Assembly (NCBI GenBank): GCA_027051165.1
Contig: JALTZZ010000059.1
Location: 1 to 58,644, forward strand
Origin: an archaeon
Lineage (GTDB): Archaea > Hydrothermarchaeota > Hydrothermarchaeia > JALTZZ01
Direction: 5' to 3'
Length of the DNA stretch: 58,644 bases
The notes below the pieces were generated by a model. It was not told the DNA's origin. It was given only the letters and a program-made list of their open reading frames with translations, and did not search any database. This document shows, one piece after another, positions 1 to 58,644 of the stretch; position 1 is the stretch's first letter, and every line of letters begins with the position of its first letter. Position numbers and translations under genes: made by a program.

Positions 1-55
1 ATGATATATTTTTTATAGAATTTTTTAAGAAATGTAAAAATGTTTATGCGAGATT

Positions 56-541
56 TTAAATTGTAGATTTCCATAAGTTGTAATATTCAAGGAAAATCCT
101 CTCTCCAGTTAAGTTAAACATCATCTCCATGAGTTGAACATGGATTCTGTGATACTTCTTGCTTGCAAGTTTTTCCTGTGCATCATAGTAGCTCCAACCC
201 TCTGCATTATATCTTGGAAGGAAGTGAATTAGAGCTTTTAAACCTTCGTTGTAAATCTTTTTTGCACGAGTAGAATTCGTTGAATCACCATACTCTTTTA
301 TCCATATGAGAGCTGTTATAAAGCCATTTAAAACATACGGTGGATCTTCTTTCGCATACTCTGGATACAATGTATATCCTTCTCTTTTTACTCTCAATCC
401 TCTCTCAGATACATCAATTTCAAAGGCTTTTAATGCTTTTTTTGCATAGATTAGATATGTTTTATAACCCCCTTGTGAGATGAGTAATGCAAGGGGGTTA
501 GTTTTTCTATAAAAACAAAGTTTCCGTGAGAAACTATTCAT
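56..541 (-). pseudogene. C-terminal fragment of D-glucuronyl C5-epimerase-like protein, 5' part lost at hairpin/IS boundary
   Basis: Translation has the C5-epimerase C-domain pattern (YVLNGFITALI...LPRYNAEGWSYYDAQ...ASKKYHRIHVQL); N-terminus runs into a hairpin and IS copy 1. Confidence 0.55.
467..500. repeat. Hairpin element taacccccttg...caagggggtta (IS end remnant or MITE-like)
   Basis: Near-perfect inverted repeat; related hairpins at 1585-1618, 39738-39772 and 52479-52512. Confidence 0.6.
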
Positions 542-593
542 TCTTATAAAAGGACATTTGCATTAGAAACAAGGCAAAATTTTCCAGACGAAG

Positions 594-1618
594 CGCAGAA
601 AGATTTATATAGGGGAAGGGGTATTAACCCCTTCTCCGGTGATAGGCATGAAACATCCACTAATTCCATATTTAGCTCATCCTACGTGGATAATCTTCAA
701 ACAAATCTTTTTAGTAGAAAAGTTGTAAAGAAAGAGCTGGCTAAAGTAGGGATAAAACCTGTCAAGAGAGCAGCATTGATGCTTAGAGTAACGATAACAG
801 CGATATTCTTTGAGAGAAGCATAACTGATAGAGGAGCTTAAAAGGGAATGAAGAGCTTAGAGGAGTCGTTAGAGCTGCAGAGATTCCTTCTACAGATGAG
901 ATATACAGCTTCCTCAGCAAATTCAGTGAGAATCAGTTCATAAAGCTTTTATCAGTTATAAACAGGTTTATTAAGAGGAGCTCGATAAAGCTCCTCGATA
1001 CTACCGATATAAAGCTGTTCAGAGAGCAAAAAATATAAATGGAGCTATGCTTTAGGCAAGGGGTTCTATAGGGGCTATAAATTAGCTTTAGTCGTAGAAT
1101 ATCCTTCTTTAAAGCCCATAGGGATTTATCTATACGAAGGCTCGTCAAACGATTCTAAACTTTTCTTAGAAATCGTTAAAGACCTTAAGAGAAGGAGAGT
1201 TTTGAGAAAAGGTGATAAAATAAATATAGATTTCTGTGCTCAGAAAAACTACTGGATTATGTGGTATAAAATCCTTCCTTTCATATTCCCGAGGAAAAAT
1301 CTTAACGTTAAAAGGATTAAGGTGTGATTTACTTACCCCTTTAAAGCCCTTAAGGATAAAGAGACTTTATGATAGACTCTTTACCTCTTTCAAGAGCTTC
1401 TTGAGCTCTTGGAAGGAATTTAAGGCTGTCAGAAGCGTTGTCGAAGATTTATTCAAGGTTCTCAAACTCCTTAAGGAGTCTGCACAGATATTCTAAACGT
1501 TCTGTTGCAAAGTTCATAGCTTTATGAGTCCTTTTATTAGGAATGCCCATATCTATGGGATTTAATACAAAGGAAAAGCTTCAAGCCCTTACTGTGTCTT
1601 GACTCTGCAAGAGGGTTA
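594..1618 (+). mobile_element. Decayed insertion sequence copy 1 (DDE-type transposase with LLDTTDI motif)
   Basis: Nearly collinear with 51489-52512; shared left (cgcagaaagatttatatagggg) and right (cttgactctgcaag..gggtta) ends; ORF broken by frameshifts and stops. Confidence 0.8.
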
Positions 1619-1663
1619 AATAGTAATGTCTTCCTAAAGCTTTTAAAAAAGATTTAACTCAGG

Positions 1664-1693
1664 AAAAATTAACATCCTCACAGCTGTGAGGGA
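1664..1693. repeat. 30-bp direct repeat containing 16-bp palindrome CCTCACAGCTGTGAGG, copy 1
   Basis: Identical 30-mer aaaaattaacatcctcacagctgtgaggga also at 2318-2347. Confidence 0.9.
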
Positions 1694-2111
1694 TCAACAA
1701 TTTCGAGGAAGTCAACCCTCTTAAAATCATCATCGAAGGTGGCGATCTTCTTAATCCCGTAGTATCTGCAAGTAGCCGCTATAAGAGCATCGTTTGGAAG
1801 CAACCTGTATTTTTCTACAAAACCCTTAGCAATATTTTAATTCGAGTATTTTTACATTATATCAAGTAAGAGATTCAGAACATGAAGACGTCTAAAAACC
1901 ATGTCAATCTTCTCTTTATCAGTTTTTTCAAAAAGCCTTTTTATATCAAAAAAGTTTCTATTTCCAAAAATTTCCAAGCAAGACTCCATTGTTATCTTGT
2001 ATGCAGACTCCTCGGCAACATTTACTGGAGTAAAAAGCTCATAGTTTTCAATTAACTTCAAAAATAAATCTTTCAAGAATTATGGTAACAACTACAGTTG
2101 TATCAATCAAG
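1684..2111 (-). pseudogene. VapC-like PIN-domain toxin, disrupted
   Basis: Conceptual fragments IDTTVVVTIIL / EESAYKITMESCLEIFGNRNFFDIKRLFEK / IAKGFVEKYRLLPNDALIAATCRYYGIKKIATFDDDFKRVDFLEIVDPSQL, separated by a frameshift and in-frame TAA stops. Confidence 0.65.
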
Positions 2112-2306
2112 CATTTTTGCCTCATAGTAGAAACCTTCTATCTTCTTTAGATCTATTTTTTTCTCTGGCAGTTCATCTAAAGCTTTTATGAATTCTTCTA
2201 TGCTTCTACTCTTTATCTCGATTTTAACTTTCTCCCCCTCTTTTAAATCAAGCTTTCCTAAAGGCTTTAAAACTCCGTTCTCGTAGATTGCTTCAATAAC
2301 TTTCAT
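2103..2306 (-). CDS. DUF104 / AF2212-type antitoxin, VapB-like
   Basis: MKVIEAIYENGVLKPLGKLDLKEGEKVKIEI motif typical of the family; stop region overlaps the start of the PIN gene. Confidence 0.75.
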   Translation of the reverse strand: MKVIEAIYENGVLKPLGKLDLKEGEKVKIEIKSRSIEEFIKALDELPEKKIDLKKIEGFYYEAKMLD

Positions 2307-2317
2307 ATCCCATTAGC

Positions 2318-2347
2318 AAAAATTAACATCCTCACAGCTGTGAGGGA
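2318..2347. repeat. 30-bp direct repeat with 16-bp palindrome, copy 2, upstream of antitoxin
   Basis: Identical to 1664-1693. Confidence 0.9.
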
Positions 2348-2435
2348 AACAACTAAGGTTAACCGGCACGCTAAATACGGTATGATGTTGTTGATCTAAA
2401 TAAGAAGAATTTCCCAAATATTAAAGAGATTAGCT

Positions 2436-2758
2436 TACGCTTCTCCATTCATCCTCATTAATCCTAATAATCAAGCCATTTCTTTCCAAGGTTTTGAGAT
2501 CGTCTTTTAGATAGGGATGAAAAGCTGGTCCAAGACTCTCTATTATTTTTTCAAGGCTTGCAGATCCATAGTTTCTTGTATGGATTTTTATGACATTGTA
2601 AACCTTCTTTAATCTTTCAGCTTGCGGAATATCTGGCTCATCGAACTCTATTATCTCTATTCCGTATTTAGCAAGGTATCTGTGTAGATTTCTCGCATGG
2701 TAGTAGCTGTATCTCGATAAAGCATACTCCCTGAACTCCTCTATATAGTCTTCTATCT
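2436..2758 (-). pseudogene. N-terminally truncated fragment, unknown product
   Basis: Open frame IEDYIEEFREYALSRYSYYHARNLHRYLAKYGIEIIEFDEPDIPQAERLKKVYNVIKIHTRNYGSASLEKIIESLGPAFHPYLKDDLKTLERNGLIIRINEDEWRSVS preceded by a stop, no start codon. Confidence 0.4.
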
Positions 2759-2976
2759 ATATTTAATATTATATTTATAATTTATAATATTGTAATTATA
2801 TTTTTATATAGAGAGCTATATAAGTGCACAAAATTGTTCATTGGAAATATCTGGAAATTAAGCTACTCTTGCTGAAATGGCTGGAAATCCTCCTCATTAT
2901 ATCAGGGGGGTGGACGCTAAGAAATAAGGAAAATTATCTGCTCTTTCTGTAGTTTTGCTGGAAAAACGAGGATGTA

Positions 2977-3052
2977 TAGCGGGGGGTGGATTTGAACCAC
3001 CGATCTCCGGGTTATGAGCCCGGCGGGATGGACCTGGCTACCCCACCCCGCT
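2977..3052 (-). tRNA. tRNA-Met(CAT), initiator-like
   Basis: Cloverleaf agcggggtggggtagccaggtccatcccgccgggctcataacccggagatcggtggttcaaatccaccccccgcta; A1-U72 pair and G-C-rich anticodon stem. Confidence 0.95.
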
Positions 3053-3129
3053 ATCTTATAATCTGAAAGTTAACCTTTTAAAATTTTTGAAATTTCATTA
3101 ATTTCCTTCCGCTGAACAATTTTTAAATT

Positions 3130-3837
3130 TTATATAGTGTTTTTGTGCCTCTTTTCAATAATATCAATTATCTTCGGTATTTCATCAAAGTTCTCAACAT
3201 CGAAATCTGCCTTTTCTAATTCGTTTTTTGGCTCTATTTTAGCTCTTTTTCCCTTTCTTATCCTTATAGTAATCATTCCAACAGATTTAGCTCCTAATAT
3301 ATCAGTAGATGGATTGTCCCCTACCATTATGCTTTCTTCTGGCTTTACATTTAAACTCTTTAAAGCTTCGAGAAAAATCTCCTTACTTGGCTTTTCATAG
3401 CCAACTTCTTCACTTGTAATTACAACATCGAAATAGTGATGCAGACCAAGATTTATAAGCTTTTCCCACTGTTTTATCGCTATTCCATTTGATATTACCC
3501 CAAGCTTATACCTATCCTTAAGCTTCAGCAGAGTTGGAACAACCCTTGGAAAAGGCTTTAAATAGGCAAATTTTGTATGCTCATAAGCTACTACGCCGCT
3601 TGCTATAAGCTTTGGATCCTCTTTTAACCCCAAACTTTTAAGAAGCTCGTTGTAGTGTCTTGGATAGTTTGGTCCAAACTTCTTTATTATCTCGTAAAGC
3701 CTTTCGTATAGGAACTTCTCATCATAATCCAAACCGGCATCTATCATTGCTCTTATAGAATTCAGCCTTGCCATAGTTGTTAGCCTTGTGCTGTCATACA
3801 AAGTATCGTCTATATCGAAAAATATAGCTCTGATCAT
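3130..3837 (-). CDS. HAD-superfamily hydrolase
   Basis: FFDIDDTLYDS motif I and VGDNPSTDILGAKSVGM motif IV. Confidence 0.85.
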   Translation of the reverse strand: MIRAIFFDIDDTLYDSTRLTTMARLNSIRAMIDAGLDYDEKFLYERLYEIIKKFGPNYPRHYNELLKSLGLKEDPKLIASGVVAYEHTKFAYLKPFPRVVPTLLKLKDRYKLGVISNGIAIKQWEKLINLGLHHYFDVVITSEEVGYEKPSKEIFLEALKSLNVKPEESIMVGDNPSTDILGAKSVGMITIRIRKGKRAKIEPKNELEKADFDVENFDEIPKIIDIIEKRHKNTI

Positions 3838-6222
3838 TCAACTAAACCACCTTGTAAGTGTTTGTTGCTTTTCACTTGCTCTTAAAAAGCTTTTGCTATA
3901 TCCTACAACTTCAAAAATTCTTTCAACTGCTGGCAGAATCTGGTTCTCTATATAGTAATCTGGATCGTAGTCATCGAGAGAAACATAATCTATGGGCTCA
4001 GCTCTCTGCGATATGCTTTTTGAGCCCTTTGTTATAACATAGCCTATTATCATTCCCGGAGAAATTTTTATGCCTTTCTTTTGAAGCTTTTTAGCAGCAA
4101 CAACATGGGGTTCTAATGTTTTATATTCGCTTATATTTTTCGTTATCTGCGTGTAAATCGTTATATCGTCCAAGCTCACTTTTCTGTTTTTTATTTTCTT
4201 TATTACATTTCTAACAATTTCAAGAGCTTTTTCCGGAGAACCTTCTTTTAACAGAACTTCAATAACTTTCTGCTGAGTTTCTTTTGCAATTTTAGCCCAG
4301 TCTCTTCTAACAACCTCCAAACCCTTCGCAACAATCTTACCGTCCTCACTTATTAATGCATATTTCTTCTTCGTAACAAATATGCCTCTCTTATAAAAGC
4401 CTTCAAATTCAAGCTCTATATTTCCCGGAAGAGATTTATTAACATAATTCAAAAATTCTTCTATAACTTCTTTTTTATTTTCTGGAATTAAAACAAAAAG
4501 GCTGTCTGTATCACCATAGACGACCTCAAGATTAAATTCTTTCTCTGCTATTTCCATAACCTTCTTTATATAATATCTTGCAAAAGCTGCAACGCTTTCT
4601 GCACACTCTCTGCGATACCACCTTGCTCTTGCGTATCCCATGTATCCATAGAAGCTGTTTGCAAGTATCTTTAAAGCCTTTTGCTGAACGTCTAAGAATT
4701 TTTTCTCTATACCTTTAGCTTCTTTCATTTTCTTCTTAACTTTCTGTCTTTTTTCTATGAGCATTTTAAGTATGCTCGGTATGAAACCTTCTTTTTCCTT
4801 GCTGAAGCAGTATCCAAGCTCTGGAACTTTGTTTTCTCTGCAATTCTTGTCTATAATAAGTGTTGATGGGTCTATGTTGTGGGTAACAATTATGCTCGGA
4901 TAAAGGCTTCTAAAGTCAAACACAGCAATATTCTCTTTTATTCCTTTCTTCGGCTCCATCACGTATCCGCCAACATAGGTCTCTTCTTCCCTCGCCTTAA
5001 GCTCCTCTTTTTTTGGTTTATTGGGTGCAACCTCGTTTCTATAGTATGCTTCCCTTAAAAGGAACCATTCTACAAGCTGTCCAGCAGTCATCCTCGAAAC
5101 ATCTTGAAGAGGTTGTTTTACAAGTCGAGAAAGCTCGTAGTAAAGTGGCAAGAACTTCTTTCCAAGCTCAAAGGTGTAGTATGCATCTTCCAGAGCATAT
5201 CTCGCAAGCCTTGCTAAACCTTCTTTGTCGTTCTTATCCCACACCCGCCATATATCTTTACCTTCAATCTTTTCTTTTTCTATTCCAAGAATTTCTTTAA
5301 CAACGTTTTCGAGGACATAGCTGCTTAAACTGATGTTTCTCCTCACTATCGGATATAGATCTATATGAACTCTACCGTTTATCTTAACTTCTGGAACCTC
5401 CGCCCTTGCCTCGATTTTAAATGGTGTCTTATCCCTACCGAGGTATATGCTTACACCGAGCTTTTCAAGCCTCTTCTTTAAGTATGGGAAATCAAATGCT
5501 GATGAGTTGTAGCCGATTATTATATCAAAGTCTTCTTCATTAATAATCTCCTCAAATCTCTTTATCATTGCCTTTTCACTTATGCAAGTCTCTACAAAGT
5601 CCTCCTCGATTTCTTTCCAAGTTAAAACTTTCTTTAAGCCAGTATTTGAAACAAGATTTATCATTATTATTGGGTCTCTATCAAACCTTGGTGCACCTTT
5701 GGGATTGTAGACCTCTATATCGAAGGCTAAGATCTTAAGCTCTGGAATATCCTTTTCAAAAACCTCTATTTTCTCGGCAAAGAGCATATTATTGCTCTTA
5801 TTACATTCTATTCTGAGCCACTGCATCGGAATTAATCCCTTATCAATGACGTATCGCCTCGCATACGGTATATCGTATTCTGCTATCATTTCAACGCTCT
5901 GTAGATTCTTTATAACCTCTCTAACCTTTGGAACGCTCTGCGGATGGTCAACTACTACCTTTAAAACCTCAACATCTTTACCTATAAACTTCTTTTTACA
6001 TTTCTCAATTTTTATAATTCTTCTATCATTTAGATTTTCAATTTCTTTTTTTGTTTTTTCTAAGCTTTCTTTAGCAAAAACGTAAAAATAAGGTTCAAAG
6101 TTTTCATCATAAACCAAAAAAGCTTCTTTAGAATCCTTTAAAAATAGTCTTAATACAGCTTTATTGTCTTTAGTTACGTAGTCAACATCGAGTAGCAACC
6201 CTTCTACAATCATTTTTATCAT
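3838..6222 (-). CDS. polB: Family B DNA polymerase
   Basis: FDFRSLYPSIIVTHNIDPSTL, KILANSFYGYMGY, VYGDTDSLF; C-terminal PIP-like QQTLTRWF. Confidence 0.97.
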   Translation of the reverse strand: MIKMIVEGLLLDVDYVTKDNKAVLRLFLKDSKEAFLVYDENFEPYFYVFAKESLEKTKKEIENLNDRRIIKIEKCKKKFIGKDVEVLKVVVDHPQSVPKVREVIKNLQSVEMIAEYDIPYARRYVIDKGLIPMQWLRIECNKSNNMLFAEKIEVFEKDIPELKILAFDIEVYNPKGAPRFDRDPIIMINLVSNTGLKKVLTWKEIEEDFVETCISEKAMIKRFEEIINEEDFDIIIGYNSSAFDFPYLKKRLEKLGVSIYLGRDKTPFKIEARAEVPEVKINGRVHIDLYPIVRRNISLSSYVLENVVKEILGIEKEKIEGKDIWRVWDKNDKEGLARLARYALEDAYYTFELGKKFLPLYYELSRLVKQPLQDVSRMTAGQLVEWFLLREAYYRNEVAPNKPKKEELKAREEETYVGGYVMEPKKGIKENIAVFDFRSLYPSIIVTHNIDPSTLIIDKNCRENKVPELGYCFSKEKEGFIPSILKMLIEKRQKVKKKMKEAKGIEKKFLDVQQKALKILANSFYGYMGYARARWYRRECAESVAAFARYYIKKVMEIAEKEFNLEVVYGDTDSLFVLIPENKKEVIEEFLNYVNKSLPGNIELEFEGFYKRGIFVTKKKYALISEDGKIVAKGLEVVRRDWAKIAKETQQKVIEVLLKEGSPEKALEIVRNVIKKIKNRKVSLDDITIYTQITKNISEYKTLEPHVVAAKKLQKKGIKISPGMIIGYVITKGSKSISQRAEPIDYVSLDDYDPDYYIENQILPAVERIFEVVGYSKSFLRASEKQQTLTRWFS

Positions 6223-6251
6223 TACATAAGGTTAACTATGAAAAATTTAAC

Positions 6252-7331
6252 TTAGTGCTTTGGAAGTTCTACGTAAAATATACTGCCCTTAGGATTGTTA
6301 TCCTCAACCCATATTCTGCCGTTGTGTATCTCGACAATTCTTTTCGCTATAGCCAATCCAAGTCCAGTCCCTTTAATACCTTCCTTGCATCCCCTCTCAA
6401 ATCTCTCGAAGATTCTTCTCTTATATTTATCTGGAATGCCAATTCCTTCGTCTGCTATGGAGACAACAACTCTATCGCCAAAATCAGAGACCTTTATCCT
6501 TATAGTTGAACCTTCTGGACTGTATTTAATCGCATTATCTATTAGATTAGCAAAAACGTTCTCTATAAAGTTGCACGCATTTATGATGACATCTTTATTT
6601 TCCTGATAAAATTCTATTTTAATGTTCTTTTCCTTCAATCTGTTTGAAAACATTTTTATGACATTGTTGATCAAATCTGATAAATTTATTTCTTTTTTCT
6701 CTACATGATTTTCTATAGAGATTATCTTTGAGAAAAACTTCATATTTTCGATAATATCGCTTATCTTCTCAACATTTCTCATTGCTATATCCTTTCCCTC
6801 ACCCTCAAGGTCTTTGAGTATGTTCTTTACAACGGTAAGTGGATTCGCTATATCGTGCGTGAGGATGTCTATATAAAGATCTCTCTGTTCGATGTTCCTC
6901 TTTAGCTCGTGTATAGCCCTTCTCCTCTCTTTTATAGCCTCATACATTCCATAGATAAGTATAAGCAGTCCAAGCGGAAGCATAAATTTAGGAATAGCCA
7001 GCAGTATAGGCACGTTATAAGCTCCAGATAGGAACTCCGAGTATAGGCTTACAAATATCAGGGATAGTCCAGCAGTCGTGAAGATGTAAACCCTAAAACT
7101 AAGCTCCCACATGGGTTGCATAACTATAATCCATATAAAAGCTAATATTGATAGAAGAAGCTTGTCAAACATGATAACACCAGTTTTTTGGAAAGAAGAT
7201 GCGTAAAAGGTCATTAACATTGCTATTAAAATCAGCGTTGCTGGAATAAAAACCTCGAACTTCGTTCTCTCTTTTCTATATAGACTGCTCTTGCTGTTCA
7301 TTTTTATATTTATTTTTCTCATAAAATTCAC
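6252..7331 (-). CDS. Membrane sensor histidine kinase
   Basis: N-terminal TM helices, ILTHDIANPLT H-box, NVFANLIDNAIKYSPEG, DEGIGIP, GTGLGLAIAKRIVE. Confidence 0.93.
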   Translation of the reverse strand: MNFMRKINIKMNSKSSLYRKERTKFEVFIPATLILIAMLMTFYASSFQKTGVIMFDKLLLSILAFIWIIVMQPMWELSFRVYIFTTAGLSLIFVSLYSEFLSGAYNVPILLAIPKFMLPLGLLILIYGMYEAIKERRRAIHELKRNIEQRDLYIDILTHDIANPLTVVKNILKDLEGEGKDIAMRNVEKISDIIENMKFFSKIISIENHVEKKEINLSDLINNVIKMFSNRLKEKNIKIEFYQENKDVIINACNFIENVFANLIDNAIKYSPEGSTIRIKVSDFGDRVVVSIADEGIGIPDKYKRRIFERFERGCKEGIKGTGLGLAIAKRIVEIHNGRIWVEDNNPKGSIFYVELPKH

Positions 7332-7335
7332 CGTA

Positions 7336-8865
<1,530 letters not shown>

Positions 8866-9060
8866 TTCTTCACCACCCTATTAGACCCAGTGCTAAAAGT
8901 CATACACGGATGTAGCTATGATCTAACTTAATAAAAATTTTTTCTCTTTATTAATAAAACTAAAATTTACGTGAAGATTCTTTAAGGTAAAATATCGTTC
9001 GTATAGTTATTTATAATCTATAAAATCATATATAGCATAATCTTAAAATTTAGAGAAAGA

Positions 9061-10539
9061 TTAAAATCCGAGAAGTGTCTGCTGACCTTTATCTTCTTTA
9101 GCTTTTTTTCTCTTTTTCTTTTTTCTTTTTACTTCTTTCTCCTTTTTAGTCTCTTTAATTTCTTCTTTTTGCATTTCGGGAATTTCGGTAGCCTCAGCTT
9201 TCTTAGCTTCTTTAGCCTCAGCTATTGCTAAGGTTTTTGCTTCTTCTTCCTTTTTAAGCTTTATTTTCTTAGATTCTGACAATATTTTTTCTGCAAGGCT
9301 TTCGCTTTCAACCAAATACTTTACTTCCTCCTTGCTTAGTGAAAACCTCTTAACTATTTTTGCTGCTTCCTCGATATCAGCTTTCATTATGTTTTTTAAG
9401 AGCGGAATAATCTCATATCTTATCATCTTCTTTGAGCCGTGAATTCCGTATATCCCGTCCTTTCTAATCTGAAGCTTTTCTGCTATAGATTTCTCAATTT
9501 CTCTTGCTTGCTTCGTTCTTGCAAGTTCAATGAAAACTCTTGGATAGGAATACTTCACAAACTTTCTGTATTTCTTCTTTTTTGCAAGTGCTACTCCGCA
9601 GCCCATTAGCGTTGTTGCATAGGCTAAGTATGCCCAGTCCTGCCTTCTGTATATTCTACCCAGGAAGACATCAGCTTTTGATAAGTAGTTGTAAGCTAAG
9701 GCGAGCTCGTAAGGGTCTTCATACTCCTTAGGAAGATTTTCAGCTATCCAAGCCATTATGACGTCTGGCTCTTCATCTGTGCTCATTATAGCTTCTCTTG
9801 CTCTATAGCAATATTCCGTTTTCATTATTCTTAAAATCGTTTCAAAAATCTTTATTTCGGAATCTCTCGGAGCAAGTATTCTCGTATCCTCCAATGAAAC
9901 CCTTCTCGTTCTCTCAGCAATTGCTTGAAGATCGTTTATCGCAGCTCTTAAGTCGCCGTTTGCATTAGATGCTATAACTTTCAATGCTTTTTCATCACAT
10001 TTAAGCTTTTCTTTAACGCAAATTCTTTTTAGTGCTTTTATAATGTCTGTTTGAGAAAGCCTCTTAAATTCCACCATTAGAGTTAAATCTCTGAAATCTT
10101 TTGGCAAGCCCCAAGGATCATTAGCTATTAGAACTATTGGTTGAAGAGTTATATTTATGAGGCTCTTTATTGCAGATAAACCTCCAATATCTTTTCTTGC
10201 ATGTATACCATCAACTTCATCCAAAATTATTATTTTTCCCTTAATACTTGGATCTAAAGTTCCAGAAACACTTGCAGAGCCAACTATACGCTTAATAATT
10301 TTGTATGTTCTGTAATCACTCGCATTGAGCTCTATCCTATCGTATCCAAGCTCGTTGGCTATTGCATACGCTACGGTTGTTTTTCCTACGCCCGGTGGAC
10401 CGTGAAGCAGAATGGCTCTTTTTTCTGGAATTCCGCTTCTCCACTTCTTTACCCAAGATTCAACTACCTTTATAGCGTTGCTATTGCCAACCACTTCGTT
10501 TAAATATTTTGGTCTATACTTCTCAACCCAAGGCTTCAC
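9061..10539 (-). CDS. rfcL: Replication factor C large subunit
   Basis: MKPWVEKYRPKYLNEVVGN, HGPPGVGKTTVAYAIANELG; C-terminal PIP box QQTLLGF. Confidence 0.96.
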   Translation of the reverse strand: MKPWVEKYRPKYLNEVVGNSNAIKVVESWVKKWRSGIPEKRAILLHGPPGVGKTTVAYAIANELGYDRIELNASDYRTYKIIKRIVGSASVSGTLDPSIKGKIIILDEVDGIHARKDIGGLSAIKSLINITLQPIVLIANDPWGLPKDFRDLTLMVEFKRLSQTDIIKALKRICVKEKLKCDEKALKVIASNANGDLRAAINDLQAIAERTRRVSLEDTRILAPRDSEIKIFETILRIMKTEYCYRAREAIMSTDEEPDVIMAWIAENLPKEYEDPYELALAYNYLSKADVFLGRIYRRQDWAYLAYATTLMGCGVALAKKKKYRKFVKYSYPRVFIELARTKQAREIEKSIAEKLQIRKDGIYGIHGSKKMIRYEIIPLLKNIMKADIEEAAKIVKRFSLSKEEVKYLVESESLAEKILSESKKIKLKKEEEAKTLAIAEAKEAKKAEATEIPEMQKEEIKETKKEKEVKRKKKKRKKAKEDKGQQTLLGF

Positions 10540-10647
10540 ACTTTATAATCTGTTAATATAATTATTTAAATGTTGGCTTCTATAGGTTTACTCAAATTGT
10601 TAGGGCAAAAGATTAGAAGTTAAGTTTTTTAAGAAAAGAACAAAAAA

Positions 10648-11568
10648 TTAAAGAAAAACCTTCTTTAATATATCTTTATTCACGTATCCAGCTTTATACA
10701 TCTTTCCGTTTTTGATGTTGTTGTAGTAAACTTCTGCTGGAGCAAAAATTTCTGGATTTATTTTGTAGAAATCGTAGTTTGCTTCTTTGAATATCTCTAA
10801 GAAGGGCTTGCCGTAGTTAGGTGAGCTTGTGGAGGGAACTCTATTTATATCTACCTCTATATCACCAAAAAGATAGACCCTTGAGCCGTATATTATCATA
10901 TCATTGGTTACGCCCATCATTTTTGCATCATCTCCCAATATAGGTGCTATTGGTGCAGTTCCGTATGCATGCACTATTCTCTTTGTATCGTAGCCCAATA
11001 AATCGAGCTTAAATAGAGCAGTTTCAACAACCCTTGCAGATATTTGAACGCTGCCTACTATACTTGATGTTTTTGCAACGAGTATGTATAGATCATCGGT
11101 ATCAACGTCGCAAGCATCTGCAATATATTTTACAGCATCTCTGCTCGGATATTTGCTTGTTTCAAGTGCAATTACGGCAACATCGCTTTCCTCTTCATAT
11201 CCAAGCTTTTCAAAGGTTTCCTTTGGCTTCTTAGCCAGTGCTCTTGCAGGTCCAGAGCCCATTGCGAAGAAATCCTTAGTTTTTATCTGCCATCCAGCTT
11301 TCTGACTTGCCAAACATGCTATAGCTGGCTTCTTTACATCAACAGCCACACTCAGCAGAGAGAAATCCCCAAAATCCTGAGGCAGTATTTCAACCCTTCC
11401 CAAGCCTCCGAGGCATACCTCGGAGAACAGTTTTCCAGCCTCCAAGCTTCCCTCAGCTTCAATTCCGCAGTCTATTATTGTTGCCTTCTTCTCAAAAACC
11501 TTTATTCCAAGCTCATCCTCCCTATCAATCATCTCCTCCACGATGTCGTAAGCCATCTCGTTGAGCAT
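10648..11568 (-). CDS. mch: Methenyltetrahydromethanopterin cyclohydrolase
   Basis: Full-length Mch-like: CLASQKAGWQIKTKDFFAMGSGPARAL, YGTAPIAPILGDDAKMMGVTNDMIIYG. Confidence 0.95.
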   Translation of the reverse strand: MLNEMAYDIVEEMIDREDELGIKVFEKKATIIDCGIEAEGSLEAGKLFSEVCLGGLGRVEILPQDFGDFSLLSVAVDVKKPAIACLASQKAGWQIKTKDFFAMGSGPARALAKKPKETFEKLGYEEESDVAVIALETSKYPSRDAVKYIADACDVDTDDLYILVAKTSSIVGSVQISARVVETALFKLDLLGYDTKRIVHAYGTAPIAPILGDDAKMMGVTNDMIIYGSRVYLFGDIEVDINRVPSTSSPNYGKPFLEIFKEANYDFYKINPEIFAPAEVYYNNIKNGKMYKAGYVNKDILKKVFL

Positions 11569-11582
11569 CTTACCACCTTCCG

Positions 11583-12725
11583 CTACTTGGTATATAAAAT
11601 TCCGGAGAGGACTATTCCAGCTAAAGACAATACTACGACTGCTATAAAGAAGTAGAGAGATTTTTCAAGCTTCTTCTCAGAAATGTATTTGGCAATATGG
11701 TGGGTTATGAATACAATGCTTATAGAGAGCATTCCCACAAGGAAAAGCTTTAGTATTGTTGGTATATAGACGAAGTTCTTTGAAACAGTCTTCCAAGCGG
11801 CTAAGGTGTAGTAGAATACAACCACGAATTCTATAAAGCTTGCAGCTACTCTAAATGTGTATCCCCTCTTCTGAAGCTTTAAAATCTCCTTATTAAGATC
11901 TAAATTTGTTTTAGTCTGAATAATGTCAATAAGCTTCTTTGCCCTGTCAAGATCAACCTCAATCCTCGTTAGCTCGTCTTTGAGAATATTTAAAAAGTTT
12001 CTGTAACCATCCATTTTCTTCAAAAAACTTTCACTTTCTAATTTATTTTTTAAGAAATTATCCAAATGCACAAGTTCTTCAGATAAAAAGCTTATATATT
12101 TTCTTAAAAGAGAATAGTTTAGAGAAAGGACTCTGTATACATGAAAAAGATTATTTATACTTTCTTCTTGCTCAAAATCTTTTATGCTGTCAATAATTTT
12201 TGCCGCATTCAGGTTTTCTTCTTTTACTGTATATATCATGCCTTCAATAAGCTTCTTTGTGCTCTCAACCCTTATCAGGTGAGAAATTAGGTATGGTATC
12301 TCATCCTTAAGACACTTCTCAAATCCATCCTTCTTTTTCTCAAATATAATAAAATCATCCCTAAAGCCCACTCTACCTTTCTCCAAGTCGAGATATGATT
12401 CCACATCACTCTCTTCAAGCTTTCCCAAAACCAGATACTTCGTGACGATAACGTCAATTATTTTCTCCACATCTTCCAAAAATTTTTTGATTTTATCCCC
12501 ATTTTCATAAAAAACGACTAAACACGCAATGTTTTCTAAGGAAAGGATGTATAAATCAACAGAATTGCATGATACGTGAAAGTGAACGTTCATGAAGCTT
12601 AGCTCTTCGCTTGGTCTTATCTGGACGTTTATCTTTTCACATTCAAAATTTTTTATAAGTTTTTTAAGATTTCTGCTCAAATTTTCAATACTTTCTTCTC
12701 TAAAAAATATATAAACACCGTTCAT
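11583..12725 (-). CDS. Hypothetical protein with two C-terminal TM helices
   Basis: Long ORF in gene context; hydrophobic C-terminus. Confidence 0.75.
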   Translation of the reverse strand: MNGVYIFFREESIENLSRNLKKLIKNFECEKINVQIRPSEELSFMNVHFHVSCNSVDLYILSLENIACLVVFYENGDKIKKFLEDVEKIIDVIVTKYLVLGKLEESDVESYLDLEKGRVGFRDDFIIFEKKKDGFEKCLKDEIPYLISHLIRVESTKKLIEGMIYTVKEENLNAAKIIDSIKDFEQEESINNLFHVYRVLSLNYSLLRKYISFLSEELVHLDNFLKNKLESESFLKKMDGYRNFLNILKDELTRIEVDLDRAKKLIDIIQTKTNLDLNKEILKLQKRGYTFRVAASFIEFVVVFYYTLAAWKTVSKNFVYIPTILKLFLVGMLSISIVFITHHIAKYISEKKLEKSLYFFIAVVVLSLAGIVLSGILYTK

Positions 12726-12746
12726 TCCGTCACCCGCATGACAATC

Positions 12747-13925
12747 TTAAACACCAAAAATATCGTCGCAAACTTTTCTTACTTTTTCAACATTCTCTCT
12801 TGGTGCATATACTTCAAAGCTCCATAAATCCTTTTGTGCGTTTTTTAATATCTTTGCAATTTGAGATTCCTTTTCTATGCTTATAATTTCTCCGTTTTTT
12901 ATTATTTTTACATCTATCTCCTCCTTTCTCGGTATAGGAGGGACATCTATAATTACGTATCCATATTCAAGGTTGCAACTCTCTGCAATTTCATTTTCCA
13001 ATTTTCTTACCAATTTCAAGTCTTTTAACAGTTTTTTTCTTCTTGCTGGATGAATCTCGTTCCATCTTTTTGAATATGCAAGCTTAAACAGATTCCTTGT
13101 ATCAAGCCTTCTTGCAATATCTCTCTGGTATTTGTTTTCGCAACTCCTCAAAAAGCAGATAACGCTGTAGTCATCCATTTTCCACAGGTCACTTGATTTT
13201 AAAAGCTTCTCCTCAATGGAAATTTCCATTGCCTTCAGAAACATTGCATCCGCAATTCTCGATGTGTGGTGAAGATAAACTGTGGGCATCATTAAAAATC
13301 TCGCTACAAGCAGAGCTTCAACAGCACGTAAGCCTCTGTGCTCAACAGCAAGCTCGTTCTCCTTAATCTCCACGGTCGTAATTATTCTGTCGAGGTCTAT
13401 TATTCCGTATGCAACACCCGTGTGGTGGGCATCTCTAACGAGGTAGTCCATTCTGTCCGCATCTAAGCTGCTCGATATAATCTTGCTCAAGTATCCCTTC
13501 TTCCTCTCCAATATCTTTATTACTTCTTCTTTGCTGTATCCATATTCTTCTATAATGTCCTTGATCTCAGAGCTCGTTATTATCTCCTTTGCAAGGGCTT
13601 CATGCGTTGTATTGAGATACATCAAAAGGAGCCTCTCGGAGCTGTGGCTCAACGGACAGTGCCCAATATCGTGCAGAAGTGCGGCAAGCCTAACGAGTCT
13701 GTATTCCTCTTCGCTGAGGCAGAGCTTTTTCGCTATCCTTCCAGCGATGTGCATTGCACCTAAGGAATGCTCAAATCTCGTATGGTTTGCACTTGGATAA
13801 ACGAGGTATGTCATTCCGAGCTGCTTTATTCTTCTAAGCCTCTGAAACTCTGGAGTATCTACTATCTTTATCTCATGTTCCTCCAACTGAATATCACCGT
13901 GTATGGAGTCCCTTATAACTTTCAA
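12747..13925 (-). CDS. HD-domain phosphohydrolase (dNTPase-like)
   Basis: IHGDIQLEEHEIKIVDTPEFQRLRRIKQLG, HTRFEHSLGAMHIA, ALLHDIGHCPLSHSSE. Confidence 0.92.
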   Translation of the reverse strand: MKVIRDSIHGDIQLEEHEIKIVDTPEFQRLRRIKQLGMTYLVYPSANHTRFEHSLGAMHIAGRIAKKLCLSEEEYRLVRLAALLHDIGHCPLSHSSERLLLMYLNTTHEALAKEIITSSEIKDIIEEYGYSKEEVIKILERKKGYLSKIISSSLDADRMDYLVRDAHHTGVAYGIIDLDRIITTVEIKENELAVEHRGLRAVEALLVARFLMMPTVYLHHTSRIADAMFLKAMEISIEEKLLKSSDLWKMDDYSVICFLRSCENKYQRDIARRLDTRNLFKLAYSKRWNEIHPARRKKLLKDLKLVRKLENEIAESCNLEYGYVIIDVPPIPRKEEIDVKIIKNGEIISIEKESQIAKILKNAQKDLWSFEVYAPRENVEKVRKVCDDIFGV

Positions 13926-14046
13926 TTCGAATTCCTCTTTTTTATTTTTTAAAAATTATAACTATAATGATTTATAATTATTTCTAAATGTCCTTTTACT
14001 AAAAAAGTTTATAATTCCTATATACGAGCTATTAAATATTTAAGCC

Positions 14047-14661
14047 TTACTTTTTCTTAATTTTTATTACTCTCGTTGGGGTTAAAATGTAGTCAGACCT
14101 AACATCGTGCTCTTCGCAGAGATGGGAGATGTCATCGAAGATTTGTAGGTCGTGGCATACTGCAACAACCGCACAGTCTTTTATCAAACCTCTTTCTCTC
14201 AGCAGAGCATATTCTTTATCTCCGTAGCCGCTTCCCTTCCCCACCCTATTACCTTTGACATCAACCGCTACGCAACCGGTTAAAAAGAGGTCTATCTCCC
14301 TATCAAACTCGAACCTCTTTCCATAGGTAAAAAATCCCCTTATTGTGCAAGCTTTTTTTATAGAATTCCTCGGGATGTTTTTGAGAATCCTAAATTCTTT
14401 CATGTGGGGTGTTGCAACCACGAGCTCCTTCTCGCTTTCCAATACAATTTCTCTTGCTCTTCTTAAAACGCCGTCTGGAGCAGAGAAAACTACGTCTGCA
14501 TCTTTAAACTCCTTTAAGAGCTTAAGCTTTTCACATGCCTTAAAAGAATTAAAAAAATTTGGAATTTTTCCATAGTTTCTTGATATTCCCTTTTCTTTAA
14601 GAATATTCCATACAAATTCTCTGACTTCTTGCTTGCTCTTGAAGTTTTTTCCTCTGTGCAA
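14047..14661 (-). CDS. 5-formyltetrahydrofolate cyclo-ligase family protein
   Basis: VGKGSGYGDKEYALL and TPTRVI motifs. Confidence 0.85.
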   Translation of the reverse strand: MHRGKNFKSKQEVREFVWNILKEKGISRNYGKIPNFFNSFKACEKLKLLKEFKDADVVFSAPDGVLRRAREIVLESEKELVVATPHMKEFRILKNIPRNSIKKACTIRGFFTYGKRFEFDREIDLFLTGCVAVDVKGNRVGKGSGYGDKEYALLRERGLIKDCAVVAVCHDLQIFDDISHLCEEHDVRSDYILTPTRVIKIKKK

Positions 14662-14663
14662 TT

Positions 14664-15068
14664 TTATACCTCGAACTCCCTTTTAACGAGAGCCTTTACT
14701 GGGCATGCAGTTACACATAGCTCGCAACCCGGTATGCACTTCTCTGGAAGATGAACCACTTCCCAATTGTCTTTTATTTCTATCGCATACCAAGGGCAGA
14801 GGCTTACACAGGCTCCGCAGTCAACACAGAGGTCTCTGTCTATTGTTACCCTTTCTATAAACTTCTTAACTTTAGCACCGCTCTTCTCAAGGTTTTCTAT
14901 GGCTTCGTCAACCTGCTCCTTATCACCTATAATCTCTACCGTAAGCTCTTTTTTGTCCTTTTCAACCTTAGCTTCTATTATGTAGAACTGTGCCCCAGTC
15001 TTGTATATTGTCTTAGAAATTATGGGCTCGCTAACCTTATCCTTTTCAACAAGTATCCTAACCTTCAT
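14664..15068 (-). CDS. NIL-domain 4Fe-4S ferredoxin, homocysteine synthesis partner
   Basis: N-terminal NIL domain, two CxxCxxC clusters; overlaps the upstream DUF39 gene. Confidence 0.88.
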
Positions 15069-16612
15069 TTCTTACTCCCCCACACCCTTGAGAGGTCGCT
15101 CGATGTTATAATTCCTATAACCTTCTTTTCCTTATCTACAACCGGCAAGCCTGAGATGTTGAACTTTGAGAGCTTCTTCGCAACCTCCTCGAGAGGCTCG
15201 TCTTCGGTAGCGGTTATAACCTCTCTCGTCATTATCTTGTCGAGGGTATCTAATCCCTGTGCAACCGCCTTGCTTATGTCCCAGGAGGTTACAATTCCAA
15301 CAAGCTTGTTGTTTTCATCAACAACTGGCAGATGATTTATCTCCTTCTCTATCATTATCTTCGCAACATTCTCAATACTATCGCTTTCCTTGGCTGTTAT
15401 CACATCTCTAACCATTACATCTTTAACCCTTAGAGTCTTCCTCAGAGGCATTGGTCTGAACTCTCTATCGAGAGGAACCCTCTCAACTGGCAGCGTTAGG
15501 AAGAATTCTCCCTGCTCAATCCACTTTTTAAGGGTTTCTGCAATTTCCTTAGCCATCTTAAAGCTTGAAACCGGAGATGTTCTAACGCTCATTCCGTTTA
15601 TCTCTACCTTGCCGCTCTTAAGCTCCGCATAGCTCACTTTTCTTACAACAGGTCTTAAATCCGCTCTTCTTGGGACACCGTAGTCTACTATGGGCACAAA
15701 GATTTCTTCATCGCTTATTCCCGTTTTTTCAGCCAAACCAACGTTCAGTATTGGTATTGGAATTCCCACACCTATAAACAGCGAGGAGCCATATCTGTAT
15801 ACTGTAGCCCCTCTAACATATCTTGGGTCCATTTCCTTCAGATTCCCCTTAACCATTAGCGTTCCAAACTGGGTTTTTGGATTGTGCTGCGTTCCCTCTC
15901 CTATAACATAGCCCTGAGCACCTCCAAGGAATATCCTTGTTCCCAAGCCTATTGTTTCGTAATCTGGATCGTTCATTAGAGGCGATAGCTCACCAGCTCC
16001 GCTGAACGTTACGTTCCCGTAGTTCGGCAAAAGCGTTCCCATGTATGTGTATATTGTTCTGTCGCTTGAGTTCGTTGCTGCAGCATACTTCTGATATGCA
16101 TTCCTCGGATTTACCATTATAGCTTGGTTGAGGTCGTGAATCGTTATTATCGTTTCGAGCTTTTTAACAGGGTAGCAATCGGTTCCGTATCCTTCTATCT
16201 CAACCTCGATCTCTTTGCCCTTTACGAGGTCTTCTATGACATGACCACCTCCATACTCTATTCCAAGCGTTCTGCTCGGTCTCGTAGCCCCTATATAAGC
16301 ATCAACCGCAGCCAAACCAGCGGTAGCTTCTACATCGTTCAGCCAAACCCTCTTTATCTTAACTGGCGGATCGCTGTGTCCGAAGTTGAGAAATGCACCG
16401 CTTGAGCACATCATCCCAAAAGTTCCGGTTGTTACAACATCTATCTCCTTTGCAGCCTTCTCAGCACCCTCTTCCTTTACAATTTTCGTCATTTCATCTG
16501 CAGTAACTACTACTACATCTCCTTTTTTTATTTTTTCATTAATTTCTTCTATCGTTCTTATAGGCTTTTTCTTATCGTTGCTCAACACACCACCTCCATC
16601 GCTACTTCTCAA
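15065..16612 (-). CDS. DUF39/HcyBio protein with C-terminal CBS pair (aspartate-semialdehyde sulfurtransferase-like)
   Basis: HcyBio-type N-domain plus two CBS motifs ([12 protein letters not shown]..., [12 protein letters not shown]...). Confidence 0.9.
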
Positions 16613-16792
16613 AGCACTACTTTATTTAATAGTATATATATTTTTCGGTCATTAATATTACCAATAATAATAGAGTATTAAGATTCATACAATCGCAAAA
16701 ACTTATTAATTAAATGAAGAATTCGCAATTCTAAAAATAAAGTATAGATTAATAGAAATGCTTACAAATAAACTATAATGGTAAACATTTTC

Positions 16793-17428
16793 TTAGGGCA
16801 TGTTCCTCCCGCTATTTGTCTTCTTTTTTCTTAATCTTCTCTTAAACCCCTTGCAAACAATATAGACTTCCTTGCTGTATTTCTTTGAAGCTTTAGGCTT
16901 TGTTACTTTAACATACTTAAACCTTTTTCTTGCTTTTCTCAAAATCTCCCCCATCTCTCCACTCTGAAATACCTTTAAAACAAGGTTTCCGCCTTTTCTC
17001 AGCACCTCGTCAGCTATCTTTAGCACGCTCATCGCTATCTCGTATGATCTGTAACTGTCCAAATCATCTATACCCGTTGTCTTTGGGCTTGCATCTGAAA
17101 GAATGACGTCAAATTTCTTACATACTTCTCTTATTTTTTTTAAAGTTTCTTCATCGGTTATATCACCTTTTATCGTATACACACCGCTAATGGGTTTTAT
17201 TTCCTTTAAATCAACCCCAACAACTTTTCCAGAGGTAAGAAATCTGCTAACCTGAAGCCAGCTTCCGGGAAATGAGCCCAAATCGAGAACATCATCATTC
17301 TGTCCAATAATATTGAACTTCTCTTGAATTTCGATAAGTTTATATGCAGCTCTCGATCTGTAGCCCTCTCTTTTAGCAAGTCTGTAGTAGTAGTCTTTCT
17401 TATGTTCTTTTATCCATCTTTTGCTCAT
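16793..17428 (-). CDS. rlmE: RrmJ/FtsJ-family 2'-O-ribose rRNA methyltransferase
   Basis: KDYYYRLAKREGYRSRAAYKL, DLGSFPGSWLQVS, DVILSDASPKTTG. Confidence 0.93.
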   Translation of the reverse strand: MSKRWIKEHKKDYYYRLAKREGYRSRAAYKLIEIQEKFNIIGQNDDVLDLGSFPGSWLQVSRFLTSGKVVGVDLKEIKPISGVYTIKGDITDEETLKKIREVCKKFDVILSDASPKTTGIDDLDSYRSYEIAMSVLKIADEVLRKGGNLVLKVFQSGEMGEILRKARKRFKYVKVTKPKASKKYSKEVYIVCKGFKRRLRKKKTNSGRNMP

Positions 17429-17611
17429 TGTTAGTTTTTTCAGAGTTAACTATTGTAAAATTTCCAAATTAGATTATTAGCAGCAGCATAACCCAATTAC
17501 AGAAGGAGACCTTGTAGGCGGATGATATTGTCTTCTTTTTTGATGATACAAAACAAAAAAGAAAAATTTATTTGTTTTTCCGCTTTAAAATAAAGAACAA
17601 AAAATTATACA

Positions 17612-18280
17612 CTAAATCTTATCCTTAAGGAATTCATTAAGGAATTCGATGCATTCTTTTGTGTTTGAGGCATTTACATGAACGGAAAGCCTAAAAATGT
17701 CTCCGGATATAATATAATCGAATTCCGCCTTCTTTTTTAAAAAGATGTTTGTCTTATACCAGCAGTATTCATGATCCCAAGACTTTATCGTATAGTTTCC
17801 ATATATTATTTTATCTTCAAGAAAAACGGCATCAAAATTCTCCTTGACAACTTCTAAAGCCTCTTCTGAAATTTCCCATCTGGGAGGAAGAAAAATTCTT
17901 GAATTTATGTTGTATTTAGAGAGTTCCTTTTTTATTAAACTAACAAGTTTCTCGGCTTCCTCTCTTCCGACGTTAAATTCATTTTTTACATGGGTATAGC
18001 CGTGAACCCCTATCTCGCACTTAGGTTTTCTGCACATTTTTTTGAGCTCTTCAACGAACTCCTTGTTTAAGCTCATATTTCCATGCTTCGGTATTAAAAA
18101 TACGTAGATTCTGCTCACATTATATTTTTCAGCAGTTTTTATTAGCTCATAGACTTTATCTATGCCATATATTGGTGATACATCATGAATCTCGAGCCAT
18201 ATCTCCTTTTTCTTATTTTTTTCGTGCACAAAAAGAACCGAGGAAAAGAATATAAATATTAATATTATTACTATCCTCAT
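17612..18280 (-). CDS. DUF2334 polysaccharide deacetylase-like protein
   Basis: LEIHDVSP..., EIGVHGYTH, IFLPPRWEIS. Confidence 0.8.
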   Translation of the reverse strand: MRIVIILIFIFFSSVLFVHEKNKKKEIWLEIHDVSPIYGIDKVYELIKTAEKYNVSRIYVFLIPKHGNMSLNKEFVEELKKMCRKPKCEIGVHGYTHVKNEFNVGREEAEKLVSLIKKELSKYNINSRIFLPPRWEISEEALEVVKENFDAVFLEDKIIYGNYTIKSWDHEYCWYKTNIFLKKKAEFDYIISGDIFRLSVHVNASNTKECIEFLNEFLKDKI

Positions 18281-19179
18281 TTTCCCGTTATCACTTCAGC
18301 CCCCTTTTCGGTAACAATAACCGTATGCTCCGCTTGGGACACCATTCCTCTGTTCTTCTCCCTCAGTATAAAGTATGCATGGAAGACTTGGTTGTAGACG
18401 AGGTGCCTTAGGGCGTTGTAGAGCTTGAGCTTGGGCATTAAATCGGCAAGCCACCTCTCCGCAAAGGGTAGCGTTTTATATTCTTTTTTCACGTGCTGAA
18501 GAACTATCCTTGCATCCCTAAGTCTTAGAGGCTTATCCCTTATATATCTAAAAATAACAGCCTCGCTTTCATCAACAACCTTTCCAAAGCCGTTTGTTGC
18601 AAAGGGTTCTATTGCATAGACGTCTCCAGCTTTTATTACCTCTCCAGATGCTGTTTTTACGTTTGGAATAACGCTTCCTGTATGAAGCCTGTATCTTTCA
18701 AGCTTGTGCCCAGTTAAGTTTATAATTGGCTTGTATCCGTAGCTCTTTATCGTCTCCTCTATAATTCCACCAACATAGCTTGTGCTAACCCCCGGCTCTA
18801 TTGCCTTTATTGCCTCCTTTAGTGCATCCTCGCTTGCCCTAATTAAATCGTCTCTGCCAGAGCCCACGATAACAGTTTTTGCGACATCCGCTATATATCC
18901 ATCTACGTGCACGCCGATATCGAGTTTCACATAATCTCCCTCTTTGAAAACGCTTTCGTCACCTATCTTTGGCGTATAGTGGGCGGCTCTTTCATTTATC
19001 GAGATGTTGCACGGAAATGCTGGCTTGCCTCCGAGTTCAACTATTTTCCTCTCTACGAAATCTGCTATCTCAACAAGCTTTACCTCAGGCTTTATGAGCT
19101 TTATTGCTTCATCTAAAACTTTTGCAGCTATTTTTCCTGCTTTTTTATAACTCTCATAGGGCGATGAACTCTGCTCCAT
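18277..19179 (-). CDS. map: Methionine aminopeptidase type II
   Basis: INERAAHYTPKIGDESVFKEGDYVKLDIGVHVDGYIADVAKTV, VYAIEPFAT; start placed at MEQSSSP because the longer ORF overlaps divergent cobQ. Confidence 0.93.
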   Translation of the reverse strand: MEQSSSPYESYKKAGKIAAKVLDEAIKLIKPEVKLVEIADFVERKIVELGGKPAFPCNISINERAAHYTPKIGDESVFKEGDYVKLDIGVHVDGYIADVAKTVIVGSGRDDLIRASEDALKEAIKAIEPGVSTSYVGGIIEETIKSYGYKPIINLTGHKLERYRLHTGSVIPNVKTASGEVIKAGDVYAIEPFATNGFGKVVDESEAVIFRYIRDKPLRLRDARIVLQHVKKEYKTLPFAERWLADLMPKLKLYNALRHLVYNQVFHAYFILREKNRGMVSQAEHTVIVTEKGAEVITGK

Positions 19180-19230
19180 GCATATAGATTTACAGCAAAA
19201 TTTAAAACTTTTCCGAGCATAGCATATAGC

Positions 19231-20676
19231 ATGGGTAAAGCCAAAGCGATAATGGTTCAAGGAACAGCGAGCAACGTTGGCAAGAGTCTAATAACGCTTG
19301 CTCTCTGCAGAATTTTATCTAAAAGAGGGTATAGAGTAGCTCCATTTAAAGCCCAAAACATGAGCTTAAACTCCATAGGTGTAAAAGGTAAGGAGATGAG
19401 CGTTGCTCAGTATCTGCAATGCTTAGCCTGCGGAATCGAGCCTAAGCCAGAGGTAAACCCGATACTGCTTAAGCCATGCGGAAGTGGAAAAAGCGACGTT
19501 ATTCTTCTTGGAGAACCTTTTAAGAAGATGAGCATAAGGGAATATTATAGAAACAAAGAATATTTATTCAAAATCGTCAAAGAAAGCTTAAAAAAGCTTA
19601 TGAAGGAAAGCGATATAGTCGTTATAGAGGGGGCTGGATCGCCGGCTGAAATAAACCTCAAAAAATACGACATCGTTAACATGAAGGTGGCAAAGCTCGC
19701 TAAAGCGAGTGTTTTTCTCGTTGCAGATATTGACAGGGGAGGGGCTTTTGCAAGTATCGTTGGGACAATGGAGCTCTTAGAAAATGATGAGAGAAACCTA
19801 ATAAAAGGCTTTATATTAAACAAGTTCAGAGGTGATCCCTCGCTACTAAAGAGCGGAATTGAATACTTGGAAGAAAAATACGGTAAGAGGGTTGTGGGTA
19901 TAGTTCCATACGTAGAGAACAGAATATACGATGAAGATTCGCTGTCGCTTATAAACAGAAGAATAATTAACAAAAAGATAAAGATTAGGGTTGTAAAGCT
20001 TAGATATATATCCAATTTCACGGACTTTAAAGTTTTTGAGGGTCTCGATTTTAAATACGTAAGCAAGCCCGAGGAGCTGGAAAATGCAGACTTAATAATA
20101 ATACCGGGAACGAAGAACGCAATAAGAGATTTGGAATTTATGAAAAGAAAAGGATTTTTTGATAAAATTAAAGAATTAGATACAAATATAGTTGGAATAT
20201 GTGGCGGATATCAGATTCTCGGAAAGAAGCTTATAGATAGGGGTGTAGAGGACGGATACAAAACTCTTGAAGGACTTTCTCTTTTAGATGCAAAAACTGT
20301 TTATTTAAGAGAAAAAAGAAAAAATTTCATCCAAGGTAGGGTTGTGGGCATTGATAAGCTTAGAGGTATAAGAATAACTGGATATGAGATCAGACACGGA
20401 TATACATTGGCTAAAAATCCATTTTCAATCGTAGAAAGGGTAAACGATATGAGGACATTTGAGTATGACGGAAGTGTAGGAGGAAACGTTTTTGGCACGT
20501 ATTTCCATGGAATTTTTAACAACATAGAGTTTACAAAGAAATACCTTGAGCTAATCACTGAAGATGAAGTAGAAATTGAGGGTATTGATATAATGGAGGA
20601 GATAGAAAGATTTTCGAGAATTGTTGAGAAACATCTCGATGTTGACTATATTCTTTCCACCGTTAAACTTTCATAA
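19231..20676 (+). CDS. cobQ: Cobyric acid synthase
   Basis: IMVQGTASNVGKSLITLALCRIL, FKAQNMSLNS, GICGGYQILGK. Confidence 0.95.
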   Translation: MGKAKAIMVQGTASNVGKSLITLALCRILSKRGYRVAPFKAQNMSLNSIGVKGKEMSVAQYLQCLACGIEPKPEVNPILLKPCGSGKSDVILLGEPFKKMSIREYYRNKEYLFKIVKESLKKLMKESDIVVIEGAGSPAEINLKKYDIVNMKVAKLAKASVFLVADIDRGGAFASIVGTMELLENDERNLIKGFILNKFRGDPSLLKSGIEYLEEKYGKRVVGIVPYVENRIYDEDSLSLINRRIINKKIKIRVVKLRYISNFTDFKVFEGLDFKYVSKPEELENADLIIIPGTKNAIRDLEFMKRKGFFDKIKELDTNIVGICGGYQILGKKLIDRGVEDGYKTLEGLSLLDAKTVYLREKRKNFIQGRVVGIDKLRGIRITGYEIRHGYTLAKNPFSIVERVNDMRTFEYDGSVGGNVFGTYFHGIFNNIEFTKKYLELITEDEVEIEGIDIMEEIERFSRIVEKHLDVDYILSTVKLS

Positions 20677-20682
20677 TAGTAT

Positions 20683-20996
20683 GCGGGCTAGGCTGGGGGG
20701 TTCGGCGTCCCCTGTAACCCGAAACCGCCGATATGCGGGGGCCGAAGCATAGGAGGCGGCGATAGCCGAGCAGAGTCCGACCCGAAGCCTGACGATGATG
20801 CCTCGTCCCATAGGGTCGGCGGTGCTCCGATCTCAGCCGTAGGGCTGGGATCAAGGAGCTTTACCCGCTGAACCCCGTCAGGCCCGGAAGGGAGCAGCGG
20901 TAGGCGGGACGACCGATGCTTATGGGGTAGCGGGGCAGAGAAGGGCTTTGGACAATCGGGCTCTGCAAGGCTCGCCCACTCCTATGCGTGCCCGCA
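20683..20996 (+). ncRNA. SRP (7S) RNA
   Basis: GC-rich; complementary termini tgcgggc/gcccgca; S-domain gtcaggcccggaagggagcagc. Confidence 0.95.
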
Positions 20997-21036
20997 CCAT
21001 TATTATTTAAGATGATAGGCATGCTTGCCTTTATAT

Positions 21037-21119
21037 GCCGGGGTAGCCTAGTGGTAGGGCGCTGGCCTGCTAAGCCAGTGGCGCGTTGCGCCGCGCGGGT
21101 TCGAATCCCGCCCCCGGCG
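21037..21119 (+). tRNA. tRNA-Ser(GCT)
   Basis: Class II tRNA with extra arm; anticodon loop CTGCTAA; acceptor GCCGGGG/CCCCGGC. Confidence 0.96.
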
Positions 21120-21140
21120 TAAACAAAAAGGAGTGTTTAT

Positions 21141-21581
21141 ATGAAGTTTTTAATCTTCAGCTTAATATCTGCTGTAAATTTATTGTTGTGGATTGTTCTT
21201 GGAGTTAAAGCTTATTTTTCTATGGATCATAAATATAGAGGATTTTCTATTTTTGTAATGATTTTAAGCTTTATTTTAAACAGCATTATAAAGTATAAAA
21301 CAAAAAAGAAAAGACCAATAGATTTTCCGAAAATATTCGGTGTTCAGAGGTATTCATTTCCAAGTGCACATACTCAGCTAAGTTTTACTGCTTTAGCACT
21401 TATACAGCTTTTTTCTCCGAGTTTATTTGTTTATGCACTTATATTATCGCTGGCTACAGCGGCTGTTAGGATACTGTTCCAAAGGCACTGGATAAGGGAT
21501 GTTTTCTTCGGTGCATTGATAGGATATGCCTTTGGAATATCTCTTGGCTTCCTATGTATTGCCTCTTCAGTTGAGCGATAA
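21141..21581 (+). CDS. PAP2-family phosphatase
   Basis: KKKRPIDFP, SFPSAHTQ, RHWIRDVFFGALIG. Confidence 0.85.
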   Translation: MKFLIFSLISAVNLLLWIVLGVKAYFSMDHKYRGFSIFVMILSFILNSIIKYKTKKKRPIDFPKIFGVQRYSFPSAHTQLSFTALALIQLFSPSLFVYALILSLATAAVRILFQRHWIRDVFFGALIGYAFGISLGFLCIASSVER

Positions 21582-21607
21582 TTTTACAGTTACGTATTTT
21601 AACCTCC

Positions 21608-24600
21608 CTATATCTTTGCCTTAACTTTCTGTTTGATTTCTTTATCCTTTTTATAGTATTCATCTAAACTCATAACACTTATCTCTCCGGTTTTAACACT
21701 TTCTATAGCCTTTACAGCTGCTAATGCTCCAGCAATTGTTGTTATATACGGTATTCTCAGGTCAACTGCATATCTCCTTATATAATATCCGTCGGTGAAA
21801 GGAATCTTGCCAGAGGTTGGAGTATTTATAATAAGGTCAACTTTCTTTTTAAGCATTAGATCAAGAATATTTTCACTACCTTCACTTATCTTCTTTATTG
21901 TCTTAACATCTATACCGTTTTCCCTCAAAAATGCTGCCGTGCCCTTTGTAGCTATTAAATTAAAGCCAAGTTCTTTAAGCTTTTTAGCTATATATACGAG
22001 CTTTCCATTTCTATCTTGCTTTCTAACGCTTATGAATATAGTTCCTTGGAGAGGTAGCTTGTTCCCTGCAGCAAGCTGAGCTTTATAGTAGGCTTTTCCA
22101 AAGTCGAAGTCTATACCCATAACCTCGCCAGTGCTCTTCATCTCTGGCCCAAGAACGGGATCAACTCCCGGTAGCTTTATAAATGGGAATACAGCTTCCT
22201 TAACTGCATAGTATTTCGGCCCTCTATATCCTACAAGTCCAAAATCTTTTAGTTTTTTTCCAAGCATTATTTTTGTTGCAATCTTTGCAAGCGGGACATT
22301 TATAGCTTTACTTACGAAAGGAACTGTTCTGCTTGCTCTTGGATTTACTTCAAGAACATAAACTTTGTCTTTGACTGCAAACTGTATGTTTATCAGCCCT
22401 ATAGTGTTGAGAGCTTTTGCGATTTTTTCGGTATATTCTATTATCGTCTTTTTTACGTCCTCGCTCAGCGTTACGGGTGGAAGCACGCAAGCACTATCTC
22501 CGCTGTGCACACCGGCATGTTCTATATGCTCCATGATTCCAGCTATAAATATATCCTCTCCATCGCATACCGCATCTACATCTATCTCTATAGCTTCCTC
22601 GAGGAACTTATCTATTAGAACCGGATGCTTTTCGCTGACCTCTATTGCTTCCTCCATATATTCCTCAAGGTGCTCTTCATCATAGACTATATCCATTGCT
22701 CTTCCGCCCAAAACATAGCTCGGTCTTACGAGCACCGGATAGCCTATTTTTCTTGCAATTTTCTTTGCTTCATCTATGCTGTATGCAATTCCGAAGTCTG
22801 CTTGAGGAATGCCAAGCTTTCTTAACAATTTGCTAAACTTCTCCCTATCTTCGGCTAAATCTATGCTCTTAGGTTTTGTGCCGAGTATGGGGATATTATA
22901 TCTCTCCAAATCTAATGCTATGTTCAGTGGTGTTTGACCGCCGAACTGCAGAACTACGCCATAGGGCTTTTCCTTTTCGATAATATTGAGAACATCCTCC
23001 AGTGTTAAGGGTTCGAAATATAGCTTGTCGCTCGTATCGTAATCTGTGCTTACGGTTTCTGGATTGTTGTTCACTATTATAGCTTCGATTTTTTCCTCTT
23101 TTAAAGCTTTTACTGCATGGACACAACAGTAATCAAACTCTATGCCTTGACCTATCCTTATAGGTCCGGAGCCTATAACTACAACCTTCTTTCTGTTGCT
23201 TACCTTAACCTCATCTACGCTTTCATACGTTGAATAGTAGTATGGAGTTTTAGCTTCAAATTCAGCAGCACATGTATCTACCATCTTATAGGTTGGAATA
23301 ACGTTCAGTTTCTTTCTCAATTTTCTTATTTCATCTTCTGTTGTCTTAAATATATATGCAAGCTGTCTGTCGCTAAAACCAAGTTTTTTTGCTTGAAGCA
23401 GATCTTCTCTTGTTAGATCGCTAATCCTTTTCTTCTTAAGTTTTTCAGCAAATTCGTATATGTTCTTTATTTTATATAAGAAGAATTTGTTTATTTTTGT
23501 AAGCTCATAGATTTCATCTATGCTCATTCCAGCTCTTATAGCATCGTATATATAGAATATTCTTTTATCAGTTGGATATTTAAGCTCTCTTTTTATAACT
23601 TCTATATTTTCTTCATATTTTCTACCATCGCAGCATATTCCAAAACGCTTTATATCCAAACTTCTTATAGCTTTCTGTAAAGCTTCTTCAAAAGTTCTAC
23701 CTATTGCCATAACCTCGCCTGTGCTTTTCATCTGCGTTCCTATGCGTTTGTCGGCTGTTTTGAACTTGTCAAAAGGCCAGCGTGGAATTTTCACAACCAC
23801 GTAATCTAAAGCGGGCTCAAAGCTTGCGGGTGTGTATCTTGTTACATCATTAGGTATTTCATCGAGAGTTAAACCTACTGCTATCTTAGCCGCTATCCTT
23901 GCTATGGGATATCCAGTAGCTTTGCTTGCGAGAGCGGAGCTTCTTGAGACACGAGGATTGACCTCTATAACATAGTATTCCCAGCTTTCAGGATTAACTG
24001 CAAACTGTATGTTGCAACCGCCTTCTATTTTTAACGCTCTTATTATCTTTAGTGCAGCATCTCTTAGCTTTTGATGGTCTTCATCGCTAAGCGTTTGAGC
24101 TGGAGCAACAACTATGCTTTCTCCGGTGTGTATTCCCATAGGATCAATATTTTCCATGCTCGTTACTATTATGCAGTTATCTTTGCTGTCCCGCATTACC
24201 TCGTATTCGAACTCATACCAGCCGAGTAAACTCTTCTCTATGAGCACTTGATTGATCATGCTTGCCTTTAAACCGCGGTTTACTATTCCTATAAGTTCTT
24301 TTTTGTTTGTTGCTACTCCTCCTCCGGTGCCGCCAAGCGTATATGCTGGTCTTATTATAACTGGATATCCTATCTTTTCCACAGCTTCAAAGGCTTCTTC
24401 AAGGCTGTTTACTGCATAGCTTTCTGGTATGGGTTCTTTAATTTCTTTCATTAAATTTGCAAACAGTTCTCTATCTTCCGCTTTTTTTATGCTCTCTATG
24501 GGTGTGCCTAATATTTTCACATCGTTTTCTTCAAGCACACCCATTTCATGAAGTTGAACTGCCAAATTTAAGCCAGTTTGCCCACCCATTGTTGGAAGTA

Positions 24601-24856
24601 AACCATCTATATCCTCTCTTTCTATAATCTTTGCCACTACCTCAGCTTCCAGCGGCTCTATATAGATTTTATCGGCAATTTCTTTATCCGTTTGTATAGT
24701 TGCCGGATTCGAATTGACGAGCACAACCTCATAGCCTTCTTCTCTTAAAGCCTTGCACGCTTGCGAGCCAGAGTAGTCAAATTCAGCAGCCTGACCTATA
24801 ATTATTGGCCCAGACCCTATGACGAGGATTTTGCTTATATCTGTTCGCTTAGGCAT
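21608..24856 (-). CDS. carB: Carbamoyl-phosphate synthase large subunit
   Basis: Full-length duplicated ATP-grasp protein. Confidence 0.97.
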   Translation of the reverse strand: MPKRTDISKILVIGSGPIIIGQAAEFDYSGSQACKALREEGYEVVLVNSNPATIQTDKEIADKIYIEPLEAEVVAKIIEREDIDGLLPTMGGQTGLNLAVQLHEMGVLEENDVKILGTPIESIKKAEDRELFANLMKEIKEPIPESYAVNSLEEAFEAVEKIGYPVIIRPAYTLGGTGGGVATNKKELIGIVNRGLKASMINQVLIEKSLLGWYEFEYEVMRDSKDNCIIVTSMENIDPMGIHTGESIVVAPAQTLSDEDHQKLRDAALKIIRALKIEGGCNIQFAVNPESWEYYVIEVNPRVSRSSALASKATGYPIARIAAKIAVGLTLDEIPNDVTRYTPASFEPALDYVVVKIPRWPFDKFKTADKRIGTQMKSTGEVMAIGRTFEEALQKAIRSLDIKRFGICCDGRKYEENIEVIKRELKYPTDKRIFYIYDAIRAGMSIDEIYELTKINKFFLYKIKNIYEFAEKLKKKRISDLTREDLLQAKKLGFSDRQLAYIFKTTEDEIRKLRKKLNVIPTYKMVDTCAAEFEAKTPYYYSTYESVDEVKVSNRKKVVVIGSGPIRIGQGIEFDYCCVHAVKALKEEKIEAIIVNNNPETVSTDYDTSDKLYFEPLTLEDVLNIIEKEKPYGVVLQFGGQTPLNIALDLERYNIPILGTKPKSIDLAEDREKFSKLLRKLGIPQADFGIAYSIDEAKKIARKIGYPVLVRPSYVLGGRAMDIVYDEEHLEEYMEEAIEVSEKHPVLIDKFLEEAIEIDVDAVCDGEDIFIAGIMEHIEHAGVHSGDSACVLPPVTLSEDVKKTIIEYTEKIAKALNTIGLINIQFAVKDKVYVLEVNPRASRTVPFVSKAINVPLAKIATKIMLGKKLKDFGLVGYRGPKYYAVKEAVFPFIKLPGVDPVLGPEMKSTGEVMGIDFDFGKAYYKAQLAAGNKLPLQGTIFISVRKQDRNGKLVYIAKKLKELGFNLIATKGTAAFLRENGIDVKTIKKISEGSENILDLMLKKKVDLIINTPTSGKIPFTDGYYIRRYAVDLRIPYITTIAGALAAVKAIESVKTGEISVMSLDEYYKKDKEIKQKVKAKI

Positions 24857-25946
24857 GCTTCTTCACCCTCATGAGTTCGATGAATTCATCAAATAAATAC
24901 ACTGCATCATGCGGTCCGGGATGAGCCTCTGGATGATACTGCACGCTAATAATGGGAAGCTCCTTATGAATCATTCCCTCTAAGGTGTTGTCGTTTAGGT
25001 TTATCTGAGTTACTCTAAACTCTTCTAAGCTTTCTATATCTACCGCATAGCCGTGATTCTGTGTTGTTATATAAACTCTGTCTCTGAAGAAATCCTTAAC
25101 GGGCTGATTAGCACCTCTATGACCAAACTTAAGTTTATACGTTTTAGCACCGCTTGCAAGTGCGAGAAGCTGATGACCTAAGCAAATTCCGAGCATTGGT
25201 ATCTGCTCGTCAAAAAGCCTTTTTATTGTTTCAACAACATACCATGCTTGAACAGGGTCGCCCGGACCGTTTGATACAAGAACTCCGTTTGGCTCTAAGT
25301 CTAAAATCGTTCTATAGTCCGTATGAGCGGGTACAATCGTTACTCTTACACCTTTCTTTAAGAGATACTCTGCTATGCTTTTTTTCATTCCACAGTCTAT
25401 AATAACAACGTGCTTATCTCCTTTACCGAAGCTCTCAATTTTATCCCTTGTAACAAATCTTACAAGGTCGAGTTCTCCTATATCTGGAGATTTTATCGTT
25501 TTTTCAAGGAGTTCTTCTTCATCATCTTTTGTTATCTTATCCTTAACAAGCAAGCCAGCTTTCATCGTTCCATACTTCCTAATCTTTATTGTTAAAGCAC
25601 GGGTATCAACGTCGTATATTCCCGGGGTTTCGTTTTCCTTCAAAAACCTATCTATAGTTTTTAAGCTGTCTCTATGCTCAGGAGAAGCACAAGCTTCTCT
25701 TACAACAAAACCTTCGCACTGTATTTTATAGCTCTCACTCGAATAACTGTTAATTCCATAGTTTCCTATCAGAGGATACGTAAGCATTAGAATCTGACCC
25801 TTATAGCTTGGATCCGTTAGGGCTTCCTGATAGCCAGTCATGCTTGTGCAAAATACTATCTCACCAAACACCTCCTTTTCAGCTCCAAAACCTTTGCCCC
25901 TGACTATAGTCCCGTCCTCTAAGGCTAAGCACGCCTCCATTATCAT
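24849..25946 (-). CDS. carA: Carbamoyl-phosphate synthase small subunit
   Basis: GICLGHQLLALA, YHPEAHPGP, FCTSMTGYQE. Confidence 0.97.
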   Translation of the reverse strand: MIMEACLALEDGTIVRGKGFGAEKEVFGEIVFCTSMTGYQEALTDPSYKGQILMLTYPLIGNYGINSYSSESYKIQCEGFVVREACASPEHRDSLKTIDRFLKENETPGIYDVDTRALTIKIRKYGTMKAGLLVKDKITKDDEEELLEKTIKSPDIGELDLVRFVTRDKIESFGKGDKHVVIIDCGMKKSIAEYLLKKGVRVTIVPAHTDYRTILDLEPNGVLVSNGPGDPVQAWYVVETIKRLFDEQIPMLGICLGHQLLALASGAKTYKLKFGHRGANQPVKDFFRDRVYITTQNHGYAVDIESLEEFRVTQINLNDNTLEGMIHKELPIISVQYHPEAHPGPHDAVYLFDEFIELMRVKKHA

Positions 25947-26070
25947 GACACATTAAATTTCAACTATATAAAATTTATTTCAAAAATGAATTATATAAGC
26001 CAGAATGAAAAATAATTTCCATTTGCCACATATAAAAGCTTTGGCATATCGGCAGCATCGAACAAAATTC

Positions 26071-26187
26071 TTTAGATTTAGATTTAGATTTAGATTTAGA
26101 TTTAGATTTAGATTTAGATTTAGATTTAGATTTAGATTTAGATTTAGATTTAGATTTAGATTTAGATTTAGATTTAGATTTAGATTT
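26071..26187. repeat. Hexanucleotide tandem array (TTTAGA)19.5
   Basis: Perfect uninterrupted period-6 tract in the carA/kinase intergenic region. Confidence 0.98.
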
Positions 26188-26252
26188 TTTTATTCGGAGC
26201 ATCAGAAACCGAAAAACAAAACTTTTTAAATAACGTTCATAAAACTACTCAT

Positions 26253-27290
26253 GTGAACAATAATAGCATCGAGTTGAAGTTTGGGGCAGTATTCCCCATA
26301 GTAGTGTTTATTTCTGCTATATTTATGACGGTATATGCTCACAGCTTTTCAAAAACCTATGGAAGTATATCGTTTATAAGTGGTTTTGTAGCAGTTTTAA
26401 TATTTATATGGCTAATTGTGGTTCAACCGTTCAGAGAAGTTAGTGATAAAGGATATCTAATAGTATCATGTGGACTTACGATAATGTTTTTCGTATATTA
26501 TTCTGAATTTCTTTTAAGCATCTACAACGTTCATATCTATCAATACTTCCAAATACTAAAACCACTTGGCATTATACTGCTAATTTATGGAATATACGAA
26601 ACAATAAAAGATAGAAGAAAGATTATTGAAGAATTAAAGGAAAGTATAAGGCAGAAAGAACTTTATATAGACATTCTTACTCACGATATTGCAAATCCCC
26701 TAACCGTAATAAGAGGCGTTATAGAATACGGAGACTACTCCGGAAGGGAAGAGAGGGAGATGGCTCTAAAAAATATACACAGAATAACAGAAATTATCGA
26801 GGATATGAAGATATTTTCAAAATTAAATGCCATGGAGAACCTTCCAAAACAGAAGATAGTAATTAATGAAGTTATAGAGGGAATAATAAAAGCCTTTGAA
26901 AAGAAGCTGAAAGAAAAAAATATAAAGATAGAGTTCAATCCAAAGAGGAAGTTCTGTATATATGGAAATAGCCTCATAAAGCATGTTTTTTCTAATTTAA
27001 TAGACAATGCAATAAAATATAGTCCAAAGGGAACAAAAATAAAGATAAATATAGAGGAAGAGGATGGCTATATACTAGTTTCTGTGGCAGATGAAGGAAT
27101 AGGTGTTCCAGATGAATATAAGAAAAGCATATTTGAGAGATTTGAAAGGGGAAGCAAAAAAGGTATCAGAGGGACTGGGCTTGGTTTAGCTATAGCAAAG
27201 AAGGTTGTAGAGCTCCACAACGGAAAGATATGGGTCGAGGACAATAAACCTAAGGGGAGTATATTCTATGTAAAGCTTCCAAAAGGTTAG
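26253..27290 (+). CDS. Membrane sensor histidine kinase (paralog of 6252-7331), GTG start
   Basis: YIDILTHDIANPLTVIRG, NLIDNAIKYSPKG, GTGLGLAIAKKVVELHNGKIWVEDN; TATA-like tttttaaata upstream. Confidence 0.93.
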   Translation: MNNNSIELKFGAVFPIVVFISAIFMTVYAHSFSKTYGSISFISGFVAVLIFIWLIVVQPFREVSDKGYLIVSCGLTIMFFVYYSEFLLSIYNVHIYQYFQILKPLGIILLIYGIYETIKDRRKIIEELKESIRQKELYIDILTHDIANPLTVIRGVIEYGDYSGREEREMALKNIHRITEIIEDMKIFSKLNAMENLPKQKIVINEVIEGIIKAFEKKLKEKNIKIEFNPKRKFCIYGNSLIKHVFSNLIDNAIKYSPKGTKIKINIEEEDGYILVSVADEGIGVPDEYKKSIFERFERGSKKGIRGTGLGLAIAKKVVELHNGKIWVEDNKPKGSIFYVKLPKG

Positions 27291-28270
27291 TCATTTAAGT
27301 ATAAGCATGGCATCTCCGAAGCTGTAGAAGCGGTATCTCTTCTCTATAGCAATCTTGTATGCACGCAGTATTTTGTCAACACTTCCAACAAAAGCTGCTA
27401 CAAGCAGTATATTGCTCGATTTCGGTAGATGGAAGTTTGTTATCATGCCACCGTATTTAAGCTTGAACTCGTATCCGGGTTCTATAAATAGGTCTGAAAA
27501 TCCGCTTTTACTTAAGACTCTTCCATCTTCTGCTACTGTTTCGAGAGTCTTTACTACTGTAGTTCCAACGGCAAATACCCTTGCTTTTTCAAGTCCTTCG
27601 TTTATTATTTCAGCAGCTTCTTTGCTTACCTCGTAAGCCTCTGGCTCTGGTTTATAGTTCTTATCTAATGGTTTAAAGGTTGCGGTTCCAACGTGCAATG
27701 TTATTTTTGCTATCCTTACACCTTTTTTTTCAAGTTCTCTAAGGAGATCCTTGGTAAAGTGCATGCCAGCGGTAGGTGCCGCTATTGATCCAAGCTTTTC
27801 AGCATAAACTGTTTGGTATCTTTCATGATCAATTTTTGGATTTTTTATATATGGAGGCAAGGGAGTTTCTCCGTAAATTTCCAAATCGTCAAAATTTATT
27901 TCTCTGTCAAACTTCAAATAAGTTTCATCGTTTTTTATCACCTTAGCCTTTAAATCTTTAAAATAAATTTCCATACCGTCTCTAAGTTTTTTTCCTTTTA
28001 GAAGAACCTTCCAAGTTTTGTCGTCAACTCTTTTAACAAGAAGAGCTTCTACTTTTCCTCCGGTTGGTTTTCTCCCTATAAGCTTTGCCTTAACAACCTT
28101 TGAGTTATTTACTACGAGAACATCTCCTTTTTCAAGATAGTCGGTAATTTCATAAAAATATCTGTGTTCAATTTTATCATCTTTGCTCCATAGAACCATT
28201 AATCTTGATCTGCTTCTCTCTTCTATAGGCTCCTGAGCAATTAGCTCTCTTGGCAGTTCATATTCAATAA

Positions 28271-28274
<4 letters not shown>
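27291..28274 (-). CDS. queA: S-adenosylmethionine:tRNA ribosyltransferase-isomerase homolog
   Basis: LIAQEPIEERSRSRLMV, GSIAAPTAGMHFT, LHVGTATFKPL, TNFHLPKSSNILLVAAF. Confidence 0.93.
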
Positions 28275-31204
<2,930 letters not shown>

Positions 31205-31212
<8 letters not shown>

Positions 31213-31849
31213 CTACTCTTAGCTTTTCTATTTCTTTCACAACAAGTTCTTTCGTTTTTGCTATACCTTTTTCTCTTAAGGAGTCAAAAATCTCTTTATT
31301 TCTCAAGATTTCTCTAAGAAACTCCCTTCTCTTCTTCTGATCATCTACAAACTCTTTAAGCTTCTCTCTTACAAAGCTTTCAATTTCAAGTATATCTAAA
31401 TCTTCTTTTTTCAAAATATTTAAAATTCTACGTTTTAGTGCTTTTGCAACTGCAGGACTTCTTCCGCTTGTCGATATTGATATTATTATATCGCCGTATC
31501 TTATTTCCGCAGGAAAAATGAAATCACTGACTTTATCCGCTCTGTTTACAATTTTTCCATATTTTTTTGCTATTTCTTCAATTTTATCGTTTATATGCTT
31601 ATTATTTGTAGCAATAATTACGAAATCCGAATTTTCCACGAATTTTTCTAAATTTTTTAGATTATTATCGTTTATATCCATATACACTTTTTTTATTTTT
31701 AATCTATCTATCTTTTCCGTAAATTCTCTACTTACAACTGTTATATCAGCCCCAGCTTCCATAAGCTTTATTATTCTTCTTTCTGCCACCTTCCCAGCCC
31801 CAAATACAACGACTTTTTTCCCTTTTAAGTTTAAAACTACAGGTAACAT
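31205..31849 (-). CDS. Precorrin-2 dehydrogenase / sirohydrochlorin ferrochelatase-like
   Basis: LPVVLNLKGKKVVVFGAGKVAERRIIKLMEAGADITVVS; adjacent to hemA. Confidence 0.9.
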
Positions 31850-32034
31850 ATCCCCTTTGAATACCTATAATTATAACTTTAAAAAATTTTTTAATCACAA
31901 AATTTTCAAAAAAGCTTTATGTTAAGAAATATTTAGGAGATAATTTTATAAATGTAACATTTCTGATTGAGCAGTCTGAATAAAAACGCCCTCTTTCATA
32001 AATTTTAGCGTAAATATGAAAAAATAGAGCGAAT

Positions 32035-33210
32035 CTAAAATTTTTCTTCGAAAATTTCTTTTAAAATATTTATAGCACGGTCAACATGCTTTTTATTTAT
32101 TATAAGCGGTGGAAGAAATCTTAAAATCTTATCATGAACGCAGTTTATAAGGAGACCTTTTTCCAAGGCTTTGTTGACAATTTCCCTGCCGTCTATGCTC
32201 AGCTCAACACCAATCATCAATCCTTTTCCTCTAACTTCTTTTATAAAGTCGTATTCATTTTTTAATTTTTTAAGCTCCGAAATAAAATATTTTCCAACTT
32301 TTTCTGCGTTTTTATATATTTTCTCTTTTAATAGAACGCTAAGGGTAGCTTTTGCTGCGGTGCATGCTAAGAAGTTTCCTCCAAAAGTGCTTGCATGATC
32401 ACCCTTCTTAAATGCATTCATAACCTCCTCTCTCGCAAGCATAGCCCCTATAGGAAAGCCGTTTCCAAGGGCTTTGGCTAATGTAAATATATCTGGCTCA
32501 GCTTTGTAGAGCATGTATGCAAATATTTCGCCAGTTCTTCCCATGCCAGTTTGCACCTCATCGAGAATTAAAAGCACATTTTTTTCGTCGCATATTTCCC
32601 TAACAGCTCTTAGATAATCGTCGTCTGGGACTATAACTCCACCTTCTCCTTGTATAGGCTCAAGGATTACTGCAGCTGTATCTCTACTTATTGCCCTTTC
32701 GAGTGCCTCTATGTTGTTGAACTCTACATGCTTGAAACCCGGCACTAAAGGCTCAAAGGGCTTTTTATACTTCTCCTGTCCAGTGGCACTTAAAGAACCG
32801 AGTGTTCTTCCATGAAAAGAATTTACTGTTGCAATAATTTCCTTTTTACCTGTATATCTTCTTGCAAGCTTTATTGCAGCTTCATTTGCCTCTGCTCCGC
32901 TGTTGCAAAAGAAGCTCTTAAATCCCTTTGTTATTTCATATAAAATTTCGGCAACCTCTATCTGGGGGATTATGTAGTAGAGGTTTGATGTATGCATAAG
33001 CTTCTTTAGTTGCTCTGAAACTGCTTCAACAACACTCTCGTGGCAGTGCCCAAGGTTTACCGTTGCAATTCCAGCGATGAAGTCCAAGTATTCCCTTCCT
33101 TCTGTATCGTAGAGATAGACACCCCTACCCATAGTAAAGGCTACTTCATACCTTGAATAGACATTTGCTAAATATTTTTCCTCTTTTTTTATTAATTCCT
33201 CGATGCTCAT
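32035..33210 (-). CDS. argD: Acetylornithine aminotransferase-family PLP enzyme
   Basis: FFCNSGAEANEAAIKLAR, LILDEVQTGMGRTG, STFGGNFLACTAA. Confidence 0.92.
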   Translation of the reverse strand: MSIEELIKKEEKYLANVYSRYEVAFTMGRGVYLYDTEGREYLDFIAGIATVNLGHCHESVVEAVSEQLKKLMHTSNLYYIIPQIEVAEILYEITKGFKSFFCNSGAEANEAAIKLARRYTGKKEIIATVNSFHGRTLGSLSATGQEKYKKPFEPLVPGFKHVEFNNIEALERAISRDTAAVILEPIQGEGGVIVPDDDYLRAVREICDEKNVLLILDEVQTGMGRTGEIFAYMLYKAEPDIFTLAKALGNGFPIGAMLAREEVMNAFKKGDHASTFGGNFLACTAAKATLSVLLKEKIYKNAEKVGKYFISELKKLKNEYDFIKEVRGKGLMIGVELSIDGREIVNKALEKGLLINCVHDKILRFLPPLIINKKHVDRAINILKEIFEEKF

Positions 33211-34373
33211 TCTCCCTCTTCCTCGTATAAAATTTTTGACACTGTTGCGTTGAGCTCCTTAACTTCTCTTTCGAGATCCTTCATCCTAAAATTAATTTTT
33301 TCCACTTTTTCAACGATTTTTGATAATATTTCTATGTCCATTTTGCTCTTTTTAAGGAGTTTTCCCTGCTTGTATAATGTTCTCAGTTTTTCTGAAATCT
33401 TTATTCCCGAAAGAAGAACCGTTACCTCTATACCTCTAATTTCGCTCGGCAGATCTCCGCCTCTAACTTCCTCTATTCCGAGCTCTTTTTCAATCCAAAG
33501 TCTTGCTGGAATGCTTCCAAGGAAGTCAAGATACTTCTTGTTCCCTCTTACAATTACAAGAGCTTTTCTTGCACTTTTTGGATCCACATCAATAAGCGTG
33601 TTCTCCAAGGATTTTTGAGTAAGGGAAACAACAACATCAGGTTTTATAAGCTTTTCTTCCTTTTTCATGAAAAATCCAAATTTGTTCTCCTCTTTAATCT
33701 CAATTAAAGCATTTCCTACTACACTTACTCCAGTAAGCGTGTTTATAACATCACTTACACTTAAAGTTTCTGTTCCAAGCTCCCTTCTATGCCTATACTC
33801 ACCAACCTCGAATATGTTGTTGAAGTATCTAAAAATTTTTTCATTTATCCTTGAAAACCAGCTCCTAAGTCGCATGCCTTCCTTTAGCTTGTCGTTGTCC
33901 ACTGGAAACAGGGCATCTGCGCTCTCCGCTATACCTTTAAAGTTCTGTGAAAAATTTAGAAACACGTTTTCCAAATCTTCTTCGCTTGGTAGAATGCCAA
34001 TTACGTAAACGGGCTCTGTATAGCTCGCCTTCAGCTCCTTTAGAAACGGCTCTATTGCGCTGCCTGTTCCACCGCCTAAACCAGCTATAACAAGCAGACA
34101 GTCAAATACATCTTTTATTGAATCTATTTTTTCTACTATGTCGTATTTGTCGTATTCAAAAGCCTCTTTTGCAAGCTCAGAATTTAAATTCGATCCGTTG
34201 CCGTCGAAGAATCTTGTTCCAAGAAGAAATTTATGCTCATGACTACAAAAATTTAAAAAAGATTTATCTGTATCTATAAGCAGACCTTGGTATGGAACTC
34301 TGCCCCAGCTCTTTAAAAATATGTCTGCTATAGCGCAGCCGGCTCTGCCTATCCCTATTACAAAGGGTCTCAA
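33207..34373 (-). CDS. Divergent FtsZ/CetZ-family GTPase (C)
   Basis: GIGRAGCAIADIF, VIAGLGGGTGSAIEP signature loop; C-terminal heptad-like segment. Confidence 0.88.
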   Translation of the reverse strand: MRPFVIGIGRAGCAIADIFLKSWGRVPYQGLLIDTDKSFLNFCSHEHKFLLGTRFFDGNGSNLNSELAKEAFEYDKYDIVEKIDSIKDVFDCLLVIAGLGGGTGSAIEPFLKELKASYTEPVYVIGILPSEEDLENVFLNFSQNFKGIAESADALFPVDNDKLKEGMRLRSWFSRINEKIFRYFNNIFEVGEYRHRRELGTETLSVSDVINTLTGVSVVGNALIEIKEENKFGFFMKKEEKLIKPDVVVSLTQKSLENTLIDVDPKSARKALVIVRGNKKYLDFLGSIPARLWIEKELGIEEVRGGDLPSEIRGIEVTVLLSGIKISEKLRTLYKQGKLLKKSKMDIEILSKIVEKVEKINFRMKDLEREVKELNATVSKILYEEEGE

Positions 34374-34387
34374 AGTTCCTCACCGCT

Positions 34388-35176
34388 TCATAAGCGTTCC
34401 GTTTTTCTCCTGAATACCAACAGCAAGAGAACGACAACTATTACTGCTACACCTATGCCAGCAAACATAAAGATTTTTGTTCTGCCCGTATATTTATTAA
34501 CGGCTTCATCGACAATCGTAATTACGTCGTTCGCTCTTGCAATTGCTAACGATGGTTCGTTGTTCTTTAGGTAATTCTCCGCATCTTTCAGCTTCTTTTC
34601 AGCGGTTACTGCAGCGGATTCAAGTGCAGCCACGTTCTTCCCCTTAGCTTTTTCCTTTAGTATAAGCGACTTTAAGCTTGCAAGCTTTTCTTTCGCAGAA
34701 TCTACAACATCTATTGCCTTTGCCAGCTCATCACTCGGATAAGCGATAATGTCCTTTGTAAATTTGTCTAAAAACGTGTTCTTCCCCTGCACACTCGTTA
34801 TCTTTATTGTGTAGAGCATGAACTTAGCCCCACTTTTGCTCGTTACGGTAGGCGTTTCAAAGGATATTGTTATCTCCGCTTCTTCAAGCTTTCCAAATTC
34901 CTGCTTTAAGTATCCCTTCCCAGAGAATTCCTGTCCATTAGCCTTTATTTTTATATCAGCATCTTTTATTCCAGAGGAAACTTCTACCAGCACTTTGTCA
35001 AGTATTACGTCTGTCTGTTTCTTTACAACAACTGTTGCTACAACTCTCTCTCCTGTTTTTGGATTTTCATTCGATATAGAGCTCTTGTCGAAATCTATAA
35101 CAAAATATCCAGCATTCTCTGCATATGCAAAGGGTAGCAATATCAATAGTGCCGCTACTACCCATAGCCATTTCAT
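34388..35176 (-). CDS. Secreted/membrane-anchored protein: signal peptide, ectodomain, C-terminal TM helix
   Basis: MKWLWVVAALLILLPFAYAEN and FMFAGIGVAVIVVVLLLLVFRRKTERL; between two FtsZ-family genes. Confidence 0.85.
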   Translation of the reverse strand: MKWLWVVAALLILLPFAYAENAGYFVIDFDKSSISNENPKTGERVVATVVVKKQTDVILDKVLVEVSSGIKDADIKIKANGQEFSGKGYLKQEFGKLEEAEITISFETPTVTSKSGAKFMLYTIKITSVQGKNTFLDKFTKDIIAYPSDELAKAIDVVDSAKEKLASLKSLILKEKAKGKNVAALESAAVTAEKKLKDAENYLKNNEPSLAIARANDVITIVDEAVNKYTGRTKIFMFAGIGVAVIVVVLLLLVFRRKTERL

Positions 35177-35185
35177 ATTCTCACC

Positions 35186-36199
35186 TCAGAACAGCGGTTT
35201 TATATCATCAAAAAGCTCTTCTAACTCCTTAGGAATTTTTTGTGTGGTTTCCTTTTCCTTAATTTTTGTTTCAAAATCTTCCAATATATCGCCAATGCCG
35301 TTGAACATTATACATATATCTAAATGTTTTGCATCCAAGTAGTCCCTAAATATATATTCGAGTTCAGCATTAAATTTCCTTTTGCACCACTCTCTTCCAT
35401 AGTTTTGCCCGTGAAGCTTGCTTAAATCACCTATAGCGATGAAGCTTGCCTCTCTAAACTCTTTTAAATTGAAGTATGTATAGTTTCTTATTATTGTTTC
35501 GAGCGCATCCTTGACAGAGATGTCGTTCTTTGTTGTCATGATTCCAAACGTTGATATGTTTCCCTTTACAAGCCTGTATATTTCTATCGGCGGAAGTAGG
35601 TGGAGAAGGTTGTATATCGAGCTGTTTACGTATTTATACGCACCTACAATATCTTCACCTCTGCTAACGAGAACGTTGTTGTCGAGAACTATGCAACCGT
35701 CAAGCTTGTCAACTATCCTGTCAAAATTTTCATAAACGTTCTTTATATAAACGTAGCCTTCCGTTCTTGACGGGAGTATAAGGATTCCTATTACGGGAAT
35801 CTTGTATACAACTCTAACGCTCTCTGCAATAACTGGCATAGCCCCAGTCCCAGTTCCTCCTCCTAAACCGGCGACAACAAAAAATACATCAGGCTTTGTG
35901 GGATTGGCTCTTCTTATAGCTTGCATTGCGATTTCAAGCTCTTCTTCCATTATTATCCGAGCTAAATCTACGTCTCCTCCGGTTCCTTTACCCTTAACCC
36001 TACTGCTGCCAACCAAGACTCTGTTCTCCTTAGGTATTGATGAGAGTTGCTTGATGCTGTCGCTCGTATCTATAGCTACACCCCTAATATCATCAGATTT
36101 TTCATAAAGCTTTTGAATAATAGCCTTAAATATATTCTTCTTAAATAAACTTTCTACTACCTTTGATCCAGCACCACCTACACCGATTATTGAAAGCAT
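35186..36199 (-). CDS. Divergent FtsZ-superfamily GTPase (B)
   Basis: IIGVGGAGSKVVE, VVAGLGGGTGTGAMP. Confidence 0.88.
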   Translation of the reverse strand: MLSIIGVGGAGSKVVESLFKKNIFKAIIQKLYEKSDDIRGVAIDTSDSIKQLSSIPKENRVLVGSSRVKGKGTGGDVDLARIIMEEELEIAMQAIRRANPTKPDVFFVVAGLGGGTGTGAMPVIAESVRVVYKIPVIGILILPSRTEGYVYIKNVYENFDRIVDKLDGCIVLDNNVLVSRGEDIVGAYKYVNSSIYNLLHLLPPIEIYRLVKGNISTFGIMTTKNDISVKDALETIIRNYTYFNLKEFREASFIAIGDLSKLHGQNYGREWCKRKFNAELEYIFRDYLDAKHLDICIMFNGIGDILEDFETKIKEKETTQKIPKELEELFDDIKPLF

Positions 36200-36207
36200 A
36201 AAAGCAC

Positions 36208-37350
36208 CTAAAGGCTTTCTATATCACCAAGTAAGTAGTCCAAGTCTCTCCTTTCTCCCCCAGCCTCTGTTGCAAGCTGTTCCTGAACCTTCTTAGCCCT
36301 TTCAAGAAGCTTTTTAACTCTCGGAATCTCAGTTATACCGGCAAGCAGAACGACGCATGCAACGTTGTTTGCTTTTGGCACTGGATAATCCCCTCCTCTT
36401 ACTTCCGTGCCCCTTATACTCGACTCTAACCACTGCCTCGCCTTTTCGATACCCTTCCTATCGAGCTCTTCTGGAGGACCGGCTATTACTATTAGAGCCT
36501 TCTGTGCAGAGGTATAGTCGCATGGTAGCAGCAATCTGCCCTTAACAGCCCTCTTTGTTACACTTAGTATTCTGCTGGCTTTTCCTATGTCATACTCTTT
36601 TTTCTTAAACAGCCTCCTTAGGAATCCTTCCCTTTTAACGGCTTCAGCGGCATATCCTAAGGTAGCAATTCCACCCGCTTTTAATGTATTTATAATTTCG
36701 CTCGCATCAACCACCTTTTCAGCTACAACTTTTGCGTGCTTAACTTCACCGGCTCTGCAGAGAATTCCAACCCTCTTTACAATTTCCATGTTTATCCTTT
36801 CATAAGCCTCTCTAACGCTTTCACCGGGTCTCAGGAAGGCTCCGTTATCCACAAGAATAACAGCATCTGCAACAGGAAGCAGTGCTTTAAGACTTCTTGC
36901 AGCATTTAAAGTATATATATCACCTTCATTTTCTGCTGGGAGAACACCTATCGCATATACGGGCTCATCGTATATCCTCTTTAGATGCTTCGCAACAACG
37001 GGTATTGAGCCGCTTCCCGTTCCGCCACCAAGGGCTGCAACAAGTATAAAAGCATCTATCGTGCTGACATCCTTATTTGCAACTTTGTTTAAAATAAGTT
37101 CAATTTCTTCCTCAGCGATTTTTGCAGCAAGCTTATTGTCAGCCCCAACACCATGTCCTTTAACCACAGTCTCGCCGAGAAGGACTCTATCTTCTCTATT
37201 TATATATTTTAAGCCCATCAAATCACTTAACGCAGTATTTACTGCAATCGCTTCAAATGTATGTGGAACATGGCTCTTTCTATCTTCAGCTATAAACAAA
37301 TCCACAATCTTTCCACCAGCCTGCCCCAAACCTATAAGCAATACCTTCAT
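36208..37350 (-). CDS. CetZ-family tubulin/FtsZ-like GTPase (A)
   Basis: [48 protein letters not shown]. Confidence 0.92.
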   Translation of the reverse strand: MKVLLIGLGQAGGKIVDLFIAEDRKSHVPHTFEAIAVNTALSDLMGLKYINREDRVLLGETVVKGHGVGADNKLAAKIAEEEIELILNKVANKDVSTIDAFILVAALGGGTGSGSIPVVAKHLKRIYDEPVYAIGVLPAENEGDIYTLNAARSLKALLPVADAVILVDNGAFLRPGESVREAYERINMEIVKRVGILCRAGEVKHAKVVAEKVVDASEIINTLKAGGIATLGYAAEAVKREGFLRRLFKKKEYDIGKASRILSVTKRAVKGRLLLPCDYTSAQKALIVIAGPPEELDRKGIEKARQWLESSIRGTEVRGGDYPVPKANNVACVVLLAGITEIPRVKKLLERAKKVQEQLATEAGGERRDLDYLLGDIESL

Positions 37351-37476
37351 ACACTTTCCTCCGTGAGAATGATGTTTGTGTTTGCTAATTCTAACGAACT
37401 TATTATAATAAAAAACTTTCGTTCCATATAAACTTTGTGAGGCATGTATGAATGTTTTATAACCTAAAAATTTAAA

Positions 37477-38202
37477 TTAAAATTCCAAATCCTCCCTTGA
37501 ATAAACAACAAATCTATTATTTTGGTATAAAAGGGGAAAATACTGAGTGTCGTGGTTTGTAAACCTCATCTTTACAACTCCGAGATACCTCTCCATAATT
37601 GTAACTATATCGTCCCCTCTCCTCTCCATAACGAGGTGTATTATTCCATCTGCAAGGAACTCTTCTACACCGTAGTGCCCAAATCTTACCTTAGTCCCCT
37701 GCTCAATTTCCGATATTAGAAAAGACGTTACTCCCAAATCTCTTAAACTTTTGAAGAAATAAAATATTTCGCTTCTTGGATCATCTATTGTTGTTAAAGA
37801 ATATATTGCATTTAAAGAATCTATAACAAGAAGTTCAAAGTCAATTTCAGATTTCATTTCTTTTAAGAATACAGAAATTTTTTCAATCCAGTTTGAATAT
37901 TTTTTCTTCCTAATTTTTTCTGAAATTTCATTAAAGTCTACTATTTTTAGATTTTCGTTATAGTCCATATTTAATTTTCTCATTTGAAGCATTAAACTAT
38001 CAATATCCTGCTCTATCGTTATATAGAGTCCGGGGATTTTTTCGTAGAGTGCATTTTTGTAGAGTATGCTGTAGCAGAGAGAAGACTTCATTGTTCCAGC
38101 ACTTCCGCACACCAAATTAACCGTTCCTTTTGGAATACCACCTTCGATTCTCTCATCAAAATTCTCTATATATGTTTTTATTCTCGGGATTTCGAGAGCC
38201 AT
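37477..38202 (-). CDS. KaiC/RecA-like ATPase
   Basis: VNLVCGSAGTMKSSLCYSILY Walker A-like; ELLVIDSLNAIYSL Walker B. Confidence 0.88.
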   Translation of the reverse strand: MALEIPRIKTYIENFDERIEGGIPKGTVNLVCGSAGTMKSSLCYSILYKNALYEKIPGLYITIEQDIDSLMLQMRKLNMDYNENLKIVDFNEISEKIRKKKYSNWIEKISVFLKEMKSEIDFELLVIDSLNAIYSLTTIDDPRSEIFYFFKSLRDLGVTSFLISEIEQGTKVRFGHYGVEEFLADGIIHLVMERRGDDIVTIMERYLGVVKMRFTNHDTQYFPLLYQNNRFVVYSREDLEF

Positions 38203-38267
38203 AATAAAATTTATGCTACGTTAATTTAAATAAATCTTACTGCTCAATAAGTAGAGTAGGTGGTTGC

Positions 38268-39704
38268 ATGCATGCTAAGAGGGAGAAATGGGCTAACAAC
38301 TTTAGCGAGTGGTTTAACGAGGTAATAGAGACTGCTGGGATTCTCGACGTAAGGTATCCAGTTAAAGGACTCTACGTTTGGCTACCCTACGGTTTTAAAA
38401 TAAGGAGGCTTGTAACAGAGCTCATAAGGGAGATTCTATATAGATATGATCATGAAGAAGTCCTCTTCCCGATATTAATTCCAGAGACGGAATTTGCTAA
38501 AGAAGCACAGCACATAAAAGGTTTTGAGGATCAGGTTTATTGGGTTACACACGGCGGCTTAGATGAGCTAAATGTTAAGCTTGTTTTGAGACCTACAAGC
38601 GAAACCGCATTCTATCCAATGTTTGCCCTATGGATAAGAAGCCACGCTGACATGCCGCTCAAGATATTCCAAATAGGTAGCGTGTTCAGATACGAAACGA
38701 AACACACGAGACCTCTCATCAGGCTTAGAGAGATTACAACTTTTAAAGAGGCTCATACGGCTCATGCAAGCTATGAAGATGCTGAAAGACAGGTTAAAGA
38801 AGCCATAGCAATATACAAAGAGTTCTTTGACAGACTGGCTATACCGTATAGCATATGCAGAAGACCTGACTGGGACAAATTTCCGGGTGCGGAATATACC
38901 GTAGCTTTCGATACGATATTTCCAGATGGAAGAACACTTCAGATAGCTACCGTCCACAACCTCGCACAGAACTTTTCTAAAACATTCGAGATTACGTTTG
39001 AAAACATAAAAGGTGAGCAGGAGTATGCTTATCAAACATGCTACGGAATAAGCGATAGGGTTATAGCAAGCCTAATCGCACTGCACGGAGACGATAGGGG
39101 CTTAATCTTAGTTCCTGAAGTATCGCCAATACAAGTTGTTATAGTTCCAATATGGTATAAAGATAAAAAGGAAGAAATAACAGAGAGATGTTTCGAAATT
39201 AAAGAAAAACTTGAAAAAATTGGAATTAGAGCACATGTAGATGATAGGGAGAAGATTAGGCCAGGGGCTAAGTTTTATGAGTGGGAGCTCAAGGGAATAC
39301 CAGTTAGAATTGAAATAGGACCAAAAGACTTTGAGGAAAACACCATTACTGTATGCAGAAGGGATACATTAGAAAAAATAAGAATAAATGCGGATGAGCT
39401 TGAAAAAATAAAGGATATTTTCGCAGAAATATATAAAAACCTAAAGAATAGAGCCCATGAAGAATTTAATAAGAGAATATCCTTTGTAGATGATATTGAG
39501 GAAGCGAAAAAATGTATAAAAGAGAAGAAGGTTGTTAGAGCATTTTGGTGCGGAGAAGAGGAGTGCGGCAAGGAAATAGAAGATAAGGTGGAGGCAAGCC
39601 TCTTGGGGATTCTCTTGGAAGGTTCAAGGAGTGCTGAAGGAATGAAGTGTGTAAACTGCAAAAAGGAGGCAAAATATGAAATACAGATAGCAAGGACGTA
39701 TTAA
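38268..39704 (+). CDS. proS: Prolyl-tRNA synthetase (archaeal type)
   Basis: LRPTSETAFYPMFALWI, VFRYETKHTRPLIRLREI, HGDDRGLILVPEVSP. Confidence 0.97.
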   Translation: MHAKREKWANNFSEWFNEVIETAGILDVRYPVKGLYVWLPYGFKIRRLVTELIREILYRYDHEEVLFPILIPETEFAKEAQHIKGFEDQVYWVTHGGLDELNVKLVLRPTSETAFYPMFALWIRSHADMPLKIFQIGSVFRYETKHTRPLIRLREITTFKEAHTAHASYEDAERQVKEAIAIYKEFFDRLAIPYSICRRPDWDKFPGAEYTVAFDTIFPDGRTLQIATVHNLAQNFSKTFEITFENIKGEQEYAYQTCYGISDRVIASLIALHGDDRGLILVPEVSPIQVVIVPIWYKDKKEEITERCFEIKEKLEKIGIRAHVDDREKIRPGAKFYEWELKGIPVRIEIGPKDFEENTITVCRRDTLEKIRINADELEKIKDIFAEIYKNLKNRAHEEFNKRISFVDDIEEAKKCIKEKKVVRAFWCGEEECGKEIEDKVEASLLGILLEGSRSAEGMKCVNCKKEAKYEIQIARTY

Positions 39705-39706
39705 AA

Positions 39707-39772
39707 TTGCTCTGTTGCAAGTTTAATAAGAATAATAACCCCCTTACGAGATGTGTAATGTAAGGAGATTAC
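39707..39772. mobile_element. IS-end scar: TTGCTCTGTTGCAAGTTT followed by hairpin
   Basis: Matches the terminus of the 48.28-49.11 kb IS; hairpin cccccttac..gtaagga resembles that at 467-500. Confidence 0.6.
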
Positions 39773-40055
39773 TTTTTATAATAATTTAATGAGTTTACGT
39801 TTTTTTAATTGGCTCTTATATAACTTTTCTGATTGGTAGATGAAGATCGTCCAAATAATATGATTTTGGCATGACCATGTCTTCGTCATTTGGATAGTTT
39901 TTCGATGTCTATGCCAGCGAGAAATTTCCAACCAAAAGAGTTATAAGAACCTTTTAATTTCCTTCGGTATTTATTTAGCAATTCAAAATTTGGGATATAA
40001 AGCCTCCAGCAAGCGAAACGTTTATATAGTTGTTGTTCAGTAATCATGAACAAAT

Positions 40056-40260
40056 AGCCCTCGTCTCGATGAAGCTCTTTAAGCTAAGCCGGCGACGGAA
40101 TAGAGCTGAGAGAGGAGGGTTTAATGGGGTGCTTTGCCAAGCCGTGCTTCTAAGGGTTGAGGAACCAGCTGTGGTAGAAGCCTATGTAGCTGGAATGTCA
40201 ATGATACCCCTTAGAGGCACAAACTTCCCCGCGAGCACTTTAGCGCTGGGAGGAAGTCAA
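40056..40260 (+). mobile_element. GC-rich segment, probable IS200/IS605 right end / omega-RNA-like remnant without tnpB
   Basis: GC-rich island in AT-rich DNA; ends gggaggaagTCAA, like IS605-family right-end junctions; no tnpB reading frame nearby. Confidence 0.45.
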
Positions 40261-40318
40261 AGTGAAACACAATATTAATATAAAAGGGTTTCATCTAATA
40301 TACTTCTGGGTGTGAGAG

Positions 40319-40747
40319 ATGTATAAAAAGATACTCGTTCCAACAGACGGTAGCGAGGTTGCAAATAATGCTGCTGAGCATGCTGTAAATCTTGCAAAAG
40401 CACTAAATTCTAAGATATATGCGGTATACATAATAGATATATCCGCATTCGTAGGAATTCCAACCCAAGCTTTCTGGCAGAGCATAAGAATGTTGCTTGA
40501 AGAGGAAGGAAAGAAGGCTATAAAATTTGTTGAGGATCTTGCAAAAGAGAAGGGTGTAGATTTCGAAGGAATTATAAAAGAAGGTTCCCCCGGAGAGGAA
40601 ATTGTAAAAATAGCAAAAGAGAAAGAGGCTGACCTTATCGTTATGGGGACTTCCGGAAGAACAGGCTTAGATAGATTTCTCCTTGGTAGTGTTGCTGAGA
40701 AGGTTATAAGAACTGCTCCATGCCCAGTTATGGTTGTTCATAAATAA
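40319..40747 (+). CDS. Universal stress protein (UspA family)
   Basis: ILVPTDGSEVA..., GTSGRTGLDRFLLGSVAEKVIRTAPCPVMVV. Confidence 0.95.
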   Translation: MYKKILVPTDGSEVANNAAEHAVNLAKALNSKIYAVYIIDISAFVGIPTQAFWQSIRMLLEEEGKKAIKFVEDLAKEKGVDFEGIIKEGSPGEEIVKIAKEKEADLIVMGTSGRTGLDRFLLGSVAEKVIRTAPCPVMVVHK

Positions 40748-40752
40748 TTTCG

Positions 40753-41595
40753 GTGATCAGAATGAAAGTTAGCGATATAATGACAAAAGAAGTTATATGT
40801 GCAGAAGTTCCCGGAACTACGAGAGAGGCTCTTGATTTAATAATAAAGCACAATATATCTGGCTTGCCGGTTGTTAAAAGAGGAACAAGAGAACTTGTTG
40901 GTATTGTTACTAAGAGCGATTTTGCGAGAAAGCCTGAGGAAAATCAGCTCGCATTGTTAATGACGAAAAATGTCGTTACGATAAATCCCAGTGCAGATAT
41001 AAGAGAAGCAGCAAAAATATTTGTTGAAAAAGGATTTAGAAGGCTTCCGGTAGTTGACAACGGCAATATAGTTGGAATAATATCGGTGAGTGACGTTGTC
41101 TGGAAAGGTTTGCCAAGACTAAATATAAAAGATCCAGTAGAAAAGTTTATGGAGGAAAAGGTTATTACTCTGTGGCAGAATACACCTTTAAAAGTTGCAC
41201 ATAAGATTATGAGACTTAGCAAGGAAAGAGCATTACTTGTTTTGGACAATGAAGGAAAACTTGTTGGTATAATTGAGGATATAGACCTTTTAAAAGTTAT
41301 TGATGTAAGAGAATATACAGAAAAATCGGAAAGCCTGAGCTCTACAGAAGGCGATAAATGGGGGTGGGACAGCAAGAGCGTTGTTTATATAATGAAGAGA
41401 ACACTTGAGCTACCAGATAAGATGGTTAAGGATGTTATGGTAACAAACGTAATAACAGCTCTCAAGTCTACGAGCATAAGCGAGGTTGCAAAACGCATGG
41501 CAATGGCAAAAATAAATCAAGTGCCAATAATAGATGCAGAAGGGGAAATTATTGGCATTGTCAAAGATATCAACCTGCTGAAGGCTATCGTTTAG
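40753..41595 (+). CDS. CBS-domain protein (four CBS motifs)
   Basis: Repeated VxDIMTxxVI...GLPVV...LVGIV units. Confidence 0.93.
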   Translation: MIRMKVSDIMTKEVICAEVPGTTREALDLIIKHNISGLPVVKRGTRELVGIVTKSDFARKPEENQLALLMTKNVVTINPSADIREAAKIFVEKGFRRLPVVDNGNIVGIISVSDVVWKGLPRLNIKDPVEKFMEEKVITLWQNTPLKVAHKIMRLSKERALLVLDNEGKLVGIIEDIDLLKVIDVREYTEKSESLSSTEGDKWGWDSKSVVYIMKRTLELPDKMVKDVMVTNVITALKSTSISEVAKRMAMAKINQVPIIDAEGEIIGIVKDINLLKAIV

Positions 41596-41638
41596 TATGG
41601 AAAAGTTTTATATTCATATCATGTAGTATTCTAAAACT

Positions 41639-42547
41639 ATGTTCATGCTAATTGCTATACTGCTTGCACTCATAGGAGCTGTATTCGGTATAGTATATAT
41701 CAAAGGAGCTCTATTCCTTTTAAGGGTAATTTTAAGCCTTGGATTTTTAGGATTAAGCATATTCATAGGATTCTTCTCAGCGATAACACTGTATGCGAGA
41801 AATCTTAAATACTTTATATATACACTTCCATTTTTAATTCCAAGCTTATATGCAGCATATCTGTCAATCTTATGGAAAAATCCTCTCCACATTTTAGGGA
41901 TAATAATATATTTAATAGTTGCTGGAATCTTAGCCTTTTTAAAAATTAGCGAACCGGATGTGGGCATATTTGAGAGGCTTTTACCAGCTGAAACTTTGGA
42001 GAGAAGGGGTAAATATTTCTATGCAGCAAGGAAGTATGAAAAGCGTGGAGACCTTTTAAAAGCTGCTGAAGCGTATAAAAAAGGTGGAATGATTGAAAGT
42101 GCAGCCTATGTATATGAAAAAGCAGGCATGTTTGATAAGGCTGCGGAATGCTATGAGATTCTTGCTGAAAAAGAAAGAGAATATCTGAAGGATGCAAGTG
42201 AAGCTTGGAAGAAAGCTGGAAATTTGAGAAAAGCTGCAGAACTTCTTGAAAAATATGCTGAAACCGAGGAGTGGTATCTTGAAGATGCCGCAAAGCTGTG
42301 GGAAGAAGTTGATAAAGAAAGAGCAAAAGAAATATGGAAAAAAGTAGCTGAATACTATGAAAAAGAAGCTAAGGAGGAAGGTGTTTTCTACGAAGATGCA
42401 GCAAAAGCCTATGAAAAAATTGGCAATGTAGAGAAGGCTAAGGAAATGTATAAGAAGTTCATAGATTACTGCAGAGAACAAGCAAAATACGACAAAGCAT
42501 GGCTTAAATATGTTGAAGAGGTAGAAGAAAAGCTTAAAAAACTATGA
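41639..42547 (+). CDS. Membrane protein with cytoplasmic TPR-like repeats
   Basis: N-terminal TM helices, then repeated AAEAYKKGGMIESAAYVYEKAGMFDKAAECYE units. Confidence 0.85.
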   Translation: MFMLIAILLALIGAVFGIVYIKGALFLLRVILSLGFLGLSIFIGFFSAITLYARNLKYFIYTLPFLIPSLYAAYLSILWKNPLHILGIIIYLIVAGILAFLKISEPDVGIFERLLPAETLERRGKYFYAARKYEKRGDLLKAAEAYKKGGMIESAAYVYEKAGMFDKAAECYEILAEKEREYLKDASEAWKKAGNLRKAAELLEKYAETEEWYLEDAAKLWEEVDKERAKEIWKKVAEYYEKEAKEEGVFYEDAAKAYEKIGNVEKAKEMYKKFIDYCREQAKYDKAWLKYVEEVEEKLKKL

Positions 42548-43509
42548 AATCCTACATAACGCTAATAATTTTGATAGTATTTCTTATTATATTCGGAACG
42601 TTGGGATACATGTATTTAGAAGGATTAAGCTTTATAGATGCCGTATTTACAACAATATATACATTAACAACGACTGGATATGAAAATCCAGCCACAAAGA
42701 CTTCTACGAAAATTTTAAGCATGATATTAATTATTCTTGGAATTTTCACATTTTTTTATGCAATTCCAATTATAATAAGTCCAATTGTTGAGAGAAAAAT
42801 AAAGGCAAGCTTAGGATTAAGAAAAGTCTCTCTTAGAGATCATGTTGTTATATCGAGGTTCAACGTCCTCTCAGAAACAATAATAGAAACTTTAAAGAAG
42901 TATGGAGTAGATTATGTCGTTATTGAGAACAGAGAGGATAGAATAAGAGATATGGTAAGAAAAGGTATAAGTTTTATATTCGGAGATCCAAAAGAAAGTA
43001 TGAGCTTAGAGAATGCAAATATAAGAGAGGCAAAATCGCTTATATTAACATCGAAGGACGATGCGGAGAACATATATGTAACAATTGCAGCGAAGGAAAT
43101 AAATCCGAACATCTTCATATATTCAACCGTAAGAGATCCAGAGAACAAGAAGCTCTACGAAAAGCTTGGTGTTAAAAGGGTAATAGATCCTTGGGAGATA
43201 TCTATAAAGGCTATAACAGAGAGTGCAACAAAGCCCTATGCAATTGATTTCTTGGAGAAAATAACGTTGATGGAGGGAATTTATTTGGAGCAGTTTAAGG
43301 TTCCAGAGTTTTTAATAGGGAAAAAACTTCTTGAATCCAACATAAGAGAAAAAACCGATGGCGCAAGTGTTGTTGCTATATTCAGAAATGGAAGTTTAAT
43401 TCTAAATCCGTGTGCAGAAGAGGTATTGGAAAAAGACGACATAATTCTTTTAATGGGGAATGAATATCAAATAAAAAAAGCCAAAAAATATCTTGGTGCT
43501 GAGAAATGA
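42544..43509 (+). CDS. Two-TM potassium-channel-like protein with RCK (TrkA-N/TrkA-C) domain
   Basis: Pore TIYTLTTTGYENPATKTSTK between two TM helices; RCK-like remainder. Confidence 0.9.
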   Translation: MKSYITLIILIVFLIIFGTLGYMYLEGLSFIDAVFTTIYTLTTTGYENPATKTSTKILSMILIILGIFTFFYAIPIIISPIVERKIKASLGLRKVSLRDHVVISRFNVLSETIIETLKKYGVDYVVIENREDRIRDMVRKGISFIFGDPKESMSLENANIREAKSLILTSKDDAENIYVTIAAKEINPNIFIYSTVRDPENKKLYEKLGVKRVIDPWEISIKAITESATKPYAIDFLEKITLMEGIYLEQFKVPEFLIGKKLLESNIREKTDGASVVAIFRNGSLILNPCAEEVLEKDDIILLMGNEYQIKKAKKYLGAEK

Positions 43510-44141
43510 TCCTTATATGTGGTTTTGGTAGGCATGGGAAAAGGATTGCAAAAGAGCTTGAAAAGCTTGGCTTAGAATTTATAGCTATAGATAAAGATCC
43601 GAAAGCTGCAGAAGGCTACGAAAATGTTCTTGTAGGAGATGCAAAAAACGAAGATATCTTAAAAAGAGCTGATATTAAAAATGCTGAATCCCTCATAGTA
43701 GCCGTAGACAACGATGCTGATGCAATGCTTATAACCCTTGTAGCGAGGAGTTTAAATGAAAAAATAAACATTGTTGCCAAAGCGGACAATCTTGAAAGCG
43801 TTGAGAAGCTTGAAAAAGTCGGTGCAAACTGGGTTATCACCCCCTATATAGTTGCTGGTAAGCTGTTAGCAAAGTTTGCGGTTTCTCCAATGGCAGCATC
43901 CTTTTTAGATACGCTAATGCTTGGAAACGAATATGAAATAGATCAAGTAAAAGTAGAGAAGAGTGATAAGAGAACACTTAGAGAAATTAATCTCACGAAA
44001 TACTGTGTTTTTGTTCTCGGAGTTTACAGAGGTAGTGAGCTCTTTATAAGTCCTAAAGCTGATTTTAAATTGCAAAAAGATGACATTCTCGTGATCGTTG
44101 GAAAGAGAGAAAATATAAATACCATAAGAAATATAATATAA
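43506..44141 (+). CDS. Stand-alone RCK/TrkA K+-transport regulator
   Basis: LICGFGRHGKRIAKEL; TrkA-C tail. Confidence 0.92.
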   Translation: MILICGFGRHGKRIAKELEKLGLEFIAIDKDPKAAEGYENVLVGDAKNEDILKRADIKNAESLIVAVDNDADAMLITLVARSLNEKINIVAKADNLESVEKLEKVGANWVITPYIVAGKLLAKFAVSPMAASFLDTLMLGNEYEIDQVKVEKSDKRTLREINLTKYCVFVLGVYRGSELFISPKADFKLQKDDILVIVGKRENINTIRNII

Positions 44142-44147
44142 GGCAGA

Positions 44148-45689
44148 TCAGTGAAATCTGATGTATTTTATTCCTTTTATCCTACACAAATTTATAACAT
44201 CTGGTAGTGCATTTCTATCCTCGATTCTTATGCTTTCATCTGGAATGTCGTAGATCTTCTGAAGCACCGCTACATTCTTTAAAACTTCCTCTAAATCTGT
44301 GCTTAGATGCTCTATCAGGCTTCTCGAATATCTAATGCTGTTGCCCAAGAACTTCCTCCTTCCAAACGATGCTAAATCGAGCTTTGCAAACCTTTCCTCA
44401 ACTCCTTCTTCACAATACTGAGAAAGCAGAATATCTTTTTCCTTTAAATACGATTTAACCTCTTTTAATATCTTAAAAGCGTGCTTAAGTATTTCCGCAT
44501 AGCTTCTGCCTGCTGTAATGTATTTTGAAACCTCATACAACCCTATAAGCGAAACCGCACCCTTAAAGTTTGAGTTTGTATACTTCCTTTTTATTTCAAA
44601 TATTTTGTTTGCAACATCAATTCTCTCCATCAAAATTTCCAAGAAATTTTTCTCTCTGAATTTTCCTTCTATTAAAGCTCTTGGCAGGTTTATTGCAACC
44701 TGCTGCAGTATGCTACAAGGAAATCTTGTCCCTCTATCTGAAAAGAAAAGTCCAACATTAGATTTTACGCATCTCGTAACATCATCTCCTATTCTTAAAT
44801 TTCTCTCCGCATTTATGTTATATTCAGCTACAGAACAGCTTTTTGTATATATTTCATCACCTTCAAGCATTAAAGCTATTGATTTGAGGAATTCCTCATT
44901 TTCAGAGTCAAAATCTTCTATAGCTATCTTGCAGAACTTCTTCTTTGAATCCCTAATGTTGAGAACAACTGCATGCTCCCCCTTTACTAAAATTCCGTTT
45001 TTTTCATATTCTTTGAGCTCTTCAAGCACTATATTTGATATATATGGCTTTAGAACGAAGTTTTCTATTGAAAAAATGTGAATGGTTCCTTGCATGTGAG
45101 CATCGGCATACTCTATTGGAAGTGCCTTTAAAAGTGCATACTCTCTGAAGATCTGCTCACCAACTTTCTCTATCTTCTTAGATTTTAAGATCTGGCTCAC
45201 GTCGTATATAGGCATTCCAAGCCTTGTATAGCTGCTTCTTGCCTCTTCAAAACCGTGTTCAAGCAGCTTTACGTTCACGATCTCTCTTATAAGCGGTGCA
45301 GAAACGAATTTCAACTTAAGTCTTCTGAGCTCTTTCTCAGACTCCTTTGCAATGTTTTCTGCTATTTCTCTTGACAAATTAGTTTCTTTTAGCAATGAAT
45401 CAACAATCTTTTTTCTTTCAAAGTTTTCTATTGTATTTCTTGAAGTTCTTACTTTTATGCTGTGGAACCTTATATATCTTTCCGCAGCCTCTCTGTCAAT
45501 CTTCTGAAGAACCTCATATATAAGCTCCCTTATCTCCTGCGTGCTTATCTGGTCATATACTTTTTTAGAAACTTCTAAGGTTACCTTACTTGCCGTAAAA
45601 AAATCTATTCCAGCATCTATGCAATCCCTTATTATTAAATTTGGGTCAAAAGCTTCTATATCTCCGCTTGACTTTACAACGGTTATCAA
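44148..45689 (-). CDS. ATP-cone, anaerobic ribonucleotide reductase (NrdD)-like protein lacking the glycyl-radical end
   Basis: ATP-cone N-terminus, YTRLGMPIYDVSQIL, EYADAHMQGTIHI; ends without RVxGY. Confidence 0.8.
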   Translation of the reverse strand: MITVVKSSGDIEAFDPNLIIRDCIDAGIDFFTASKVTLEVSKKVYDQISTQEIRELIYEVLQKIDREAAERYIRFHSIKVRTSRNTIENFERKKIVDSLLKETNLSREIAENIAKESEKELRRLKLKFVSAPLIREIVNVKLLEHGFEEARSSYTRLGMPIYDVSQILKSKKIEKVGEQIFREYALLKALPIEYADAHMQGTIHIFSIENFVLKPYISNIVLEELKEYEKNGILVKGEHAVVLNIRDSKKKFCKIAIEDFDSENEEFLKSIALMLEGDEIYTKSCSVAEYNINAERNLRIGDDVTRCVKSNVGLFFSDRGTRFPCSILQQVAINLPRALIEGKFREKNFLEILMERIDVANKIFEIKRKYTNSNFKGAVSLIGLYEVSKYITAGRSYAEILKHAFKILKEVKSYLKEKDILLSQYCEEGVEERFAKLDLASFGRRKFLGNSIRYSRSLIEHLSTDLEEVLKNVAVLQKIYDIPDESIRIEDRNALPDVINLCRIKGIKYIRFH

Positions 45690-45752
45690 ATCTCACACCT
45701 ATTTTAAAATAAAAAGTTAACTATAAATAAAGGCAATTGAATAGAATAGTAT

Positions 45753-46202
45753 ATGGATGAAACAGATCGTAAAATAATTGAAATTCTCAGAAAAAATGCG
45801 AGAAGTTCTTATAAGGAGATAGCCAAGAATGCAAATATAACCGATGTGGCTGTCCTTAAGAGGATAAAAAAGCTTGAAGAAAGTATAATTAGGGGTTATG
45901 TTGCCCTTGTTGATCAGAAAGCTTATGGAAAGGAAATAACAGCCATAGTTAGCATAAAGTGCGAGCCGGCTAAGTCTGCTTACGTAGCTGAAGAAGTTGC
46001 AAAGCTTGAGGATATAAGCGAGGTATACACAACCGTTGGGGACTGCGATATAATTGTAAAGATTAGAACAGCGAACTTGGACAGTTTAAAAGATCTTGTT
46101 GAAAGAAAGATATCCATGATAAGGGGCATAAATGAAATAAGAACAAATATTGTGTTCAACTGCATAAAAGAAGATGTAAGCCTTGTAAGCTGTAAAAAAT
46201 GA
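45753..46202 (+). CDS. Lrp/AsnC-family transcriptional regulator
   Basis: MDETDRKIIEILRKNARSSYKEIAKNANITDVAVLKRIKKLEE + RAM domain. Confidence 0.93.
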   Translation: MDETDRKIIEILRKNARSSYKEIAKNANITDVAVLKRIKKLEESIIRGYVALVDQKAYGKEITAIVSIKCEPAKSAYVAEEVAKLEDISEVYTTVGDCDIIVKIRTANLDSLKDLVERKISMIRGINEIRTNIVFNCIKEDVSLVSCKK

Positions 46203-46774
46203 AGTCGGTAAGAATATTTAAAAACATAAGGGTGCTCGGAATAGCGGAGAGCTTTAAAAAGAGCAGCAAATTATGCATACTGTCTGGAGTGGTTATGAGA
46301 AAGGACTTCTTAATAGACGGTTTCTCTTTTGAAATATGCACAGTAGGCGGTCTTGATTCTGCAAAAAAAATAGAAAATTTGTATAAAAAACTACAAAGAA
46401 ATGATATAAACGTTGTTCTTATAAACGGATGCATAATAAGCTGGTTTAATATAATAGACTTAGATTATTTATACAATACAATTGGAATTCCGCTGGCATG
46501 CATAAGCTATGAGCATTCCTTGGGCTTGGAAAGATACCTGAAAAATTTTAGAGATTTTGAAGAAAGAATAAATTTATACAAAAAAATTGGTGAAAGAACA
46601 AAGGTTAAAATTAAAACAGGGAAGCATGTTTATGTTAGGTATAGGGGGTTCAGAAATTCCGCCGAATTAAAGGCGGTTTTAGATGCGTTTACAAAAAGCG
46701 GAGCTGTGCCTGAGCCTTTAAGAGTTGCGAGATTGCTTTCAAGCTCCTTGCTGCACTTTTTAGGTAGTGCTTAG
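46199..46774 (+). CDS. DUF99 family protein
   Basis: LGIAESF, VINGCIISWFNIIDL, GIPLACISY. Confidence 0.85.
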   Translation: MKSVRIFKNIRVLGIAESFKKSSKLCILSGVVMRKDFLIDGFSFEICTVGGLDSAKKIENLYKKLQRNDINVVLINGCIISWFNIIDLDYLYNTIGIPLACISYEHSLGLERYLKNFRDFEERINLYKKIGERTKVKIKTGKHVYVRYRGFRNSAELKAVLDAFTKSGAVPEPLRVARLLSSSLLHFLGSA

Positions 46775-47514
46775 ATCATGCTCTCAAGCGTATAATCTTC
46801 AAGAATCTTCTTCCAGTTTTTTAATAAAAATGCGGGAATCTCCTCAAGCTTGCTCGGTCCGTATACAACCTCCCACATTTCACTTAGGCTGTTATCTAAA
46901 TTAAGAATTTTTGCTTGTTTGGGCAGAATAAGTATTCTATGAAAAACTTTATCTGCAATTTCGTTCAAATATTCTTCTAATCCGCGAAAGTATCCAAGAG
47001 TTATGGCTAAGGTTGTGCAGTAGCCGGAGGTATCTAAGCATAGAACATGGGCATCAATATCGCAGTAGTCGAGAACCGCTAAGAGGTTTGATACTGTATA
47101 TAGATAATTTCCAGTAACGAGAACCGGAGAGCTTTTATCGGGCTTTCCTACTTCAAGCAAACCGGTTTTTGAAGGAATTGTTTTGTCCTCGATAGGGTAG
47201 CTTATAACTTTATCCGGATTCAGCATTAGATCTAACGCAAGCTTCATTTTATCGTTTAGATAGCTGCATGACTCTAAATCGCTATATATTCTGCACGGAC
47301 TGCAAATTTTGCAGTTTTTTGGTATATAATTTTCAATTCTCGCTTTTCTATTCACCTCTCTTTCTTTGCATACCTCAACGCAGTTAAAGCATGAAAAGCA
47401 TTTTTCCTCATCAATAATGGGTGTTTTGTCCTTAATTTTTATAGCTCCCACTGGACATGCATAGGTGCAAGCCATACATCCCTCGCAGTTTTTAAGTTCT
47501 GGAACCCTCTTCAC
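46771..47514 (-). CDS. 4Fe-4S protein with corrinoid/ACDS gamma-like domain
   Basis: CEGCMACTYACPVGAI, CFSCFNCVEVC, PVLVTGNYLYTV. Confidence 0.75.
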   Translation of the reverse strand: MKRVPELKNCEGCMACTYACPVGAIKIKDKTPIIDEEKCFSCFNCVEVCKEREVNRKARIENYIPKNCKICSPCRIYSDLESCSYLNDKMKLALDLMLNPDKVISYPIEDKTIPSKTGLLEVGKPDKSSPVLVTGNYLYTVSNLLAVLDYCDIDAHVLCLDTSGYCTTLAITLGYFRGLEEYLNEIADKVFHRILILPKQAKILNLDNSLSEMWEVVYGPSKLEEIPAFLLKNWKKILEDYTLESMI

Positions 47515-47608
47515 AAGAATTCTATAGGTTCTTTAACATCTTTCCACATGCACATTTTCCGAACATGTTCGAAGAAATTTTAAAATGTGAAAATATTAAA
47601 AATAGTAA

Positions 47609-48238
47609 GTGATGATAGAGGCGGAGATAAGTTTGCCCATACCAACGAACTGTGTAGTTAGGGATTTAAAAGAGCATGCAAAGGTAAAGCTCATAGATGT
47701 GATTCCGTATGGAGAAGGAGTGAAGGGTCTTCTCGAAATAAAGGCAAAACAATGTTTAAAGCATATTCTAAACATAATAAAGGAGAATCCCTTTATATAC
47801 GATAAAGATTTCAAGATACTATCAGAAGACAAAGCAAAGATGATAGTTACGATGAAGAAGTGTGATATTGTCAGAAACATCCTTGAAAGCGGCTGTTTAA
47901 TCTCAAATGCAAACGTTGTTAATGGAGAAGTTGTTTTTAAGATCATTGCAAGAAGGAATTCTTTGAGAAAGCTTATAGAGAAATTTTCAGAACTCGGCTA
48001 TCAGCCAAGAATAATAAAGATAAAGGAGGTAGATGAGGAGACTTTGCTAACGCCGAAGGAGGAGGAAGTTCTTAGAGTAGCGTTAAAAAGCGGATACTTC
48101 GATGTTCCAAAGGGCATAGGTATAAGGGGGCTTGCAAAGAAGTTCGGAGTATCAATTTCAACAATTTCAGAGATATTAAGGAGAGGTGAAAAAAAGGTTC
48201 TTTTAAACTATTTTAAAGAAAAAGGGGAAATACTTTAA
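47609..48238 (+). CDS. HTH_10 (Bat-type) transcriptional regulator
   Basis: LTPKEEEVLRVALKSGYFDVPKGIGIRGLAKKFGVSISTISEILRRGEKKVL. Confidence 0.88.
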   Translation: MMIEAEISLPIPTNCVVRDLKEHAKVKLIDVIPYGEGVKGLLEIKAKQCLKHILNIIKENPFIYDKDFKILSEDKAKMIVTMKKCDIVRNILESGCLISNANVVNGEVVFKIIARRNSLRKLIEKFSELGYQPRIIKIKEVDEETLLTPKEEEVLRVALKSGYFDVPKGIGIRGLAKKFGVSISTISEILRRGEKKVLLNYFKEKGEIL

Positions 48239-48279
48239 TCTTTTCTTTATTCAAATTTTGTAAATTTAATTATTTATTT

Positions 48280-49107
48280 TTGCTCTGTTGTAAGTTTTAT
48301 ATATGCACCAATTAGCGAAAGGATAACATGAAGACGAAGAGGTCTTAAAATTATGAGATATGCGTAAGAGTGTTGCCTGAGCATAAGAACAAGACGGGGC
48401 ACAAATGGTATAAATTCCCTCAGCTGATAGCGATGTGGCTTTATGGGATAGTATTCAACTTAGGTTACAGAGATATTGAAGAAGAGTTTATATTAAGCAG
48501 GAAGCTCAGGAAGATTATAAACTTAAGGTGTGCTATACAACGATATGCAGGGCTGTAGGAAAGCTAACGGAAGAAGCGAAGAAAATTTTTGAAGAGAGTA
48601 AAGAACTTTTTAAAGTAACGTTTTAGCATGCGATTCTACCGGCATTAGGGCGGATAATAGGAGCTCTTACTACGAAGCGAGATCGGAAAAAATCGTCTAT
48701 ATCGTTGATACAAGTAACATTTCAGTGATCTCTCAGAGAATCGGTATAGACCCGAGCTCAGATGCCCCTTTTTGGCTGATATGAAAAACGAAAAAACACA
48801 TAGTCGCAGATTCCGGCTTCGACGGCTGAGGCAATGAGAGCTTCGCAATTTTCAAACCTATTAAAATTCAAGTCTAAAAACTGCTCTATCTTAGATTCCT
48901 CCTCGCCAAGGTATGTATGGAAAAAGATGGCTCTGTGAAACTGTCTTCTCAGTAATTATAGGCGATAGAGTTAAATCCCGCTCACCCAAGAATAGAGCTC
49001 TTGCTAATCGCTGCTTGCTACAACGTCTATCGTTTCGCTTCCTCTTTTTTACACACCTTTCCTGTTACTTTTTTATCCTTATTATCTAAACTTGCAACAG
49101 AGCAATG
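48280..49107 (+). mobile_element. Decayed IS (IS5-like DDE transposase) with ~18-bp inverted repeats
   Basis: Left ttgctctgttgtaagttt, right aaacttgcaacagagcaa; transposase fragments YRDIEEEF, DSTGIRADN, VYIVDTSNISVISQRIGIDP, HIVADSGFDG in broken frames. Confidence 0.8.
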
Positions 49108-49114
49108 AGAATTC

Positions 49115-49180
49115 ATAAAGTTTTAAAGATGTCCCATTCAGTGTAGCCAAGGAATTGCAAAAGTAAAAGTAGTTTCATGG
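49115..49180. repeat. 66-bp direct repeat, copy 1, upstream of TA-like module
   Basis: ataaagttttaaagatgtcccattcagtgtag...gtaaaagtagtttcatgg; 61/66 identical to 49852-49917. Confidence 0.9.
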
Positions 49181-49194
49181 CTCTCTAATAGATT

Positions 49195-49500
49195 TTGTTA
49201 TTATCGTTAGAAAATAGAATAAAGAATATGGAACTTTTAATATCAAAGGAAGATTTGATAGAATATGAAAAATTAAAAATAATATCAAAAATTGCACCTA
49301 TAAAAGAAAAGATAAAGTTCTTTGAAAAAAAGTATAAGTGTTCTTTTGAAGAGTTTGAAAAGAAAATTTCAGAGAAAAATAAAGAGAAGTTTGAGGAATG
49401 GGACGATTATATAGAGTGGAAAGCTTATGTTGAGAGCTTAAAAGACCTTGAGGGAAAATTGAAAGAAGTTGAGAATGTTGGAAACATTAGAATTGCTTAA
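49195..49500 (+). CDS. TumA-like antitoxin candidate
   Basis: Small charged coiled protein overlapping the downstream TumE-like ORF. Confidence 0.6.
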   Translation: MLLSLENRIKNMELLISKEDLIEYEKLKIISKIAPIKEKIKFFEKKYKCSFEEFEKKISEKNKEKFEEWDDYIEWKAYVESLKDLEGKLKEVENVGNIRIA

Positions 49501-49831
49501 GAAGAGTAGAATAATAAAAAAATTTGAGGTTATTGACTTTAAACATGGAAAAGACTTCTACTATATTAAAATAAAGGCTGAAGTTATTGATGGCAGTGTT
49601 TTGGCAATAAGAGAATATGTCTCAGAACAAGATTTCCTTTATTCTTATCATTGGCAAGACTTTAAGGGTAATCTTCTTATGAGATGGGATAATGCACCAC
49701 ACTTTAAAAATATAAAAACATATCCTCACCACAAACATCTAACTAACGGCACTGTTTTGGAATCCTATGAAGTTAACCTTAAAGATGTCCTTAAATTTAT
49801 CGAATCAAAATTAATCTCTCCCAAAAATTGA
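49469..49831 (+). CDS. TumE/DUF6516-like toxin candidate
   Basis: FLYSYHWQDFKGNLLMRWDNAPHFKNIKTYPHHKHL pattern. Confidence 0.8.
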   Translation: MRMLETLELLKKSRIIKKFEVIDFKHGKDFYYIKIKAEVIDGSVLAIREYVSEQDFLYSYHWQDFKGNLLMRWDNAPHFKNIKTYPHHKHLTNGTVLESYEVNLKDVLKFIESKLISPKN

Positions 49832-49851
49832 CATTCTCAGCATGTAAACTT

Positions 49852-49917
49852 ATAAAGTTTTAAAGATGTCACATTCAGTGTAGTCGAGAAATTGCAAAAG
49901 TAAAAGTATTTTCATGG
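49852..49917. repeat. 66-bp direct repeat, copy 2, downstream of TA-like module
   Basis: 5 mismatches to 49115-49180, no gaps. Confidence 0.9.
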
Positions 49918-50009
49918 ATTCTGCAAAATAATCGTTCGAAGATTGTCATAGAAATTATTTATACCAGAAAAGTGTCTAACAATTCTAAAAGACAAAAGGA
50001 GGAAAGAAA

Positions 50010-50441
50010 ATGAAGCAATGTCGAAGCTGTAGAAAACAACATGAAGAATACCTAAAAAAATTGTTAAAGGTGGAAATAGAAGAATGTAGGATAGAAGAAT
50101 GTGAATTCGGACATCCACAATTTAAACCAGAATTACCAAAAGAATTAGCAGAAAAAACGGAGGAACTTAGAAGAAAAACAAAAGAAATAAAGGGTTCTAC
50201 ATGGGGGTGGGTTTATATAAATGCACCTCCATTCCCTTTAGCTTGGTATTGGTGGATAGATTGCAAAACTAAAGAGCCAGTTTCGGTTTGCCGTCCATGG
50301 CGTCCAAGCGATACCGAGAATTGTGATATTCATTATGAACCTTGGATTTGGATACAGGATTTGCAAGGGTGGTTTGGCGGATTAGTAAATTTCGGCGGTT
50401 GTGAACCTGCAAAAACTGTGGAGGTAATTGTGGAAAAGTGA
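50010..50441 (+). CDS. Cys/Trp-rich hypothetical protein
   Basis: Strong SD aggaggaaag upstream; CRSC...H N-term; GSTWGWVYINAPPFPLAWYWWIDCKTKEPVSVCRPW. Confidence 0.65.
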   Translation: MKQCRSCRKQHEEYLKKLLKVEIEECRIEECEFGHPQFKPELPKELAEKTEELRRKTKEIKGSTWGWVYINAPPFPLAWYWWIDCKTKEPVSVCRPWRPSDTENCDIHYEPWIWIQDLQGWFGGLVNFGGCEPAKTVEVIVEK

Positions 50442-50593
50442 ATTCAAAGAGAAATGATAAATGTCTGAGAAGATATAGCGATGCACCTGAAGTGTTCCAA
50501 GATGGCTGGCTGTGGTGTTTATATGAAGCAACCAGTTTAAAGGATTGCTTACAGAGAGTTCAATACATGATACCGGATTATATTCCTATCTAA
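50441..50593 (+). CDS. Small ORF (50 aa), GTG start overlapping the upstream stop; ends at IS boundary
   Basis: VNSKRNDKCLRRYSDAPEVFQDGWLWCLYEATSLKDCLQRVQYMIPDYIPI; GTGA stop/start overlap. Confidence 0.4.
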   Translation, partial: NSKRNDKCLRRYSDAPEVFQDGWLWCLYEATSLKDCLQRVQYMIPDYIPI

Positions 50594-50594
50594 T

Positions 50595-51484
50595 GGGTTT
50601 GTTGAGAAATCAAGATTTTGACACAAACATACACATAGATATTATGCCAGCTTGCAGGACAGCAAGCTGGCGAGACAAAGATTTTAACACTCATTAAGTT
50701 ATAGGCGACGGGGAAATCCTTTTCAGCATGTTCTTGATCTTTTTCCTCTTTAAGGCGCTAAATACACCTTCGCCAACACCTCTCTGCCTGTATTTCTTTT
50801 CATCGAAGGGGTAGAGTCTCTTGGGATAAGAAGTCTTTTTATAAGGGATAATAGGATTGAAACCCCTTCTCCGCAAAAATGTTCTAAGCTTTTTACAGTC
50901 ATAAGCTTTATCTGCCAAAAAATCGCTTTCAAAGCCGTTAAGATCATCAACGGTTTTGCTTCGTGATTTCCTGAAATATCTACTCCTTACGATAGACAAA
51001 TGTTTGGAGCAGGGGACTATTACATGAAGCTTCTTTCTGTTCTTTCTCGAGCAATTAACTTCTGTTGCGTCTGCTACGAAAAAATTCAGTCCCATTAATC
51101 TTGCTGTAAAGAAGTTTAATCGCTTTCTTCAGCCAATCCTCGAGGATCATCTTAAAATATGTGATCAAGCTCGTAGCCAAGCTCTCTCGCCATGTATTCC
51201 CGCTCTCTAAACGTCATGTTTAGTCCTCTTATCACAATAAGCAATGCCCCAGCTTCCTTTGGAGATGCTTTTAGCTTCCTTCTCCTCTTCTTCTGCTCAA
51301 ATGGATCTTCAAGCTCTTCTGCTATCCCTTTCGCTTCTTCAAATACCTTGCGAAAGTTATTTATCTCACTAAGTCTATCATATACTTGCCAGTAGCTGGG
51401 CATAGGTATATACGGGTCTTCTCCGCCCGTAGATGCTTCTGTTTGTTCATGGTTGTTCCATCTTTAGAATTTCTCAACAAACCC
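50595..51484 (-). mobile_element. IS element (IS5-like DDE) with GGGTTTGTTGAGAAAT inverted repeats
   Basis: Left gggtttgttgagaaat (50595) and right atttctcaacaaaccc (to 51484); transposase split in ORFs 51152-51403 and 50694-51095. Confidence 0.85.
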
Positions 51485-51488
51485 GAAA

Positions 51489-52512
51489 CGCAGAAAGATT
51501 TATATAGGGGAAGGGGGTATTAACCCCTTCTCTGGTGAGAAACATGAAACAGCCACTAATTCCATATTTAGCTCATCCTACGTGGATAATCTTCAAACAA
51601 ATCTTTTTGACAGAAGAACGGTAAAGAAGGAGATGGCTAAAGCAGGTATAAAACCAGTTAAGATGATGCTTAGAATAACGCTAACAGCCATATTCTTTGA
51701 GAGAAGCATAACTGATAGAGGAGCTTAAAAGGGAATGGAGAGCTCAGATTAGAGCTGCAGAGATTCCATCTGCAGATGAGATATACAGCTTCCTCAGCAG
51801 ATTCAGCGAGGATCAGTTCATAAAGCTTTTATCAGTTATAAACAGGTTTATTAAGAGGAACTCGATAAAGCTCCTCGATACTACCGATATAAATCTGTTC
51901 AGAGAGCAAAAAATATAAATGGAGCTATGCTCTCAGCAAGGGGTTCTATAAAGGCTACAAGCTCGCTTTAGTCGTTGAATTTCCCTCTTTAAATCCCATA
52001 GGGATTTATCTATACGAAGGCTCGCCAAACGATTCTAAACTTTTCTTAGAAATCGTCAAAGACCTTAAGAGAAGGAGAGTTTTGAGAAAAGGAGATAAAA
52101 TAGATAAAGGTTTCTGTGCTCAGAAAAACTACTGGAAGAGCATTATGTGGTATAAAATTCTCCCTTTCATATTTCCTAAGAGAAATCTGAACGTTAAAAA
52201 AATTAAAGGGAGATTATCGCACCCTTTCAAAGCTCAGAAAAACGAAAAGGTAAAGAGGTTCTACGATTGGCTTTTTTCTGCTTTCGAGAGTTTTTTAAAC
52301 TCGTGGGAGAATTTTAAAACCGTTAGAAGCATTATCGAAGATATGTTCAAGGTTCTCAAAAATTCTCTCTCCTTAAAAAATCTGCACAGATATTCTAATC
52401 GCTCTGTTGCAAAGTTCACAGCTATGCTAAGCTTTTATTAGGCATATCTATGGGATTTAATAAAAAAGAGAAGCTCCAAGCCCTTGCTGAGTCTTGACTC
52501 TGCAAGGGGGTT
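51489..52512 (+). mobile_element. Decayed insertion sequence copy 2 (same family as 594-1618)
   Basis: High identity to copy 1, same ends and same frame disruptions. Confidence 0.85.
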
Positions 52513-52519
52513 ATATGTT

Positions 52520-52749
52520 TTATTTCCAGTAGTTCTGTAAGCTAAGAGCCATGTTTTAGTGATTCCGGCTTGCATTAATGAACCGCTCCAATTTTCATTT
52601 AGAACAGTGGTTCTGCTCTCTCTATCAAAAAATTTGTAAGATTTAGAGCTTTCCGTAGTAGTATGTCATTGGAATACCGTTAACCTCGAAAATTTTTCCA
52701 TCCTTAAATTCAAAAGTGTATCTATGCTGTCTTTTACATTCTTTTTTCA
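52520..52749 (-). pseudogene. Truncated, frameshifted unknown gene abutting IS copy 2
   Basis: MKKECKRQHRYTFEFKDGKIFEVNGIPMTYYYGKL* then SYKFFDRESRTTVLNENWSGSLMQAGITKTWLLAYRTTGN in another frame. Confidence 0.45.
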
Positions 52750-52765
52750 TAAAGTATTATTATAA

Positions 52766-53212
52766 CTATAATTTAAATTTAACTTCAATTTTAAACTTCC
52801 TTTTAACTGGTAAATTTATCATCTCATATCCTACTTCTTTCCTAATTTTTTCAAGAGTCTTTTTAAGAGATTCCTCATCCTTCTCTATTACTGTAATCCA
52901 TAAATTGAACTCGTGATCCCTTGCATAGTTATGGGTAACAGATTCATATTTGTTTAGCTTCTCTGCAACTTCATCTATCTTTTCCCACGGAACCTTAAAT
53001 GCCACAAGTGTGCTCGCGAAACCTACCTTCTTCGAATCTATTCTAAGCCCGAATTTCCTTATAATGCCAGTATCAATCATATTTTTCAGTCTTCTTATAA
53101 CTTCTTCCTCGTCAATTCCTATTTTTTTACCAATTTCTTTAAAAGGTTCCTTTACAAGAGGAATATCCTTCTGAACTTCGCTTAGAATCTTTTTATCAAT
53201 TTCATCGAGCAT
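52766..53212 (-). CDS. AsnC-type siroheme decarboxylase (AhbA/AhbB/NirDLGH-like) or related Lrp/AsnC protein
   Basis: MLDEIDKKILSEVQKDIPLVKEPFKEIGKKIGIDEEEVIRRLK... VTHNYARDHEFNLWITV; start at internal Met. Confidence 0.8.
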   Translation of the reverse strand: MLDEIDKKILSEVQKDIPLVKEPFKEIGKKIGIDEEEVIRRLKNMIDTGIIRKFGLRIDSKKVGFASTLVAFKVPWEKIDEVAEKLNKYESVTHNYARDHEFNLWITVIEKDEESLKKTLEKIRKEVGYEMINLPVKRKFKIEVKFKL

Positions 53213-53234
53213 GTTTCTTAACAAGAGCTTTCCC

Positions 53235-53612
53235 ATGGTTAATTTTTTTTCAACTAATGTGAAAATTGAAGATAAAATAAAAGCCGGAGTTGAACTTATA
53301 AGCACTTTAAAAAGAAAGAAATATAATATCTCCGAAATCTTAAACATAATAGAAATTATTACAAGAGTTCCTGAAATAAAAAAGGAAATCTTAACAGAAG
53401 CGGAAAGAAGAGGTATTATAAAGAGGGCAGAAAAGTATATAACAATAATGATGCATGATAACAATAAGCATTTAAAAATAAAAAGAGAAAGATGCTCGGC
53501 AAACTGCATTCGCTGTGGAAGGGAGATAAAAAACTGCTATTTTGTCCTTGTTGGAAGCTTTAAGTTTGGTCCTTTTGGCTCTGAATGCATAAAGAAAACT
53601 AATATTTTCTGA
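53235..53612 (+). CDS. Hypothetical protein with C-terminal Cys cluster
   Basis: ORF MVNFFSTNVKIEDKIK...CSANCIRCGREIKNCYF. Confidence 0.6.
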   Translation: MVNFFSTNVKIEDKIKAGVELISTLKRKKYNISEILNIIEIITRVPEIKKEILTEAERRGIIKRAEKYITIMMHDNNKHLKIKRERCSANCIRCGREIKNCYFVLVGSFKFGPFGSECIKKTNIF

Positions 53613-53883
53613 AATAATATCTTGTTCCATTTATATCCACTTTACCGAGATACTTGTGCAACATGTTGTATCTTATAAACATCCCCAAGTGGTTCTCTTT
53701 CATGTGGAATCCTTTTTTTCTCAGTCTTTCTGCAATCTGCTTTGTTGTAAGCTTCTCTCCTTTGCCAAAGACACTTAATATAGTTTTTTCTTTATCATAT
53801 ACATTTTTAAACCTTCTTTTTTTCTGCTTAACCTTCAACCTTATCCCCCCATAACCCTCCTGTAAAAATAAAAAATAGATCAT
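53599..53883 (-). CDS. Small winged-helix-like protein
   Basis: Basic, KEKTILSVFGKGEKLTTKQIAERLRKKGFHM; directly downstream of ftsZ. Confidence 0.65.
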   Translation of the reverse strand: MIYFLFLQEGYGGIRLKVKQKKRRFKNVYDKEKTILSVFGKGEKLTTKQIAERLRKKGFHMKENHLGMFIRYNMLHKYLGKVDINGTRYYFRKY

Positions 53884-55130
53884 TATGTGATATAATCTAT
53901 TCCAAGATCCTTGATTATGTCTTCTTTTGGTTTTTCGCTCGTATTTCTTCTTGCAACTATGCCCCTTGCTCTTGGAAGCGTTGCTCTGCTATAGCCGTGT
54001 GCGTGCCTATAGCTGTAGCCGTAGCTCCTTCTCTCCAGCCTTCTGGGTATTTGTATATCGCTTGGTCCCAAGATATCTGGAGAGTGAACACCAGTCATTA
54101 TTACCATTACTTCTATCCTACCATTATATTCCGGATCGACTCTTGCACCCCATATGACGGTTGCATCATCCTTTAAGTATTGTGTCGCTATTTCTCCTAC
54201 GGTATTTGCTTCCTGAAGCGTTAGGTCCTCTCCGCCAGTTATATGAATAAGTGCTCCGCACGCACCTCTATAGTCGACATCTAATAGCGGGTTTTCTAAG
54301 GCTTGCATTACGGCTTCTTCTGCTCTATTCTTTGTATCACTCTCCCCTAAACCTATCATCGCAATTCCATCTTTGTTTGTGCTCATAACAGCCTTTATAT
54401 CTGCAAAATCTAAGTTTATAAGGCTCGGGATATGTATGGTCTCGGTAATTCCTTTAACCATTCTTGCGAGTATTTCGTCTGCCACACCAAATGCCTGCTC
54501 TATAGGCAAGTCCGGAACATATTCAAGGAGCTTATTGTTGTCAACAACCACGACACTATCTGCATGTTTCCTCAACTTTCCGAGGTATTCTCTGGCTTTC
54601 TGAATTCTTGCTCTTTCAAGTTTAAACGGCATAGTAACTGCTCCTATAACCAAGGCACCCATCTCCTTGGCTATCTCTGCAACTATAGGTGCACTGCCAC
54701 TTCCTGTTCCACCCCCCATACCTGCTGCAACAAAAACGAGATCTGCACCTTCTAAGATCTCCTTTAGCGTAGGCTTTGCTTCCAAAGCTGCTTGTTCACC
54801 AATTTCTGGATATCCACCAGCTCCAAGTCCACGTGTTATATCATATCCTATAAGGACCTTCTTGTGGGCTTTTGTTACTTCAAGGTGCTGTTTATCAGTA
54901 TTTATTGCAATGAGCTCAGCACCTTTTATTCCTATGTGTGAAAGTCTTGTTACTGTATTGTTACCAGCTCCTCCACAACCAACAACAACAATTCTTGCTT
55001 TTCCAATGCTTTCTTCTTTTCCACCTCTAAACCCCAATTTTGCGTTATTTTCGAGAGCTTTTCTATATATTGTCTGCAACTTAAACACCCCAGTCTTATG
55101 TGAATATATGAATGAACATGTGAACATCAC
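53883..55130 (-). CDS. ftsZ: Cell division protein FtsZ (canonical; true start may be internal)
   Basis: [52 protein letters not shown]. Confidence 0.96.
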
Positions 55131-55222
55131 AGATATATAAACTTTTCGTTTCGACTCGCAATAAAGGTTTTCGGGACGAAAGAAAGTTTTATATATGTAG
55201 TGAACATGCTAATTAGTTAGGC

Positions 55223-55957
55223 ATGGATATGCTGAGGGGCGATGACGATCCGACAACATTGAGAATGTATGTCAAAGATAGAAGTGGGATATCTGAGATT
55301 ACTGTTGAGGGGGCTAACTTCTTAGAAGTTAAAAAAAGGTTTCTCAGCTACTTAGATTATGTATATAGGGATGAAAAGTATGTTTCAATAACATTGGAGG
55401 TTATAAGTAAATTTTCAAGAACAAAAAGAGTTTTTGAAAGAATTTCATATGATGATGCCAAAGAAAAAATAGTTGAGTTCCTCAGATATGTATACAATAT
55501 TGAATCGTTTGAAGATGAATATTACTATAAATATCCAGAATATGACTATTATGATGTTAAAAGAGATTTAAAAAGCGAATTAAAAAGTGAAGTGCGTGAG
55601 GAGAGTGAAATAAGTAGAACCAGATATTTCGCTGAAGATTTTGATATTGAGGCTGATATAGAAAACAAAACCAGACAGAAAATCTTTGCTCCTTGGCTAA
55701 AGAAATATAATTTAAAAAATCTTTCGATTAAAGATAAAGTGTTTCTTCTCTTAAAATACAACCATCCAAACGAATGGGTTAGATCGCAAGACTTAAAAAT
55801 AGAATATGAATTTATATATAAGGAAAAGATAAAATTAAGCTCTTTATCAACGTATCTGGCAAGGTTCTATGAAGAGGGCTTGCTTGAAAGAAGAGGATCG
55901 AGAGCTCAAAGAGAGTATAGATTGATTTCAGAAAAAGCGAATGCAGTAAAGATTTAA
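55223..55957 (+). CDS. Hypothetical protein with C-terminal winged-helix-like domain
   Basis: Long ORF divergent from ftsZ. Confidence 0.75.
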   Translation: MDMLRGDDDPTTLRMYVKDRSGISEITVEGANFLEVKKRFLSYLDYVYRDEKYVSITLEVISKFSRTKRVFERISYDDAKEKIVEFLRYVYNIESFEDEYYYKYPEYDYYDVKRDLKSELKSEVREESEISRTRYFAEDFDIEADIENKTRQKIFAPWLKKYNLKNLSIKDKVFLLLKYNHPNEWVRSQDLKIEYEFIYKEKIKLSSLSTYLARFYEEGLLERRGSRAQREYRLISEKANAVKI

Positions 55958-55960
55958 GCT

Positions 55961-56566
55961 TTAAAATTTTAGTTTTAAATTCGATTTAATTAATTCTATA
56001 AGTTTTTTATAGTCTTTGTGTGATAAGCATCTCTTAGCGATCTCCAGCTCTTTTTTTATATCGTAGTTCCCTCTGCTGAACTTTACTGCTATTTCTAAGA
56101 CTGCGTTTTCACCTCTATTTAAGACTTTTGGCAAGGGTTTACTGAGCAAATAGCACTCCAAAACTTCAAGTTTGAACAAATAAATCTTGCATTCACCATA
56201 TTCATCTCTTTTTAGATAGCTTTTATGATCAAAAACTCTGCATTCAAGCACAGCTTTTGCATCTTTTAAAATTGGAGCATTAATTTTCTTTGCTTTTAAG
56301 TATTTAAAATCTCTTTGATTAAGAATACACTTTAAAAAGATGAATGCATCATCAACAACATTTACAGCACACTCTTTATTCATTAACATATTCTTCACAG
56401 TTTTGTTTTCATATATCTTCATTAAAAGCTTGGAATTGCTTAAAAAATAAATGCCGATGGGGGCGGCATTCGGCTCTTTTCTGCTGTTATACGTAGTTAC
56501 AATACATTCACTTATTGCACCTCTTTTAAACCCCAAATCCACAGCATTTGTTCTCATATGACACAC
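55961..56566 (-). CDS. DUF447 (flavin-reductase-like) protein
   Basis: ECIVTTYNSRKEPNAAPIGIYF. Confidence 0.85.
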   Translation of the reverse strand: MCHMRTNAVDLGFKRGAISECIVTTYNSRKEPNAAPIGIYFLSNSKLLMKIYENKTVKNMLMNKECAVNVVDDAFIFLKCILNQRDFKYLKAKKINAPILKDAKAVLECRVFDHKSYLKRDEYGECKIYLFKLEVLECYLLSKPLPKVLNRGENAVLEIAVKFSRGNYDIKKELEIAKRCLSHKDYKKLIELIKSNLKLKF

Positions 56567-57468
56567 CTCTCCTTGAGAAGGAAGATAAAAAGTGATGTTG
56601 CTGTTATATCTGCCATGCTTCCCGGATTTATCTTCATGCTTTTAAAAAACTTGTCCAGTTCTTTTACATAGTATAATATTTTTTCACATTTTCTTTCATT
56701 GTTTATACTGTTGACAACACTTCTACAAAGCTCCGAGACCATGATCGCAGTCTCTTCACAAAATTTGTTTGCAACAAGGGTATCTGTATTTTCTGCGAGA
56801 AGTCTCAGATAGGTGTATGCTATGGCGAGTGAAATTTTTTTAAATCTTTTATAAGCATTTTTCAAAATAGCGTATCCATTTTCTGCTCTTTTTAATCCAT
56901 TTACAAGCTCATCTGCTATCAAATCTTTTTTTGTTATTTTAAATATATCAAGGAGGTTTATTCTCTTTTCTCTTATTTTCTTAAATGATCTGTCATCAAA
57001 AACATCAAGCTCACCAACTTCTCTTTTTATTCTTGGAGAAGCTCTCCTTACAGCTTTATATAAATATATAGTATCAATGTATGTTGTTTTTGAAAGGATC
57101 TCTGGAACTCTTCTAAAAGAATTGCCAATGTCTTCGTTTTTAAGAAGGCTCTCTGCAGATGCTATTGATAAGGGGTATATAAGAAGCACTATGCCTAAGT
57201 TCGTGTTTCCGCCGCTCTGTATTTTCTGTGTATCATTTATGGCATGGTATATATACTTTCCTAAGCTTATTCTGTTTCTATAAATGAAATCTTTGAGCAT
57301 TTCCTCTAAGCTCTTTCTTATTGCCACAGCACTTGCCAAAAAGTGCTCATACAGAGTTTCTTCGTAATCGCTGAGTATGTTTACGTTCCCCGGCTTTGGG
57401 GAGCTCACCTCTAAGAGACAAGCAAGCTGTGCCGAATCGCATATTCTTCTAACAATATCTTCACTCAT
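56554..57468 (-). CDS. Triphosphoribosyl-dephospho-CoA synthase (CitG-like) family protein
   Basis: CLLEVSSPKPGNV, GGNTNLGIVLLIYPL. Confidence 0.88.
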   Translation of the reverse strand: MSEDIVRRICDSAQLACLLEVSSPKPGNVNILSDYEETLYEHFLASAVAIRKSLEEMLKDFIYRNRISLGKYIYHAINDTQKIQSGGNTNLGIVLLIYPLSIASAESLLKNEDIGNSFRRVPEILSKTTYIDTIYLYKAVRRASPRIKREVGELDVFDDRSFKKIREKRINLLDIFKITKKDLIADELVNGLKRAENGYAILKNAYKRFKKISLAIAYTYLRLLAENTDTLVANKFCEETAIMVSELCRSVVNSINNERKCEKILYYVKELDKFFKSMKINPGSMADITATSLFIFLLKERCVI

Positions 57469-58357
57469 GTTTATCCTCTATTTCAATTTCACCTTTGAAA
57501 ACAAATCCTACCTCACCACGCATATATACTCTTTCTATTGAATTGTTTTTTATTACAGGCTCTATAAATATCCTTCCTCCTTTTGTGACAATCTCTACTT
57601 CGCCGCTATCTAAGCGGAGGTAGTTTATAAGGGCACCGCATGCCGTAGCCCCAGTTCCGCATGCAAGCGTTTCCCTTTCTACGCCTCTTTCGTATGTTCT
57701 TATCTTATATCTCTTATCTCCCACTTTCTGGACGAAATTCACATTTGCTCCTTTTGGGAAAATTTCATGAAATCTTATTTTTCTTCCGATTTTCTCAACA
57801 TCTATACTATCTATATTATCAACAAAAATGACAACGTGAGGAACGCCAGTATTTAGTGCACTTATTTCCAATTCCTTATCATTTATCTTTATTTTCTCCT
57901 TTATAAGAAAACCTCTGCCTTTTGCTGGTATTTTTTCTCTTTCAAAAAGTGGTGCTCCCATGTCAACCCTGACATAGTTTACCCTATTGTTGCTGTCTGT
58001 AAAGACTTCAACAACCTTTACTCCAGCAAGGGTTTCTATTTCTATGAACTTTTTCCTCACAATATTGAAATCGTAAACATGCTTTGCAAAGCACCTTATA
58101 CCATTTCCACACATTTCAGCCTCGCTTCCATCTGCGTTGAATATTCTCATTCTTACATCAGCTTTTTTACTTTTTTCAACAAAGAGCAATCCATCAGCTC
58201 CAACACCAAAGTGCCTATCGCAGAGTTTCTTAGCTAAGTAGCTCTTTTTTTCTTCTTCAATTCTTTCATCAAGGTTCTCTATCAATATAAAATCGTTGCC
58301 CGTAGCTTGGTATTTATAAAATTCTATCTTCATGGAACATTTTAAGCATGCTAACAA
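57461..58357 (-). CDS. dapF: Diaminopimelate epimerase
   Basis: FYKYQATGNDFILIEN, AEMCGNGIRCFAKH, ETLACGTGATACG. Confidence 0.97.
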   Translation of the reverse strand: MLACLKCSMKIEFYKYQATGNDFILIENLDERIEEEKKSYLAKKLCDRHFGVGADGLLFVEKSKKADVRMRIFNADGSEAEMCGNGIRCFAKHVYDFNIVRKKFIEIETLAGVKVVEVFTDSNNRVNYVRVDMGAPLFEREKIPAKGRGFLIKEKIKINDKELEISALNTGVPHVVIFVDNIDSIDVEKIGRKIRFHEIFPKGANVNFVQKVGDKRYKIRTYERGVERETLACGTGATACGALINYLRLDSGEVEIVTKGGRIFIEPVIKNNSIERVYMRGEVGFVFKGEIEIEDKHE

Positions 58358-58644
58358 ATTTAATTTTTATAGAACTGGGAGTTTTATGAAGGAAAAGCAG
58401 GATGCAGAGTTAATAATATATTCTTCAAGCCCAAAAAGCTTTAAAAAAAGCCTTTATATTTTTTCAAGGTCTCCAGAGATTGCAAAGATTAGAGAATTAT
58501 AAGTTTTAAGTTTTTCAGCGATATTTCATGTTTCATACAAAAAACTATTAACCCCTTTGCAAAAGACCTCATACAAGCGAAGAGACATGCTCATATAATT
58601 GCGAGCTAAGCTATACATAATATTTTTCAATAAAAGGACATTTA

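Follow-up and report, generated by a model that had tools for sequence, protein, structure and literature searches.

To our knowledge, nearly all documented cases of phase variation driven by repeats are bacterial, most of them from pathogens and commensals. Upstream of the promoter of Neisseria meningitidis nadA, a TAAA tract separates the NadR operators, and expression varies quasi-periodically with its copy number (PMC2791445). In Haemophilus influenzae, a TA tract lies between the divergent hif promoters and heptamer tracts lie about 100 bp upstream of the hmw genes, while the hexamer tracts of this species have yielded no evidence of mediating phase variation (PMC2651432). Among archaea, four 6-bp EarA operator sites are found directly upstream of the Methanococcus maripaludis fla BRE (PMC5512572). 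A 2025 review names the distribution in archaea among future extensions (PMC11868660), surveys have found such repeats to be depleted in archaeal genomes (PMC12699852), and in a literature search with most subscription journals outside its reach we recognised no paper on archaeal SSR phase variation.

The stretch of DNA analysed here (58,644 nucleotides, hereafter the window) corresponds to contig C59 in a draft genome of 2,376,348 bases and 171 contigs. This genome encodes reverse gyrase, histone-fold proteins, a thermosome and an archaeal SRP RNA, and is therefore that of an archaeon whose gene set is typical of a thermophile; its nearest relatives among the class genomes share the order rank only. 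The earlier note had described a perfect 117-bp hexanucleotide array between carA and a kinase gene, and TRF bears this out. The features of the interval are as follows (window coordinates):

24849–25946, minus strand: carA, divergent to the kinase gene (Pfam CPSase_sm_chain, 1e-51; GATase, 7.9e-55)
25964–25979, minus strand: carA proximal core promoter AATAAATTTTATATAG, matrix score 8.56 (4.2e-4), at leaderless spacing
26030–26045, minus strand: carA distal core promoter GCCAAAGCTTTTATAT, matrix score 8.63 (4e-4)
26047–26079, plus strand: left flank TCGGCAGCATCGAACAAAATTCTTTAGAT, with a weak likeness to the right flank (gapped local score 28)
26071–26187, plus strand: hexanucleotide array (TTTAGA)19.5 (TRF, 100% match, 0 indels)
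26193–26213, plus strand: right-flank dyad TTCGG-N11-CCGAA, a candidate operator that abuts the kinase BRE
26216–26231, plus strand: kinase BRE/TATA core promoter ACAAAACTTTTTAAAT, matrix score 10.79
26253–27290, plus strand: membrane-type histidine kinase P0001, 345 aa (Pfam, translation)

The array has a period of 6, is uninterrupted over its 117 bp, and reads (AGATTT)n on the coding strand of the kinase gene. Core promoters were scored with a 16-bp BRE/TATA matrix obtained by expectation maximisation on 493 upstream regions of the same genome. The kinase core promoter is the strongest in the interval, its score being reached by 3e-5 (0.003%) of window positions, and its distance of 37 bp from the GTG start codon predicts a leaderless transcript. 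The array ends 36 bp before the TATA-like TTTTTAAATA (26223), as previously claimed, and lies upstream of the kinase promoter, a placement that stands with one refinement: the array sits between divergent predicted promoters, at nearly the same distance from the kinase BRE (28 bp) as from the distal carA BRE (25 bp). It falls outside the transcripts predicted from the core promoters on either side and outside any credible gene. Since it is upstream of both predicted core promoters, a change in its length would alter neither a reading frame nor the spacing within a core promoter, but only what lies beyond the array or the binding capacity of the array itself. The interval around the array had no RNA match in Rfam, and scans for sigma-70 promoters and terminators gave nothing exceeding shuffled sequences. 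A plus-strand promoter that would read through the array from the TATA-like CATATAAAAG was rejected, the site scoring as a minus-strand (carA) promoter. On the far side of the kinase gene, window positions 27291–28274 (minus strand) encode a QueA-type queuosine synthesis protein (PF02547, 1e-111); archaeosine rather than queuosine is expected in an archaeal genome.

The likeness between the two flanks is weak, a score of 28 being equalled in 11 of 5000 shuffles and in 1 of 493 and 37 of 1476 real controls, as is the motif common to both, CGG(C)AGCATC(A)GAA. It is suggestive only of a left flank that may be the remnant of a duplicated promoter, or of paired operators, and a flank duplication is likewise a suggestive origin for the array. 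The exact TTCGG-N11-CCGAA dyad occurs nowhere else in 1.30 Mb of sampled sequence, some dyad of this size being expected by chance. A second dyad, TGCCA-N13-TGGCA (window 26024–26046; one exact instance in 1.30 Mb), encloses the distal carA TATA box and is a possible candidate for a carAB operator.

The kinase P0001 matches PF02518 HATPase_c (1.7e-30, 106.1 bits) and PF00512 HisKA (4.6e-7, 30.2 bits, cut-off 26.9), and its H-box (HDIANPLT), N box, G1 and G2 are intact. By this HisKA plus HATPase_c content it is predicted to be a two-component sensor histidine kinase. Its best match in its own genome is P0002, the next-best covering the catalytic half only, and a scan of named genomes with the kinase found no close relative. 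Both P0002 and its neighbour P0003 lie elsewhere in the window, with a second long array:

6252–7331, minus strand: histidine kinase P0002, 53% identical to its paralogue P0001 over 339 aa
7336–8865, minus strand: PAS-PAS histidine kinase P0003 (Pfam PAS, HisKA, HATPase_c)
8769–8850, minus strand: companion array (AAAG)20.5 in the 5' coding region of P0003 (TRF)

The paralogy of P0001 and P0002 asserted in the earlier note is upheld by this alignment, and so is the position of P0002 behind the AAAG-array kinase, the gap between the two genes being 4 bp (7331/7336). P0003, which starts with a TTG behind GGTGGTGA, is likely the first gene of an operon with P0002. Its AAAG array is at present in frame, and the gain or loss of one unit would lead to a stop 0–14 codons past the array; by this frame count, it is a true frame switch. 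Thus, this kinase subfamily has two loci only, and each of them carries one of the long arrays, with a different unit, place and mechanism.

Although 17 of 23 class genomes retain carAB, none of the class relatives has a P0001-type kinase within 1.5 kb upstream of carA (some contigs end earlier), so that the kinase together with its array appears to be a lineage-specific arrangement. No further exact or near copy of the (TTTAGA)19.5 array was found in its own genome and no exact copy in the 22 other class genomes; a class-wide search for TTTAGA, CTTT and AGATTN arrays likewise gave none beyond its own genome.

How exceptional such arrays are was assessed by a repeat survey of 1,296,024 bases (1.296 Mb, 55% of the genome), made up of stretches from many contigs, partly picked around kinases. 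Perfect arrays of more than 4 copies number three in this sample: (CTTT)20.5 at window 8769, which is the companion AAAG array, (TTTAGA)19.5, also in the window, and (AATCTC)5.2 on another contig. In order-1 and order-3 Markov simulations (3 x 776 kb), units of 4–6 bp never exceeded 4 copies. Homopolymers are also short: the 1.30 Mb contain 120 of length 8, one of length 9 and none longer, and the 776-kb part contains none of length at least 9, against roughly 95–170 predicted by the Markov models. Either selection or a sequencing effect may account for this homopolymer ceiling. Given the simulations and the scarcity of slippable tracts, the two long arrays stand out strikingly, and from their purity we infer recent or continuing turnover. 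No more than 3.5% of the sampled DNA is situated within 1.8 kb of a kinase match, a figure that the kinase-biased sampling makes too high for the genome as a whole; the chance of both long arrays landing near kinases is about 0.0012 (two of two, a post hoc estimate).

The third array of the survey has a bearing on the hexamer:

L127 (contig C62), 1708–1738: (GAGATT)5.2, equivalent to (AATCTC)5.2 (repeat survey)

On the coding strand of the adjoining gene it reads AGATTG, one base from AGATTT and in the same orientation, and it ends 13 bp above a predicted leaderless core promoter (score 8.63). Hexamer arrays just above a core promoter therefore occur twice in this genome. The adjoining gene (L127 843–1656, minus strand) encodes a small membrane protein and has an in-frame TAA after codon 33; it is a possible pseudogene, and its present expression is doubtful on account of this stop.

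The kinase array resembles the nadA tract most closely. In both cases, a short-unit array lies upstream of a core promoter (PMC2791445), and whereas copy number sets the spacing of flanking operators in nadA, the flanking sequences likewise spaced here are candidate operators only. The present locus differs in its archaeal BRE/TATA promoter, its 6-bp unit, its 19.5 copies and its target, a sensor kinase instead of an adhesin. Like the hifA/hifB (TA)n tract, the array is placed between divergent promoters, but the hif tract is inside the combined promoter itself, while the archaeal array is 25–28 bp outside the nearest predicted core promoters; the hmw1a/hmw2a heptamer tracts are likewise upstream of their genes, at about 100 bp. 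The fla EarA sites share with the array the repetition of 6-bp elements above an archaeal BRE (PMC5512572), but they are four operator sites directly above the BRE and not a perfect slippable array ending 28 bp away. Finally, the companion AAAG array (8769–8850) fits the type of the H. influenzae tetranucleotide frame-switch genes, with the difference that frame-switch contingency genes target surface antigens and that the gene concerned here encodes a signalling kinase, in an archaeon that has reverse gyrase. SSR promoter phase variation calls for a long, pure, short-unit tandem array placed where its length alters promoter spacing: the array is 117 bp long and 100% pure, and its position relative to the predicted core promoters is of this kind. 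The locus has the anatomy of a phase-variable locus, from which variation in length and an effect on expression may be inferred.

Our reading, which we hold with about even confidence, is that the array serves the kinase P0001 as a contingency element acting through promoter distance, closest to that of nadA. Replication slippage in the population would add or drop 6-bp units, and each change would reset how far the kinase core promoter is from a factor bound on or beyond the array, and how the two are rotated relative to each other, the candidates for this factor being a flank-bound regulator, the carA promoter complex or histones. Kinase transcription, and with it signal sensitivity, would then differ from cell to cell. 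The earlier note had proposed a shift of about half a helical turn per unit and a graded response: the spacing holds (6 bp is 0.57 turn), but not the smooth grading, since, if helical phase matters, this value predicts a near-alternation with copy parity and a beat roughly every seven units (42 bp, or four turns). Its regulatory interpretation is partly sustained, in that the unique perfect array lies upstream of, and not within, the kinase core promoter and in that both paralogous kinases are array-linked.

The contingency reading draws on a stretch of 117 bp that is perfectly pure although the genome otherwise has hardly any such repeats, on its position beyond the predicted transcripts and 28 bp above the kinase BRE, on the presence of both long arrays at the two loci of one kinase subfamily, where the companion switches frame, on the related AGATTG array above another leaderless core promoter, on the lineage-specific carA–kinase arrangement, and on the nadA, hif and hmw precedents. 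Against it stand the near-consensus kinase promoter, the weak likeness of the flanks for paired operators, and the H. influenzae hexamers without evidence of phase variation. Activator-dependent archaeal promoters tend to depart from consensus (PMC5512572), and the near-consensus kinase core promoter argues against dependence on an upstream activator; repression or looping fits it better than activation.

The main rival, somewhat unlikely in our view, is a neutral microsatellite, in which a TTTAGATTT-like seed would have grown by slippage within the non-coding spacer and would play no regulatory role. The array is indeed intergenic and upstream of both predicted core promoters, its 6-bp unit is unable to break a frame, and the left flank contains the seed-like AACAAAATTCTTTAGAT. 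Hexamer loops are, moreover, expected to evade MutS-type repair. As for that repair system, MutS1 scores above cut-off (983 bits; L209:3040–5577, minus strand, contig C29, adjoining a thermosome gene) and no protein of the genome matched MutL at E 0.001, an absence that would also suit neutral growth; MutS1 without a matching MutL is an unusual pairing. However, random slippage would scatter arrays, and just three of more than 4 copies occur in 1.30 Mb, the two long ones at paralogous kinase loci and the third, too, close above a core promoter.

Next among the rivals comes a fixed, EarA-type multi-site operator, whose hexamers, each part of a binding site, would recruit many copies of a DNA-binding protein or exclude histones, copy number tuning its strength without any switch. 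We regard it as improbable. The four EarA sites above the fla BRE are an archaeal precedent (PMC5512572), histone genes are present, and the related AGATTG array stands above another promoter; yet the 6-bp site of an EarA-type regulon should recur above other promoters, and the genome has no TTTAGA array elsewhere and AGATTN runs at two places only, with a differing sixth base, which leaves no visible regulon. The purity across 19.5 units is also more than binding would require. It is very unlikely that the copy number is a product of the draft assembly, a short natural array having been mis-sized: the assembly is in 171 contigs, but the contig runs through the array with unique flanks, a read of common length would exceed the array, two different arrays are present, and mis-sizing would not make the motif. 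Least probable of all, and rejected, is a coding role, as a (Phe-Arg)n small protein (plus strand, 26005–26229) or a (Ser-Lys)n one (minus strand, 25975–26202): both frames are open and the kinase TATA also scores 5.33 on the minus strand at a roughly leaderless distance from the minus ATG, but any frame in which the hexamer has no stop is open automatically, the plus ORF terminates inside the kinase TATA box and has no promoter of its own on that strand, and there is scant unique sequence beyond the array.

Returning to the promoter-distance contingency element, the two arrays together resemble, in an archaeon, the contingency switching by slippage that is familiar from bacteria. We tentatively suggest that they form a pair that diversifies signalling, each having come independently to one of the two members of the sensor-kinase subfamily, the AAAG frame switch and the promoter-distance hexamer generating combinatorial kinase states within a clonal population. 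If this is true, bet-hedging by slippage would work in archaea and would act at the level of signalling, not of surface antigens, and promoter-distance effects on TBP/TFB promoters would become directly testable.
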